A DNA stretch of 52,196 nucleotides, from the NCBI GenBank assembly GCA_012839765.1, contig DUMW01000101.1, positions 1 through 52,196 of the forward strand, given 5' to 3'. The translations under genes were made by a program, and so were the position numbers. This document shows, one piece after another, positions 1 to 52,196 of the stretch (position 1 is the first letter of the stretch; every line of letters begins with the position of its first letter). The notes under the pieces are model-generated. The model was not told the origin of the DNA. It saw only the letters and a list, made by a program, of their open reading frames with translations, and searched no databases. Origin of the DNA: Bacillota bacterium. Its GTDB lineage: Bacteria; Bacillota; Limnochordia; DUMW01.

Positions 1-2
1 TA

Positions 3-197
3 CTTGCCCCGGGCAATCGAGTCCTGGATCGTCCAACGGTTACGGTCATATTGGACATGCTCCAGTATATCTCCGTGGTTTACCTTCACCACGGGACTCA
101 TACGGAACGCTACTTGCCAACGAATACATCTCCTGAGATTTTGAAGTTGCTCAGATTGGCAGGATATGATGAGAGGATATACCTCGCAACAACCTAA
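3..197 (+). CDS. C-terminal fragment of an unidentified protein (window edge)
   Basis: An open frame enters from the left edge and runs 64 codons to a TAA at 195-197, with no start inside the window. The tail contains a short hydrophobic beta-like stretch (ISVVYL) followed by a helix-like segment (PEILKLLRLAG). This loosely recalls the C-terminal end of IS1634-type transposases, but the resemblance is weak and made by eye. The other two forward frames are also open for about 42 codons, so the coding call rests on codon appearance alone. Sequence to the left of the window would settle it. Confidence 0.3.
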   Translation, partial: LAPGNRVLDRPTVTVILDMLQYISVVYLHHGTHTERYLPTNTSPEILKLLRLAGYDERIYLATT

Positions 198-390
198 GAA
201 AAAATTCAACGGCTTCTGCGTGCAAGGGTGCGAAATACCGGTTCTAGACGTGAGATAAGCTTGAACGCTGGGACGACGGGTGTGCGAAGATAGGCAGAAA
301 ATAGTATTAGGAAGTCTTGTTAGACGCGAATTTCTGGCGAGGAGCCTTTCCGCCAGAGGTTCCCAGGAACTTACAAGCACAGAAAAAAGG
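198..390. other. Intergenic region with one short hairpin
   Basis: No gene is visible between the edge fragment and the lipoprotein gene at 405. A 7-bp inverted repeat (TCTGGCG at 333-339, CGCCAGA at 351-357) could form a hairpin in the leader of the downstream gene. It has no U-tract, so it is not a typical terminator. I could not find a convincing -35/-10 pair. Confidence 0.4.
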
Positions 391-404
391 GGAGGTAATG
401 GAAA

Positions 405-1319
405 ATGAAACGATGGATTTCAATCACGCTGTGTGGACTACTTCTTGCTTCTTTTGGTTGCCTGTTGAAAACGGGCCCGGAGGCCGTGCGTGTATCGGGC
501 CAGGTTACCCGCAATGGAGAGCCGATGGCTGATGTGATTGTGAGTCTGCTGGGTACGGATATTTACACTGTAACCAATGAGAATGGACAGTACAGTCTGA
601 ATGTGTCCACGGTGGAACCGGGGGAATACACCGTGAAGGCGGCCTGGAAGGGTCACTATTGCCCCGTGACGCAGCAGATTACCGTGGAAAACACTTCCCT
701 AACTGATGTTGACTTTCTCCTTGATGATGCTCCTTACCTCTATGCGGATTTTGACGACGAGGAAGTAGGGGACTTGCCCCTTATCACTGGGATCCGGTCC
801 AAAAATAACCTTTTGCCCCAGATTGTAGATAACCCAGGGGATCGTCCCGGCAAGAGCGTACGCTTGACGAAGGCCGATGTTACCCAGGGTAATGCCGAGG
901 ACTTCTACTATGTACTGCCGGAGACCATCGAGGACAAGGTAACGGTGGAGACTTGGTTGTATGCTGAAGGAACTAGCCGGAGTATTGCCTTGGGGGTGGG
1001 CGATCAGAACGTCAGCGATCTTAGCGCGGTGAGCGTGTATCTTTATAGCAATGGAAAGATTTATTACTATGCCGGCGGATTCAAAGATACCGGTGCCACC
1101 TATGAAGCGGGCAAGTGGTTTCATCTCAAAGTGGTGGTCGATGTCCCTGCCCAGCAATACGACATCTATGTGGACGGCGAAAAGGTGACCGATGTTCCCG
1201 CTCCTTTCCGCAATGACAAACTGACCAAGCTAAACCGTGTGGGATTCTTTATGTACGTTGCGCCCGGCAATGAGCCTCAACCGGTTTATGTGGATTCCCT
1301 GCTGGTCTACCAAGAATAA
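405..1319 (+). CDS. Putative lipoprotein: carboxypeptidase-regulatory-like domain plus ConA-like beta-sandwich
   Basis: 304 residues. The start is fixed by GGAGG at 391-395, 9 nt before ATG. Residues 1-19 form a basic-then-hydrophobic signal ending at Cys19 (SFGC), an imperfect lipobox, so it is probably a surface lipoprotein. Residues about 28-108 look like a CarboxypepD_reg/transthyretin-like fold (VSGQVTRNGEPMADV, then NGQYSL and GEYTVKA). The rest (about 112-304) matches the two other small secreted proteins in this region: the order is ADFDDE, GKSV.L, VSVYLYSNG, KVVVDVP, YDIYVDG, PFRN and a closing DS-VY. That pattern fits a LamG/concanavalin-like jelly roll, often carbohydrate-binding. 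No catalytic residues are evident. The gene lies 26 bp before its paralogue and is probably cotranscribed with it, ending at the terminator at 2046. Confidence 0.75.
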   Translation: MKRWISITLCGLLLASFGCLLKTGPEAVRVSGQVTRNGEPMADVIVSLLGTDIYTVTNENGQYSLNVSTVEPGEYTVKAAWKGHYCPVTQQITVENTSLTDVDFLLDDAPYLYADFDDEEVGDLPLITGIRSKNNLLPQIVDNPGDRPGKSVRLTKADVTQGNAEDFYYVLPETIEDKVTVETWLYAEGTSRSIALGVGDQNVSDLSAVSVYLYSNGKIYYYAGGFKDTGATYEAGKWFHLKVVVDVPAQQYDIYVDGEKVTDVPAPFRNDKLTKLNRVGFFMYVAPGNEPQPVYVDSLLVYQE

Positions 1320-1345
1320 GACTTCAACTGAGAGGGCGTAGGCTG

Positions 1346-1990
1346 ATGAGAAGAATACTCTCCATGGTGTTGGTGCTGTTGGTGGTCCTGGGGGCTAACG
1401 TCTACGGGCAACAGGTTTTCTTCGATGTGGACTTCGACGACGAGCCCTTGGGGACAATGATGGTGATTGAGGGGGTGCGGGGTATCAAACACGATGCCCC
1501 AGAGATTGTGGAGACCCCTGGGCGTCCGGGTAAGAGTGTATATTTGCGGGGAGTACCCAATGGCTATGGCGATGATTTCTACTACGAACTGGCCGAGCCG
1601 GTGAAGGATCAGTTGACCGTGGAGGCTTGGCTATTGCCTACCGGCACGGTGCGCAGTGCCGCACTGTCGGTGTCGGACGTCCACAACATTGGTGATGGCG
1701 ATGCGGTGAGCCTGTATATTCACAATAACGGCATTATCCGTTATTTTGCTAACGGTGCTTGGCATGAAGTCGCCACTTATATTCCCGGTGAATGGGTGCA
1801 GATTAAAGTGGTAATAGACGTGCCCAACAAGACCTACGACATTTACGTAGACGATATGGAACACAAGGTAGCCACGGCACCCTTCCGCAACCAGAACCGT
1901 ACTGAGATGCTCAGGGTCGGGTTCTACATGTATGGTGTAGGAACTGAGCCATCACCGATCTATATCGATTCCTTCAAGGTTTATCGGTAG
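1346..1990 (+). CDS. Secreted ConA-like beta-sandwich protein, tandem paralogue
   Basis: 214 residues, preceded by GAGGG at 1332-1336. A type I signal peptide (MRRILSMVLVLLVVLGANVYGQ) runs to about residue 21. The mature part aligns along its whole length with the second half of the preceding lipoprotein: VDFDDE, GKSVYL, DDFYYEL, LTVEAWL, AVSLYIHNNG, IKVVIDVP, YDIYVDD, PFRN, RVGFYMY and a final DSFKVYR. It lacks the N-terminal regulatory-like domain and the lipid-anchor cysteine, so the pair may be one anchored and one released copy of the same domain. Glycan binding is likely for the fold but not shown. It is the last gene before a strong terminator. Confidence 0.75.
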   Translation: MRRILSMVLVLLVVLGANVYGQQVFFDVDFDDEPLGTMMVIEGVRGIKHDAPEIVETPGRPGKSVYLRGVPNGYGDDFYYELAEPVKDQLTVEAWLLPTGTVRSAALSVSDVHNIGDGDAVSLYIHNNGIIRYFANGAWHEVATYIPGEWVQIKVVIDVPNKTYDIYVDDMEHKVATAPFRNQNRTEMLRVGFYMYGVGTEPSPIYIDSFKVYR

Positions 1991-2045
1991 AACGGAGCGA
2001 AGGATGATTAAGGACGAGGAAATAACTTGTCTCAAGTAGAATCGA

Positions 2046-2083
2046 AACACCGCCCCCAAGGAAGCAAGGGGCGGTGTTCTTAT
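2046..2083 (+). terminator. Rho-independent terminator
   Basis: An 11-bp perfect stem (AACACCGCCCC at 2046-2056 with its complement at 2068-2078) with an 11-nt loop is followed by CTTATTG. It ends the two-gene ConA-like operon. The intron-like sequence begins at 2086, just past the T-rich tail. Confidence 0.9.
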
Positions 2084-2085
2084 TG

Positions 2086-2536
2086 GTGCGCCCGGTACGG
2101 GTACTGTCTAGAGAGTGAAAGTCCCGAAGGGTGAGCGGCACTGCGGCCGGGCTAGCAGGCCTCCGGAATGGGGTACCACAGACGGTGCCCATTATCCTCC
2201 GATTGAGGGACAGAATTAGCCTAGTCTCCGCAAGGGCGGGACCGGCCAGATGGCTTGAAGAGGTGGTGACCCAAAAAGGGGTGATCCTAGGAGGTCTTTC
2301 GTGATGGAAAGTGGAACCCTATGTGCAGAGAGGGACGGAAGCCTCGTGATCTGCTCTCTTCGGATATCACCTTTATGGAGCCCATTGGCTTCGGGTTACG
2401 GAGCGCTGTTTTGCCGTGCAGGGGTTGATGGGGTATAGACAGCAAGACAGGGGGAGCTGGGTTCTTTCCGGTCAAGTGTGTACCAGCCCTCGGCGGTGTA
2501 GGGAAGGGGCAATACCAATGTAAAGGGCAGAAGACA
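2086..2536 (+). mobile_element. Group II intron 5' remnant (probable class C), lacking reverse transcriptase and domain V
   Basis: The segment starts GTGCGCCCGG, the expected GUGYG 5' end of a bacterial group II intron. It continues with the CCCG-GTA-CGGG hairpin and a GAGTGAAAGTCCCGAAGGG stretch typical of domain I. It lies immediately downstream of a terminator hairpin, the known insertion preference of group IIC introns. No reverse transcriptase frame follows, and I could not find a 34-nt domain V with its GAAA loop before the M14 gene. I therefore read it as a 3'-truncated relic, and the right boundary is uncertain. The segment has many small structured repeats but no coding signal. Confidence 0.55.
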
Positions 2537-2557
2537 GTGACGGGGGATGCCAGTCGA

Positions 2558-3574
2558 ATGATCACCAGTGCCAACTATCCGGGGGGAAACATCTGCTGTG
2601 TGGGGAAAAGTAGGGAGGAGATCTTGGTTAGTCAGGAACTGCGGGGAACCAGCAGATGGTGGTTTTACTGGAATATGCAATGGAAAAACCCCAGTGACGA
2701 CCAGATTTCGGTGAAGTTCCGTTTCGCCAATGGTAAGGTGGTGGGGCCCTGGAGACCGGCCTTAGGCAAAGATGGCCGTACTTGGCGGTTCCTAGGGGGA
2801 ACTGGGGAGATGTCAGAGGAATTTGAGTATACCTTTGCTCCCCGGGAGAAGGTCTATTTTGCCTATGCCTTTCCCTATCAACCCAGGGACTTTGAGCATT
2901 TTTGCCGTCAATACCCGGCTGTGGAGCGAAGGGTGCTGACCAGCAGTGAAGCAGGAAGGCCGGTGGATTTGTTAAGACTGGGCAATCCCCAGGCCGAGTA
3001 CCATGTCTTCTTTACTGCCCGGGCCCATGCCTGTGAAGCCAGTGCCTCCTATGTCCTGGAGGGGACCATTGCTGCTTTACTTAAACAGCCTCGGGTCTTA
3101 GAACGGTATTGCTTCCACATTGTACCCTTCTTGGACATCGACGGGGTGGAAGCCGGCGACCAGGGTAAGGACCGGTCTCCCCATGATCACTATCTAGATT
3201 ATATTCCTTCCCCGGTTTACCGGTCCACCGCGGCCCTGATGGATTATGCTGCGGCCTTCAAGGGTAAGACCGCGGTTTACATTGACTTCCACAGCCCCTA
3301 CTTGATGAATCTGCATCCCTTCTTCGTCTTGAGGCGCCCCGCTGGGGAGGATCCCATCAGCCGATTGGCAACCATCCTGGAAGAGGTAACGGACCGGAAC
3401 CTCCAGACGGGGGGGATTCGGTATGAAAAACGATATAACGCGGAACCGGCGGGCGAGCTAGGGGATTGGCGATACCCCGACACACCCACGGGTAGCAAGT
3501 TCTTCGCAGATTGTGGTGCGGTGCTCAGTACCACCTTTGAGATGCCCTACTATGGTCCTCCCAAGGTGGAGTAA
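2558..3574 (+). CDS. M14-family zinc carboxypeptidase (cytosolic carboxypeptidase-like), C-terminus cut by an in-frame stop
   Basis: Start ATG 2558 is preferred because homologues of this type begin just before the (N/D)(Y/F)PGGN motif; GTG 2537 in the same frame is an alternative. An N-terminal beta domain (PGGN, WWFYW, FAYAFPYQPRDFE) precedes the M14 catalytic domain. Zinc ligands appear as HACE and the His in DFHSP, and the catalytic Glu is probably that of TTFEMPYYG. The frame stops at TAA 3572-3574. Without that codon it continues for 24 more codons (TRENLRSFGGDLG, then ALGRYLLTED) to TAG at 3647-3649, which looks like the normal terminal helix. A single CAA-to-TAA change would explain it. 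All identified catalytic residues lie upstream of the stop. Members of this family remove C-terminal residues from peptides. No signal peptide is seen. Confidence 0.75.
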   Translation: MITSANYPGGNICCVGKSREEILVSQELRGTSRWWFYWNMQWKNPSDDQISVKFRFANGKVVGPWRPALGKDGRTWRFLGGTGEMSEEFEYTFAPREKVYFAYAFPYQPRDFEHFCRQYPAVERRVLTSSEAGRPVDLLRLGNPQAEYHVFFTARAHACEASASYVLEGTIAALLKQPRVLERYCFHIVPFLDIDGVEAGDQGKDRSPHDHYLDYIPSPVYRSTAALMDYAAAFKGKTAVYIDFHSPYLMNLHPFFVLRRPAGEDPISRLATILEEVTDRNLQTGGIRYEKRYNAEPAGELGDWRYPDTPTGSKFFADCGAVLSTTFEMPYYGPPKVE

Positions 3575-3707
3575 ACCCGGGAAAACCTGCGCTCCTTTGG
3601 TGGGGATCTAGGCGTTGCCCTGGGACGATATTTGCTGACCGAGGATTAGCAATGCATTGAGTCTGGGGGTCTTCCTGGAAAGCAAATGCTTGGTAAGGAT
3701 GGTGGAG

Positions 3708-4988
3708 ATGGAATACTTTGTGGAACCGGAACGAAAACTTCCTGTGGTGAGCAACGTGGACGTGTTGGTGGTTGGCGGTGGACCCGCCGGATTTGCCGCG
3801 GCGGTGAATGCGGCCCGGGAAGGCGCTGACACTTTACTCATTGAGCAGTTCGGCTCCGTTGGTGGCATGGCCACTACGGGACTGATGAGTCACTGGACTG
3901 GAAACACCAAAGGGGGCTTCTACGAAGAGATCCTAGATCGTTCTCAAGAGGGGCCCTACCGACAGATCATTAATCCGGAACGGCTGAAAACGGTGATGTT
4001 GGAGATGTTAATCGAAGCAGGGGTGAAGCTGCGTCTGTATACTGTGGCCTGTGCGCCGGTGATGGAAGACCATAGGATCCTGGGCGTGATTACCGAAAGC
4101 AAGTCAGGACGCGAAGTGCACCTGGGGAAGATCGTGGTGGACGCCTCAGGCGACGGGGATATCGCGGCCCGGGCGGGGGTCCCCTATACAAAGGGTAGGT
4201 CCGTTGATGGAAAGATGCAGCCGGCGACCTTAATGTTCAAGGTGAGTGGGGTGGATCTAAACCGGGCGGTGCTGCCGGCCAGTTTTGAAGAATCCTTCCC
4301 GGTACCCGCCGGTGACCTGCAGACCCTAGCCAAGGAGCATTTGCCGCCGCCCGCAGGACATGTCTTGTTATATCGCTCCACCTTGCCGGGGATTGTGACC
4401 TGCAATATGACCAATTGTGTGGATATCGACGGGACCAGTGCCGAAGACCTTACCCGCGCGGAGTTGGTCTGCCGCAGTCAGATTGAACCCATCACGGAAT
4501 TCCTGCGGAAGTTTGTGCCCGGTTTTGAGAACTGTTATGTAATCAGTAGTGGTGCCATGATGGGCATCCGGGAAACCCGCCGTTTTGTGGGGGAGTATAC
4601 CCTGACGGAACAGGACATCTTGGAAGCGAGAGTCTTTGACGATTGGGCGGTGACCAAGGCCCATTTCAACTTCGACGTACATAACGTGTCCGGCAGCGGC
4701 TTGGATCCCACGGGCATGCAGAAGGAATTTCCCCAACGGAACGGCTACACCATTCCCTACGGTTGCTTTGTGCCTAAAGGAGTGAACAACCTGTTTTTGG
4801 CGGGCCGAAACATTTCGGGCACCCACTTGGCCCATTCCAACTACCGGGTAATGCCCATCTGTGCTAACATGGGGCAGAGCGTGGGCATCGCCGCGGCCTT
4901 ATGTGCCCGACTGGGGGTAACCCCCCGACAACTGGATGTTAGACGCTTGCAGGAGAGACTAAGGGAGTATGGGGTGTCCCCGGATTAG
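3708..4988 (+). CDS. FAD-dependent oxidoreductase (FAD_oxidored type)
   Basis: About 426 residues from ATG 3708, chosen because AAGGA at 3695-3699 sits 8 nt upstream; ATG 3699 and TTG 3657 are in-frame alternatives. The N-terminal Rossmann motif VVGGGPAGFAAAVNAAREG binds the FAD ADP moiety. GGMATTGLM follows, and DASGDGDIAARAG and the C-terminal FLAGRNISGTHLAHSNYRVMP are characteristic of the FAD-dependent oxidoreductases often found in polysaccharide loci of Bacteroidota, Planctomycetes and Firmicutes. The substrate is unknown. No signal peptide is visible, so it should be cytoplasmic. It begins about 60 bp after the end of the M14 reading frame and could share its transcript. Confidence 0.8.
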   Translation: MEYFVEPERKLPVVSNVDVLVVGGGPAGFAAAVNAAREGADTLLIEQFGSVGGMATTGLMSHWTGNTKGGFYEEILDRSQEGPYRQIINPERLKTVMLEMLIEAGVKLRLYTVACAPVMEDHRILGVITESKSGREVHLGKIVVDASGDGDIAARAGVPYTKGRSVDGKMQPATLMFKVSGVDLNRAVLPASFEESFPVPAGDLQTLAKEHLPPPAGHVLLYRSTLPGIVTCNMTNCVDIDGTSAEDLTRAELVCRSQIEPITEFLRKFVPGFENCYVISSGAMMGIRETRRFVGEYTLTEQDILEARVFDDWAVTKAHFNFDVHNVSGSGLDPTGMQKEFPQRNGYTIPYGCFVPKGVNNLFLAGRNISGTHLAHSNYRVMPICANMGQSVGIAAALCARLGVTPRQLDVRRLQERLREYGVSPD

Positions 4989-5027
4989 GCCGAGATCCCT
5001 TTTCTTCTGTTGCCGAAAGGCCTCTTG

Positions 5028-5058
5028 GGGGCGTATCGGTCATTTTCCGGTATGCCCC
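5028..5058 (+). terminator. Imperfect hairpin between convergent genes
   Basis: A 12-bp stem with two G-U pairs (5028-5039 with 5047-5058, loop TCATTTT) lies between the FAD oxidoreductase and the convergent lacI-type gene. There is no clear T-tract on either side, so terminator function is only plausible from position. Confidence 0.3.
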
Positions 5059-5177
5059 TGTGTTGAGAAGTCAAGCTGGACCTTCGGAAGAGGCATTTGA
5101 AATCCTTTATCCAGCGAAAAGGTGATATTTCGTCCGTGCCTTTTTGTTTGTAGCCCAAGAGACAACGGCTTTTTTCC

Positions 5178-6227
5178 TTATTTCTCTGCGATCCTTTCCC
5201 TTTGTAACTGCAGGGCTTCGACGAAGCTGGTGGGCATGACCACCCGGACCGGTTCTGTTTTTGGGTCCCGCAGTCTTTCCACGAGCCGCTGATAGGCGAT
5301 CCGGCCCATGCGGGTCTTGGGTACCCGAAAGGTGGTTAGGAGAGCCGCCAGACTCTCATCGTTGAACTCATCACCAAACCCCACAATGTGCACTTCTTCG
5401 GGGACCTTGATGCCCTTTTCATTGGCGGCCCGCAGCGCTCCCATGGCGAGGGCATCGTAGGAGCACATAATGGCATCCACACCCTTTTCCAGCAGGAAAA
5501 GGCCGTGTTCATAGCCGGCCTGGGCTTGCATGGAACCTTCCCGAACGAGCTCCAGATCCACCGGCAGCCCCGTTTCAATCAGTCCCGACAAATATCCCGC
5601 TAGCTTCTCCGAATCAATGCGTGATTCCCTCGCACCACCGATGAAGCCGATGCGTTTATGGTTCTGCTGATGTAAGTACCGGACGCACTCCCGCATGGCA
5701 CCCACGTTGTCGGCCATGACCGCATCGATGTGGGGGGCGATCTGGGTTCCGACGGTGATTACCGGTTTGTCCACCGCAAGGAGAAAGTCCCGGAGTACCA
5801 CCGGGATCAGCCCCCCAAGGACGATATATCCCTGGAGATCCGCGCTGAGCAGACTAGGAGGCAGCTCATCGTTGGAGTAGTAGTGTTCGTAAGAATAGAT
5901 GATGATATGGGCTGTGCACTGATCCATGTGGGCCAGCTCTTCAATGCCGGTGTAAACCTCGTGGTTGAAGGACCAGCTGATCCGGCGGTGTTCCGGGGGC
6001 CGGGGGAAACGCACCCTTTGGTTGGGGATCACCACGGCGATATGCCTGGGAATTTTCTCGTCAGTCGCGGCAGGCTGGATCTTACCCTGATAACCCAACT
6101 GCTGGGCTAAGGCGATGATCCTCTTGCGCGTCTGGGGGGCCACATCTTTCTTGCCCGACAGGGCACGGGAGACGGTGGCAGGTGAGACCTGAGCCGCTTT
6201 GGCAATGGTTCTGATGGTCACGGACAT
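5178..6227 (-). CDS. LacI/GalR-family transcriptional regulator
   Basis: 349 residues from ATG at 6227, preferred over the upstream in-frame start at 6311 because the helix-turn-helix begins at once (TIRTIAKAAQVSPATVSRAL) and GGAG lies 9 nt upstream. The hinge helix and a periplasmic-binding-like sensor domain follow: HIAVVIPN, then LQGYIVLGG, KRIGFIGGARES, DAIMCSYDALAMGALRAA and VHIVGFGDE. The ligand is presumably a sugar from the local substrate, not known. It is transcribed away from the ConA-like, binding-protein and large secreted genes. Palindromic sites at 6311-6345 and 6498-6516 in the shared upstream region are its likely operators, implying self-regulation and control of the divergent genes. 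Confidence 0.9.
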   Translation of the reverse strand: MSVTIRTIAKAAQVSPATVSRALSGKKDVAPQTRKRIIALAQQLGYQGKIQPAATDEKIPRHIAVVIPNQRVRFPRPPEHRRISWSFNHEVYTGIEELAHMDQCTAHIIIYSYEHYYSNDELPPSLLSADLQGYIVLGGLIPVVLRDFLLAVDKPVITVGTQIAPHIDAVMADNVGAMRECVRYLHQQNHKRIGFIGGARESRIDSEKLAGYLSGLIETGLPVDLELVREGSMQAQAGYEHGLFLLEKGVDAIMCSYDALAMGALRAANEKGIKVPEEVHIVGFGDEFNDESLAALLTTFRVPKTRMGRIAYQRLVERLRDPKTEPVRVVMPTSFVEALQLQRERIAEK

Positions 6228-6282
6228 CCCTAACAACTCCCAACGAAACAGAATCTGTCTGATCCTTTGCCGGATATATCCT

Positions 6283-6291
6283 ATTGTACCA
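6283..6291 (-). promoter_or_regulatory. Extended -10 promoter of the lacI-type gene
   Basis: On the minus strand the sequence reads TGGTACAAT, an extended -10 element (TGn followed by TACAAT), 56 bp upstream of the regulator's start codon. No good -35 is present, as expected for extended -10 promoters. The 35-bp palindrome begins 20 bp further upstream and would cover the -35 region. Confidence 0.45.
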
Positions 6292-6310
6292 TATTCCGCA
6301 GCAAGATTCA

Positions 6311-6345
6311 TCGATTTTGTTTCGGAATTTCCGAAACAAAATCGA
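6311..6345. promoter_or_regulatory. 35-bp perfect palindrome, probable LacI-family operator O1
   Basis: Two perfect 17-nt arms (6311-6327 and 6329-6345) flank a central T at 6328, with the core half-site TTTCGGAA. It lies between the regulator's promoter and the divergent secreted-protein gene. A palindrome this long and exact next to a lacI-type gene is most simply its operator. It could also form a hairpin in RNA, but neither side has a T-tract. Confidence 0.7.
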
Positions 6346-6497
6346 CATGTTTTCGGGGGGCGGTTTCGGGCCTTTTCAGGGCACCCAAAACTCGTTGATA
6401 ACGTTATTTATCCTCAATTTGGTAAAGTGCTCCTTCTTAGGCAGGAATTCTTTCTGGGGTGTGGAAATAGATTAAGGAGAGATTTCTTGGAGATATT

Positions 6498-6516
6498 TTG
6501 CCGGAAATGCCGAAAC
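6498..6516. promoter_or_regulatory. Second operator-like site O2
   Basis: The 19-nt segment TTGCCGGAAATGCCGAAAC matches the 19-nt core of the 6311-6345 palindrome at 14 positions, including the whole right half CCGAAAC. Its centre (6507) is 179 bp from the first centre (6328), about 17 helical turns, compatible with looping by a tetrameric LacI protein. It lies about 85 bp before the start of the secreted-protein gene. Confidence 0.45.
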
Positions 6517-6600
6517 TTGTTACGGTGTGTTGCGGAACCATCCGGGCCACCTCTTTGGCACCGGCAGTAGGACAAGAAGCTAGTTTGGGAGGTAAAGAGG

Positions 6601-7308
6601 ATGCGAAAGAGACTGTGGATCGTGCACTGGATTGCTTTGGTGGTGTTTGGTGTGGTGGCGGTCAGTCAAGGCGCGGTGGTTTTGCTCTCTGACGATTTCG
6701 AGCGCTACCAGCCCGGCGAGGAGGTTGTGTGGGGCGAGATGCCGGTGCAGTTTCCCTTGGAAGGCCACTTTCCTGCGGTGGTGACCGAGGAGACATCTGC
6801 TTCCGGAGGGCAAAGTGTACTCCTAGACCATATTCCCAATGATCTGTCGGGGAATATCGGTGGATACCTGTACAAGCAGTTTGCGCCCCAAAAGCAGGTC
6901 ACGGTCACCTTTTGGGTCTGGGTGTCGGGACCGGGAAGGGCTTTCACCCTGTCGATGGGTTCTATCCCCGCCGATGGAAACGTTGGCCCTGGTGGTGCCA
7001 AGACCGGTGTTAGCTTGTATTTCAACAATGGAAACGTCCAGGGTTACGCCAACGGCTGGCAGAACACGGGATATGCCTACCCCTTGTCCCGTTGGTTCCA
7101 AATGCGGGTAGAGGTCGACACGGCCCGGCAGAATTACCGTGTGTTTGTCCGGGAGTCCGCCACAGCGTCCTGGTTTGACGTGGGGACCATTCCCTTCCGG
7201 AATGCGGTGGAGGAAATCGAGTTTGTTACCTTTGCCAACTATCAAAGTCCTCCCCGCTCAGTAGTGTTTTACCTCGATGACGTGGTGATTACCAGCGGGG
7301 GGAACTAA
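6601..7308 (+). CDS. Secreted ConA-like beta-sandwich protein, third paralogue
   Basis: 235 residues, with GGGAGG at 6587-6592 placed 8 nt before ATG. A signal peptide covers about residues 1-24 (hydrophobic core IALVVFGVVAV, cleavage after SQG). The mature domain follows the same order as the two proteins near 0.4-2 kb: DDFERY, QSVLL, VTVTFWV, VSLYFNNGNVQGYANG, a W with MRVEVD, YRVFV, PFRN and a terminal YLDDVVI. It is more diverged than those two are from each other. It lies directly downstream of the LacI operators and upstream of the sugar-binding protein, so it is probably induced by the same carbohydrate. Binding to a glycan is a reasonable inference for the fold; no catalytic motif is visible. 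Confidence 0.75.
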   Translation: MRKRLWIVHWIALVVFGVVAVSQGAVVLLSDDFERYQPGEEVVWGEMPVQFPLEGHFPAVVTEETSASGGQSVLLDHIPNDLSGNIGGYLYKQFAPQKQVTVTFWVWVSGPGRAFTLSMGSIPADGNVGPGGAKTGVSLYFNNGNVQGYANGWQNTGYAYPLSRWFQMRVEVDTARQNYRVFVRESATASWFDVGTIPFRNAVEEIEFVTFANYQSPPRSVVFYLDDVVITSGGN

Positions 7309-7583
7309 CGGCTGAATTGACACCCCAAGGACAGGTTTAAGTGGAGGGGAGAAAGGGGCCCTGTGGTCTTCGCGAAACCTTGGGCTGTTACCCACTAGGG
7401 CCACAGGTACTCCGCCGTCGGGGGCAAGCCCAATGCCTTGGCGGTCCTTTGGGCTATTGGTCTCGGCGGAATCCCGCTGCGATCAGTAATCCCATTTGGT
7501 TTTTGAGCTGCCAGGACCCTGAACAGGGCCCGTGGCAGTCGATGGGCACGAGATTAGATTTTTGTGAAGGGAGTAAATGACCG
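7309..7583 (+). other. Structured leader ahead of the sugar-binding protein gene
   Basis: No convincing gene. Several inverted repeats are present: CCTGTGG (7360-7366) with CCACAGG (7401-7407); CCGCC (7412-7416) with GGCGG (7440-7444); and a bulged hairpin at 7508-7538 whose outer arms are CTGCCA and TGGCAG and whose inner stem is CCCT-GAAC-AGGG. None has a following T-tract. The stretch resembles a processed or structured intercistronic leader that could tune expression of the binding protein relative to the gene before it. No known riboswitch class was recognised. Confidence 0.35.
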
Positions 7584-8915
7584 ATGACGTGGAGAAAAAG
7601 AAATTCCTTGCTGTTTCTTTTGCCGGTGCTGCTTGTTCTGCTTTTGGGTTGGCAGTGTGCCGCGCAGGAGACTGTTACCCTGACTTTGTGGCACCATTGG
7701 GACGGACAGCGTACTGCCCTTTTGGACGAAGTGCTGCGTCGCTTTGAGGAAGCATATCCTTGGATCAAGGTGCAGGCGGAGTTGAAGCCTCATCCCACTA
7801 TGGAGCAGTTGTTAATGGGGATCATGTCCGGGACGGGGCCCGATGTGGCCATGATGGAACACGGAGACAGCGTCTCTTTGGGCCTTACCGGGGGACTGCT
7901 TTCTATCGCCGATTTCGTGGAAAAAGAAGGGATCAATCTAAGTGAGATCTTCTACCCACCGGTGATCGATACCCTGCAGAACAACCCCTTGGTACCCGGC
8001 GGGGATTACTACTACCTACCCCTGGAGGCCACTGCCGGCTACTATCTCTACTACAACAAGGGACTCTTTGAACTGTCCGGTTTGGATCCCAACAATTCCC
8101 TTCCCACCACCTGGAGTGAATTGGAAGCGGTGGGGAGAAAACTGGTCTTCCAGAATCCCGACGGGACCTTGGCCCAGGTGGGAATCGACGTGGCAGCTCC
8201 CACCTACAACTGGATCTTTAATATGTGGCTGAATACCGCGGGGGGCTATCTGTACAGTGATGATCTGCGGACTGTGGTCCTCAATGACCCGGCCTCCCAG
8301 GGACTACTAACCTTGGAGTGGATGGTGGACTTCACCAATAACATCAACCAGGGCAATAGTAAACTGCGGCAGGTGGGGAATCCCTGGGCCCTGACCCGGT
8401 TCATGGAAGAGAAGGCGGCCATGTTAGCCGGCGGACCGTACAACTACTATTCTATTCGCCAACAAAGCCCTCAGATTGATTTGGGGATGGCACCGATTCC
8501 CTACCGGGATGGCCACGATTACCACCCCTACATTGGTCTTGGCTGGGGTTATGGTATCCTGGCGGCTACCCAGCATCCCGAGGAAGCCTGGCTGCTTTTG
8601 AAATGGCTCACCATGGAAGTGGACGGTGGCGGGTATCTGACCCTGCAACAGGGGCGGCCTGGAGCCACCATCGAGGTGAACTTGCAGCCCGAATACTTTG
8701 ATGCCAATCCCTATTGGCACGTGATCCAGGATAGCTTCAACCGGTCCATCCAAGCTAAGCCCACCCCACCGTTGACCGGGGCACCGGCGGTGTTGTTGTC
8801 TATGGTACAAAAGGCCGTCAATTTTGAGATGACCCCCTATGAAGCCATCGAGTGGGCCACCCACGAGCTGCAGAAGCAGCTGGATGATTTCTGGACCGCT
8901 TCCACTGATTACTAG
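7584..8915 (+). CDS. ABC transporter sugar-binding protein, family 1
   Basis: 443 residues. AAGGGAG at 7566-7572 precedes ATG 7584. A signal peptide runs to about residue 27 (LLFLLPVLLVLLLG, then CAAQ); the cysteine lacks a proper lipobox, so lipidation is uncertain. The mature protein opens with VTLTLWHHWDGQ and contains FEEAYPWIKVQ, MSGTGPDVAMM, a Tyr-rich GYYLYYNKGLFE, and PTTWSELEAVGRKLV, all classic for extracellular solute-binding protein family 1 (MalE/UgpB-like). It should capture an oligosaccharide outside the membrane. No permease or ATPase gene lies nearby, which is unusual. It is followed by a strong terminator and so may be an independent end-of-operon gene under the LacI-type regulator. 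Confidence 0.88.
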   Translation: MTWRKRNSLLFLLPVLLVLLLGWQCAAQETVTLTLWHHWDGQRTALLDEVLRRFEEAYPWIKVQAELKPHPTMEQLLMGIMSGTGPDVAMMEHGDSVSLGLTGGLLSIADFVEKEGINLSEIFYPPVIDTLQNNPLVPGGDYYYLPLEATAGYYLYYNKGLFELSGLDPNNSLPTTWSELEAVGRKLVFQNPDGTLAQVGIDVAAPTYNWIFNMWLNTAGGYLYSDDLRTVVLNDPASQGLLTLEWMVDFTNNINQGNSKLRQVGNPWALTRFMEEKAAMLAGGPYNYYSIRQQSPQIDLGMAPIPYRDGHDYHPYIGLGWGYGILAATQHPEEAWLLLKWLTMEVDGGGYLTLQQGRPGATIEVNLQPEYFDANPYWHVIQDSFNRSIQAKPTPPLTGAPAVLLSMVQKAVNFEMTPYEAIEWATHELQKQLDDFWTASTDY

Positions 8916-8921
8916 GCCCGA

Positions 8922-8966
8922 AAGGAAGGTTTTCGCCGGTGCGGTGAAAACCTTCCTTACTCTTTC
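8922..8966 (+). terminator. Rho-independent terminator
   Basis: A perfect 13-bp stem (AAGGAAGGTTTTC at 8922-8934 with its complement at 8946-8958), an 11-nt loop, then ACTCTTT. It ends the binding-protein transcript. Confidence 0.85.
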
Positions 8967-9024
8967 CAGCAAAGGTTGGTGGCGTAGTTTCTTTGGGTAA
9001 AATGGCAACAAAGGAGAGGTACCG

Positions 9025-12000
9025 GTGAATTGTCAGTTGATGGTAGTTGTTGTGGCGATTAGCATATTGCTTTTGTATGCGGGAACTGCCCAGGGTCAGG
9101 TACTGTGGATTGAAGCCGAAGACTTTGAAATCACGGGAACTTGGACGGTACAATATGACACCGCGGCCTTCGGCGGCCAGATTATGCGGGGGCTTACCAC
9201 GAAGAATCAGTCCGCGCAGAATATGTTTACCTATGTGTCCATCCCCGAGGAGGGGATCTGGCATCTGTGGGTTCGTACCCGGGATTACACCCAGGATCAA
9301 GGCTCTCGGTTCTTTTCCCTTAGTGTAGCCGGACAAGCAGCCCAGCGCCTCTTCGGCCGCCACGGCCAGGACGGCTGGGCCTGGGAATATGGGGGAAGTT
9401 TTTATCTGGAGGCCGGTCCTGCGCTGCTCAGTGTCAAGGACGACTCCCGGTATTATGCCCGGGTGGACAGCATCGTCCTTACCACCGATGAGAATTTTGT
9501 GCCACCCAATAACCAGAAAAGCGCTATGGCGGAACAATATCGGGTGGTGCCGCCGAAGCGGATCCTAGGGGATCAAGTGGTGCCTTTGGCGGAGATCGTA
9601 GGCACACCCCAGCAGGCGGAACTGCTTCACACCTTAGAAAACGATCGGGTCCGACTGGAGTTTTACCGGATGGTAAGCGACCGGCAACAGTGGATTTATA
9701 CGAAGGTCCTGGTCAAGGTGGAAGGGGAGTGGGTGGATCCTGGCATTTCCCCGGCCACGGAGCAAGGTTACCTACTCTTGCAGGCCCCGGCGGTCACCTT
9801 CGGCCAAGATGGTTGTTTCCCTTACTGGGATGTGGAAAAACGGTTGACCCTAGAAGACCAGGTGTTCACCAGCCGGGAGCGGACCCGGAACGCCTTTGCG
9901 GCCGGTGGAGCCACTTGGATTCCGTGCCAAGACCTCAAGGTGCAAGATGAAAACACAGTGGTACTATCAAGGGAAGAGGGGGACTTTGCCTTCGAGGCCC
10001 AGTGGTCCCTGGGGCCCGCGGAGAACTTCCCACGGCTTACGTTAAGATTTCAACCCCAGCGCACCGGATACTATTCCCTGGCCTTTGTGGGTTTTGGCGA
10101 GTATCCCGTGGACCAGGTGGATTTCCTACTGTTGCCCTTCCTGTGGCACAGTCGCCGTTTGCCTGCAGAAAGTCTAATGTTGGTAGAATCCTTCACCCCC
10201 ACCCCCATCAGCCTGGGGCAGGTTACCACTGGGCAGACTACGGTGAGCTATGGGGTGGTGGCGGATCCGGGGGAAATCCGCTTGCGGTGGCCGCGGCCTG
10301 TCAATTCTCGCTTTGGATTGACCATTCGGGGTCCCGCGGGCGGTGTCCTGCCGGTGCTTTTTGCCCCCATCATGGGTTCGCAAGAATCGCTGATGCAGGC
10401 GGGGACCGAATACGCCTTCACCCTGCAAGTGCTGGTCCAGCCCGGGGATTGGTTTGGGGCCTACCGGAAGGTGGTGGAGGAGGAGTTTGGTTTCCACGAT
10501 TACCGCAGCAACTGGAGTTTTAGCCTGAATGATGCGATTTTCAACATGATCGATCTCATCATGGACGACCAGGCCAGCGGTTGGGACGCCAACCTGAAGG
10601 GACACTATAACATCGAGCACAAAGGCGGGGTGAGCCATGTGGCACCGGCTATGCCCTTGGCCTTGTACCGGCTTACCGGCGACCGGGATATCCTGGTGCG
10701 GCGGGCCATCCCCACCATTGAGTTCATGTTGTCCCGCAGTGGTGCCCACTTCACCTATGACCCCAGTGAACAGGGGGCCCTGATGCAGGATCAGTTTGGA
10801 GAGAACAAACACTTTGGGGCCTCCACCTATCATGCCCTGTGGGAGCTTACAGACCGGTTGACCCCGGCCCTGCAGGCCCGGATGTGGCAAGGCAGGGTAG
10901 TGCAGTCTAGCACCTACATCAACTCGGTCCCTAGGTTTGCGGAGGAACTGGCCGCTTGGCGGGCGACCCAGGATCCGGAGCTTTTGGCCCAGGTGTTGGA
11001 GGAGGCCTATCGGTATTACGCGGAAGAGGTGGCCAAGCCCCAGACCGAGGATCTGGGGGTCCAACCCTTCTTTGCCTCGCGGTTTGTGCCCCACTGGGTG
11101 GGATTCCTTGATCTTTATGAATTCGTCCAGGAGGACTTTGTTCTGGCGGGAGCCCTGGAGGGAGCCCGGTGGCTTTTGACGGGCCTTTGGACCCAACCGC
11201 CCTTTATGGATCAGGAGATTACGGTAAACCCCTATGAAGTGGTGGAGAAGAGCACCAAGACCATCTGGTGGTATGGTACCGAACGGTTCCGCCTGGGCGC
11301 GCCCATGGGGCTTCATGATGTACGGGTGGAGACGGTGCCCGCGTGGATCACTTCCCAAGCGGGGTTGGGCATTGAGCAGCCCATGACCTTCGCGGCCTCG
11401 GACCGGGTGGTCATGATGGCCAACTGGGCCGCGGATCTGATCCGTCTTACGGAGATCACCGGGGATGCGATCTACCGGACCTTCGCCCGCAACGCGGTCA
11501 TTGGCCGCTTTGCTAATTACCCCGGCTACTACTTGAACAATTTCGTTACCATGCATATGTATCCCGAGTATCCCTACGAGGGGCCGGACTATACGTCTCT
11601 GTATTATCACCACATCTACTCCCATCTGGCCTACTCCCTAGATTTCCTCTTTGCGGAGGCCCACTACCGGAGCCAGGGTGAGATCTCCTTCCCCTGGGTA
11701 CGGCAACAGGGGTATGTGTGGTTCAGCAATCGCTTCTACGGCCATCGCCCTGGGACCTTTTATGGTTTCGAGGAAGTGTGGCCCTGGCTGAATCGGGATG
11801 TGCTGACACTGGACGATTACGGTTTCAACTATGTCACCGCCCACAATGGGGATCACTTCTTTGTCTTTTTGATGAGCGAGGCCAAAGAAGCGCGGACGGT
11901 GCAACTTACCTTTGACAGGGAACTGCTGGGCTTGGAAAACCAGGCACTTGTGGTGAGCCTTTATGACCATGGTCGGGGACAGTGGCTAGAGCCCATCTCC

Positions 12001-12438
12001 TTGGACGACGCCACTTTGGAACTCACCGTCCCTGCCCAGGAACAGGTGGCCTTGGTGGTGTATGATACCAATATCCAGGTGGAGACCCACCGAACCTATA
12101 CCGGGGAGCGGGAGGAGGCCGATACCCACTGGTTCCAGGCCACCTACGTCCCTCTAATAGGCAACATGGGCGCCGCCAGCATCCAGGTGTCTCCCGAGGA
12201 GTATTACGTATACGTCTACAGCACCGCGGAGCCGGTGGCTACCCAGAAGGTGATTGTCAGTTGGTATACGGAAGAAGGAAAGGTGTATCAGGAGGAGTCC
12301 ACCACCTTCCCCTATGAATTCACCTTCCGGGTACCCAGTGACCAGGTCTTCAACTTCCAAGTTCAGGTCATCGACAAACTGAACCGCCGTCATCAAAGTT
12401 CCTGGCAAAGTCTGAAGGGAACCGCGGTGGTGCAGTGA
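9025..12438 (+). CDS. Large secreted protein of unknown family, likely polysaccharide-active
   Basis: 1137 residues from GTG 9025, with AAAGGAGAGG at 9009-9018 directly upstream. Signal peptide about 1-24 (VVVVAISILLLYAGTAQG). Residues about 25-155 form a beta-rich domain (WIEAEDFEITGTW; then WHLWVRTRDY and ARVDSIVLTTD) resembling the carbohydrate-binding module-like N-terminal domain seen with some lyases. A long beta-rich section follows to about 490. Residues about 500-880 are helix-rich with repeated Trp/Tyr/His (YNIEHKGG, PALYRLTGDRD-like repeats, NFVTMHMYPEYPYEGPDY), suggesting an alpha/alpha toroid. The last 200 residues are again beta-rich. The overall layout is that of polysaccharide lyases or hydrolases, but I cannot name the family or the catalytic residues. 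It has its own terminators on both sides. Confidence 0.7.
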   Translation: MNCQLMVVVVAISILLLYAGTAQGQVLWIEAEDFEITGTWTVQYDTAAFGGQIMRGLTTKNQSAQNMFTYVSIPEEGIWHLWVRTRDYTQDQGSRFFSLSVAGQAAQRLFGRHGQDGWAWEYGGSFYLEAGPALLSVKDDSRYYARVDSIVLTTDENFVPPNNQKSAMAEQYRVVPPKRILGDQVVPLAEIVGTPQQAELLHTLENDRVRLEFYRMVSDRQQWIYTKVLVKVEGEWVDPGISPATEQGYLLLQAPAVTFGQDGCFPYWDVEKRLTLEDQVFTSRERTRNAFAAGGATWIPCQDLKVQDENTVVLSREEGDFAFEAQWSLGPAENFPRLTLRFQPQRTGYYSLAFVGFGEYPVDQVDFLLLPFLWHSRRLPAESLMLVESFTPTPISLGQVTTGQTTVSYGVVADPGEIRLRWPRPVNSRFGLTIRGPAGGVLPVLFAPIMGSQESLMQAGTEYAFTLQVLVQPGDWFGAYRKVVEEEFGFHDYRSNWSFSLNDAIFNMIDLIMDDQASGWDANLKGHYNIEHKGGVSHVAPAMPLALYRLTGDRDILVRRAIPTIEFMLSRSGAHFTYDPSEQGALMQDQFGENKHFGASTYHALWELTDRLTPALQARMWQGRVVQSSTYINSVPRFAEELAAWRATQDPELLAQVLEEAYRYYAEEVAKPQTEDLGVQPFFASRFVPHWVGFLDLYEFVQEDFVLAGALEGARWLLTGLWTQPPFMDQEITVNPYEVVEKSTKTIWWYGTERFRLGAPMGLHDVRVETVPAWITSQAGLGIEQPMTFAASDRVVMMANWAADLIRLTEITGDAIYRTFARNAVIGRFANYPGYYLNNFVTMHMYPEYPYEGPDYTSLYYHHIYSHLAYSLDFLFAEAHYRSQGEISFPWVRQQGYVWFSNRFYGHRPGTFYGFEEVWPWLNRDVLTLDDYGFNYVTAHNGDHFFVFLMSEAKEARTVQLTFDRELLGLENQALVVSLYDHGRGQWLEPISLDDATLELTVPAQEQVALVVYDTNIQVETHRTYTGEREEADTHWFQATYVPLIGNMGAASIQVSPEEYYVYVYSTAEPVATQKVIVSWYTEEGKVYQEESTTFPYEFTFRVPSDQVFNFQVQVIDKLNRRHQSSWQSLKGTAVVQ

Positions 12439-12443
12439 TGCGC

Positions 12444-12476
12444 ACAGGGTCTGGCGGGTTGCCAGACCCTGTTTAG
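12444..12476 (+). terminator. Rho-independent terminator
   Basis: A perfect 12-bp stem (ACAGGGTCTGGC at 12444-12455 with 12461-12472), loop GGGTT, then a short TTTAG tail. It separates the accessory region from the housekeeping block that follows. Confidence 0.8.
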
Positions 12477-12648
12477 ATAATCTTAAGCCCGCGGGTACCA
12501 TCCCGGTGGAGAGGCCACCGTGGCCAGTAATACCCCAGCGCGGGTCACGGTGGATTAGGGTCCCAAGGAGAGGAGTGTGGTTCGACCTGTTTGCCTAACG
12601 GTCCTTTCTTTTGGCACAAAGTACATGTACCGTTTCTATCGCCGGCCA

Positions 12649-12657
12649 TGTTACAAT
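12649..12657 (+). promoter_or_regulatory. Extended -10 promoter
   Basis: TGTTACAAT is an extended -10 element (TG, one base, TACAAT) 23 bp upstream of the start codon of the membrane-anchored partner gene, giving a very short leader. No good -35 is seen. A 10-bp palindrome GTACATGTAC (12621-12630) lies upstream and could be a regulator site. The 206 bp between the preceding terminator and the gene contain nothing else recognised. Confidence 0.45.
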
Positions 12658-12679
12658 ATGACAAGCCGGAGGGTTGCTT

Positions 12680-13189
12680 ATGAACTTCAGGGAATTAAAA
12701 ATCAGAATTATCATATTAGTCGCTGTAATATCCCTCGGGGTACTCTTTGGGGCCAGGTTTGCCTATGAGCATCTGTTCCTGGGCTCCCTAAAGGAGGCCT
12801 TTTTGTCCATCGACGGGGTGGCGGATCTAAAGGTCGAGCGCGGCCAGCAGACCAATCTGGTGGTCACCCTGGAACGGGTGGAGCGGTTGGAGACTACCTA
12901 TGGGGCGATCCGGGCCTTAGCGGAGGAACGGCTGGGAAACCACTGGACTGTTGAACTGGTGGACCAGCGCAATGGGGAACTGGTGGAGCGGTACCATCAG
13001 CTCCATTACGCTCTGTGGCAGGCCATCAGTACAGGGGATTTCGTGGAGATGGCGGACCGGGTGGAGGCGGTGACCCAAGGTCTGGATGCCCGCATCACCG
13101 TCGACAGGGACTTTATCTATGTGGAGCTGGAAACTGAGGATGGGTATTTGTACGAGATTATGCCAAGACAAGGGGGGCAGGCATCATGA
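12680..13189 (+). CDS. Small membrane-anchored protein paired with the FtsH-like protease
   Basis: 169 residues from ATG 12680, with GGAGGG at 12668-12673 six nt upstream; TTG 12674 is a weaker in-frame start. One transmembrane helix lies at about residues 8-27 (IRIIILVAVISLGVLFGARF). A charged alpha/beta domain of about 140 residues follows, probably outside the membrane by the positive-inside rule (KIR before the helix). I do not recognise a family. It overlaps the FtsH-like gene by 4 bp (ATGA), so the two are translationally coupled and probably made in fixed proportion. Since that protease lacks the usual extracytoplasmic domain, this protein may supply it or act as an adaptor; this is inference. 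Confidence 0.65.
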   Translation: MNFRELKIRIIILVAVISLGVLFGARFAYEHLFLGSLKEAFLSIDGVADLKVERGQQTNLVVTLERVERLETTYGAIRALAEERLGNHWTVELVDQRNGELVERYHQLHYALWQAISTGDFVEMADRVEAVTQGLDARITVDRDFIYVELETEDGYLYEIMPRQGGQAS

Positions 13190-14661
13190 AAAGGGAGATC
13201 CTAATCGGCATCGGTATTGCCTTGGTGATCTTTGCCCTCGTCTCTGGTTGGGACATCACCCCCCTGTTAGGGATCGGGGTGCTCCTTTTTATTCTGAAAT
13301 ACTTCCTGGACACCAAAGGAGGTCAATACCAGACCGTGGGAGTGGCTACCCAGGGTGAGGTGCGCTCCCAAATTGGTTTCGATGATATCGGTGGCCAAGA
13401 GGTGGCCAAACGGGAGTTTATGGAGGCCTTGGATTTGGTGAAGGATGCCTCCCATTGTCGCCAATTGGGGATCCGGCCCCTCAAAGGGATCCTGCTTTAT
13501 GGGCCTCCGGGGACTGGGAAGACGCTACTGGCTAAGGCCGCCGCTACCTACACCAACGCGGCCTACTTAGCGGCCTCGGGCTCTGAATTTGTGGAAATGT
13601 ACGCGGGGGTAGGCGCCAAACGGGTGCGCAGTCTCTTTCAGCGGGCCAGGGAGTTGGCCCGGCAGCAAGCCAAAAAGTGTGCCATCATCTTCATTGATGA
13701 GATCGAAGTGCTGGGCGGAAAAAGAGGAAGACACACCAGCCATCTAGAATATGATCAGACATTGAACCAGCTGTTGGTGGAGATGGATGGGATCAAGACC
13801 GATGAGGAGATCTCGATCCTGGTGGTGGCCGCCACCAACCGGGTGGATTTGGTGGATGACGCCTTGCTCCGCCCGGGACGCTTTGATCGGCTGGTCAGTG
13901 TGGAACTGCCGGACAAAGCCGGCCGGTTGCATATTCTCAAGATCCATACCAGGGGGAAGCCTTTGGATGCGGAAGTGGACCTGGAGACGGTGGCCAAGGA
14001 GACCTTCGGCTTTTCCGGAGCCCACCTGGAAAGCCTGGTGAATGAGGCGGCCATTAACGCCATGCGGCAAAGGCGCGATGTGATCCGGATGGAGGATTTC
14101 CTCGAGGCCATCGATAAGGTGATGATGGGGGAAAAGCTTGACCGGACACCGACTAAGGCGGAGAAGGAACGGGTGGCGGTCCACGAGGTGGGCCATGCCT
14201 TGATCAGCGAGATCACAAATCCCGGTTACGTCGCCCGGGTAACTATCGTTCCCCGGGGCCGTGCCCTGGGTTACGTTCGGCAAAGCCCCAGCGCCGATCA
14301 GTATTTGTACACCCGCAAGGAGCTGGAGGATCAGATCGCGGTGGCCCTGGGCGGTGCCGTAGCCGAGGAAGTGGTGCTAGGCAGTCGCTCCACCGGTGCT
14401 AGCAATGATTTTCAACAGGCGGTGAAGTTGGCCAAGCGGATGATCGCGTCCGGCATGTCGGAGCTGGGGGTTGTGGATATGAAAGAGGTGCCTGGAGTGC
14501 TCTTGCATCGGACTGTCAGTTCTCTTATCCAACAGCGGGAGGCATGGGTGCAGAGGACTATCGCCGCCTATAGGAGGAAAATAGAGCAGGTGGCGGCCTA
14601 TCTGCTGCAGGAAGAAAGTGTGGACGGAACGCAATTCAGGAGTCTTGTGGGACTCAGCTAA
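13186..14661 (+). CDS. FtsH-like membrane AAA+ zinc protease, short form
   Basis: 491 residues. Two transmembrane helices (about 5-20 and 24-41) are separated by only a few residues, so the extracytoplasmic FtsH_ext domain of normal FtsH (over 600 residues) is missing. The AAA+ module has Walker A GPPGTGKT (106-113), a pore-type SEFVEMYAGVGAKRVR, Walker B IIFIDE (167-172) and the arginine-finger region LLRPGRFDR. The peptidase has HEVGH (333-337; usually HEAGH) and the STGASND segment carrying the third zinc ligand. All catalytic elements are intact, so it should degrade membrane or damaged proteins using ATP. It is coupled to the preceding membrane protein and lies 19 bp before cinA. It may be a second FtsH in addition to a canonical one elsewhere. 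Confidence 0.88.
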   Translation: MKREILIGIGIALVIFALVSGWDITPLLGIGVLLFILKYFLDTKGGQYQTVGVATQGEVRSQIGFDDIGGQEVAKREFMEALDLVKDASHCRQLGIRPLKGILLYGPPGTGKTLLAKAAATYTNAAYLAASGSEFVEMYAGVGAKRVRSLFQRARELARQQAKKCAIIFIDEIEVLGGKRGRHTSHLEYDQTLNQLLVEMDGIKTDEEISILVVAATNRVDLVDDALLRPGRFDRLVSVELPDKAGRLHILKIHTRGKPLDAEVDLETVAKETFGFSGAHLESLVNEAAINAMRQRRDVIRMEDFLEAIDKVMMGEKLDRTPTKAEKERVAVHEVGHALISEITNPGYVARVTIVPRGRALGYVRQSPSADQYLYTRKELEDQIAVALGGAVAEEVVLGSRSTGASNDFQQAVKLAKRMIASGMSELGVVDMKEVPGVLLHRTVSSLIQQREAWVQRTIAAYRRKIEQVAAYLLQEESVDGTQFRSLVGLS

Positions 14662-14680
14662 GACACAGGGAGGTACGTCC

Positions 14681-15913
14681 TTGAACGCGGAAATTGTGAC
14701 CATCGGCACAGAACTGCTCCTGGGGGAGATTGTGAATACCAATGCCCAGTATTTGTCCGCGCGCCTTGCGGAACTGGGCATTAATGTCTATTATCACACC
14801 ACTGTGGGGGATAACCTTCCCCGTATGGTGGATACCTTGGCCCGGGCCGCGGCCCGGACAGACTTGGTGGTGATTACCGGCGGACTGGGGCCCACCGAGG
14901 ATGATCTTACGCGCCAGGCGGTGGCCCAGGTGACAGGGCTTTCCTTGAAGCGGTCCGACGTGGCGGTGGCCCATGTGGAAAACTATCTCGCCCAGACCGG
15001 GCGCCGGCCCACCCCCAACAACTACCGACAGACCGAGTTTCCAGAGGGTAGCATCCTGCTGGATAATCCCCGGGGTACCGCGTTGGGCTTCCTGCTTTCG
15101 GCGAAGAACACCACCTTCTTGTGTATGCCCGGGGTGCCCCAAGAGTTGTATGTGGTCTTTGACGCAGCCCTGCCGCATCTTAGGCAACGGCTGCTCAGTG
15201 GGGAGACAGGGGTGATCGAGTCGGTGGTTCTAAAAGTCTGCGGGATCGGGGAGTCGGCGCTGGAGGAGAAACTCCGGGATCTTAGCCAAGGGACCAATCC
15301 GACCTTAGCTTTGTATGCCAAGCTAGGGGAAGTGCGGGTTCGTATTACTGCCAAGGCCCCGGATGCTGCCGCCGCCCAGGCCCTCATTGCCCCGGTGGCC
15401 CAAGAGGTAAGGAACAGACTTGGCACCATGGTCTATGGCAGTGGTGATGATCAGCTGGAGACGGTGGTGGCCCGGCTGCTTCTCGCCCGACACGAGACCT
15501 TGGCGGTGGCCGAATCCCTCACCGGTGGACTGGTGGGCCATCGCCTCACCAATGTGCCGGGCAGTTCCGGTTTCTTGCAGGCCAGTCTGGTGACCTACTC
15601 CAACGCTGCCAAGCACCAGCTGCTGGGGGTGCCCTGGGAGATCCTGTCCACGGTGGGCCCCGTCAGTGCCGAAACGGCCCAGGCCATGGCCCAAGGTGTC
15701 CGGGAACGGTTGCAGACCCAATGGGGTCTGGGGGTGACCGGGATTGCGGGTCCCGGTAGCGACGAGACGGGTAAACCGGTGGGATTGGTTTATGTGGCCC
15801 TGGCCGGTAAGACGATGGTGGTGGAGGAACATCATTTCAGCGGGGAGCGGGAACAGATCAAGTACCGGAGCAGCCAGGCAGCTTTGGACCTGTTAAGGAG
15901 GCATCTACTGTGA
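14681..15913 (+). CDS. cinA: CinA: competence/damage-inducible protein, pyrophosphatase and nicotinamide-nucleotide amidase
   Basis: 410 residues from TTG 14681, fixed by GGGAGG at 14668-14673 and the conserved N-terminus NAEIVTIGTELLLGEIVNTN. The N-terminal MoCF/COG1058 domain has TGGLGPTEDDLTR, and the C-terminal CinA/PncC amidase domain has AESLTGGLVGHRLTNVPGSS and GVTGIAGPGS. The usual ESCTGG is ESLTGG here. CinA proteins hydrolyse ADP-ribose-type compounds and deamidate NMN for pyridine-nucleotide recycling. It overlaps the next gene by four bases (GTGA). In many Firmicutes cinA directly precedes recA; here one gene intervenes. Confidence 0.93.
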   Translation: MNAEIVTIGTELLLGEIVNTNAQYLSARLAELGINVYYHTTVGDNLPRMVDTLARAAARTDLVVITGGLGPTEDDLTRQAVAQVTGLSLKRSDVAVAHVENYLAQTGRRPTPNNYRQTEFPEGSILLDNPRGTALGFLLSAKNTTFLCMPGVPQELYVVFDAALPHLRQRLLSGETGVIESVVLKVCGIGESALEEKLRDLSQGTNPTLALYAKLGEVRVRITAKAPDAAAAQALIAPVAQEVRNRLGTMVYGSGDDQLETVVARLLLARHETLAVAESLTGGLVGHRLTNVPGSSGFLQASLVTYSNAAKHQLLGVPWEILSTVGPVSAETAQAMAQGVRERLQTQWGLGVTGIAGPGSDETGKPVGLVYVALAGKTMVVEEHHFSGEREQIKYRSSQAALDLLRRHLL

Positions 15914-17355
15914 TCGGGACCTCCCAAAGCTTGTTCCCACAAAACCGTCGCTGGCAGGCGGTGTTGTGTGCGATTGTCGGGGCTTTGCTGTTGTTGCACT
16001 GGTACGGAGGGACGATGGTAACCATCAGTCCCGTGAAGATACTTATTCAGCCCCGGCTAGCCCTGCAGGGCACCACTCACCTAATGCTTCCGCCAGTGGG
16101 GGAGATCTCCGCCCACACCCATTGGGTGCCCCTGCGTCTTAACATCTATCTGCGCCACGTGGATCTGACCTTTCTGGAGGAGCTTTGGTACAGTGGCCAA
16201 TTTACCGAGGAGGACCTTTTTGCCCTCCTCAAAGGTATGCGCCTGAGTCTGATCTTGCTTATTCTGCACCTGATAGGCATTGGGTCCTTGGGCGCGGTGT
16301 TGGGGCTTTTGGTGGTAGGTTTCCGTACCCCTAGGGAGATTAAGATGGGCATCCTGGTGGGGATCCTCACTCCGGTCCTCTTATTGGGAGGGGTATACCT
16401 GACCTATGATGTGGGGGCCTTTAACAACCCCAAGTATGCGGGTGTCATCCAATGGGCCCCCTGGATGCTGGACTTCATCCAGGAGAACGTAAGCAAAATG
16501 GGGGAGTTTTCTTCCCAGTTACAGATGGTGGCGGGCAACCTGGTCTCCTTTCTGGATCGCTTGGAGGAACTGCGGGGGTTGAGTGTCCCCGCGGGGGAAG
16601 TGACGGTGTTACATGTTTCGGATCTGCATAACAACCCCGCGGCCTTGGATTTTGTCCTTCAGATCGTGGATAGTTTTCATGTGGATGTTATAGTTGATAC
16701 GGGGGACCTGACGGATCTCGGTACCCCCCTGGAAGCAGAATTGGTGGGGAAGATCGGGGAGTTTCCTGTGCCTTACGTTTTTGTGCCGGGAAATCACGAG
16801 ACTCCCCAGATTACCAATCGGCTGAAGGCCATGTCCAACGTCATCGTCCTGGAAGATGCTGCGGTGGAGGTGGCGGGGCTTTGGATCTACGGGGTGAATG
16901 ACCCCGTCGCGACGGTTTCTTCCCCCGAACCTTGGACCCTTGATGCACTCCAAGGGCTTATCCCGGCGATTGAGGCGGAACTGGCGGCCTTGCCCCGGCT
17001 GGATATCTTAGCCGTACACCATGATTGGTTGGCGAAACATGTAGAGACGACGGCCCAGGTGGTCCTCTGCGGCCATAGCCATGTATCCGATGTGGCCAAG
17101 GTGGAGGGGAGAATTGTGGTAAATGCTGGTACCACCGGCGCGGCCGGTGTCCGGGGCTTTTTGGTGGAGGGGTCGGTGCCCTATACGGTGGCGCTGCTTC
17201 ATTTCTCCTCCGATGAAACTGGAAATTTGGTCCTTTGGGCCATTGACAGCGTCGAAGTGGACGTGGTGGCCGGCGGGTTTTCCCTCCAGCGCAACCTGGT
17301 GCAGACGTTGGAGGATGCTGCGGAAAGAGGGATAGGCCGGTTATTGTCGAATTAG
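15910..17355 (+). CDS. Membrane-anchored metallophosphoesterase
   Basis: 481 residues from GTG 15910, with AAGGAGG at 15895-15901. Transmembrane helices at about 14-32, 111-138 and 145-166 precede a cytosolic or outward C-terminal calcineurin-like phosphoesterase domain. Its metal motifs are all present: DLH (238-240), GDLTD (265-269), GNHE (about 294), VHHD and CGHSH. The substrate is not known; related membrane-attached enzymes of this fold act on phospholipid or nucleotide esters. It overlaps cinA by four bases and lies 101 bp before recA, so it sits inside an otherwise conserved cinA-recA pair. Family-level assignment is firm, function open. Confidence 0.82.
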   Translation: MIGTSQSLFPQNRRWQAVLCAIVGALLLLHWYGGTMVTISPVKILIQPRLALQGTTHLMLPPVGEISAHTHWVPLRLNIYLRHVDLTFLEELWYSGQFTEEDLFALLKGMRLSLILLILHLIGIGSLGAVLGLLVVGFRTPREIKMGILVGILTPVLLLGGVYLTYDVGAFNNPKYAGVIQWAPWMLDFIQENVSKMGEFSSQLQMVAGNLVSFLDRLEELRGLSVPAGEVTVLHVSDLHNNPAALDFVLQIVDSFHVDVIVDTGDLTDLGTPLEAELVGKIGEFPVPYVFVPGNHETPQITNRLKAMSNVIVLEDAAVEVAGLWIYGVNDPVATVSSPEPWTLDALQGLIPAIEAELAALPRLDILAVHHDWLAKHVETTAQVVLCGHSHVSDVAKVEGRIVVNAGTTGAAGVRGFLVEGSVPYTVALLHFSSDETGNLVLWAIDSVEVDVVAGGFSLQRNLVQTLEDAAERGIGRLLSN

Positions 17356-17456
17356 AAAAATGTAACCCTTTCGATGCCAGGGAAAGCCTTGGGATGACAA
17401 GGACGGTTGGCTCTGTCACTGGTGGGTAGAAAGGTTAGAGGAGTTGAATCGCTAGT

Positions 17457-18488
17457 ATGTCTGAAGAACGTAGGAAGGTTTTGGAAAAAACCGTCGGAAA
17501 CATAGAAAAGCAGTTTGGTAAAGGCTCGATTATGTTTCTCGGCGAAGCAGCCACAAAGCCGAATCCGGAATATATCATTCCCAGCGGCTCCTTGGCCCTG
17601 GATGTGGCCCTAGGTGTGGGCGGCATCCCCCGGGGGCGGGTGGTGGAGGTATATGGTCCTGAGTCTTCGGGAAAGACCACCCTTACCCTGCACATTATGG
17701 CTGAAGCCCAGAAAAGGGGCGGAATCGCCGCGTTTATCGATGCGGAGCATGCCCTGGATCCCCTCTATGCCCAAAGTCTAGGGGTCAATCTGGATGAGCT
17801 TTTGGTCTCCCAGCCCGATTCCGGGGAACAGGCTTTGGAGATCACCGAAGCCTTGGTGCGCAGCGGTGCTGTGGATGTGGTGGTGATCGACTCAGTGGCC
17901 GCGATGGTGCCCCGGGCGGAGCTGGAGGGCGAAATGGGCGACTCCCACGTTGGTCTGCAGGCCCGGCTGATGTCCCAGGCCCTGCGGAAACTGTCCGGCT
18001 CCATCAACAAGTCGAAGACCGCCGTGATCTTCACCAACCAGATCCGGGAGAAGGTGGGGGTGATGTTCGGTAACCCCGAAGTGACGCCGGGGGGCCGGGC
18101 CCTGAAGTTCTACGCCTCCATCCGTTTGGAGATTCGCAAGGTGGATAATATCAAGCAGGGGACGGATATTGTCGGTAGCCGGGTGCGGATCCGCGTGGTG
18201 AAGAACAAGGTGGCACCTCCCTTTAAGACCGCGGAGATCGATATCATGTATGGTACGGGGATCTCCAAGGAGGGGGACATCTTGGATATGGCGGTGGAGC
18301 TGAACCTGGTGGAAAAAAGCGGCGCATGGTATTCCTACGAAGGCACGAGGCTGGGGCAAGGGAGGGAGAATGCCAAGGACTTCCTCAAGGGGAATCCGGC
18401 CTTGAGCCTGGAATTGGAAAACAAGGTGCGGCTTGCCCATGGGTTGCCTGTCTTGGAAGGCGGCAGTACCGAACCGGCTGAAGGATGA
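17457..18488 (+). CDS. recA: RecA recombinase
   Basis: 343 residues, normal for the family. Walker A GPESSGKT lies at 67-74; the Walker B region reads [24 protein letters not shown]; loop and homology signatures include [29 protein letters not shown] and [11 protein letters not shown]. It forms filaments on single-stranded DNA, drives strand exchange and promotes LexA cleavage. GAGGAG at 17438-17443 is 13 nt upstream of ATG, a little far. No clear LexA/DinR box (GAAC-N4-GTTC type) was seen in the 101-bp upstream gap, so SOS control is not evident here. recX overlaps its stop codon. Confidence 0.98.
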
Positions 18489-18952
18489 TGGAGGATCATT
18501 TAAGAAAGGCGAAGCAACTAGCCCTGAAGTTGCTTGCCAGACGGGAACACAGTGTGCAGGAAATGAAGGCCTATCTACAGCGACGGAGCTTTACTCAGGA
18601 GGTCATCGAGGAGACGATCCAGTGGTTGCTGGAACTGGACTATCTCAATGACCGGCGTTTTGCCGAGGAGTTCATCCGTTTTCGTATTCTGCGTAGTGGG
18701 TACGGACCTCGCAAGATCCAGTGGGAACTAACCGCCAAGGGCGTGGAGTCGGAATTGGTGGAGCAGTTGCTCGGAGAGCTTTACCCGCCGGAAGAGGAGG
18801 AACGCCAAGGGATGGAGGTGGCGGCCCGCTGGATGCAGAGGCGGACAAAACCCTATGATCCTGCCCAGTTGTACCGCTACTTGGTGGGGCGGGGGTTTTC
18901 TCCGGGTCTTGCCCGACGAATTGCTGTATGTGGGACTCACGAAGATTCTTGA
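18485..18952 (+). CDS. recX: RecX regulatory protein
   Basis: 155 residues. The first ATG (18485) overlaps the recA stop in ATGATGA, so translation is coupled; ATG 18488 is equally possible. Features of the tandem three-helix RecX repeats are visible: [33 protein letters not shown], and [14 protein letters not shown]. RecX binds RecA filaments and limits their activity, and the recA-recX order is standard. The C-terminal helix is well conserved ([23 protein letters not shown]). The rny promoter overlaps its last codons. Confidence 0.92.
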
Positions 18953-18978
18953 CACTGTTTTCCTCCCTAAGCTACAAT
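18949..18978 (+). promoter_or_regulatory. Sigma-A type promoter of rny
   Basis: TTGACA (18949-18954), an 18-bp spacer and TACAAT (18973-18978) form a good vegetative promoter. The -35 overlaps the recX stop codon. Transcription would begin near 18985, about 35 nt before the rny start. This gives RNase Y expression independent of the recA operon. Confidence 0.6.
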
Positions 18979-19018
18979 GTTTCAGTATCGTGGTGCGATG
19001 TGACGTGATTTTGAACGA

Positions 19019-20566
19019 GTGGAGGTGGTTGGGATTACTTCCGTACTGTTTCTCATTATTGGATTAGTCCTTGGCGCGTTGGGCGGTGCCGCCCTGCGCG
19101 AGTATTTATACAGGAAAAGAATCGGCGCTGTAGAACAGACAGCCCGTGAAATACTGGAGAATGCGGCGAAGGAAGCCCAAGCGAAAAAACGGGAATTGTT
19201 GTTGGAAGCCAAAGAAGAGATCCACCGTGCCCGGGCGGAACTCAACGAAGAAGAACGGCAAAGAAGACAGGAGCTGCAGAACTTGGAAAGGCGCCTGGTC
19301 CAGCGGGAAGAGGCTTTGGACCGGCGCACTGACGCCATCGGCCGACAGGAAGAGAGTCTGCAGCATAAGTTAAGGAAACTGGAGCAAAAGGAACGGGAGT
19401 TGGAGGAGACCATCGTGGCCCAGAGAACCGAGCTGGAGCGAATCGCGGGTCTCACCACAGAACAGGCCAAAGAGATGCTGCTTAGCACCCTGGAAGAGGA
19501 GCTGGTGCAGGAGCGGGCAACCCTCATCCGGGAGTCGGAGGCCTTAATCCGGGAGGAAGCGGAAAAACGAGCCCGGGAGATTATTGGTCTTGCGATTCAA
19601 CGGTGTGCGGCCGATCATACCGCGGAGACCACCGTCTCGGTGGTGAGTCTGCCCAACGACGAGATGAAGGGCCGGATCATCGGGCGTGAGGGCCGGAATA
19701 TTCGGACCCTGGAGACCTTGACGGGTATCGATCTCATTATCGATGATACGCCGGAAGCGGTCATCATCTCCGGCTTCGATCCCATCCGGCGGGAGATCGC
19801 CCGGATTGGCCTGGAAAAACTGGTGGCCGACGGACGGATCCACCCGGCACGGATCGAAGAGATGATCGAAAAGGCCCGCCAGGAGGTGGAGCAATCCATC
19901 AAGGAGGCGGGGGAACGGGCCGCCATGGAAGTGGGTATTCGAGGTCTGCATCCGGAACTGATCAAGCTTTTGGGACGGCTCCACTACCGGACCAGCTACG
20001 GACAGAACGTCCTACGCCACTCCGTCGAGGTGGCCCAGTTGGCAGGCCTCATGGCGGTGGAGTTAGGATTAGATGGGCGGCTTGCCCGCCGGGCAGGTCT
20101 GCTGCATGATATTGGTAAGGCCGTGGACCATGAGACCGAGGGGACCCACGTGGAGCTGGGTGTCCAGTTGTTGCGGCGGTATAAGGAATCGGAGGATGTG
20201 ATCCACGCGGTGGCCTGCCACCACGGAGACCAGGAGGCCAGTTCCGTGGAAGCGGTGTTGGTGGCGGCTGCGGACAGCATTTCCGCCTCCCGCCCCGGTG
20301 CGCGGCGGGAGACCTTGGAGGCCTACATCCGCCGTCTGCAGAAACTGGAAGAGATCGCGGATTCCTTCGTCGGTGTGGATAAGGCCTATGCCATCTCCGC
20401 CGGGCGCGAGGTCCGGATCATGGTGAAACCGGAGAAGATCTCCGATGATGAAACGGTTATTATGGTGCGGGAGATCGCCAAGAAGATCGAGTCGGAACTG
20501 GAATATCCCGGCCAGATCAAGGTTACGGTAATCAGGGAAACCAGGGCTGTGGATTATGCAAAATAA
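19019..20566 (+). CDS. rny: Ribonuclease Y
   Basis: 515 residues. An N-terminal membrane helix ([16 protein letters not shown]) is followed by a long charged coiled coil (about 35-185), a KH domain ([16 protein letters not shown], then [11 protein letters not shown]) and an HD phosphohydrolase domain with RHSVEVAQ and [10 protein letters not shown]. This is the membrane-bound endoribonuclease that initiates mRNA decay in Firmicutes. The start is ambiguous: GTG 19019 overlaps the GGAGG at 19021-19025, so a later non-ATG start such as GTG 19025 or ATT 19034 is possible, changing only the first few residues. It is followed by ymdB, its usual partner. Confidence 0.95.
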
Positions 20567-20590
20567 GTGGGAAGAATGGTGGTTTGCTAG

Positions 20591-21382
20591 GTGAGAAGTA
20601 CGGTGCATCTACTCCTTGTGGGTGATATCGTCGGCAAGACAGGTCGCAAGGCGGTAGAGAGGTTCCTGCCGGAGCTTCGGGAGAAAGAGGAGATCGACTT
20701 TGTCATTGCCAACGGTGAGAATGCTGCGGGCGGTCGGGGTGTGACCCAGGAGGTGGCCCAGGAGCTTTTCGCACTGGGGGTGGATGTGCTTACCAGTGGC
20801 AATCACGTATGGGATAAACGAGATGCTTACACTTTCATTGAAGAAGAGCCCCGCCTGTTGCGCCCGGCCAATTACCCGCCGGGCGTGCCGGGGGTGGGGC
20901 TCGGTTTATATACCCTGGGGGATCATTCCATTGCGGTGATTAACCTCTTGGGTCGGGTGTTCATGCAGGATGTGGATTGTCCCTTCCGGAAAGCGGACGA
21001 GCTCTTAGCCCAGGTGGCTAGCCAAACCAAGATTGTGGTGGTGGATTTCCACTGTGAAGCCACCGCCGAAAAACAAGCCCTAGGCTGGTTCCTGGACGGT
21101 CGGGCCAGTGTCGTCTTTGGCACCCACACCCATGTCCAGACCAACGACGCCCGCATCCTTCCCCAGGGGACCGCATACATCACCGATGTGGGGATGTGCG
21201 GGGCCCGGGACGGGGTCCTGGGCTTTACCCGGGAGCCTATCTTACATAAGTTCCAAACCAGCCTGCCGGCCCGGTTTGAAGTGGCCAAGGGCGTTTTTCT
21301 GTTTTCTGCTTTGTTGGTCAAGGTGGATCCCGCCACGGGACGGGCTGAAAGTGTCACCACCGTATCCCTTTTCGATGCCTGA
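20591..21382 (+). CDS. ymdB: YmdB family metallophosphoesterase (2',3'-cyclic-nucleotide phosphodiesterase)
   Basis: 263 residues from GTG 20591. Signature motifs of the YmdB/TIGR00282 family are present: LLVGDIVGKTGRKAV, VIANGENAAGGRGVT, TSGNHVWDKR, VDFHCEATAEKQA and GTHTHVQTND, plus the closing GFTREPILHKF. These supply the binuclear metal site. In Bacillus subtilis YmdB is a phosphodiesterase needed for biofilm and nanotube-related gene expression. It sits between rny and spoVS as in many spore-formers. The ribosome-binding site is weak, suggesting coupling to rny. Confidence 0.93.
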   Translation: MRSTVHLLLVGDIVGKTGRKAVERFLPELREKEEIDFVIANGENAAGGRGVTQEVAQELFALGVDVLTSGNHVWDKRDAYTFIEEEPRLLRPANYPPGVPGVGLGLYTLGDHSIAVINLLGRVFMQDVDCPFRKADELLAQVASQTKIVVVDFHCEATAEKQALGWFLDGRASVVFGTHTHVQTNDARILPQGTAYITDVGMCGARDGVLGFTREPILHKFQTSLPARFEVAKGVFLFSALLVKVDPATGRAESVTTVSLFDA

Positions 21383-21487
21383 CTTCACTCACCTTTCATA
21401 GGGGTTCCACATACTATGGTACTTGACAGGGGTACTTATGTTGCCAATCAGGTACCAGCATCGGAAAAACTTCTTGGGGGGAGAAGA

Positions 21488-21748
21488 GTGGAGATTCTGA
21501 AGGTGTCGACCAAGTCCAATCCTAACTCCGTAGCGGGAGCTTTGGCCAGTGTGTTACGGCAGAATCGTTGTGCAGAGATGCAAGCCATTGGCGCGGGAGC
21601 CATCAACCAGGCGGTTAAGGCTGTGGCCATCGCCCGGGGATTCATGGCCCCCAGTGGCGTAGATCTAGTTTGCATTCCAGCCTTTATGGATGTGCTCATC
21701 GACGGACAAGAACGTACAGGGATCCGGCTTATCGTGGAGACCAGGTGA
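21488..21748 (+). CDS. spoVS: Stage V sporulation protein S
   Basis: 86 residues from GTG 21488, chosen because SpoVS proteins begin ME(V/I)LKVS and a purine-rich GGGGGGAG site lies just upstream; a longer in-frame start at 21416 is less likely. The sequence is highly conserved: KSNPNSVAGALASVLR, AIGAGAINQAVKAVAIARG, GVDLVCIPAF and RLIVETR. SpoVS is a small Alba-like protein required for spore coat assembly and septum-related steps. Its presence, with spoVAF and gerW, shows this is an endospore-forming lineage. The dipeptidase gene follows after only 5 bp. Confidence 0.95.
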   Translation: MEILKVSTKSNPNSVAGALASVLRQNRCAEMQAIGAGAINQAVKAVAIARGFMAPSGVDLVCIPAFMDVLIDGQERTGIRLIVETR

Positions 21749-21753
21749 CAAGA

Positions 21754-22707
21754 ATGTATTCCTTCTTAGTGGCAGACTTTCACACCGATGTCCTGTCCGC
21801 CTCCTTAGAACAGGATCGGTTGCTCACCGAGGAGGGGGCGGTGGGACAGGTGGATTTACCGAGGATGGAGCGCGGGGGAGTAGGGCTTGCGGTCTTTGCT
21901 CTATTCCCCTTTTCCGGTCCGCACCGGGATCCTTGGGCCAACGTCCGGCAGCAGCTTTTGTTGGCTCGGAGCCTTGCGGCAGCCCGATGGATCCGGCTGC
22001 TTCGGAAAAAAAGACATTTGTTGGCCGTCAGCCGTACCTACAGGCCTAAGGTGGTTCTCTCCTTGGAAGGGGCCTGCCCCTTGGCCCCGGAGGGGAGATA
22101 TCAAAGGGAACGGCTCGCCCTTTTGGCCCGTTGGGGTGTACGGCTGGTGAACCTTACTTGGAACTATAACAACCCTTTCGCTAGCGCCGCAGTGGAACAG
22201 GACCAGTATGGCCTTACCCCCCTGGGACGGGCCTTGCTTGCCGATATGAATCACCATCGCATGTTGTTGGATGTGTCTCACCTCGCAGAGAGAAGTTTTT
22301 GGGAGGCGATAGAGCAGACCCGGCTGCCTCCAGTGGCGTCCCATTCCAATGCCAAGAGCCTCTGTGACCACCCGCGCAATTTGTCCACCTCCCAGATCAA
22401 GGCCATTGCCCAACGCAAAGGGGTCATTGGCGTCAATTTCTGTCCCGCCTTTTTGTCTTCCACTCGTCAGGCCACCATCGACGACGTGATTCGGCACATA
22501 GACTATTTATTGGAAGTGGTCGGGGAGGAGGCGGTGGCCATTGGTACCGACTTCGACGGGATCAGCAGGACCCCCGTGGGCCTGGCCGATGTGGCAATGC
22601 TTCCTCAGTTGATTCAGCGTCTTAGGGCAAGGGGATATGCCCCTGCGGTCTTAGAGAAGCTCCTCTGGCGGAACGTCTGGCGGGTCCTCGGCCTCACCTT
22701 TGCATGA
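21754..22707 (+). CDS. Membrane dipeptidase (M19 family)
   Basis: 317 residues from ATG 21754, with AGGTGA at 21743-21748. Motifs of renal-dipeptidase-like zinc enzymes are present: DFHTDVL near the N-terminus (metal-binding His-x-Asp), SLEGACPL (bridging Glu), RLVNLTWNYNNPFAS, LDVSHLAERSFW, VASHSNAKSLCDHPRNLS, and GTDFDGI. It hydrolyses dipeptides, often with D-residues, and may recycle cell-wall peptides. No signal peptide is present, so it should be cytoplasmic. It is directly downstream of spoVS and likely cotranscribed. Confidence 0.9.
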   Translation: MYSFLVADFHTDVLSASLEQDRLLTEEGAVGQVDLPRMERGGVGLAVFALFPFSGPHRDPWANVRQQLLLARSLAAARWIRLLRKKRHLLAVSRTYRPKVVLSLEGACPLAPEGRYQRERLALLARWGVRLVNLTWNYNNPFASAAVEQDQYGLTPLGRALLADMNHHRMLLDVSHLAERSFWEAIEQTRLPPVASHSNAKSLCDHPRNLSTSQIKAIAQRKGVIGVNFCPAFLSSTRQATIDDVIRHIDYLLEVVGEEAVAIGTDFDGISRTPVGLADVAMLPQLIQRLRARGYAPAVLEKLLWRNVWRVLGLTFA

Positions 22708-22778
22708 AATTCCATGTCCCGACGCATAATAGATGCATCCCGTGGAAAAATGATGATGGGTAAAGGAGTATGAGGGCT

Positions 22779-22988
22779 ATGGGTGTTGCAAAGGTGATTG
22801 AGATCATTGGACAGTCAAAAAACGGCTGGGAAGATGCCGCTAGGCAGGCAGTGAAGGTGGCCAGTACCACCATCCGGCACATATCCGGTGTGGAGCTGAA
22901 GAACTTCACCGCCGATGTGGATGACGACGGTAATATTACCAATTACCGTGTGGATCTCCATTTAGTGTTCAGGGTGGAAGATGAGTAG
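22779..22988 (+). CDS. Dodecin family flavin-binding protein
   Basis: 69 residues from ATG 22779; AAAGGAG at 22762-22768 is 10 nt upstream, whereas ATG 22770 would be only one base away. The protein follows the dodecin pattern: VAKVIEIIGQSKNGWEDAARQAV, then TIRHISGVE, FTADVDDDG and YRVDLHLVFRVED. The tryptophan of GWEDA is the residue that stacks on flavin in dodecins. Twelve subunits form a hollow sphere that stores or buffers flavins or CoA. It is a small stand-alone gene ahead of a membrane-protein gene. Confidence 0.9.
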   Translation: MGVAKVIEIIGQSKNGWEDAARQAVKVASTTIRHISGVELKNFTADVDDDGNITNYRVDLHLVFRVEDE

Positions 22989-23011
22989 AGACTAATGTGG
23001 AGGTGAGACAA

Positions 23012-23344
23012 ATGGACTGGATAGGCGCTTTGGTAAGATTTGTGGTCAGTGCCGTCGTGTTGATGGTACTTAGTTTCATCCTGCCGGGCTTTCGGACCAT
23101 AGGTTTTCTCAACGCTCTGCTGGCGGCCTTGGTCATCGCAGGGATCGGCTGGATCATTGAGTCGATCTTCGGCAGACAGGTGTCTCCCTATGGCCGTGGG
23201 ATCGTGGGATTCATCGTTTCGGCCCTGGTGATCTGGGCCACCCAGTTTGTTGTCCCCAATATGTCGATCTCCATTATTGCGGCATTGGTGGCCGCCTTCA
23301 TCATTGGGGTCGTGGATCTGTTTGTACCCACAGCCCTCCGGTAG
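23012..23344 (+). CDS. Four-helix membrane protein (phage_holin_4/YvlD-like)
   Basis: 110 residues from ATG 23012, with GGAGGTGA at 22999-23006. Four transmembrane segments are apparent: about 4-26, 31-50, 64-82 and 84-104. The spacing and the GFRTIGFLNALLAALVIAGI and VPNMSI segments match the small YvlD-type family annotated as phage holin family 4, widespread in non-phage contexts. Function unknown; no lysin or phage genes are nearby, so a true holin role is unlikely. A strong terminator follows. Confidence 0.8.
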   Translation: MDWIGALVRFVVSAVVLMVLSFILPGFRTIGFLNALLAALVIAGIGWIIESIFGRQVSPYGRGIVGFIVSALVIWATQFVVPNMSISIIAALVAAFIIGVVDLFVPTALR

Positions 23345-23358
23345 TGAAAATGCCAAGA

Positions 23359-23396
23359 AGAAAAGCAGGTGCCTTAAGCACCTGCTTTTCTTTTTG
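23359..23396 (+). terminator. Rho-independent terminator
   Basis: A 14-bp perfect stem (23359-23372 with 23378-23391), loop CTTAA, running into a CTTTTT tract. It ends the rny/spoVS/dodecin block. Confidence 0.95.
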
Positions 23397-23481
23397 GCTA
23401 AACCTGTGCTTTCCTGCATAAGTTTGGTGGAATGGAACAGACTACCTAAGAGTAAACGGGTTTGTGGGAGGAAGTGAAGGA

Positions 23482-24936
23482 ATGGACCTTAGCCGCAATC
23501 TAGAGGAAAACCTGGAGGTCTTTCGGCGGGAGTTGGCCATTGACACCAACTACGACGTGATCCTACGGCACTTGGTCGTTGGTGGGAAAAAGGCAGCCAT
23601 GATCTTCATTGACGGACTCATCAATGAAGAGGTAATCAGTCAGGTGATGCGCACCCTGATGGAGGTGAACCGGGAGGACATCCTGCCCAATATTCTCCAG
23701 TCGGTGGTGGAGCGGCATCTGCCCTTCTCCGAGGTCTCCACCGTTACCACCGAATTGGAGGGTATCGAACAGATCCTATGCGGTTCGGTCCTTTTGCTCA
23801 TCGACACCCTGCGGGAAGGGATAATTATCGATGCCCGGCAGTATCCCATCCGCTCCATCGACGAGCCCGACGTGGAGCGGGTAACGCGGGGCGCCCGGGA
23901 CGGGTTTGTGGAGACCATCGTGTTCAACACCTCCTTGATTCGCCGTCGGGTGCGGGATGCGGGCTTGCGCCTTGAGGCGGTAAATGCGGGGAAACGATCC
24001 CGCACCGATATCGTGATCGCATATATTGAGGATTTGGCCCCCAAGGAAGTGGTGGACCAAGTCAAACAAAGGCTCAAAAGGGTGGACACCGACGGCCTAC
24101 CCATGGGCTCCAAAAGCCTGGAGGAGTATCTGACGGGGGTCAGCCTCAATCCTTTACCCAAGGTTCGCTTTTCAGAACGGCCCGATGTGGTGGCGGCCCA
24201 TTTGTACGAAGGACACGTGATCATCCTGGTGGATACGACCCCTGCGGCCATGATTGTGCCTGCTACTGCCTGGCAGTTTACCCAACATGCGGAGGAATAC
24301 TTCCAGCATCCCCTGGTGGGGTCCTGGCTCCGTTGGGTACGTTTTGGGGGGTTGATCATTGCTTTGCTCTTGACTCCCCTCTGGCTGGCCTTGGTGAAGG
24401 ATCTCAGCCTGCTTCCCGAAAGCTGGAGTATCCTAGGACCAAAGGAATCCAGCACGGTGCCCCTTTTCCTACAGTTTCTGTTTTTGGAGCTGGGTTTTGA
24501 TCTTATTCGCATGGCTTTTATCCACACCCCCAACGCCCTGGCCAGTTCCCTGGGTATCGTGGGGGCGGTCCTGTTGGGGCAACTGGCGGTGGAGGTGGGC
24601 CTTTTTGTGCCAGAGACTATCCTCTATACCGCGGTGGTGGCGATTGGATCCTTTGCCCTTCCCAGCCTGGAGTTTGCCTTGGCCATCCGGATGTTTCGAC
24701 TCCTTCTTTTGGTCTTAGCTGGATTTTTTGGGCTGGGGGGCTTGGCGGCGGGGTTCGTCTTTGTGTGTCTGGTCTTCCTGTTCACCAAATCCTTCGGCAC
24801 ACCCTATCTGTGGCCCCTGGTGCCCTTCAATGGCCCGGCCTTTTTGCGCCTACTATTCCGCACACCGGTACCGGAGGTGCGGGCGCGGCCCATGTCCCAA
24901 AGGGACGAGTCCGATCGGTTTTCCGGCGATGAATAG
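23482..24936 (+). CDS. spoVAF: Spore germination protein, SpoVAF/GerA family
   Basis: 484 residues from ATG 23482, with GGGAGG at 23466-23471. The soluble N-terminal half has GerA-family signatures (ILPNILQSVVERHLPFSEVS, LLIDTLREGIIIDARQYPIRSIDEP, RGARDGFVETI, NTSLIRRRVR). The C-terminal half holds about five membrane segments (for example WVRFGGLIIALLLTPLWLAL and FVFVCLVFLFTKSFG). The EVSTVTTELEGI and RSIDEPDVERVTRGARDGF wording fits SpoVAF better than GerAA. It acts in the inner spore membrane during germination. Other spoVA genes are not adjacent, which differs from B. subtilis. Confidence 0.88.
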   Translation: MDLSRNLEENLEVFRRELAIDTNYDVILRHLVVGGKKAAMIFIDGLINEEVISQVMRTLMEVNREDILPNILQSVVERHLPFSEVSTVTTELEGIEQILCGSVLLLIDTLREGIIIDARQYPIRSIDEPDVERVTRGARDGFVETIVFNTSLIRRRVRDAGLRLEAVNAGKRSRTDIVIAYIEDLAPKEVVDQVKQRLKRVDTDGLPMGSKSLEEYLTGVSLNPLPKVRFSERPDVVAAHLYEGHVIILVDTTPAAMIVPATAWQFTQHAEEYFQHPLVGSWLRWVRFGGLIIALLLTPLWLALVKDLSLLPESWSILGPKESSTVPLFLQFLFLELGFDLIRMAFIHTPNALASSLGIVGAVLLGQLAVEVGLFVPETILYTAVVAIGSFALPSLEFALAIRMFRLLLLVLAGFFGLGGLAAGFVFVCLVFLFTKSFGTPYLWPLVPFNGPAFLRLLFRTPVPEVRARPMSQRDESDRFSGDE

Positions 24937-25003
24937 CCATAACTTGGCAGGATTTGTTCTGAAGGGGAAGAATACTGTAATGTTGGAAGGAGCGAGCCTG
25001 TAG

Positions 25004-26026
25004 ATGATTGTGGGAATTCCCCGGGCCCTTGGTTATTACGATTATTGGCCTTTGTGGAAGACGTTTTTTGCGGAACTGGGGGTGGCCACCAAGCTTTCCC
25101 CGAAGACCACCAAGAAGATGCTTGATTTCGGTACCCAGCATGCGGCCGATGGCACCTGTCTGCCGGTGAAAGTGTGCTATGGGCATGTGGCCCACTTGGT
25201 GGCCCAGGGTGTGGATTACGTTTTCCTTCCCCGGATGGTCAGTGTGGATGTCCGGGAGTATATTTGTCCTAAGTTCATGGGTTTGCCCGATCTCCAGCAA
25301 AGCATGTTTCCCGACGTTCCGTTCCTCAGTCCCCGCATCGATGCCAAACAGAACATTGGATTCGCCGAGGCCCTCACCGTTGTGGGGCAAAGGTTAGGCC
25401 AGGGTCGGCGGAAGGTTCGCCGGGCCGTGGAGCAAGCTTTGCGGACCCAGGAGTTGTATGAGCAGGCCACGGATTTGGGAACTAGTCCCTATGATGCTCT
25501 GCGGATGTGGGAAAACGGTCGGGTTAGTCTCTATCGGGAGCTGTCCCAGGTGACCAGCGGTTCCTTAAACCTTTTGGAGGAGCTGGCCTCCGCCCGGGAG
25601 GAACGATCCAGTTTACTCCTCGGTTTGCTTGGGCACCCCTATTTGCTTTATGACGATCATTTGAGTATGGGCGTGATTCCGCACCTGAAGGCCATGGGTG
25701 TTACCATCTGGACCACCGATATGCTGCCCGGGGGCACTGTGCACCAGCTGGCCCAGCAGTGGACGAAACCGGTGTTTTGGACCTCGGCCAAACGGAACAT
25801 GGGGGCCGCCCGGTACTATGCCCAGGCTGGGTTCGACGGGGTGATCTACCTTTCCGCCTTCCCCTGCGGCACCGATTCCATGGTGCTTAGCCTAATCGAA
25901 GAAGTGGTGCGTAAGGCCGGTATCCCCTTCATGACTTTGACCGTCGATGAACACACGGGTGAGGCGGGGATGCTGACCCGTTTGGAGGCCTTTGTGGATA
26001 TGATTCGTTGGAGGGTGCGGCAATGA
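25004..26026 (+). CDS. 2-hydroxyacyl-CoA dehydratase-like protein (DUF2229-type), subunit A
   Basis: 340 residues from ATG 25004; GAAGGAG lies about 14 nt upstream. The N-terminus MIVGIPRALGYYDYWPLWKT and the cysteine segments AADGTCLPVKVCYGH, EYICPKFMG and FPCGTDSM are typical of the DUF2229/CoA-dehydratase-like family, where cysteines bind an Fe-S cluster. The C-terminal DEHTGEAGMLTRLEAFVDM recurs in the next gene, showing that the two are homologous halves. Partners in this family work with a BadF/HgdC-type ATPase that donates electrons. The substrate is unknown. The next gene overlaps it by 4 bp. Confidence 0.82.
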   Translation: MIVGIPRALGYYDYWPLWKTFFAELGVATKLSPKTTKKMLDFGTQHAADGTCLPVKVCYGHVAHLVAQGVDYVFLPRMVSVDVREYICPKFMGLPDLQQSMFPDVPFLSPRIDAKQNIGFAEALTVVGQRLGQGRRKVRRAVEQALRTQELYEQATDLGTSPYDALRMWENGRVSLYRELSQVTSGSLNLLEELASAREERSSLLLGLLGHPYLLYDDHLSMGVIPHLKAMGVTIWTTDMLPGGTVHQLAQQWTKPVFWTSAKRNMGAARYYAQAGFDGVIYLSAFPCGTDSMVLSLIEEVVRKAGIPFMTLTVDEHTGEAGMLTRLEAFVDMIRWRVRQ

Positions 26027-27123
26027 AGATTACCTTTCCCCACATGGGTACATTGCATATCCCCGGAGCCTGCCTCTTTCGGGAACTGGGCCATGAGGTG
26101 GTGGTGGCCCCCCAACAGACCAAGCGCACCTTGGACCTGGGGACCAAGTACAGTCCCGAGTGGGCCTGTTTGCCCCTGAAGCTCACCGTGGGTAACTACA
26201 TCGAGGCCTTGGAAAAGGGAGCCGACACCATTGTGATGGCCGGTGGGACAGGACCATGTCGTTTCGGGTACTATGCCGAGGTCCAGCGCCAAATCTTGTC
26301 AGAATTGGGTTATAACTATACAATGATAGTTGTGGAGCCGCCGGATCAGGGGCTTCCGGAGCTTTTGGGCCGGCTGAGCGCACTAAAAGGGGACAAGGGC
26401 CCCAAAGAACTCTGGCGTGCTATGCGCTTGGCCTGGGAGAAGTTCAAAGCCTGTGATCGACTGGAACAGCAGGCCAACTGGTCCCGGGCGGTGGAAAAGA
26501 CGCCTCGTGCGGTGAGCCGCTGTCTGGAGCGGGCTTTAACGGCAGTGGACCGGGCGGCGACAGTGCCGCAGGTGAAGCAGGCGGTGGCCGATGGCCTTGG
26601 GGCGATACGGGCTTGCGAGATCCCGGGGGCGAAGCCAAAGTACCGTATCGGTTTCGTCGGGGAGATATACACGGTTCTTGAGCCCTTTGTGAACATGCAG
26701 ATCGAAGAGAAACTGGGGATGTTGGGGGCCTACGTGGACCGCACCATCTATCTGAGTCAATGGATCCGCCAACACGTCTTTTTGTCCTTCCGCAACAAGG
26801 CCTATCACCGGCGTTTGAGCAGGGAAAGTGCTCCCTATTTGAACCACTTTGTTGGGGGCCATGGACTGGAGTCGGTGGCCCATACTCTGCGAATGGCCCG
26901 GGCTGGGTATGACGGAGTGGTGCATATTCTACCCTTCACCTGCATGCCTGAAGTGGTGGCCCAGAGTGTGCTCCAGAAGATCAGCCGCCAGATGAACTTC
27001 CCGGTGTTGACGCTGGTGGTGGACGAACATACCGGTGAGGCGGGCTTTGATACCCGGCTGGAGGCCTTTGTGGATCTCATCCAGCGGCGGAAGAGCAATT
27101 CGTTTATATCCACTGTCCAGTGA
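26023..27123 (+). CDS. 2-hydroxyacyl-CoA dehydratase-like protein (CoA protein activase type), subunit B
   Basis: 366 residues from ATG 26023, overlapping the previous stop (ATGA), with GGAGGG at 26013-26018 approximately. The N-terminus reads MKITFPHMGTL; cysteines occur in EWACLPLKL, GGTGPCRFGYY and FTCMPEV, positions expected for an Fe-S ligand set. The C-terminal DEHTGEAGFDTRLEAFVDL matches the preceding gene's end. It has an inserted helical region (about 120-200) with EKFKACDRLEQQAN. The three genes 25004-28163 appear to be one conserved unit; its physiological reaction has not been established as far as I know. Confidence 0.82.
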   Translation: MKITFPHMGTLHIPGACLFRELGHEVVVAPQQTKRTLDLGTKYSPEWACLPLKLTVGNYIEALEKGADTIVMAGGTGPCRFGYYAEVQRQILSELGYNYTMIVVEPPDQGLPELLGRLSALKGDKGPKELWRAMRLAWEKFKACDRLEQQANWSRAVEKTPRAVSRCLERALTAVDRAATVPQVKQAVADGLGAIRACEIPGAKPKYRIGFVGEIYTVLEPFVNMQIEEKLGMLGAYVDRTIYLSQWIRQHVFLSFRNKAYHRRLSRESAPYLNHFVGGHGLESVAHTLRMARAGYDGVVHILPFTCMPEVVAQSVLQKISRQMNFPVLTLVVDEHTGEAGFDTRLEAFVDLIQRRKSNSFISTVQ

Positions 27124-27191
27124 GTAGAGTGTAAATCAGATGTAAGGGGGGAGGGCGCTTCCTGAACAAGAAGGGAGAGCGCCTGTGTGTT

Positions 27192-28163
27192 ATGCGGAAA
27201 GGTTATCTAGGGATCGATGTGGGTTCCGTCAGTACTAATCTGGTGGTGGTGGACGAACAGTTTACGGTGCTTGAGAGCCTGTACCTACGGACCCAAGGCA
27301 AGCCCATCGAGATCTTGCAAAAGGGGTTACGCCAGTTGGCGGAGCATCTGGATGGAGTGGAGATCGCCGCGGTGGGTTCCACGGGCAGTGGCCGACAGCT
27401 GGCGGGCGTGATGGTCGGGGCCGATGTGGTGAAAAACGAGATTACCGCCCACGCGGTGGCCGCATCCATTGTGGTGCCCGACGTACGGACGGTGCTGGAG
27501 ATCGGGGGACAGGACTCCAAGATCATCATCCTCCGGGATGGGGTTGTGGTGGACTTCGCCATGAATACAGTTTGTGCTGCCGGTACCGGTTCCTTCTTGG
27601 ATCAGCAGGCGGCCCGGCTGGGGGTACCCATCGAGGAGTTCGGATCCTTGGCTCTGAAGGCCACGAACCCGGTGCGGATCGCGGGCCGATGTACGGTCTT
27701 TGCGGAATCGGATATGATCCACAAGCAGCAGATGGGACATCCCGTGGAGGACATTGTCGCGGGGTTATGTGAGGCCATGGTGCGCAACTACCTGAACAAT
27801 GTGGGCAAAGGAAAAGAGATCCTTCCCCCCGTGGTCTTCCAGGGTGGGGTAGCGGCCAACGTGGGCATCAAAGAGGCCTTCGCCAAGGCCCTGGGCACGG
27901 AGATCGTGGTTCCCCCCTATTTTGGTGTGATGGGGGCCATTGGCGCGGCGGTCCTCGCTAAGGAAGAGGTGGAGCATCGGAAACAGAAGACTTCCTTTGC
28001 GGGCTTTGAGATCACCCATGCCACCTATGGGGCCACCAGCTTCGAATGCGAAGACTGTCCAAACCATTGTGAGATTGTGAATATTATGCGGGACGGCGTG
28101 GTTGTGGCCCGCTGGGGTTCCCGCTGTGGTAAATACAGCACGACCCAATCCCAGGCCAGTTAA
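27192..28163 (+). CDS. Acyl-CoA dehydratase activase (BadF/HgdC ATPase family)
   Basis: 323 residues. ASKHA ATPase fold: GIDVGSVSTNLVVVD at the N-terminus (phosphate 1), GGQDSKIIIL, and the family-defining MNTVCAAGTGSFLDQQAARLG and GRCTVFAESDMIHKQQ, whose cysteines hold the 4Fe-4S cluster at the dimer interface. ATP hydrolysis drives electron transfer to the dehydratase-like partner. The C-terminus carries an additional Cys-rich tail (ECEDCPNHCE, then GSRCGKY) beyond the usual end of about 270 residues, possibly a second metal site. It lies 68 bp after the subunit B gene; a GC-rich inverted repeat in the gap (GGGCGCTTCC near 27153-27162 with GGGAGAGCGCC) partly covers the ribosome site. Confidence 0.9.
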   Translation: MRKGYLGIDVGSVSTNLVVVDEQFTVLESLYLRTQGKPIEILQKGLRQLAEHLDGVEIAAVGSTGSGRQLAGVMVGADVVKNEITAHAVAASIVVPDVRTVLEIGGQDSKIIILRDGVVVDFAMNTVCAAGTGSFLDQQAARLGVPIEEFGSLALKATNPVRIAGRCTVFAESDMIHKQQMGHPVEDIVAGLCEAMVRNYLNNVGKGKEILPPVVFQGGVAANVGIKEAFAKALGTEIVVPPYFGVMGAIGAAVLAKEEVEHRKQKTSFAGFEITHATYGATSFECEDCPNHCEIVNIMRDGVVVARWGSRCGKYSTTQSQAS

Positions 28164-28229
28164 TCCTTTGCAAAGCTCTCAGACTGTGATAAACTGTGGG
28201 TATTAATTGAGTTTAGGCGGTGGAAGTTG

Positions 28230-29567
28230 ATGCGAGAGCTGTTGCGGGATAACATGGAGATCAATCACCAGGGGCATTTGGTGATTAGCGGTTGTGACGT
28301 GACCAAACTGGCCGCAATTTACGGCACGCCGTTATATATCCTGGATGAAGTGCTCATCCGCCGGGCTTGTCGGGAATATGTCACCTCCTTCGCCGCGCTG
28401 TTTGAGGAAAGCCAGGTGCTTTATGCGGGCAAGGCTTTTTTGACCACAGGTATGTGTCAGATCATCAACGAAGAGGGCTTGGGGTTGGATGTGGTTTCCG
28501 GCGGAGAGCTGTATACGGCGTTGGCCAGCGGGTTTCCCAAAGAAAAGATCTTTTTCCACGGGAATAACAAGTCCCCGGAGGAAATAGACTTTGCTTTAGA
28601 AGCGGACATCGGTTGTTTTGTGGTAGATAATCTTTGGGAACTGGAGCTTTTGAACCAGAAGGCCAAGGCCCACCAAAGGCGGGCCCGGGTGCTTTTGCGC
28701 ATTACCCCGGGGGTGGAGGCCCATACCCATGTCTATGTGCAGACCGGCCAGCTGGATTCCAAGTTCGGCTTTGGGCTGGCCAAGGGAGTAGCCATGGAAG
28801 CGGTGAAAAGGGCCTTAGCCGCGGAATTTATTGATTGGTTGGGCCTACACTGCCACATCGGTTCCCAGATCCTCGATCTTGAGTGCTACAGTGTGGCGGT
28901 GGACCTGATGTTCGATTTTATGGCGCAGATTAAGGAGGAGACGGGCCGGGAAGTGCGTATCCTGGATCTAGGGGGCGGGTTGGGGATCCGCTATACCAAG
29001 GAGGATCAGCCGAAAACCCCCCGGCAGTGGGCCCAGCACCTGGCCCAGAGCGTCCAGGAGGCGGCAAGGAAGTACCGGTTGGGGATTCCGAAGATCTGTG
29101 TGGAGCCGGGACGTTCCATCGTGGGACCCGCGGGAAGCACCCTGTACACCATCGGTTCCATCAAACACATCCCAGGGATTCGCACCTATGTGGCGGTGGA
29201 TGGGGGGATGAGCGACAATCCGCGGGTGGCTTTGTACGATGCGAAATATGAAGGGATCGTGGCCAACAAGGCCCACCAGCCCTGCACCCAGGTGGTTTCG
29301 GTGGCGGGCAAGTGTTGTGAATCGGGGGATATGCTCATCTGGGATCTGCCGGTGCCGGAGGTGACTGCGGGGGATCTGTTGGCGGTCTTTGCCACCGGAG
29401 CCTACAACTTTTCCATGGCTAGCAATTACAACCGGCTCTTGCGTCCGCCGGTGGTGCTGGTGAACAATGGGACCCATCGGTTGTTGGTACGGGGTCAGAC
29501 CTACGAGGATTTGATTGACGACGATCTGGATTTATCCGATTCTGGGGAATGTTCAAGAGTATCTTAG
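28230..29567 (+). CDS. lysA: Diaminopimelate decarboxylase
   Basis: 445 residues from ATG 28230 (TTG 28227 precedes it directly). PLP enzyme of fold III: the Schiff-base lysine is in LYAGKAFLTTGM; the phosphate-binding glycine loop is LDLGGGLGIRYT; EPGRSIVGPAG and the active-site CCESGDML cysteine follow. It converts meso-diaminopimelate to lysine and ends both lysine synthesis and the branch point with peptidoglycan. It begins the run lysA-M50-HD-trpS-scpAB, closely spaced and probably one operon. No lysine riboswitch fits in the 66-bp upstream gap. Confidence 0.95.
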   Translation: MRELLRDNMEINHQGHLVISGCDVTKLAAIYGTPLYILDEVLIRRACREYVTSFAALFEESQVLYAGKAFLTTGMCQIINEEGLGLDVVSGGELYTALASGFPKEKIFFHGNNKSPEEIDFALEADIGCFVVDNLWELELLNQKAKAHQRRARVLLRITPGVEAHTHVYVQTGQLDSKFGFGLAKGVAMEAVKRALAAEFIDWLGLHCHIGSQILDLECYSVAVDLMFDFMAQIKEETGREVRILDLGGGLGIRYTKEDQPKTPRQWAQHLAQSVQEAARKYRLGIPKICVEPGRSIVGPAGSTLYTIGSIKHIPGIRTYVAVDGGMSDNPRVALYDAKYEGIVANKAHQPCTQVVSVAGKCCESGDMLIWDLPVPEVTAGDLLAVFATGAYNFSMASNYNRLLRPPVVLVNNGTHRLLVRGQTYEDLIDDDLDLSDSGECSRVS

Positions 29568-29582
29568 CGAACGGAGTTAGCC

Positions 29583-30215
29583 ATGTTGAATAGTATAGTT
29601 CAGCTGCTACTTCAGGTGTTGGCCGTTCTTTTTGCCATCAGTGTCCATGAGTATGCCCACGGGTTTGTCTCTTACAAGTTGGGAGATCCTACGCCCCGCC
29701 TGGAGGGCAGGCTGTCCCTGAATCCCCTGGTCCACTTGGATCCCATTGGGACTTTAATGCTGGTGATTTTCCGCTTTGGCTGGGCGAAACCAGTGCTGGT
29801 GAACCCGAGGTACTATGAGAATCCCCGGTTGGGGACGGTCTATGTGAGTTTGGCGGGGCCTGCGGCCAATGTGCTTACGGCTTATCTTTTCGCCCTGGCC
29901 CGTTGGTTGCTGTTTTATTTCCTCGGCTCCTTCGGGTTGTTGCCTAGGGTGGACTTTTTCGTGTTGGCCCTGTTGCATTTCTTTTTCAGTATAAACATCG
30001 TCATTAACCTGGGCCTGGCCGCCTTCAATCTCCTGCCGGTACCTCCCTTGGACGGTTCTAAAATCCTAGCCGGCGTGTTGCCCTATCGGTATCGGCGGGT
30101 GTTGTATAGCCTCGAGCAATATGGGCCGGTGATCCTGGTGCTGCTTTTGGTGACGGGGATTGCCGGACGTATCGCCTTGCCCTTGGCTAGGCTTTTGGGA
30201 TATTTCATTCTGTAA
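29583..30215 (+). CDS. Site-2 protease family membrane metalloprotease (M50)
   Basis: 210 residues with five or six membrane segments. The zinc motif HEYAH lies in the first helix region (ISVHEYAHGFVSYKLGD), and the third ligand is in NLLPVPPLDGSKI. This short M50 subfamily (YwhC/Rv-like, also found beside trpS in other Clostridia and Bacilli) cleaves substrates within or close to the membrane. Its substrate is unknown. It starts 15 bp after lysA, and the HD-domain gene begins 2 bp after its stop. Confidence 0.9.
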   Translation: MLNSIVQLLLQVLAVLFAISVHEYAHGFVSYKLGDPTPRLEGRLSLNPLVHLDPIGTLMLVIFRFGWAKPVLVNPRYYENPRLGTVYVSLAGPAANVLTAYLFALARWLLFYFLGSFGLLPRVDFFVLALLHFFFSINIVINLGLAAFNLLPVPPLDGSKILAGVLPYRYRRVLYSLEQYGPVILVLLLVTGIAGRIALPLARLLGYFIL

Positions 30216-30217
30216 TC

Positions 30218-30745
30218 ATGTGGACCAGGATAAAACAAGTACTGCGCTACCTTTTCCGCCGGATGGGACCGGAGGAGAAGGCCTTGGTGCAAAGATTCTT
30301 AGACGAGCAGGAACAGGTCCTCTTTTGGACTATGGGCGAAGGGGATCAGCTGCATTGTGTGTCGGTGGCCCGGGAGATCTTCAAGGAAGACTTGTCCCTG
30401 GAGGAAAAGACCCTTTTGGTGAAGGCCGCCTTGCTGCACGATGTGGGCAAGGCTGTGGGCGCCCTTTCGCTTTTGGATCGGATTTTGTATACTATAGTGG
30501 ATAGGCTGGTGCCTTTTTATTTGACTGATCTGCAAGCACCAACAAGGGCCCGCTCCTTTCTTGAACGTAGGAGACAAGCCCTGGTGATCTTGCACCAACA
30601 CGCCCAGCTAGGTGCCCGCATGGTGGAGAAGATCGGCTGTGCGCCAGAGGTGGTGGCCCTTGTGGAGGCCCATCATCGGAATTCCAGTGAAGGACGGGAT
30701 TGGCAGTTGCTGCGGCTTTTGCAAAGGGCAGATCAGCGCAATTGA
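30218..30745 (+). CDS. HD-domain phosphohydrolase
   Basis: 175 residues. The HD motif appears as HCVSVAREIF with LLHDVGKAVG, followed by HQHAQLGARMVEKIG and VEAHHRN, so the metal-binding His/Asp set is complete. The N-terminus is basic (WTRIKQVLRYLFRRMG) without a membrane helix. Likely a nucleotide or phosphate-ester hydrolase; the specific reaction is unknown. It is packed between the M50 gene and trpS, and is expected to be cotranscribed with both. Confidence 0.82.
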   Translation: MWTRIKQVLRYLFRRMGPEEKALVQRFLDEQEQVLFWTMGEGDQLHCVSVAREIFKEDLSLEEKTLLVKAALLHDVGKAVGALSLLDRILYTIVDRLVPFYLTDLQAPTRARSFLERRRQALVILHQHAQLGARMVEKIGCAPEVVALVEAHHRNSSEGRDWQLLRLLQRADQRN

Positions 30746-30748
30746 GAT

Positions 30749-30782
30749 AGGAGGAGGTTTTGCGCCTTGGGCGCAGGATACT
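30749..30782 (+). promoter_or_regulatory. trpS ribosome-binding site separated from the start by a hairpin
   Basis: A strong AGGAGGAGG (30749-30757) lies 25 nt before the trpS ATG, too far for normal use. A perfect 6-bp hairpin TGCGCC-TTG-GGCGCA (30761-30775) fills the gap; folding it would bring the spacing to about 10 nt. An alternative is weak use of AGGA at 30775-30778. Confidence 0.5.
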
Positions 30783-31775
30783 ATGGCTGGAGAGAAGAAA
30801 GGCAGAATCCTCAGTGGGATGCGGCCCACTGGCAAGTTGCATTTGGGTAATCTGTTCGGTGCTTTGGACAACTGGGTCAAGCTCCAGGAGGAATATGAGT
30901 GTTTTTTCATGGTGGCCGACTGGCACGCCTTGACTACCGGTTATGAAGATACTTCGGAGTTGCGGAACAATACCCTGGAACTGGTCATCGATTGGCTCAG
31001 TGCCGGCTTGGATCCGACCAAGGCGGTGATCTTTCGCCAGTCCGATGTGAAGGAACACGCAGAGCTTTATCTATTACTTTCCATGATTACCCCCCTCGGC
31101 TGGCTGGAGCGGTGTCCCACCTATAAGGAACAGTTGAAGGAGCTTTCGGGACGGGATATTACCACCCACGGTTTTTTGGGGTATCCGGTGCTGATGGCGG
31201 CGGACATCCTGGTGTATAAATCCGACACGGTGCCCGTGGGAGAGGACCAACTGCCTCACCTGGAACTGGCCAGGGAAATGGTACGGCGGTTCAATTACTT
31301 GTACAAACCGGTCTTCCCCGAACCCCAGCATAAGCTGAATCGGGTGACCCTGCTTCCTGGTACCGACGGGCGGAAGATGAGTAAAAGCTATGGTAACGAG
31401 ATCAGGATCTCCGATGATGAGCAGACCCTGCGGAAGAAGGTAGCCCAGATGGTCACAGACCCCGCCCGGGTGCGGCGTACAGACCCGGGGAATCCGGAGG
31501 TCTGTTCAGTGTTTACTATGCACAAAGCCTTTGGGGACAATGCCCTGTTGACGGAGATCGACCAGAAATGTCGCACGGCGGAGATTGGCTGTGTGGACTG
31601 CAAGCGGCGCCTGGCGGATAATATGGTGGCTTATCTGCGTCCTATGTGGGAGCGGCGCTCAGCCCTGGAGCAGGATCCCCAGCAACTAAAGAACATCCTG
31701 CAGGAGGGGGCGGTTCGGGCCCGGGAAGTGGCCAGCCGGACCCTGGCAGAAGTGCGGGAGGCCATGGGTCTTTAG
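30783..31775 (+). CDS. trpS: Tryptophanyl-tRNA synthetase
   Basis: 330 residues from ATG 30783, which matches the conserved beginning GRILSGMRPTGKLHLGNLFGA, the HIGH-type motif. The KMSKS loop is GRKMSKSYGNEI. Other class Ic landmarks are FMVADWHALTTGY, GYPVLMAADILVYKSDTVPVGEDQ, and the C-terminal helices. The length is normal for a bacterial enzyme. It charges tRNA-Trp. It follows the HD gene by 37 bp with an unusual leader, and scpA starts 3 bp after its stop. Confidence 0.96.
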   Translation: MAGEKKGRILSGMRPTGKLHLGNLFGALDNWVKLQEEYECFFMVADWHALTTGYEDTSELRNNTLELVIDWLSAGLDPTKAVIFRQSDVKEHAELYLLLSMITPLGWLERCPTYKEQLKELSGRDITTHGFLGYPVLMAADILVYKSDTVPVGEDQLPHLELAREMVRRFNYLYKPVFPEPQHKLNRVTLLPGTDGRKMSKSYGNEIRISDDEQTLRKKVAQMVTDPARVRRTDPGNPEVCSVFTMHKAFGDNALLTEIDQKCRTAEIGCVDCKRRLADNMVAYLRPMWERRSALEQDPQQLKNILQEGAVRAREVASRTLAEVREAMGL

Positions 31776-31778
31776 ACG

Positions 31779-32513
31779 ATGGCTTACCAGGTTAAGCTGC
31801 CCATTTTCGAGGGGCCACTGGATCTACTGTTGACCTTGGTGGAGGAGGAAAAGTTGCCCATCACCGAGGTGGCCTTAAGCCAAGTGGCTGACCAGTATCT
31901 GGATTATGTGGCGGCATTGCCGGAAATCGATCTTAAGTATTGCACCCAGTTTCTCACCTACGCGGTGACCCTTTTTCAGCTGAAGGTAGCGGCTTTGCTT
32001 CCTCCACCGTTGGTGGATGAAGAGGAGGCCTTGGTTGATCCCGAAGAGGAACAGCAGCTTCTGGTGGCCCGGCTCATCGAGTACCGGATGTTTAAGCGGT
32101 TGGCCCAGGAATTGCGCAAGCACGCGGCCACCGTAGCCGGGACCTTCAGCCGACCCTACGCCACCGTCCCCCGGGCAAAGCCCAAACCCTTGGAGGGTAT
32201 CGGAGTGGAGCGGCTGGTGGCCGCCTATGTACAGGTGATCCGGGCCCAGGAAGAAAGGGAAGAGGTCTTGCGCCCGGTCCGGGGCAAGTTGGATCTGGGC
32301 CGGCGCATTGTGGAGATCTACCGGCGGTTGCGCAAAGTGAAACGCACCTCCTTTTTCCAGCTGGCCGGCGGTGGCCAGGAGCCTCTGGAGAAGCTGGGAG
32401 TGTTCCTGGCGTTACTGGAGCTTACCGATCGGGGACGGATCCGCTTGGAACAGCCGGAACCCTTCGCGGACATTGAGGTATCATTAGTCGTTCCTACGGA
32501 GGAAGGTCAGTGA
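31779..32513 (+). CDS. scpA: Segregation and condensation protein A
   Basis: 244 residues. Kleisin subunit of the bacterial SMC condensin. The N-terminal signature YQVKLPIFEGPLDLLLTLVEEEKLPI is diagnostic; QYLDYVAALPEIDL and FLTYAVTLFQLKVAALLP follow, and the C-terminal winged helix is in LGVFLALLELTDRGRIRLEQ. It bridges the SMC heads and recruits ScpB for chromosome organisation. It overlaps scpB by four bases (GTGA). Confidence 0.95.
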   Translation: MAYQVKLPIFEGPLDLLLTLVEEEKLPITEVALSQVADQYLDYVAALPEIDLKYCTQFLTYAVTLFQLKVAALLPPPLVDEEEALVDPEEEQQLLVARLIEYRMFKRLAQELRKHAATVAGTFSRPYATVPRAKPKPLEGIGVERLVAAYVQVIRAQEEREEVLRPVRGKLDLGRRIVEIYRRLRKVKRTSFFQLAGGGQEPLEKLGVFLALLELTDRGRIRLEQPEPFADIEVSLVVPTEEGQ

Positions 32514-33010
32514 AGGAGAAACTGAAAGGGGCCTTGGAGGCGGTTTTGTTTGCCGCCAAGGCTCCGGTTAATTTGGATTGTCTAGCCCGTCTTTTACACC
32601 TTTCCCCCGCCGAGGTGGAGGGGTTGCTCGGGGAACTGAAGGAAGAACTTGCCAGTCCCACCCGGGGGGTAGCTCTATTTTATCATGCTGGAGGATATCA
32701 GTTGCGGACCAAAGGGGAGTTCGAGGAAATGTTGGCGGAACTAGGCCGCCAGGTGGAATCGCGCTTGAGTGACGCCGCCCTCGAGACTTTGGGGATTATC
32801 GCCTACAAGCAACCCATTACCCGTAGTGAGATCGAAGAGATCCGGGGTGTGCGGGCCGATGCTGCCATCAAGACCCTACTGGAGCGGGGGTTGATAGAGG
32901 AAGTGGGACGCAAGCAGACCATCGGTCGACCTGTGTTGTATGGTACCACGGAGCTATTCTTGGAGAGCTTTGGTCTGGAAAGTCTAGAATCTCTGCCCAA
33001 GGTGGAGTAA
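32510..33010 (+). CDS. scpB: Segregation and condensation protein B
   Basis: 166 residues from GTG 32510. Two winged-helix domains: KGALEAVLFAAKAPVNLDCLA at the start, and the strongly conserved ALETLGIIAYKQPITRSEIEEIRGV in the second, then LLERGLIEEVGRKQTIGRPVLYGTT. ScpB dimers bind ScpA and stabilise the SMC complex. It is translationally coupled to scpA. A DUF2953 gene follows after 39 bp. Confidence 0.95.
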   Translation: MKEKLKGALEAVLFAAKAPVNLDCLARLLHLSPAEVEGLLGELKEELASPTRGVALFYHAGGYQLRTKGEFEEMLAELGRQVESRLSDAALETLGIIAYKQPITRSEIEEIRGVRADAAIKTLLERGLIEEVGRKQTIGRPVLYGTTELFLESFGLESLESLPKVE

Positions 33011-33049
33011 TTGAGTGACAATTTGGATAGAATAGGCTAGGGTGAGATC

Positions 33050-33748
33050 GTGACCGTTGTTCTGATCCTTAGCCTTTTTTTCTTGCTTCTTAGTCCCGTC
33101 TTCGTCCGGGTATCGGTGCTGCTGGAAAACGACCGGGCCGATGTGGTGGTCTCCCAGCGGCTGTTTTTTCTGGTGAATATCCGTTGGCAACGAAGCTTTC
33201 ATCCTCAGCAATTGCTGCAATGGGCCCTGGAACGTAGTGGTGCCGAGGTGGCCGACAGGCTCCAGGAACTACGTGCGTTGTTCCAGGAGCGCTGGATGCG
33301 GATTGCCACCCATCGCACATTGCTTGGCCTCGGGTACATGCTGATAACCGGGCAGCCTCCCCACAGGGAGGCACCTTCGCACCAGATTCGGCGGATGGCC
33401 GGGCACCTTCTGCAAAACACCTTGGGAAAACTACGGGCCTTTCGCCTCAAGACGGTGGTCGGCAGAGACGATGCCGCATCCAGTGCCACCACCTACGGAA
33501 TCCTTGCCGCCTGCGGTGGCTGGTTACAAGGTTACCTGGTGCACCACAGTTCTGTTCAAAACCTGGAGATTGTTATTCTTCCTCACTTCGACGGTCCGCG
33601 GCTTCTTGTGGACCTAGACTGCATATTTCGCTTCATTCCCGGCCATATTATACTAGTAGCACTGGGTAATCTGGTACAAGCACTGTTTCGGAAAGGGGCC
33701 AGTTGGCTATGGACGGAAATTCACAGCACCCCATCGAAGGCATCATGA
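33050..33748 (+). CDS. DUF2953 domain protein (YtfI-like)
   Basis: 232 residues from GTG 33050. An N-terminal membrane helix (VVLILSLFFLLLSPVFVRVSV) is followed by a basic, beta-rich region. The C-terminal segment with DAASSATTYGILAACGGWL and LVDLDCIFRFIPGHIILVALG is typical of DUF2953, the partner of YtfJ/GerW in spore-formers (ytfI-ytfJ in B. subtilis). Function unknown; the pairing suggests a role in the developing spore. Its last 40 bp overlap the gerW reading frame. Confidence 0.8.
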   Translation: MTVVLILSLFFLLLSPVFVRVSVLLENDRADVVVSQRLFFLVNIRWQRSFHPQQLLQWALERSGAEVADRLQELRALFQERWMRIATHRTLLGLGYMLITGQPPHREAPSHQIRRMAGHLLQNTLGKLRAFRLKTVVGRDDAASSATTYGILAACGGWLQGYLVHHSSVQNLEIVILPHFDGPRLLVDLDCIFRFIPGHIILVALGNLVQALFRKGASWLWTEIHSTPSKAS

Positions 33749-34137
33749 AGACCGCCATGGAGAATATTAAGACGATGGTGGATGTCAACACCATCCTGGG
33801 GGATCCGGTGGAGACCGCCGATGGGTCCGTGATTATCCCCGTCTCCCGGGTCAGCTTTGGCTTTGCCGCCGGGGGCAGTGAGTTTACCTCGGAAAACCAA
33901 AGAAACGCCACCCAAAACAACAAGGAATCCTACCCCTTTGGGGGCGGCAGCGGTGCCGGTATTTCTCTTCATCCGGTGGCCTTCCTGGTGCTGAGCGGTG
34001 GCCAGGTGCGGTTGCTGCCCATCAGCAAGGAAGCCATCTTGGACCGGGTCTTGGATCTGGTGCCCCAGGTCATGGACCAGCTGACCAGCAAGGGGAACAA
34101 CAATTCCACCTCCACTTTATTGCGGAACAAACCCTAG
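33709..34137 (+). CDS. gerW: GerW family sporulation protein (YtfJ)
   Basis: 142 residues from ATG 33709, with AAAGGGG nine nt upstream. Conserved features: IEGIMKTAMENIKTMVDVNTILGDPV, then SVIIPVSRVSFGFAAGGSEF, the glycine-rich GGGSGAGISLHPVAFLVL, and a C-terminal helix with ILDRVLDLVPQVMDQL. GerW is needed for normal L-alanine-type spore germination through lytic enzymes in B. subtilis. The N-terminal coding overlaps the previous gene by 40 bp in another frame. Confidence 0.93.
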   Translation: MDGNSQHPIEGIMKTAMENIKTMVDVNTILGDPVETADGSVIIPVSRVSFGFAAGGSEFTSENQRNATQNNKESYPFGGGSGAGISLHPVAFLVLSGGQVRLLPISKEAILDRVLDLVPQVMDQLTSKGNNNSTSTLLRNKP

Positions 34138-34211
34138 CTTGCCCGTGGGCCGTAAGTACCATCCTTTCCTTCGGGGCATAAAATGGATTGACGCCTTAGG
34201 GGAGGGATTGC

Positions 34212-35495
34212 ATGCGGCGGATGGTACAAAGGCCCCATGTGGTGGTGATTGGTGGAGGTTTTGCCGGTTGTGCCGCGGCGGTGGCGGCACGCACGAGCGG
34301 TGTGCAGGTAACCCTACTGGAACGGACTAACCTGCTTTTGGGCAGTGGCCTAGTGGGCGGCATCATCAAGAACAACGGGCGGTTGACGGCCTGGGAGGAA
34401 CTGCGGTACTTAGGAGCCCATGGCTTTCTTCAGGTGATCGAAAGCTGTCTTCTTCACTGCAATATTGATTTTCCCGGTCACCGGCACGCAAGTTTGTACG
34501 ATGTGGATTCCATTGAACCGGAAGTCCGGACATATCTAAAGGAGATTGGGGTGGAACTGCGGCTGGAAAGCCGGGTGGTGGATGCCATCGTCGCTGGCCG
34601 TAGGGTAGTCTCGGTGGTCCTAGAGGATGGGGAGATCATTGAAGGAGAAGCCTTCATTGAGGCTACCGGTTCCGCAGGTCCCATGGGCAATTGCCTGCGG
34701 CACGGTGCCGGTTGTGTAATGTGCATCTTCCGGTGTCCTGCCTTTGGGGGGAGGGTGAGCATCAGTGCCAAGGCGGGGGTGCAGGATATTATCGGGGATT
34801 TCAGTGGAATGTCCGGTTCTTGTGAGATCCCCAAGGGAAACCTTGGCCGCTGGCTGGTGGATCGTCTGGAGAGTAACGGCTATCTTGTGATCCCCATTCC
34901 TAAATACATCGCCCACGGGGATGTCTTGGATGTGAAAGCCTGTCAGCAATATGCCCTGCCGGAATATGCCCACAATTTGATTCTCCTCGATACAGGAAAA
35001 GTAAAGGTGATGACCCCCTATTTCCCCCTGGAACTGATCCGACAACTACCAGGGTTTCAAAGGGTGAAGTATGCGGATCCCTACGCGGGTGGACGGGGCA
35101 ATTCAGTGCGCCTTAGTGTGATTACCCCCCATGAGCTGACCCTGCGGGTTACCGGGCTGGAAAACTTCTATGCCGCAGGGGAGAAGCTGGGACCTTTGGT
35201 GGGGCATACGGAGGCTTTGGTTACAGGTTTCTTGGCCGGCCACAATGGTGCCCGGACTGCCCTGGATCTTCCGCCCATTGTCCTGCCAGAGGAACTTGCC
35301 TGCGGAGATTTCGTCAAAGAGTCCCAGCAAACGGTGCTCAAAGAGAACCCGGGGAAAGTGCGGTTTACCTTCTCCGGCAGCACATACTTTGCCCGGATGC
35401 AGGAGCTGGGGTTGTACACTACCCATCTCGGGGAGATTGAAGCCCGGGTAAACCGCACGGGACTGACCGGGATCTTTGCCAAACGGTTACTATAG
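34212..35495 (+). CDS. FAD-dependent oxidoreductase, GidA-like
   Basis: 427 residues from ATG 34212, with GGAGG six nt upstream. The N-terminal dinucleotide fold is HVVVIGGGFAGCAAAVAARTSGVQ. A Cys cluster (HGAGCVMCIFRCPAFGG, about 170-186) and a C-terminal AAGEKLGPLVGHTEALVTGFLAGHNGAR segment recall the GidA/MnmG/TrmFO superfamily, but MnmG- or TrmFO-specific motifs are incomplete. It could modify a nucleic acid or small molecule; substrate unknown. It stops 1 bp before the stop codon of a convergent gene, and there is no visible terminator between them. Confidence 0.8.
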   Translation: MRRMVQRPHVVVIGGGFAGCAAAVAARTSGVQVTLLERTNLLLGSGLVGGIIKNNGRLTAWEELRYLGAHGFLQVIESCLLHCNIDFPGHRHASLYDVDSIEPEVRTYLKEIGVELRLESRVVDAIVAGRRVVSVVLEDGEIIEGEAFIEATGSAGPMGNCLRHGAGCVMCIFRCPAFGGRVSISAKAGVQDIIGDFSGMSGSCEIPKGNLGRWLVDRLESNGYLVIPIPKYIAHGDVLDVKACQQYALPEYAHNLILLDTGKVKVMTPYFPLELIRQLPGFQRVKYADPYAGGRGNSVRLSVITPHELTLRVTGLENFYAAGEKLGPLVGHTEALVTGFLAGHNGARTALDLPPIVLPEELACGDFVKESQQTVLKENPGKVRFTFSGSTYFARMQELGLYTTHLGEIEARVNRTGLTGIFAKRLL

Positions 35496-35496
35496 A

Positions 35497-36051
35497 TTAC
35501 AGTTTAAGCTCCATCAGAGTCGCTCCGGAATCCAGAGCGATAAGCTTTACCATCCCCTCGGTGATCAATCCCACCGTGGGACGGGGATCGTCGCCCTTGG
35601 GTAGGGAGGGGCTACCTGGATTGAAGAAGATGGTGTTATTTGTCTTTTCCATCACTGGCACATGGGTATGACCTGACACCCATAGCCGGACCCGGTATTT
35701 TTCCGCCAAGATCAAGGCCTCGTCCGGTGCATAGCGATGACCATGGGTCAAAAGGATCCGGCCCCAGGGTGCTTCCAATAGGGCGAAGGGGGCCTGCATG
35801 GGGATATCGATCACCATCTGGTCCACATCGCTGTCGCAATTCCCTTGGACGATGACCAGGGGGATGGGACAAGCATTCAAAGCCTCTGCCAATTGGACTG
35901 TGCCATAGCCGGCGGGTAGGGGATTCCGCGCCCCGTGGTACAGCACATCTCCTGCATGCAGAATCATATCTACTTCCTGAAATACAGAGTTTAAAGCCTT
36001 TTCCCAAGCTTCCACACTGCCGTGGGTATCGCTGATTATTCCGATCCGCAT
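35497..36051 (-). CDS. YfcE/MJ0936-type metallophosphodiesterase
   Basis: 184 residues from ATG at 36051, with AAGGAGAG upstream on the minus strand; a longer in-frame start at 36228 adds a non-conserved extension. Phosphoesterase motifs: IISDTHGS, LHAGDVLYHG, VQGNCDSD, LLTHGHRY and WVSGHTHVPV. These are the metal ligands of the YfcE family, which hydrolyse phosphodiesters such as bis-pNPP; the natural substrate is unclear. It is the only minus-strand gene besides the lacI-type regulator, set between the gerW block and rluB. Confidence 0.9.
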   Translation of the reverse strand: MRIGIISDTHGSVEAWEKALNSVFQEVDMILHAGDVLYHGARNPLPAGYGTVQLAEALNACPIPLVIVQGNCDSDVDQMVIDIPMQAPFALLEAPWGRILLTHGHRYAPDEALILAEKYRVRLWVSGHTHVPVMEKTNNTIFFNPGSPSLPKGDDPRPTVGLITEGMVKLIALDSGATLMELKL

Positions 36052-36232
36052 TGTTGTGTCTCTCCTTCTACTTAGTGTTTGGTCACAGTGTACCGTTGAT
36101 CCGTCACCGCCGTCAAGTAATTCCAGGGCTTCGCGGGCGCTTATTGATGGGAGGATCCACCGAACAAGTCTGCTTTCCAGATGACGCATTGCCGAATCTT
36201 GATAAGGGTTCAAAGCGGCGACGGGCACACTG

Positions 36233-36262
36233 ACACGGAGGTAGGGCTACTCCCGTGTTTTT
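36233..36262 (+). terminator. Terminator-like hairpin in the rluB upstream region
   Basis: Arms ACACGGAGGTAG (36233-36244) and CTACTCCCGTGT (36247-36258) pair with one mismatch and one G-U, followed by TTTTT. No plus-strand gene ends before it, so it either stops transcription arising upstream or acts as a leader attenuator for rluB, 84 bp downstream. Confidence 0.55.
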
Positions 36263-36345
36263 GCTAGGGGGAACATGGTACTTCTGTGAAGGCCCTATGG
36301 ATATTGTCCAGGACTTTCGGTAGAATAAACCTGGGAGGAAGTACC

Positions 36346-37074
36346 ATGGAAGTACGCGTGCAAAAGATTCTAGCGCAAGCGGGCTATGGTTCTCGGCGGG
36401 CTTGCGAGGAATTGATTGTCCAAGGACGGGTTCGGGTCAATGGTGCAGTGGTGCAACTGGGGGCCAAGGCGGATCCGGAAAGGGATCGCGTCACAGTGGA
36501 TGGTGAGCCCGTGCGCCTGGTAGCGGATTTCCGCTACTTAATGCTGCACAAACCCGCTGGTTACTTAACCGCAGTGAGGGATCCCCATAAACCAACCATT
36601 ATGGATCTGTTGCCGGAGATGTCAGTGCGAGTTTTTCCGGTGGGTCGGCTGGATTTCGATACCGAAGGTCTTCTGGTGCTCACCAACGACGGGGAGTTGG
36701 CTCACCTGTTGTTGCATCCTCGCTACGGTGTAAAGAAGACCTACCTTGCAGAGGTGGAAGGGGTGCCGTCGGCCAAGACTTTGGCGCGGCTGCGTAAAGG
36801 GGTCAGACTAGTTGATGGATGGACATCCCCCGCCGAGGTGGAACTGATCAGCCACAGCAAGACCACCAGCATCCTCAGGATGACCCTGCGGGAGGGTCGC
36901 AAGCGGCAGGTGAAACGGATGTGCCGCCAGGTGGGGCATCCGGTGCTTTACTTGAAGCGGATCAGCTTCGGACCCCTGGAGTTGGGGGATTTAGGGCTTG
37001 GTCAGTGGCGGGACCTTACCCCCCAAGAGGTGAACCAGCTATTGCGGTTGAAGGAGAAGAATCAAGGACGCTAG
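36346..37074 (+). CDS. rluB: Pseudouridine synthase RluB/RsuA family
   Basis: 242 residues from ATG 36346, with GGGAGG at 36332-36337. An S4 RNA-binding domain (VQKILAQAGYGSRRACEELI, VRVNGAVV) precedes the catalytic domain with VGRLDFDTEGLLVLTNDG; the Asp of RLDFDTEG is the nucleophile. MLHKPAGYLT, KKTYLAEV and LREGRKRQVKRMC are further family blocks. It isomerises a uridine in 23S rRNA (helix 89 region for RluB). In many Firmicutes it sits downstream of scpB and spore genes; here two genes have come between. Confidence 0.93.
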   Translation: MEVRVQKILAQAGYGSRRACEELIVQGRVRVNGAVVQLGAKADPERDRVTVDGEPVRLVADFRYLMLHKPAGYLTAVRDPHKPTIMDLLPEMSVRVFPVGRLDFDTEGLLVLTNDGELAHLLLHPRYGVKKTYLAEVEGVPSAKTLARLRKGVRLVDGWTSPAEVELISHSKTTSILRMTLREGRKRQVKRMCRQVGHPVLYLKRISFGPLELGDLGLGQWRDLTPQEVNQLLRLKEKNQGR

Positions 37075-37095
37075 TGCCCTGGGGAAGCCCTGAAC

Positions 37096-37120
37096 CAGGG
37101 GGCGGGGGGGGTCCTGGGGT
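37096..37120 (+). other. G-rich tract with quadruplex potential downstream of rluB
   Basis: Runs of five, eight and four guanines with one- to four-base gaps lie just past the rluB stop codon, flanked by CCAGG and CCTGG. The strand could fold into a G-quadruplex or a short hairpin. The remaining 190 bp up to the GH42 gene contain no gene. Confidence 0.35.
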
Positions 37121-37307
37121 GATCCCCTGCCTTCGGTGCACAAAGTAGACAATTGTATGGGGTAAGATTGGATCAATAATGCAATCCCAATGGCCTTTCC
37201 TTGATGGTTCGCTTTAGCCCCCTTGCTTTTTTCGGCCATGGGTCGGTGATCAAGACCGAGGACACGTCCAGTTATACTGGAAAGCAAACTGGTAGGAGGT
37301 AAACCCA

Positions 37308-39374
37308 ATGAAGAAAATACGGTATGGTCCCATTAATCCCAAATTGCCGGTCCTGTGGCACGGTGCTGACTATAACCCCGATCAATGGCTTTATGATTCC
37401 AAGGTGCTCGAGGAAGATGTGCGGCTAATGAAGCTTGCGGGTTGTAACGTGATGTCGGTGGGGATCTTCGCTTGGGCTGCCTTAGAACCGGCGGAGGGTG
37501 AGTACAACTTTGCCTGGCTGGATAGGATTATTGACCGCCTGTATGAAAACGGGGTCTATACGATCTTGGCCACTCCCAGTGGGGCGAGGCCCGCGTGGAT
37601 GTCTAAAAAGTATCCTGAGGTTTTACGGGTGGGGCCCAACCGGGTACGGATCCTCCATGGGGAACGACACAATCATTGTCCTACCTCGCCCGTTTACCGG
37701 GAGAAGGTCCGGCAGATCAACTGGCTGTTGGCGGAGCGGTATGGAAAACATCCGGGCCTTGTACTGTGGCATGTCTCCAACGAGTACGGCGGCGAATGCC
37801 ATTGTGACCTTTGTCAGGAAGCCTTTCGGGCTTGGCTGAAGGAACGATATGATCACGATTTGGACAAACTGAACTTCGCCTGGTGGAACGCCTTCTGGAG
37901 TCATACCTTTACCGATTGGTCCCAGATTGAATCTCCAGCTCCCCACGGTGAACGGATGACCCATGGTTTGGTCTTGGACTGGAAACGGTTTGTGACCCAT
38001 CAGACCATAGACTTTTTCAAAAACGAAATTGCTCCATTGAGAGAGCTGACCCCGGACATACCGGTGACCACAAACTTCATGGGTACATATCCCGGCCTCG
38101 ATTACTGGTCCTTCGCCAAGGAAGTGGACGTGGTTTCCTGGGACAGCTATCCCCGCTGGCACGGAAGGGATGAGGATTGGGTCACTGGACTGAAAACGGC
38201 CTTTGTCCATGATCTGAATCGCTGTCTTAAGGGTGGCAAACCCTTCATGCTTATGGAAAGTACGCCTAGTCTTACCAATTGGCAGGGGGTGGCCAAAACG
38301 AAACGGCCGGGGATGCATTTACTTTCTTCGTTACAGGCTGTGGCCCACGGTTCGGATACGGTCCAGTATTTCCAATGGCGTAAGAGCCGAGGCAGTAGTG
38401 AGAAGTTCCACGGTGCGGTGGTGGATCATTGTGGCCATGAAAATACCCGGGTCTTTGGGGACGTGGCCCAGGTGGGTGAGGCTTTAAAGAAGTTGTCCCC
38501 GGTACTGGGTACCACTGTACGACCCGATGTGGCCGTCATCTATGATACGGAAAACCGCTGGGCAATTACCGAGGCCCAGGGTTTCAATATGGAGCATAAA
38601 GCATATGAGTGGACCTGCCAGCAGCATTACGGGGCCTTTTGGCAGCTGGGCATTCCCGTGGATGTGATCAACATGGATTGCGATTTTTCCGGTTACAAGC
38701 TCCTCGTTGCCCCCATGCTGTATATGGTTCGTCCCGGCGTAGCCGAGCGTATCGAGGAATTCGTGGCCCAGGGAGGCGTTTTTGTGGCCACTTACGCCTC
38801 CGGTATGGTGGATGAAAGTGACCTGTGTTTCCTCGGTGGTTTTCCTGGACCCTTACGCCGGGTGCTGGGCATTTGGTCCGAAGAGATTGATTCCCTCTAT
38901 CCGGAGGATGTGAATTATCTGACTATGGTACCGGGGAACAGCCTGGGCCTTGAGGGAGATTACGAGATACGAATCTTCTGTGAGCTTATCCATGCGGAAA
39001 CCTGTGAGGTTCTCGCAACGTACAGGGAAGACTTCTACGCCGGCAGGCCCGCCCTCACTAAGAATAACTTTGGCAAGGGCTCTGCCTACTATATGGCCTG
39101 TCGTTGTGAGGAACGTTTCCTATGGTATTTCTATCGCAGTCTTGTTCAGGAGATTAATCTCCTCCGGGCTTTGGATGTGGAATTACCCCATGGGGTAACC
39201 GCGCAACTTCGTTCCGACGGGACTCATGATTACATTTTCCTGATGAACTTCACACCTAAGACTCAGGCAGTGGACCTGGGGACGGACTCCTATGTGGATT
39301 TGCTTACGGAAAGGGCTGTCACCGGAACCGTCGCCTTGGACGGTTATGGTGTACTGGTGCTTACCAAGGCCTAA
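37308..39374 (+). CDS. Beta-galactosidase, glycoside hydrolase family 42
   Basis: 688 residues, AGGAGGT eight nt upstream. The GH42 N-terminal TIM barrel opens with GADYNPDQW; the acid/base is Glu159 in WHVSNEYGG and the nucleophile Glu317 in LMESTPS. Cys124 with Cys164, Cys166 and Cys169 form the structural zinc site seen in GH42 enzymes. A trimerisation domain (about 400-600) and a small C-terminal beta domain follow. No signal peptide: it cleaves beta-galactosides, possibly also alpha-L-arabinopyranosides, inside the cell. It starts the right-hand sugar cluster; the DUF4091 gene begins 89 bp later. Confidence 0.94.
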   Translation: MKKIRYGPINPKLPVLWHGADYNPDQWLYDSKVLEEDVRLMKLAGCNVMSVGIFAWAALEPAEGEYNFAWLDRIIDRLYENGVYTILATPSGARPAWMSKKYPEVLRVGPNRVRILHGERHNHCPTSPVYREKVRQINWLLAERYGKHPGLVLWHVSNEYGGECHCDLCQEAFRAWLKERYDHDLDKLNFAWWNAFWSHTFTDWSQIESPAPHGERMTHGLVLDWKRFVTHQTIDFFKNEIAPLRELTPDIPVTTNFMGTYPGLDYWSFAKEVDVVSWDSYPRWHGRDEDWVTGLKTAFVHDLNRCLKGGKPFMLMESTPSLTNWQGVAKTKRPGMHLLSSLQAVAHGSDTVQYFQWRKSRGSSEKFHGAVVDHCGHENTRVFGDVAQVGEALKKLSPVLGTTVRPDVAVIYDTENRWAITEAQGFNMEHKAYEWTCQQHYGAFWQLGIPVDVINMDCDFSGYKLLVAPMLYMVRPGVAERIEEFVAQGGVFVATYASGMVDESDLCFLGGFPGPLRRVLGIWSEEIDSLYPEDVNYLTMVPGNSLGLEGDYEIRIFCELIHAETCEVLATYREDFYAGRPALTKNNFGKGSAYYMACRCEERFLWYFYRSLVQEINLLRALDVELPHGVTAQLRSDGTHDYIFLMNFTPKTQAVDLGTDSYVDLLTERAVTGTVALDGYGVLVLTKA

Positions 39375-39463
39375 GCCGATAGACCAGTGCTTAGCTGGGA
39401 AGGAATTAATGGCACAGGCCCGAACATTGTAGACAAGAGATCAGATTCCCGGGAGGGATTTTC

Positions 39464-41068
39464 ATGATTAGTTGTTGGATCGCCAGTTCCTTTGAGCGGG
39501 TGTATAGAAACTCGTACCCGAAACCTAATCGCTACTGCCGGCTTGACTTGGGGCAAGGTGATCGGGGTTCTTTCCAAGCCTGTATCAGGAACGGTACCCT
39601 GACCAGTCGGACGGTGGATGTGGAGTGCAGTTCTGACGTGTTGGATGTTAAGGTGCGGCGGGTGGGATACGTGCCGGTGCCCCATCTGAACACCGAAACC
39701 CCATTGGACCAGTTGGACGGGTTGGGACAGATTCCAGGGTTTGTTCCTGACCCCCTGTTTTGGGATTTAACCGGTTCCCTGGAACCGGAGGAAACCCGGA
39801 GCTTTTGGGTGACGGTGAAAACACCCAGGGATTGCTCTCCCGGTGTGTATTCCCTTGTTTTCCGCTTTCGGCTGGACGACGGGGAAGAATATACCGTAGA
39901 GGCTTGCGTCGTTGTACATCCGGTGACCTTGGAAAAACGAAAGGATTTCCCGGTTACCCACTGGTTCTACACCGACGCCCTATGTGATTGGTATGGTGTC
40001 AATCCCTTCGATGAGGGCTTCTGGCGCATCGTAAAACCCTATATTGAAGACTTGGTGGAACACGGTACCAACGTCTTACACACCCCTCTGTTTACTCCCC
40101 CCACCGACGGGGTAAAGCGTCCAACCCAGCTTTTGGCTATCCGCCGGGATGGGGACAGGTATGAGTTTGACTGGTCCCAGGTGAAAAGATGGGTGGATTT
40201 GGCTCGGACGTGTGGTGTGGAGTATTTCGAATGGCCCCATCTGTTCTCCCAGTGGGGTGTGACCAATGCCATCCGCATCTACGAAAACTATGACGGACAA
40301 TACGAGGACCGTTTACTCTGGCCTCCGGAAACCGGGGCGGATTCTGAAGTGTACAGAAACTTCCTGTCCCAATTCCTGCCGGCCTTCAAAGCCTTCCTCG
40401 ATGCCGAGGGCTTAGTGGATAGTTCCTTCTTCCATTTGTCCGATGAGCCCCACGGGGAAGAGCATCTGGCTAATTACCGCAAGGCTAGGGCCATTTTGAA
40501 GGAGCTTGCCCCTTGGATGAAGGTGATGGATGCGGTAAGTGAGGTGGCCTTTGCAGAATCGGGCCTTACGGATATGCCCGTTGCCAGTATCCTGACGTCC
40601 CTGGAGTTTTACCACAGGGGCATTCCCCGTTGGGATTACTTCTGCTGTGTCCCCCGGGGGAATTTCCTCAACCGGCTGGTGGATACACCCTTGGCCAAGA
40701 TTCGGGGTGCCGGTTGGTTATTCTACCGGTTTGAGTCCCGGGGTTTTCTCCATTGGGGCTACAACTACTGGTACAAGCGGGCCACCACCCAGTTGATTGA
40801 TCCCTATACGGTTCTGTCCGCCCATGCTTGGCCAAACTGGCCCTATGGGGACACTTTCGTGGTTTATCCCGGCAGTGACGGACCCATCAGCTCCCTTCGG
40901 TGGGAAGTCTTTGGGGAATCCCTGAATGACTATGCTTTGCTCCAGACTCTGGGTATTCCCGTAGACAGTCCGCAACTGCGTGGTTTCAAGGGTTACGATG
41001 ATTACCCCAAAGATGGGCAGTGGTACCAGCAGACTCGAGCTGTTCTGTTGGCCACTGCAAGCAAGTAG
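39464..41068 (+). CDS. DUF4091 domain protein, putative glycoside hydrolase
   Basis: 534 residues from ATG 39464, with GGGAGGG six nt upstream. A beta-rich N-terminal domain (about 1-150) is followed by a barrel-like domain with HWFYTDALCDWYGVNPF, CGVEYFEWPHLFSQWGV, the acidic HLSDEPHG (probable active-site region) and KVMDAVSEVAF. The last part, LHWGYNYWY then DPYTVLSAHAWPNWPYGDTFVVYPG and SLRWEVFGESLNDYALLQTL, is the DUF4091 signature. No signal peptide is seen. The family accompanies glycosidases, but its reaction is unsettled. A strong terminator follows. Confidence 0.85.
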   Translation: MISCWIASSFERVYRNSYPKPNRYCRLDLGQGDRGSFQACIRNGTLTSRTVDVECSSDVLDVKVRRVGYVPVPHLNTETPLDQLDGLGQIPGFVPDPLFWDLTGSLEPEETRSFWVTVKTPRDCSPGVYSLVFRFRLDDGEEYTVEACVVVHPVTLEKRKDFPVTHWFYTDALCDWYGVNPFDEGFWRIVKPYIEDLVEHGTNVLHTPLFTPPTDGVKRPTQLLAIRRDGDRYEFDWSQVKRWVDLARTCGVEYFEWPHLFSQWGVTNAIRIYENYDGQYEDRLLWPPETGADSEVYRNFLSQFLPAFKAFLDAEGLVDSSFFHLSDEPHGEEHLANYRKARAILKELAPWMKVMDAVSEVAFAESGLTDMPVASILTSLEFYHRGIPRWDYFCCVPRGNFLNRLVDTPLAKIRGAGWLFYRFESRGFLHWGYNYWYKRATTQLIDPYTVLSAHAWPNWPYGDTFVVYPGSDGPISSLRWEVFGESLNDYALLQTLGIPVDSPQLRGFKGYDDYPKDGQWYQQTRAVLLATASK

Positions 41069-41080
41069 GCTCAAAGGCTC

Positions 41081-41117
41081 CTTCAGGACGGGTATTGTTT
41101 CCCGTCCTGAAGGTTTA
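41081..41117 (+). terminator. Rho-independent terminator
   Basis: A perfect 12-bp stem (CTTCAGGACGGG at 41081-41092 with 41101-41112), loop TATTGTTT, then GTTTA. It ends the GH42-DUF4091 transcript. Confidence 0.85.
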
Positions 41118-41464
41118 GCTGGGTATTCCCTTTCCTGTGCAGGTGAGCATGCCATCGGTTTTCCGGTTTCTTATCCTTCCGGCTCCTTCCCGTAGCATGA
41201 TTGCATAATTGTCTCCGACAATGGGTCAACCTTGGTCTACCGGAAGTTGGGGCCGCCCAAGGGCGATTTGTACTCCCGGGGTGTGCTCCGGGCGGTAAGC
41301 AATCGGGAGGAACCCGGGACAGGGTGTGTCGAAGTACGGTGTAGGTTGTCTTGCTTGTCTGGAAACGTGAAAGCGCTTGGTGGGATCGTACCATTGTCCG
41401 ATTCTATCCGATGGAGTGAGTACCAGTGAGGATCTTAAAAAGTCCGTAAAGGGGAGTTGATGTT
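41118..41464 (+). other. 347-bp intergenic region upstream of the GH78 gene
   Basis: No gene is visible. The only clear element is the operator-like AAGCGCTT site near 41371. The rest is GC-rich sequence with small CCCGGG-type repeats; I saw no convincing sigma-A promoter. Confidence 0.4.
41368..41381 (+). promoter_or_regulatory. cre-like / LacI-type operator
   Basis: TGAAAGCGCTTGGT fits the first eleven positions of the catabolite-responsive element used by CcpA and centres on the 8-bp palindrome AAGCGCTT (41371-41378), also typical for other LacI-family proteins. It lies 84 bp before the GH78 gene, so carbon control of that gene is plausible. Confidence 0.45.
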
Positions 41465-44272
41465 ATGGAGTGGACGGCCCAGTGGATCTGGACCCAAGAA
41501 AAACTGGCCCCTGTTAACAATTTTGTGCGGTTTCGTCGGGTGTTTGAGGCGCAGAAAAGGGCCCTATGTCATATCACCGCCCGCAGTAGGTATGCGTTGT
41601 ATATCAACGGGGAATACCTGGGACAGGGGCCAGTTCGGTCCTGGCCCAACCATTTGCGCTATGATACATATGATCTCAGTCCCTACCTACGGGAAGGGAA
41701 AAACTGTATTGCGGTGTTGGTCTACGACCCGGTGTTCGGGAACTTTCAATACTTGCCGCAACCGCCGGGGCTGTTGGCCCAGATCGAGACCGAGCAGGGG
41801 GTGATCGGGACCGATAGTACCTGGAAGGTGTCCGTGGAGCCAGCGATGGTTCCCGTTACCCCGCGTATTAGTTGTCAGCAGGCCTTTGAAGAGCAATATG
41901 ATGCCCGGAAAGAGGAACCTTGGAAGTGTGTCAACTATGAGGATTCCCACTGGCCCCAGGCCCATGGGGTGGGGCCTGTGACTTCGGATATAACCTTAAA
42001 GCCGAGGGATATTCCCTTCTTAACCCTGGATCCGGTGCTGCCGCAGCGGATTGTGAAGGTGGAAGCTGTAACATCGGCACCCTACATTTGGAACATCTTT
42101 CCCAAACCCTATGTGGCACCCGGGGATTATTCCACCAACAATTTGCTCTGTCATGCCTACATCTTCACCCAGATCTGGAGCCCGGAAGAGACCGAGGCGG
42201 AGTTCATCCGGCCCAAAGGTGACTTTCAAGACTTTAAACTCAATGGCCAGCTGATGTCCGATGTCCGGGTGAAGCTCCGTCAGGGTTGGAACCAGTTGCT
42301 GATCCCCTATGAGGGAATGCGGCACGGGGTGGAGCTTTGCTTGGTGGTGAGAACCGAAAGCAGACTGCGTTTTGCCTGTCGTGGGGACGCGGGCGGTAGT
42401 CCCTGGGCAGTGATTGGCCCCTTCCCCTTGACCCAACGGCAACAGCAGAGGGCTGCGAACCACATGGACGAATCCTTGATCCTCTGCCGGCCGCTAGTGG
42501 CAGCGGCCACCGCGGAGGCCGCTGTCCGGGTGTGGGAGCAGCAGGATCTGGAGTGGGCCTTGGAGCAACCCTTCTTCAGAGAGGTGGCTGCCGAGGATCT
42601 GCCCGAGGTGAACGTCTTTGCCCAGTCCTATACCGATAAGGTCCACGATGAGGAGGTGAGGATCGAGGCGGTGGAAGCGCTGCTCAGCGACAACCATCAA
42701 TGGACTACTGTCTATCCGGTCCCGGGGAAGGATGTACGGATCCTGTTGGATTATGGGGACGAAGTGGTGGGCTTCCAGCGGCTGGAGGTGGAGGCACCCG
42801 AAGGGACCATTCTAGATTTTCACAACTTCGAGTTTATCCAGCCTGATGGTCGATACAACTTTGCCGAGGGGATGAATAACAGTTTTCGGTATATCTGCCG
42901 GGGAGGAAGGCAAAGCTATCAGACCTTTGTGCGGAGAGGTTTTCGGTACAGTTATGTTACCATCCGAGATTTCCACCAGCCGGTGCGGTTCCGGAAGCTT
43001 GAAGTATTGCATAACACCTATCCTCAACGGAATACGGGTAGTTTCCAGTGTTCCGATGCCCTGCTGAACCGGATCTGGCAGGTGGGGGCGCGGACCTTGG
43101 AACTGTGCAGTGAGGACACCTACGTGGACTGCCCCACCTATGAGCAGGTTCTTTGGGTAGGGGATGCTCGAAACGAAGCTCTGATCGATTGGGTGATTAA
43201 CGGTGATCCCAGGCTTTGGTACCGGTGCTTGGAATTGGCGGGTCAAAGCTTGGAACGTTCGAAGATTGTTGAATCCCACGTTCCCAGTGCCTGGCAGAAT
43301 ATCTTACCCGCCTGGAGCCTGCTGTGGATGCGTTCCTGCTGGGAGTATTATCTTTTTACCAAGGACAGGGCGGGTTCAGAAAAACTGCTTCAGTTTGTGA
43401 AAGAGAACGTGGCTGGGCTGCGAAGCTACCTGAACCGGCAACATCTTTTGGATATTCGGGCGTGGAACCTTTTTGACTGGGCCCCTATGGATACCCCTAC
43501 CCGGGGAGTGGTGACCCACCAAAACTGTTTGGCGGTGGTTGCTTTGCGGGAAGCCGCCACCTTTGCTGCATCCCTTGGGGAACCGGATACAGCCCGCGAC
43601 TTTGAGGTGTTTGCCCAGGGACTTGATGAGGCCATCAACCGCTATTTATGGAACGAGACCAAAGGAGCCTACACCGATTGCCTGCGGCCGGACGGGAGTA
43701 TGAGTCCGGTGTATAGCCAGCAGACCCAAACCGTCGCCTATCTTTCCGGTGTAGCCAAGGGAGAACGGGCGGAGAGCTGTCGGAGGATCATCTACGACCC
43801 GCCCGAGGATTTTGTTCGATCCGGTAGTCCCTTCTTTCAGTTCTTCCTACTGGAGGCTTTGAAACAGGACCAACGGGATCAGGAGTTTATCGATATCATC
43901 CGTCGTGACTGGGGCTTTATGATCGAGATGGGGGCCACCACCTTCTGGGAGATGTGGCACCGGGACAAACCCCGCATGACCCGCAGTCATTGCCATGCCT
44001 GGTCAGCTGCGCCCACCTATTTCCTTAGCACCCATGTGTTGGGCGTCCGACCGATCCAACCAGGTTTTGATAAGGTGGTGATCGAACCCCACCCGGGGGA
44101 TCTGAAGTGGTGCCGGGGCACGATGCCCACGCTTTTAGGTCCCATTACGGTGTACTGGTATCGGGACCAGGAGGTCCTTCGGGTGGAGGTGTCGGCGCCC
44201 GAGGAGGTGCAAGTGGAGTTCAACTGTCCCCAGGGAACAGTGAGAATTCTAAACGGTCTGATCATCGATTAA
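41465..44272 (+). CDS. Alpha-L-rhamnosidase-like glycoside hydrolase, family 78
   Basis: 935 residues from ATG 41465, with AAAGGGGAG upstream. Beta-sandwich domains at the N-terminus (AQWIWTQEK, ALYINGEYLGQGPVRSWPNHLRYDTYDLSPYL is a typical Bac_rhamnosid_N region) lead to an alpha/alpha barrel. The barrel bears the GH78 signature around residues 550-565 (CSEDTYVDCPTYEQ, VGDARNE), with the general acid expected in that block, and a second acidic motif FWEMWHRD near 828. A C-terminal beta domain closes it. No signal peptide, so it acts on imported rhamnosides. DCPTYEQ replaces the commoner DCPQR(D/E)E, so substrate may differ from plain rhamnosides. Confidence 0.85.
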   Translation: MEWTAQWIWTQEKLAPVNNFVRFRRVFEAQKRALCHITARSRYALYINGEYLGQGPVRSWPNHLRYDTYDLSPYLREGKNCIAVLVYDPVFGNFQYLPQPPGLLAQIETEQGVIGTDSTWKVSVEPAMVPVTPRISCQQAFEEQYDARKEEPWKCVNYEDSHWPQAHGVGPVTSDITLKPRDIPFLTLDPVLPQRIVKVEAVTSAPYIWNIFPKPYVAPGDYSTNNLLCHAYIFTQIWSPEETEAEFIRPKGDFQDFKLNGQLMSDVRVKLRQGWNQLLIPYEGMRHGVELCLVVRTESRLRFACRGDAGGSPWAVIGPFPLTQRQQQRAANHMDESLILCRPLVAAATAEAAVRVWEQQDLEWALEQPFFREVAAEDLPEVNVFAQSYTDKVHDEEVRIEAVEALLSDNHQWTTVYPVPGKDVRILLDYGDEVVGFQRLEVEAPEGTILDFHNFEFIQPDGRYNFAEGMNNSFRYICRGGRQSYQTFVRRGFRYSYVTIRDFHQPVRFRKLEVLHNTYPQRNTGSFQCSDALLNRIWQVGARTLELCSEDTYVDCPTYEQVLWVGDARNEALIDWVINGDPRLWYRCLELAGQSLERSKIVESHVPSAWQNILPAWSLLWMRSCWEYYLFTKDRAGSEKLLQFVKENVAGLRSYLNRQHLLDIRAWNLFDWAPMDTPTRGVVTHQNCLAVVALREAATFAASLGEPDTARDFEVFAQGLDEAINRYLWNETKGAYTDCLRPDGSMSPVYSQQTQTVAYLSGVAKGERAESCRRIIYDPPEDFVRSGSPFFQFFLLEALKQDQRDQEFIDIIRRDWGFMIEMGATTFWEMWHRDKPRMTRSHCHAWSAAPTYFLSTHVLGVRPIQPGFDKVVIEPHPGDLKWCRGTMPTLLGPITVYWYRDQEVLRVEVSAPEEVQVEFNCPQGTVRILNGLIID

Positions 44273-44287
44273 ACCGGTTTTTCATGC

Positions 44288-44350
44288 CCCCCGAACCCAA
44301 GTGCAGACCCCCTTTTGCACACTGGTTCGGGGGTATTTTTGTGCCCGGGA
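44288..44350 (+). terminator. Rho-independent terminator, two-tier stem
   Basis: Outer arms CCCCCGAACC (44288-44297) and its complement (44334-44343), an inner GTGCA/TGCAC stem, then TATTTTTGT. It ends the GH78 gene. Confidence 0.9.
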
Positions 44351-44473
44351 TTCCTATCTCAGGGAAAGATAGGTCTAAAGGGTCATTACAATGGCCCGGC
44401 CTAACTCATAGATTGAAGCATAAGCACTAAGCTTTTGAACCACTCCGCAGCTAAAACAAGTGAGGTGAACAAT

Positions 44474-44818
44474 GTGGGTTTCAGATGTGCTTGCCCATGT
44501 CCCGTAGATAGAGGTGCTTACAGCACTTTGGTTGCTGACCACCTGAGGCACCTGCGGTTTTGCAGTCGCTTTGCCTGTTGTCCTAGCCCGCCTGTGACAC
44601 CAGCTCCTGCTCCTGTTCAGACCAATGAACAAACCAATGTCCAAGTCTGTGTTCCCGTGAACTTCCTCGGGATTGGTATCACCGCAGGCCTTGATGGAAT
44701 CCTTGCCGGGTCTCAGAACTTGCAGTTAGATGCCCAACAGAGGACTGGAGTTGTGAAAACCCCCCTAGGTGACGTGCACGTGACCTTGGTCCCAAAGACC
44801 GGCGGTGCCGCCAGCTAA
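44474..44818 (+). CDS. Small Cys/Pro-rich protein with QTNEQTNVQVCVP motif, tandem member 1
   Basis: 114 residues if started at GTG 44474, where GAGGTGA (44462-44468) lies 5 nt upstream; an overlapping ATG at 44472 would give only 11 codons, and TTG 44435 is a longer option. The first 37 residues hold six cysteines (5, 7, 9, 30, 35, 36), then a Pro/Ala linker (PPVTPAPAP), then PVQTNEQTNVQVCVPVN, which recurs in the next gene. A glycine/hydrophobic stretch (LGIGITAGLDGILAG) and a beta-like tail (GDVHVTLVPK) follow. I do not recognise the family. Composition suggests a structural or surface protein; a spore-coat role would fit the organism but is unproven. Confidence 0.6.
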   Translation: MGFRCACPCPVDRGAYSTLVADHLRHLRFCSRFACCPSPPVTPAPAPVQTNEQTNVQVCVPVNFLGIGITAGLDGILAGSQNLQLDAQQRTGVVKTPLGDVHVTLVPKTGGAAS

Positions 44819-44864
44819 GGGTAAGTTAAGAAAATAAGAAAATTTGATTAAGAGGTGAATGAAT

Positions 44865-45137
44865 ATGGCGATTATCCCTGAGAACACCACTGGGCCGGTG
44901 CAGACCAATGAGCAGACCAACGTCCAGGTGTGTGTGCCCATTAATACTCTGGAGATCAGTGCCGACGTTAGTCTTGGCGGATTGCTTGATGGTGCCGCGG
45001 TAGCTGGTTCCGCCCAAGGAGTGGGAGTGGCTGCGGGTAATGCGATTACTCCAAACTCCATCTCGGTGCGCATCGACACCAGTTCTCCGGAAAAGGTGAG
45101 TGTAACCATTAACGGCGAGCCAGTGCCAGTTCAGTAG
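44865..45137 (+). CDS. Small protein with QTNEQTNVQVCVP motif, tandem member 2
   Basis: 90 residues from ATG 44865, with GAGGTGA (44852-44858) six nt upstream; ATG 44859 is too close. Order: short N-terminus (MAIIPENTTG), the shared PVQTNEQTNVQVCVPIN, then Gly/Ala-rich hydrophobic sequence (LGGLLDGAAVAGSAQGVGVAAG) and a beta-like tail (SISVRIDT, KVSVTINGEPVPV). No signal peptide. It shares layout with the preceding gene but lacks its cysteine-rich head. In the 17-codon motif nine codons differ synonymously and one conservatively, so the motif is under protein-level constraint. Function unknown. A terminator follows, making the pair a small operon. Confidence 0.72.
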   Translation: MAIIPENTTGPVQTNEQTNVQVCVPINTLEISADVSLGGLLDGAAVAGSAQGVGVAAGNAITPNSISVRIDTSSPEKVSVTINGEPVPVQ

Positions 45138-45150
45138 GTTAGCCTAGGAT

Positions 45151-45190
45151 GGTCAGGGCCTGCCTGTGGCGGGTCCTGACCAATTTGATA
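45151..45190 (+). terminator. Rho-independent terminator
   Basis: A 14-bp stem with two G-U pairs (45151-45164 with 45168-45181), loop TGT, then AATTTG. It closes the small-protein pair. Confidence 0.7.
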
Positions 45191-45207
45191 ATCTGGCAGG
45201 GGAGCTA

Positions 45208-45236
45208 TTGGCGCGAGGACAAATATGTCATATAAT
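45208..45236 (+). promoter_or_regulatory. Sigma-A type promoter of the MFS gene
   Basis: TTGGCG (45208-45213), a 17-bp spacer and a perfect TATAAT (45231-45236). It leaves a leader of about 130 nt before the MFS start, in which no clear structure was recognised. Confidence 0.65.
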
Positions 45237-45371
45237 ATTATCATAATTTGGAGACAGTACAGACGTCCATATGCTAGAAGGACGAGTTGAAGCGGTGGTG
45301 TGTTCTCTTCTAGCGAGATTTGCCCACACTTGTGGAATTGAAGGATAGGCAAAACATGGAGGATAGACCTA

Positions 45372-46538
45372 GTGGAAACTACCACATTTCCTCCCGCAAT
45401 CTCGTTGATGCTTCTTATTGCTACCCTTGAAGGATTGGTTCTTGGTTTTTATGGAACCTGTGTGGATGAACTGGGCGCTTTTTTCCTGGTGGATGAGGTA
45501 AAACTAGGGAGCTTGGCCTCCCTCTACTATGGGGCGGCCATCCCAGGAGTCCTCTTGGCCTTGCAAGTGGTCAGTCGTTTCGGTATGGGGCGGACGTTGA
45601 GTGTCGCATTGGTTTTCCAATCCCTCAGTCTTTTGCTGTTCAGCAGCTCCCGCTCTTTCCCACTGGCCGGAGCCCTTTATGCCATGGTTGGCCTTGCCTA
45701 TGGGTTGCTCATCAATAGTCCCGTTGGGTACATGAACTATACAGATGGTGAGCAGGGAGCAAAGCACTTGAACTGGTTCTATGGGGCCTTTGCCTTGGGG
45801 TTGTTGCTAGGTCCCCTACTTAGTGGAACCCTTCTGTTGTGGAACTATGGCTGGCAGGTTCCCTATCGGATGGTGGCCCTATGTGCAGTGGTGCTGTTTT
45901 TGTGTTTACGCATGGTCCAATGGCGTCCTGTCCCTTTGGCCCAGGCGTCTTTACCATGGAAAGATCTTTCCGGTGCATACTGGTGCTTGGTCTTGTCCTT
46001 TGCTGCCTATTCGGTTACCGAAGCCGCGCTAAGCATCTGGATTGGAAAATTCATGTCCCTTGTTTATGGGACGAAGCACAGTCACTACGCCCTTACGGTG
46101 TTTTGGACAGGTATGATTTTGGGACGTTTCCTAATTAGGTTCCTTGCACATCGAGTCTCCCTTAAACGTTACATCCTACTGTCCTGCGCTGTTGCTACGG
46201 TGTTGCTGTTTTCCCTGGGCCTGTGGTCAACCTTTTTCGCGGCGACGGCAATTGTGGGACTGGTGGCCCTGGTTCTTTCCGGAGTCGGTCCCGGTTTTAT
46301 CAGTCTTTTGGGCGTAGCGGGCTCGGGCCAGGCCACGGCCTTGGCCATCAGTCTTGCCACCGTGGCGGTGGCTGTCGGTATGCCAGCAGTGGCCTATTTT
46401 GCGGGCTTGGTTGGTTTCCGGAATGTGTTGGGGGTAGCCGCCATACCCTTGATGGTTCCTCTATACGTCCTGTTGATACCAACCTCGCTGAAAGCACGGG
46501 GCTTTGATCGTTCTGCAGCAACCCCGAAAGATAGCTAA
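45372..46538 (+). CDS. Major facilitator superfamily transporter
   Basis: 388 residues from GTG 45372, with GGAGGAT nine nt upstream. Twelve hydrophobic segments in two halves are visible. The first loop carries GSLASLYYGAAIPGVLLA and VSRFGMGRTLSVALV, resembling the FucP/sugar:H+ or YfkF-like subgroup; the mid-region (NWFYGAFALGLLLGPLLSG) is characteristic of MFS sugar permeases annotated as FucP-like. The second half has GMILGRFLIRFLAHRVSLKR. The substrate is probably a sugar or sugar acid given the neighbouring oxidoreductase and aldolase, but this is inference. Confidence 0.85.
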   Translation: METTTFPPAISLMLLIATLEGLVLGFYGTCVDELGAFFLVDEVKLGSLASLYYGAAIPGVLLALQVVSRFGMGRTLSVALVFQSLSLLLFSSSRSFPLAGALYAMVGLAYGLLINSPVGYMNYTDGEQGAKHLNWFYGAFALGLLLGPLLSGTLLLWNYGWQVPYRMVALCAVVLFLCLRMVQWRPVPLAQASLPWKDLSGAYWCLVLSFAAYSVTEAALSIWIGKFMSLVYGTKHSHYALTVFWTGMILGRFLIRFLAHRVSLKRYILLSCAVATVLLFSLGLWSTFFAATAIVGLVALVLSGVGPGFISLLGVAGSGQATALAISLATVAVAVGMPAVAYFAGLVGFRNVLGVAAIPLMVPLYVLLIPTSLKARGFDRSAATPKDS

Positions 46539-46656
46539 AGTCGGTAATTAATAATAGACTTCACTATTCTACTAGTTAATTCCGCAGAAAAGTGCTAGTA
46601 TGATTGTATAGGATAATCTCTTTCAAGGATAACCGTTGGAGATGGAGGGCCTGATA

Positions 46657-47698
46657 ATGAAGCCTTTTCGTGTCCTTGTGGTGGGCTGTGGGCAAATGTG
46701 CCATGCCTGGGTCAAGTACGCTAAGAACAGTTCCCATTGTGAGATTGTGGGCTTGGTGGATATCCACTTGGAGAAGGCGGAAAATGTCCGTATCCGTTAC
46801 GGTCTAGACTGTCCCACTGATTCTGACTTTGGGCGTCTTTTGGAAAAGACGAAGGCCAATCTCGTATTCGACATCACGCCCCCCGAGTGCCATCGGGATG
46901 TGGTGGTCACTGCCCTTCGTGCTGGCTGTGATGTCTTCGGGGAAAAGCCCATGGCAGCAACGATGGAGCAGGGCCGGGAGATGGTGAAAGTGGCGGGGGA
47001 GACCAACCGGACCTACGCGGTTATGCAAAACCGGCGGTACGTGAACAACCTTCGCTCTTTGAAGAGCTTCCTTGATGCGGGGACCATCGGCCAACCTACT
47101 TTTGTCGCAGCAGATTTCTTTCTAGGGCCTTATTATGGAGGGTTTTCGTAAGACGATGGCCAGCCCCTTGCTCTTGGATATGGCCATACATACCTTTGAT
47201 CAGGCCCGGTTTCTCATCGGGGGTGATCCCATTTCGGTTCGGTGCCATGAGTTTAATCCCCAGGGTTCCTGGTACGAAGGCAATGCCGCCGCGACTTGTA
47301 CCTTTGAATTTGACAATGGTGTGGTGTTTTCTTACCGCGGATGTTGGTGTGCCAAGGGATTCCCCACCTCTTGGGAGTCTAGTTGGCGGGTGGTTTGCAC
47401 CCGGGGTACCGTCCTATGGGATGGGAAAGGTTCACCTCAGGCCCAAGTGGCCATTCCCTTCGATCAACCGGTGGATCTCACTACCGAGGTTGCTCCGGTG
47501 GAAGTGCCGGCCACATCCGCCGGACGGGAAGGTCATGAAGGGTGCCTTGATGCCTTGTTTGCTTCCTTACGGTCAGGACGCACACCGGAGACCGATTGCA
47601 GGGATAATATTAAGAGTCTGGCGATGGTGTTTGGGGCCATCGAAAGTGCCCGGTCGGGTCAGGTGGTTGACCTGCGGGCCTTAGGTGTGGGGACATAG
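46657..47698 (+). pseudogene. Gfo/Idh/MocA-family oxidoreductase, disrupted by a +1 frameshift
   Basis: Start ATG 46657 has GGAGGG at 46643-46648. The first frame (to TAA at 47149-47151) encodes the NAD-binding half: RVLVVGCGQM, VGLVDIH, and CDVFGEKPMAATMEQG with the EKP motif. It reads GPYYGGF and then stops. The next frame (visible from 47135) continues GGFRKTMASPLLLDMAIHTFDQARFL, exactly what family members have at this point, through to the C-terminus at 47698. One extra T in the TTTT run at 47143-47146 explains the shift. Restored length is about 347 residues, normal for the family. It would oxidise a sugar or inositol derivative. It may be a real mutation, a sequencing error or slippage at the T run. 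Confidence 0.85.
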
Positions 47699-47704
47699 TC
47701 CTTC

Positions 47705-47743
47705 GGGGAGGTTTCCGGAACGGAAGCCCCGGAATTCCTCCCC
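47705..47743 (+). terminator. GC-rich hairpin, probable terminator
   Basis: GGGGAGG (47705-47711) pairs with CCTCCCC (47737-47743), and TTCCGG (47713-47718) with CCGGAA (47729-47734). A C-run rather than a T-run follows, so efficiency is uncertain. Confidence 0.45.
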
Positions 47744-47793
47744 CCCCGATCCTCATTAGAGGAGATAGCACCACCAAGGACGCTAAACAAATA

Positions 47794-47822
47794 TTGCCAT
47801 CACCTATTTTGTATGATAATAT
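47794..47822 (+). promoter_or_regulatory. Candidate sigma-A promoter of the aldolase gene
   Basis: TTGCCA (47794-47799), a 17-bp spacer and TAATAT (47817-47822; four of six consensus bases). It sits about 93 bp before the DapA-family gene in an AT-rich stretch. Confidence 0.4.
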
Positions 47823-47915
47823 GTAAATAGTAATAATTGGTTAGACGGGTGAGCGGATCCCCAGGGTTTTCTATGATCTTCACCGTCAAATCTTACGGAA
47901 GGGACAGGGAGCGTT

Positions 47916-48860
47916 ATGGCTAAGAGTGAGAGAACTTGCCCCGGTGGGATTATCCCCGCACTGGTGACGCCTTGCACTAAGGATCATGAAGTGGACTACG
48001 ACGGTTTCAAAAGGCTGGTCCGGTTTTTAGTTGAACGGGGAGTACATGGTCTGTTTGTGCTCAGCTCAACGGGGGAGTACCCAGTTGTTGATGCGCGGCA
48101 TGCCCCTGAGCTTTCCAAAGCGGCCGCGGAGGCTTGTCGGCAAGTGGGGCGCCCGGTGCCGATCTACTGTGCAGCAAGTGCCGCATCCCAAAAGGGAGTT
48201 GTGGCCAATATTGAGCGGCTGGCCGATGCACCGGTGGATTTCGTAGTAGTCACGCCACCGTACTTTTTTCGGTATACCCAGGCTGAATTGATCCATTTCT
48301 ACACCTCGATCGCCGATGTTAGTCCCTTGCCGGTGGTGGTTTATAATATTCCGCTCCGGGCCGGCAGTGGACTTACGGTGAACACCCTAGCCACCTTAAG
48401 TGAACATGAAAACATTGTGGGCTGTAAAGATACCACCGGGGATATGCATCGTTTTATGGAGTTGATTGAGGCTGTTGAAGGACGGGATTTCGTCCTCTTG
48501 CAGGGAAGTGAACCGTTGGTGGCTCCCAGCCTTCTCTTCGGCGGACATGGTGCCGTGGCGGCCTTGGCCAACATTGCCCCCAAGTTGTTTGTAGACCTTC
48601 ATACCGCCTGTGCGCAAGGAGAGCTGCCCCTGGTAAAAAAGCTACAGTCCCAGCTACTTGCTGTCTTTCGTATGCTAAACCTAATACCTTACACAGAGTC
48701 CATCAACAATCTGCTCTATGCCATTAAAGTAGTCATGAAACACCTGGGGATCTGTGATTGGTACCCCAGTCAAATGCATATTGCCTCGGAAGAGACCCTT
48801 AGGGAGTTCTCGGACCGGATAATTGACTACCTAACCGAAGAAGGTATCCTCCTGGACTAG
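47916..48860 (+). CDS. Dihydrodipicolinate synthase / N-acetylneuraminate lyase family aldolase
   Basis: 314 residues from ATG 47916. Class I aldolase barrel: GGIIPALVTPCTKDHEVD, LFVLSSTGEYPVV (in place of GTTGE), the catalytic Tyr in VVVYNIPLRAG, and the Schiff-base Lys (about 171) in GCKDTTGD; LLQGSEPLVAPSLLFGGHGAVAALANIAP follows. Several residues of true DapA are changed, and the context (oxidoreductase, sugar transporter, GH4 enzyme) points to a sugar-acid aldolase such as 2-keto-3-deoxy acid or sialic-acid lyase rather than lysine biosynthesis. The motif STGEYP supports a DapA-like rather than NanA-specific protein. Confidence 0.85.
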   Translation: MAKSERTCPGGIIPALVTPCTKDHEVDYDGFKRLVRFLVERGVHGLFVLSSTGEYPVVDARHAPELSKAAAEACRQVGRPVPIYCAASAASQKGVVANIERLADAPVDFVVVTPPYFFRYTQAELIHFYTSIADVSPLPVVVYNIPLRAGSGLTVNTLATLSEHENIVGCKDTTGDMHRFMELIEAVEGRDFVLLQGSEPLVAPSLLFGGHGAVAALANIAPKLFVDLHTACAQGELPLVKKLQSQLLAVFRMLNLIPYTESINNLLYAIKVVMKHLGICDWYPSQMHIASEETLREFSDRIIDYLTEEGILLD

Positions 48861-48869
48861 TTCGGTGTC

Positions 48870-48913
48870 TCCATCATCCACATGCGCCCACCTTGGCGTA
48901 AGTGGATGATGGA
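48870..48913 (+). terminator. Perfect hairpin downstream of the aldolase gene
   Basis: A 12-bp exact stem (TCCATCATCCAC at 48870-48881 with 48902-48913) encloses a smaller GCGCC/GGCG stem. No T-tract follows, so it may act as an mRNA 3' stabiliser rather than a strong terminator. Confidence 0.45.
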
Positions 48914-49542
48914 ATCGATCTGTAGAAAGTTGTCTCCTACAAGGACAGCTAGGGCGCTGCGTCCCTAAGACTAGGTGGGTGCCTCTTGGTGTTGAGAGTC
49001 TGTTGCCCTTTTGGAGGGAGGCATCCCTAGAAGCCTTGCTACACCTAGGACTTGTCCATATACAGACTCCCAGTTGTTCCCACCTAGAAGCTAAGGTATT
49101 GATTTTGTTTGGCAAGGAAACCCCAGGTCTTTTCCTTGCCAGTTCACGGGTATACTCGATGGAGCCATGTCCAAAGGCTCTTAAGGGGAATGATGAAATG
49201 GTATATCAGTTGCTGTGTCGGTTTCCTTTTACTTTCCTTCGTATTTGAAAAACAGAATCACCCCGGGTGATGCTGGGTGCACTAGCGAAGGAAGGCCGGT
49301 GGCCCTTGTGTCTTGGCAGAAAGAGGGCGCTGTGGAAAGAATTAGCGAATGATTTGAGAAAAATGGTGGATGTTAGCCAAAAAAACGAAGGAGATTTTGC
49401 TTCTACCCAGAAGAAATACCTAGAATTGGGGCAAGGAGATCTTGGTAGGCTATCCCGTACCAGAAGAATTGCGGGACTGAATATTGGCCTGCCATTGTGG
49501 ATATGTAACATCCTAAGATGTCAAGGAGGCTGTGAGTAGTAG
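48914..49542. other. Gene-poor 630-bp stretch with a second hairpin
   Basis: No reading frame with a ribosome site is convincing; the longest (90 codons, from 49267) has no Shine-Dalgarno sequence and no recognisable motif. An 11-bp perfect hairpin lies at 49110-49141 (TGGCAAGGAAA with its complement, 10-nt loop). Towards the end AAGGAGG (49523-49529) belongs to the GH4 gene. It could hold a decayed gene or an untranslated leader. Confidence 0.4.
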
Positions 49543-50871
49543 ATGAAGTCGGATCAAGTAAGAGTAAAGATCACTATGCTGGGAGCTGGGAGTGGCTTCA
49601 CCCAGCCGTTGATGGTTGACACCCTGAATATCCCCTCCATTGATGGGGGAGAGATTGCGTTGGTAGATATTGACGAAGAACGACTGGACCTTGCCTATCA
49701 GATGGTCAAGAAAATAGTTGAAATGATGGGCAAGGAGGAAAAGTGGACGGTCACCGCCTGGAAGGATTGGCGAGATGCCCTTGCTGGCAGTGATTACTTA
49801 ATCAACTGCATCGAGGTATCCGGGACCAAGGCTGTGAAGTATGACTACGAGATTCCCCTTAAGTACGGTGTGGATCAGTGTATCGGGGATACTCTGGGAC
49901 CAGGGGGCTTGATGAAGGCGCTGCGGACCATCCCGGTCTGGGTGGATCTGCTTAAAGATGCCGAGGAGCTGTGTCCTGACGCGCTGATCTTGAACTATAC
50001 GAATCCGATGAGCATGATGTGTCTAGCGGCCCATCGGGTCAGTTCTATGCAGGTGGTCGGGTTGTGCCATAGTGTCCAGGGGACCAGTCACTTGCTTGCC
50101 AAATATGCCGGTGTTCCCTACGAGGAAATGAAGTGGAAATGCGCCGGGGTCAACCACTTGGCCTGGTTTATCGAGCTATCCCACAACGGTAAAGACTTGT
50201 ACCCGGTGTTGATGGAACAAGCACGGGATGAAAACAGTGAGTTTTATCAGGGGGATCCGGTCCGGTGCGACGTAATGCTCCATTTTGGCGCGTTCGTGAC
50301 CGAATCTAGCGGACACTTAAGTGAGTATCTGCCGTACTACCGCAAGCGGAAAGATTTGCTGGAAAAGTATACCAAGAGTGGTTACCGCGGAGAAAGTGGA
50401 TTCTATGCGCGGAATTGGCCCAATTGGCGGAAGCAAACGGATGAGTATCGGCGCAAGGTGATCCGGGGTGAAACGGAGATCAAGCTGGAGCGTTCCTGGG
50501 AGTATGCCAGCTGGATTATCGAAGCGCATGTTACAAACAAACCCTTTGTCATCCATGGGAATGTTATCAATTACGGCTTGATCGATAATCTACCACAAGG
50601 CGAGTGTGTGGAAGTCCCAGTGATGATTGATCGTAATGGTTTCAATCCCTGCCGGGTTGGCAAGTTGCCACCACAAATGGCCGCGATCTGTCGCTCCACT
50701 ATGGGCATGATTGACTTGGGCGTAACAGCGGCCCTCGAATCGGATCGGGAAGCAGCGTTCCACTCACTGCTTCTGGATCCTCTAACCGCGGCTGTTTGTT
50801 CCCCGGCAGAAATCAAGCAGATGACCAATGAGTTGATTGATTCACAGCTCGATCTGCTACGGGGTTTCTAG
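49543..50871 (+). CDS. Glycoside hydrolase family 4, probable alpha-galactosidase
   Basis: 442 residues from ATG 49543; AAGGAGG lies 13 nt upstream. NAD-dependent GH4: the dinucleotide motif GAGSGFTQPL (14-23), NYTNPMSMMCLAAHR, and the metal/substrate motif CHSV at 175-178, which by the published GH4 subgroup pattern indicates an alpha-galactosidase (MelA-like) rather than a phospho-glucosidase (CDxP or CNxP). GVNHLAWF and GNVINYGLIDNLPQGECVEVPVMID are further family blocks. It hydrolyses alpha-galactosides by an oxidation-elimination mechanism needing NAD and Mn2+. It is cytoplasmic. The terminator at 50974 follows. Confidence 0.92.
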   Translation: MKSDQVRVKITMLGAGSGFTQPLMVDTLNIPSIDGGEIALVDIDEERLDLAYQMVKKIVEMMGKEEKWTVTAWKDWRDALAGSDYLINCIEVSGTKAVKYDYEIPLKYGVDQCIGDTLGPGGLMKALRTIPVWVDLLKDAEELCPDALILNYTNPMSMMCLAAHRVSSMQVVGLCHSVQGTSHLLAKYAGVPYEEMKWKCAGVNHLAWFIELSHNGKDLYPVLMEQARDENSEFYQGDPVRCDVMLHFGAFVTESSGHLSEYLPYYRKRKDLLEKYTKSGYRGESGFYARNWPNWRKQTDEYRRKVIRGETEIKLERSWEYASWIIEAHVTNKPFVIHGNVINYGLIDNLPQGECVEVPVMIDRNGFNPCRVGKLPPQMAAICRSTMGMIDLGVTAALESDREAAFHSLLLDPLTAAVCSPAEIKQMTNELIDSQLDLLRGF

Positions 50872-50973
50872 AAGACCATGATTGCTAGTGGTGCTCCCTG
50901 GAACCGTTGTCTTACCCGGGGACGGAATTCGGATTAGCTAAGTGTCCCTGGCAGTTCGGGTTGTTGGATTTTC

Positions 50974-51019
50974 AAGATGGAGAGATTGGGAAGGGAAAAC
51001 CCAACTCTCCATCTTTTTC
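50974..51019 (+). terminator. Rho-independent terminator, two-tier stem
   Basis: AAGATGGAGAG (50974-50984) pairs with 51005-51015, an inner TTGGG/CCCAA stem follows, and a TTTTT run comes after. It terminates the GH4 gene. Confidence 0.9.
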
Positions 51020-51244
51020 GAGACGGCGAGGTTTTGGGGTATGTGGGGGGTGAAATCGAGTATAGAATATGATTTGCCGCCGTGGTGGCAGATGAACAGT
51101 GGGCCCATGGAGATGGGATTGACAAAGGGCTGCCCTTCTATATTGACAGTGAACTGTACACGATGGAGTAGTTCGACCGGAGTGTTAATACCGGGGATGC
51201 TTGGTGTCTCCATTTTTTCAAGGGCCACATTGCTTCCACTACCA
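51020..51244. other. Intergenic region before the gntR-type gene
   Basis: No gene is called. A 143-codon open frame on the minus strand (51366-50938) has protein-like wording in its middle but no ribosome site, and it runs through the GH4 terminator. It may be a gene relic. Confidence 0.35.
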
Positions 51245-51273
51245 TTGTCCCTTGGCAAATTGTGTGATAATAT
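51245..51273 (+). promoter_or_regulatory. Candidate sigma-A promoter of the gntR-type gene
   Basis: TTGTCC (51245-51250), a 17-bp spacer and TAATAT (51268-51273), the same -10 form as upstream of the aldolase gene. The start codon is 57 bp downstream. Confidence 0.45.
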
Positions 51274-51329
51274 TGCATTAGAACCCTGAAGAGCTGACTC
51301 TGTGCGAAGGATCCTGAGGAGGATGATGA

Positions 51330-52034
51330 ATGGTGAAGCTTGGGGAGATCCAACGTCGTCCTGCAAGTGAGCAGGTGGAAGAGGCGATCAAACGGTATAT
51401 CCTGGAGAATAATTTGAAACCCGGGGATACGTTGCCTACGGAAACTGAAATGGCAGAAATGCTAGGGACGAGCCGGACGACGGTGCGGGAGGCTCTGCGG
51501 GTCCTGCAATTCCTTGGTGTGATCAAGACAAAGCAGCGTATTGGTCCAATTATTGCCGACACCAATGTTAACGTTCTGGAAGATTACTTTGTATTCAGCT
51601 TACAGTTTGGGGAACCCAACAAAGAAGAGTTTATGGAAGCCCGCTGGCTGATTGAAATCAATGTATTGCCATTGGTGATGGAGAGAGCCACAGAAAGTGA
51701 TTACGATCTCATGGAACAGATTGTGAAGGACGCGGAAGAAGGTCCCCGCACAGCCGGATTCCAAATTCAGAATGACTGCGAGTTCCACAACTCGCTTATC
51801 GCGGCAACGAAGAACCGTGCCCTGACAGTGTTCACCGAAGTGCTTCAGAAGTTCTTTGAGACGGTATGGTCAAGTTACGATCCAGAGGAGACCATCAAGG
51901 ATACTGACCGGGTAAACAGGGAACATCGGCAAATCATCGAAGCTCTGCGGCGTAAGGACTTGGAAAACGCCACTCAGATAATGAAACGTCATCTGCACGC
52001 GTACCAGAACAAACTGATCAATGGCGTAGAATAG
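51330..52034 (+). CDS. GntR-family transcriptional regulator, FadR subfamily
   Basis: 234 residues from ATG 51330, with GAGGAGG seven nt upstream. The winged helix-turn-helix spans about 10-75: VEEAIKRYILENNLKPGDTLPTE, EMAEMLGTSRTTVREALRVLQFLGVI. The C-terminal FCD ligand domain has EARWLIEINVLPL, DCEFHNSLIAATKN and REHRQIIEALRRKD with the Asp/His residues that bind a metal and usually a sugar acid or carboxylate. It likely controls neighbouring sugar-acid genes such as the oxidoreductase and the aldolase, or a gene beyond the right edge; no operator was identified with confidence. Confidence 0.92.
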   Translation: MVKLGEIQRRPASEQVEEAIKRYILENNLKPGDTLPTETEMAEMLGTSRTTVREALRVLQFLGVIKTKQRIGPIIADTNVNVLEDYFVFSLQFGEPNKEEFMEARWLIEINVLPLVMERATESDYDLMEQIVKDAEEGPRTAGFQIQNDCEFHNSLIAATKNRALTVFTEVLQKFFETVWSSYDPEETIKDTDRVNREHRQIIEALRRKDLENATQIMKRHLHAYQNKLINGVE

Positions 52035-52196
52035 GTCTTGGCAGCACCGGATCCGACATAGTCTATGTAAGTATGAGTCAAAAGTTTGTGGGGATTGGCA
52101 AGGCCTGGAAAAAATAGAAGACCGCGGGTCCATTGAAAGATGAGGGCATAGAGAAGGAATCGAGAGACTCCGTCTCCAATATATGGAGATAGCCAA
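52035..52196 (+). other. Leader of the next gene (window edge)
   Basis: No gene. A 13-bp palindrome ACATAG-T-CTATGT (52056-52068) is a possible binding site for the adjacent GntR protein. TCTCCA and TGGAGA near the right edge could form a small hairpin. Confidence 0.35.

Follow-up and report, generated by a model that had tools for sequence, protein, structure and literature searches.

Layout of the locus

The locus carries two small genes on the forward strand, gene 1 and gene 2, whose products share a 17-residue motif, PVQTNEQTNVQVCVP(V/I)N, and which lie between two strong hairpins (Table 1). The surrounding stretch of 52,196 nucleotides, hereafter the window, is one of the 121 contigs of a 2.56 Mb source genome that is 96% complete. 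Both GAGGTGA ribosome-binding sites noticed in the first-pass annotation were recovered, and each copy of the motif lies in frame behind one of them.

Table 1. Features of the gene pair and its flanks (positions in the window)
Feature	Position	Strand	Details
Terminator of the preceding alpha-L-rhamnosidase gene	44286..44341	+	Hairpin then TATTTTT; -29.9 kcal/mol, z = -5.2
Weak sigma-E/sigma-K-like promoter candidate	44388..44415	+	ACAATGGCCCGGCCTAACTCATAGATTG; -10-like CATAGATT
Ribosome-binding site, gene 1	44462..44468	+	GAGGTGA
Gene 1	44474..44818	+	GTG start, 114 aa; codon usage supports the part from the motif onward, not the head
Motif copy 1	44612..44662	+	PVQTNEQTNVQVCVPVN, inside gene 1
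Weaker-kept extension of the shared block, gene 1	44663..44713	+	27/51 bases agree with gene 2
Ribosome-binding site, gene 2	44852..44858	+	GAGGTGA
Gene 2	44865..45137	+	ATG start, 90 aa; codon usage supports coding
Motif copy 2	44895..44945	+	PVQTNEQTNVQVCVPIN, inside gene 2
Strong hairpin	45150..45182	+	13 bases past gene 2; -30.3 kcal/mol, z = -5.3

Since the upstream hairpin terminates the alpha-L-rhamnosidase gene, the pair falls outside that operon. The downstream hairpin is likely the end of the transcription unit; there is no clear T run behind it, and a terminator scan under a stricter rule called no terminator. Set between these two hairpins, the pair looks like a transcription unit of its own. 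The promoter candidate is one mismatch each from a loosened sigma-E and a loosened sigma-K consensus of the B. subtilis type (general knowledge), and as one-mismatch sites occur across the window at 0.15 per kb for the sigma-E core and 0.52 per kb for sigma-K, it may be a chance match. The downstream neighbour encodes an MFS transporter and neither adjacent gene is a spore gene; further sugar-related genes nearby encode a MocA-type oxidoreductase, a DHDPS family protein and a GH4 enzyme. The GFO/IDH/MocA oxidoreductase gene (46636-47698, +) is present as two overlapping frames, 46636-47151 for the N-terminal domain and 47135-47698 for the C-terminal domain, a split that we read as a frame change, either natural or assembly-derived. 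Elsewhere in the window, an FtsH-like protein with AAA and M41 peptidase parts (13186-14661, +) lies behind a 171-residue protein (12674-13189) that matched no Pfam family, and three proteins judged similar by eye (405-1319, 1346-1990 and 6601-7308, all +) lie near a solute-binding-like gene; the protein at 1346-1990, the only one of the three scanned, gave a weak match to Laminin_G_3 in Pfam.

The start of gene 1 had been placed at TTG 44435, the first TTG of its open frame. This codon lies upstream of the ribosome-binding site, which instead supports GTG 44474, in frame with the motif and at a spacing of 5 bases; we regard it as the best-supported start on these sequence signals. TTG 44528 and GTG 44594 are further in-frame options. 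The GTG sits two bases after ATG 44472, which opens a different frame and stops after 11 codons (TAG 44505-44507); that frame was considered as the real head of gene 1 and has a mild codon score, yet it contains three stops. As for the refuting condition named in the first-pass annotation, a first frame out of step with its start in related genomes, in the source genome it is the ATG that lies out of frame and the GTG that lies in frame. For gene 2, ATG 44865, 6 bases past the ribosome-binding site, is more probably the start than ATG 44859, which follows it at 0 bases. The predicted gene 2 protein is rich in Gly, Ala and Val, has one cysteine and a predicted pI of 4.05. No signal peptide is apparent by eye in either protein.

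The head of gene 1 (44474-44608) requires more caution. The six-cysteine head attributed to this copy does have a frame that is open throughout, but its codon choice resembles out-of-frame DNA: it scores -0.14, where 45-codon segments of real genes score 0.16 +/- 0.11 in frame and -0.13 +/- 0.12 out of frame, and the sliding score in the gene 1 frame is positive only from about 44600-44618 on. From the motif onward gene 1 scores as coding, below the average gene, and gene 2 likewise scores as coding, lower than average. Because cysteine-rich coding sequence can give low scores in such tests, we take the score of the head as a warning and not as disproof; the head may be untranslated, decayed or just unusual. 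An RNA element in this segment was also considered and rejected: no Rfam match came near the gathering score, and the segment folds less strongly than shuffled sequences.

Shared motif, common origin and search for relatives

Both copies of the motif were confirmed, and the codon tally of the first-pass annotation was reproduced: across the 17 codons, 7 are identical, 9 differ synonymously and 1 differs conservatively (V/I). Third codon positions account for 10/11 of the base differences (binomial p = 1.3e-4 against 1/3), which supports the proposal that the protein sequence is selected; judged from these codons, purifying selection acts on the motif. When the window was scanned with the motif pattern at <=3 mismatches, only these two sites were found where 0 were expected, and none appeared in 100 shuffles. 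The occurrence of the pair of motifs is beyond chance. A four-residue period is visible within the motif, QTNE-QTNV-QVCV (44618-44650 and 44901-44933).

The similarity of the two proteins extends past the motif. A local alignment gives 22/34 identical residues with a score of 112, against a maximum of 66 among 3000 shuffles, and in whole-genome searches either protein as query recovered the other at 59% over 37 aa (E ~2e-8 to 3e-8). This similarity over 34 residues makes genes 1 and 2 diverged tandem paralogs. In the 17 codons 3' of the motif, base changes fall at all codon positions and, together with the low base agreement there (Table 1), indicate that constraint falls off fast; past the 34-residue block the likeness of the tails is not significant (local p = 0.086, global p = 0.39). 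The two genes thus derive from a tandem duplication in which the core was strongly kept and the remainder diverged. Their earlier description as unlike proteins is overstated.

That no described family was known for the motif has been borne out. Counting as a family match only a significant hit, above the curated cut-off where one exists, neither protein matched anything in Pfam, NCBIfam, PHROGs or PADLOC (the best E values, 0.06 to 0.24, are at chance level), sequence searches of the PDB gave no relative, and a 74-residue version of gene 1 had no match in Pfam. A count of copies in the source genome had been suggested, and it gave only two: searches with either protein returned no third copy. 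Loosening the motif pattern brought up 8 more places in that genome; each was read and rejected as an unrelated frame, one of them in a GH4-like enzyme. Searches of 72 further genomes from the class, 398 of the phylum and 381 of another class in the phylum likewise brought no relative to light; these sets overlap in part, and their nearest members are related at class level, none closer. Sub-threshold matches were all that these searches yielded, several with internal stops. Motif scans of genome contigs (one genome per species, 84,980 species) and of viral contigs returned 10 and 56 stretches, none of them a relative, and a looser DNA pattern gave 7 matches in the genome contigs, about the random-sequence estimate and all in unrelated frames. 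The motif scans demand a nearly exact motif and would miss distant relatives in which it has changed, and the genome-contig scans may omit genomes very close to the source genome. A tblastn search of phages and plasmids with the gene 2 protein gave no match. On these searches, the pair are lineage-specific orphan genes with no detectable relative in the databases covered. Structure prediction, which had been proposed as a check, gave no usable fold: as there were no relatives to align, AlphaFold models had to be built from the two sequences only and reached mean pLDDT values of 49 and 38.

Possible roles of the gene pair

The host is a spore-former by gene content, as had been supposed: SpoVS, GerA and YtfJ genes lie within the window and SpoIVA elsewhere in the genome. 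Our best guess, a tentative one, is that the gene pair encodes structural proteins of the spore coat or exosporium. During sporulation the mother cell would produce the proteins, which would lack an export signal and become part of an outer layer of the spore. The motif can be read as QTNE-QTNV-QVCV-P, in which valines alternate with N, Q, C or P in the style of a beta-strand; it might then serve as a common assembly strand that lets both subunits enter one polymer, its single cysteine being free to cross-link, while the variable ends would equip each subunit with a distinct surface. Several features fit this reading, namely that divergence of the motif is almost confined to third positions, that paralogy extends over 34 residues, that the pair has its own unit between hairpins, that the host carries the four sporulation genes and that a weak sigma-E/K-like site lies upstream. 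The lineage restriction fits as well, because, from one species to another, spore-surface proteins of comparable architecture are described as potentially "very dissimilar in sequence" (PMC7333573). Against it stand the neighbours, an alpha-L-rhamnosidase and an MFS transporter with no spore gene, the weak promoter match, the Cys-rich head, whose lack of coding support touches the most coat-like feature, and the failure to predict a fold. We keep our confidence in a spore-surface role low because there is no adjacent spore gene, firm promoter or structure. The coat, crust or exosporium role raised in the first-pass annotation is a candidate role, compatible with the apparent absence of a signal peptide, the separate transcription unit, the single cysteine in a beta-type motif and the weak sigma-E/K-like site.

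We consider it equally likely that these are lineage-specific small cytoplasmic proteins with another role unrelated to spores, for example as a regulator of, or partner for, the nearby sugar-use genes. The neighbourhood is one of carbohydrate metabolism (rhamnosidase, MFS, MocA-type oxidoreductase, DHDPS family, GH4) and direct evidence tying the pair to spores is lacking; however, the hairpins part the pair from both neighbours, and proteins rich in Gly, Ala, Val and Asn with no known domain look structural rather than enzymatic or regulatory. Should the pair not be spore-surface proteins, they would be typical duplicated orphan genes, otherwise ordinary, and the useful results would be the revised starts of the two genes and the doubt cast on the cysteine-rich head.

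It is less likely that gene 2 alone is functional and that gene 1 is a copy in decay or cut short, its head untranslated or frame-shifted and its translation, if any, beginning near the motif (GTG 44594, 74 aa). The out-of-frame ATG 44472 and the codon scores of the head point this way, the headless protein would be laid out like gene 2, and the split oxidoreductase gene indicates that indels, real or assembly-derived, occur nearby. Yet at the protein level the motif is kept, GTG 44474 follows a strong ribosome-binding site at a suitable distance and its frame is open throughout, GTG 44594 has no such site, and cysteine-rich genes can score low regardless. It is very improbable that the gene products are precursor peptides for some modified or secreted natural product and that the motif is their recognition sequence: tandem small genes with a kept block and variable ends would suit it, but no modifying enzyme or dedicated exporter lies alongside, the kept block is internal in both proteins, and no NCBIfam model matched.

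Comparison with known systems

The first-pass annotation had remarked on a superficial resemblance of the motif to chaplins, surface proteins of Streptomyces. The likeness is confined to the look of its alternating V/N/P wording: neither protein matched the Pfam chaplin model at E <= 1, and the host of the gene pair is an endospore-former. Endospore appendage (ENA) subunits are small proteins of spore-formers with a short N-terminal part, and their resemblance to the pair is a lead only; neither protein matched the Pfam model of the ENA core (DUF3992) at E <= 1, and the tails of the pair, 51 and 63 residues, are presumably too short to form that core. ENA subunits have a jellyroll fold with an N-terminal connector; the models of the two proteins, at mean pLDDT 49 and 38, are too poor for a comparison with it.

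Should the spore-surface reading hold, the pair would be of the same kind as CsxA and CdeC, cysteine-rich spore-surface proteins of Clostridia; proteins of this type are described as self-assembling, cysteine-bearing and lineage-variable in PMC7333573 and PMC7677010. The comparison is one of kind, with no sequence similarity shown; the gene 2 protein contains just a single cysteine, and the Cys-rich head of gene 1 may be untranslated. It is rather unlikely, though it would follow the same lines, that the pair represents a new family of paired spore-surface subunits from a poorly sampled spore-former lineage, in which the Q/N/V beta-strand motif with its one cysteine would be the shared polymerisation element. 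A spore-surface role would make the pair one more lineage-specific building block in a set known to vary greatly between species, and one that comes from a group without a close relative among the compared genomes.
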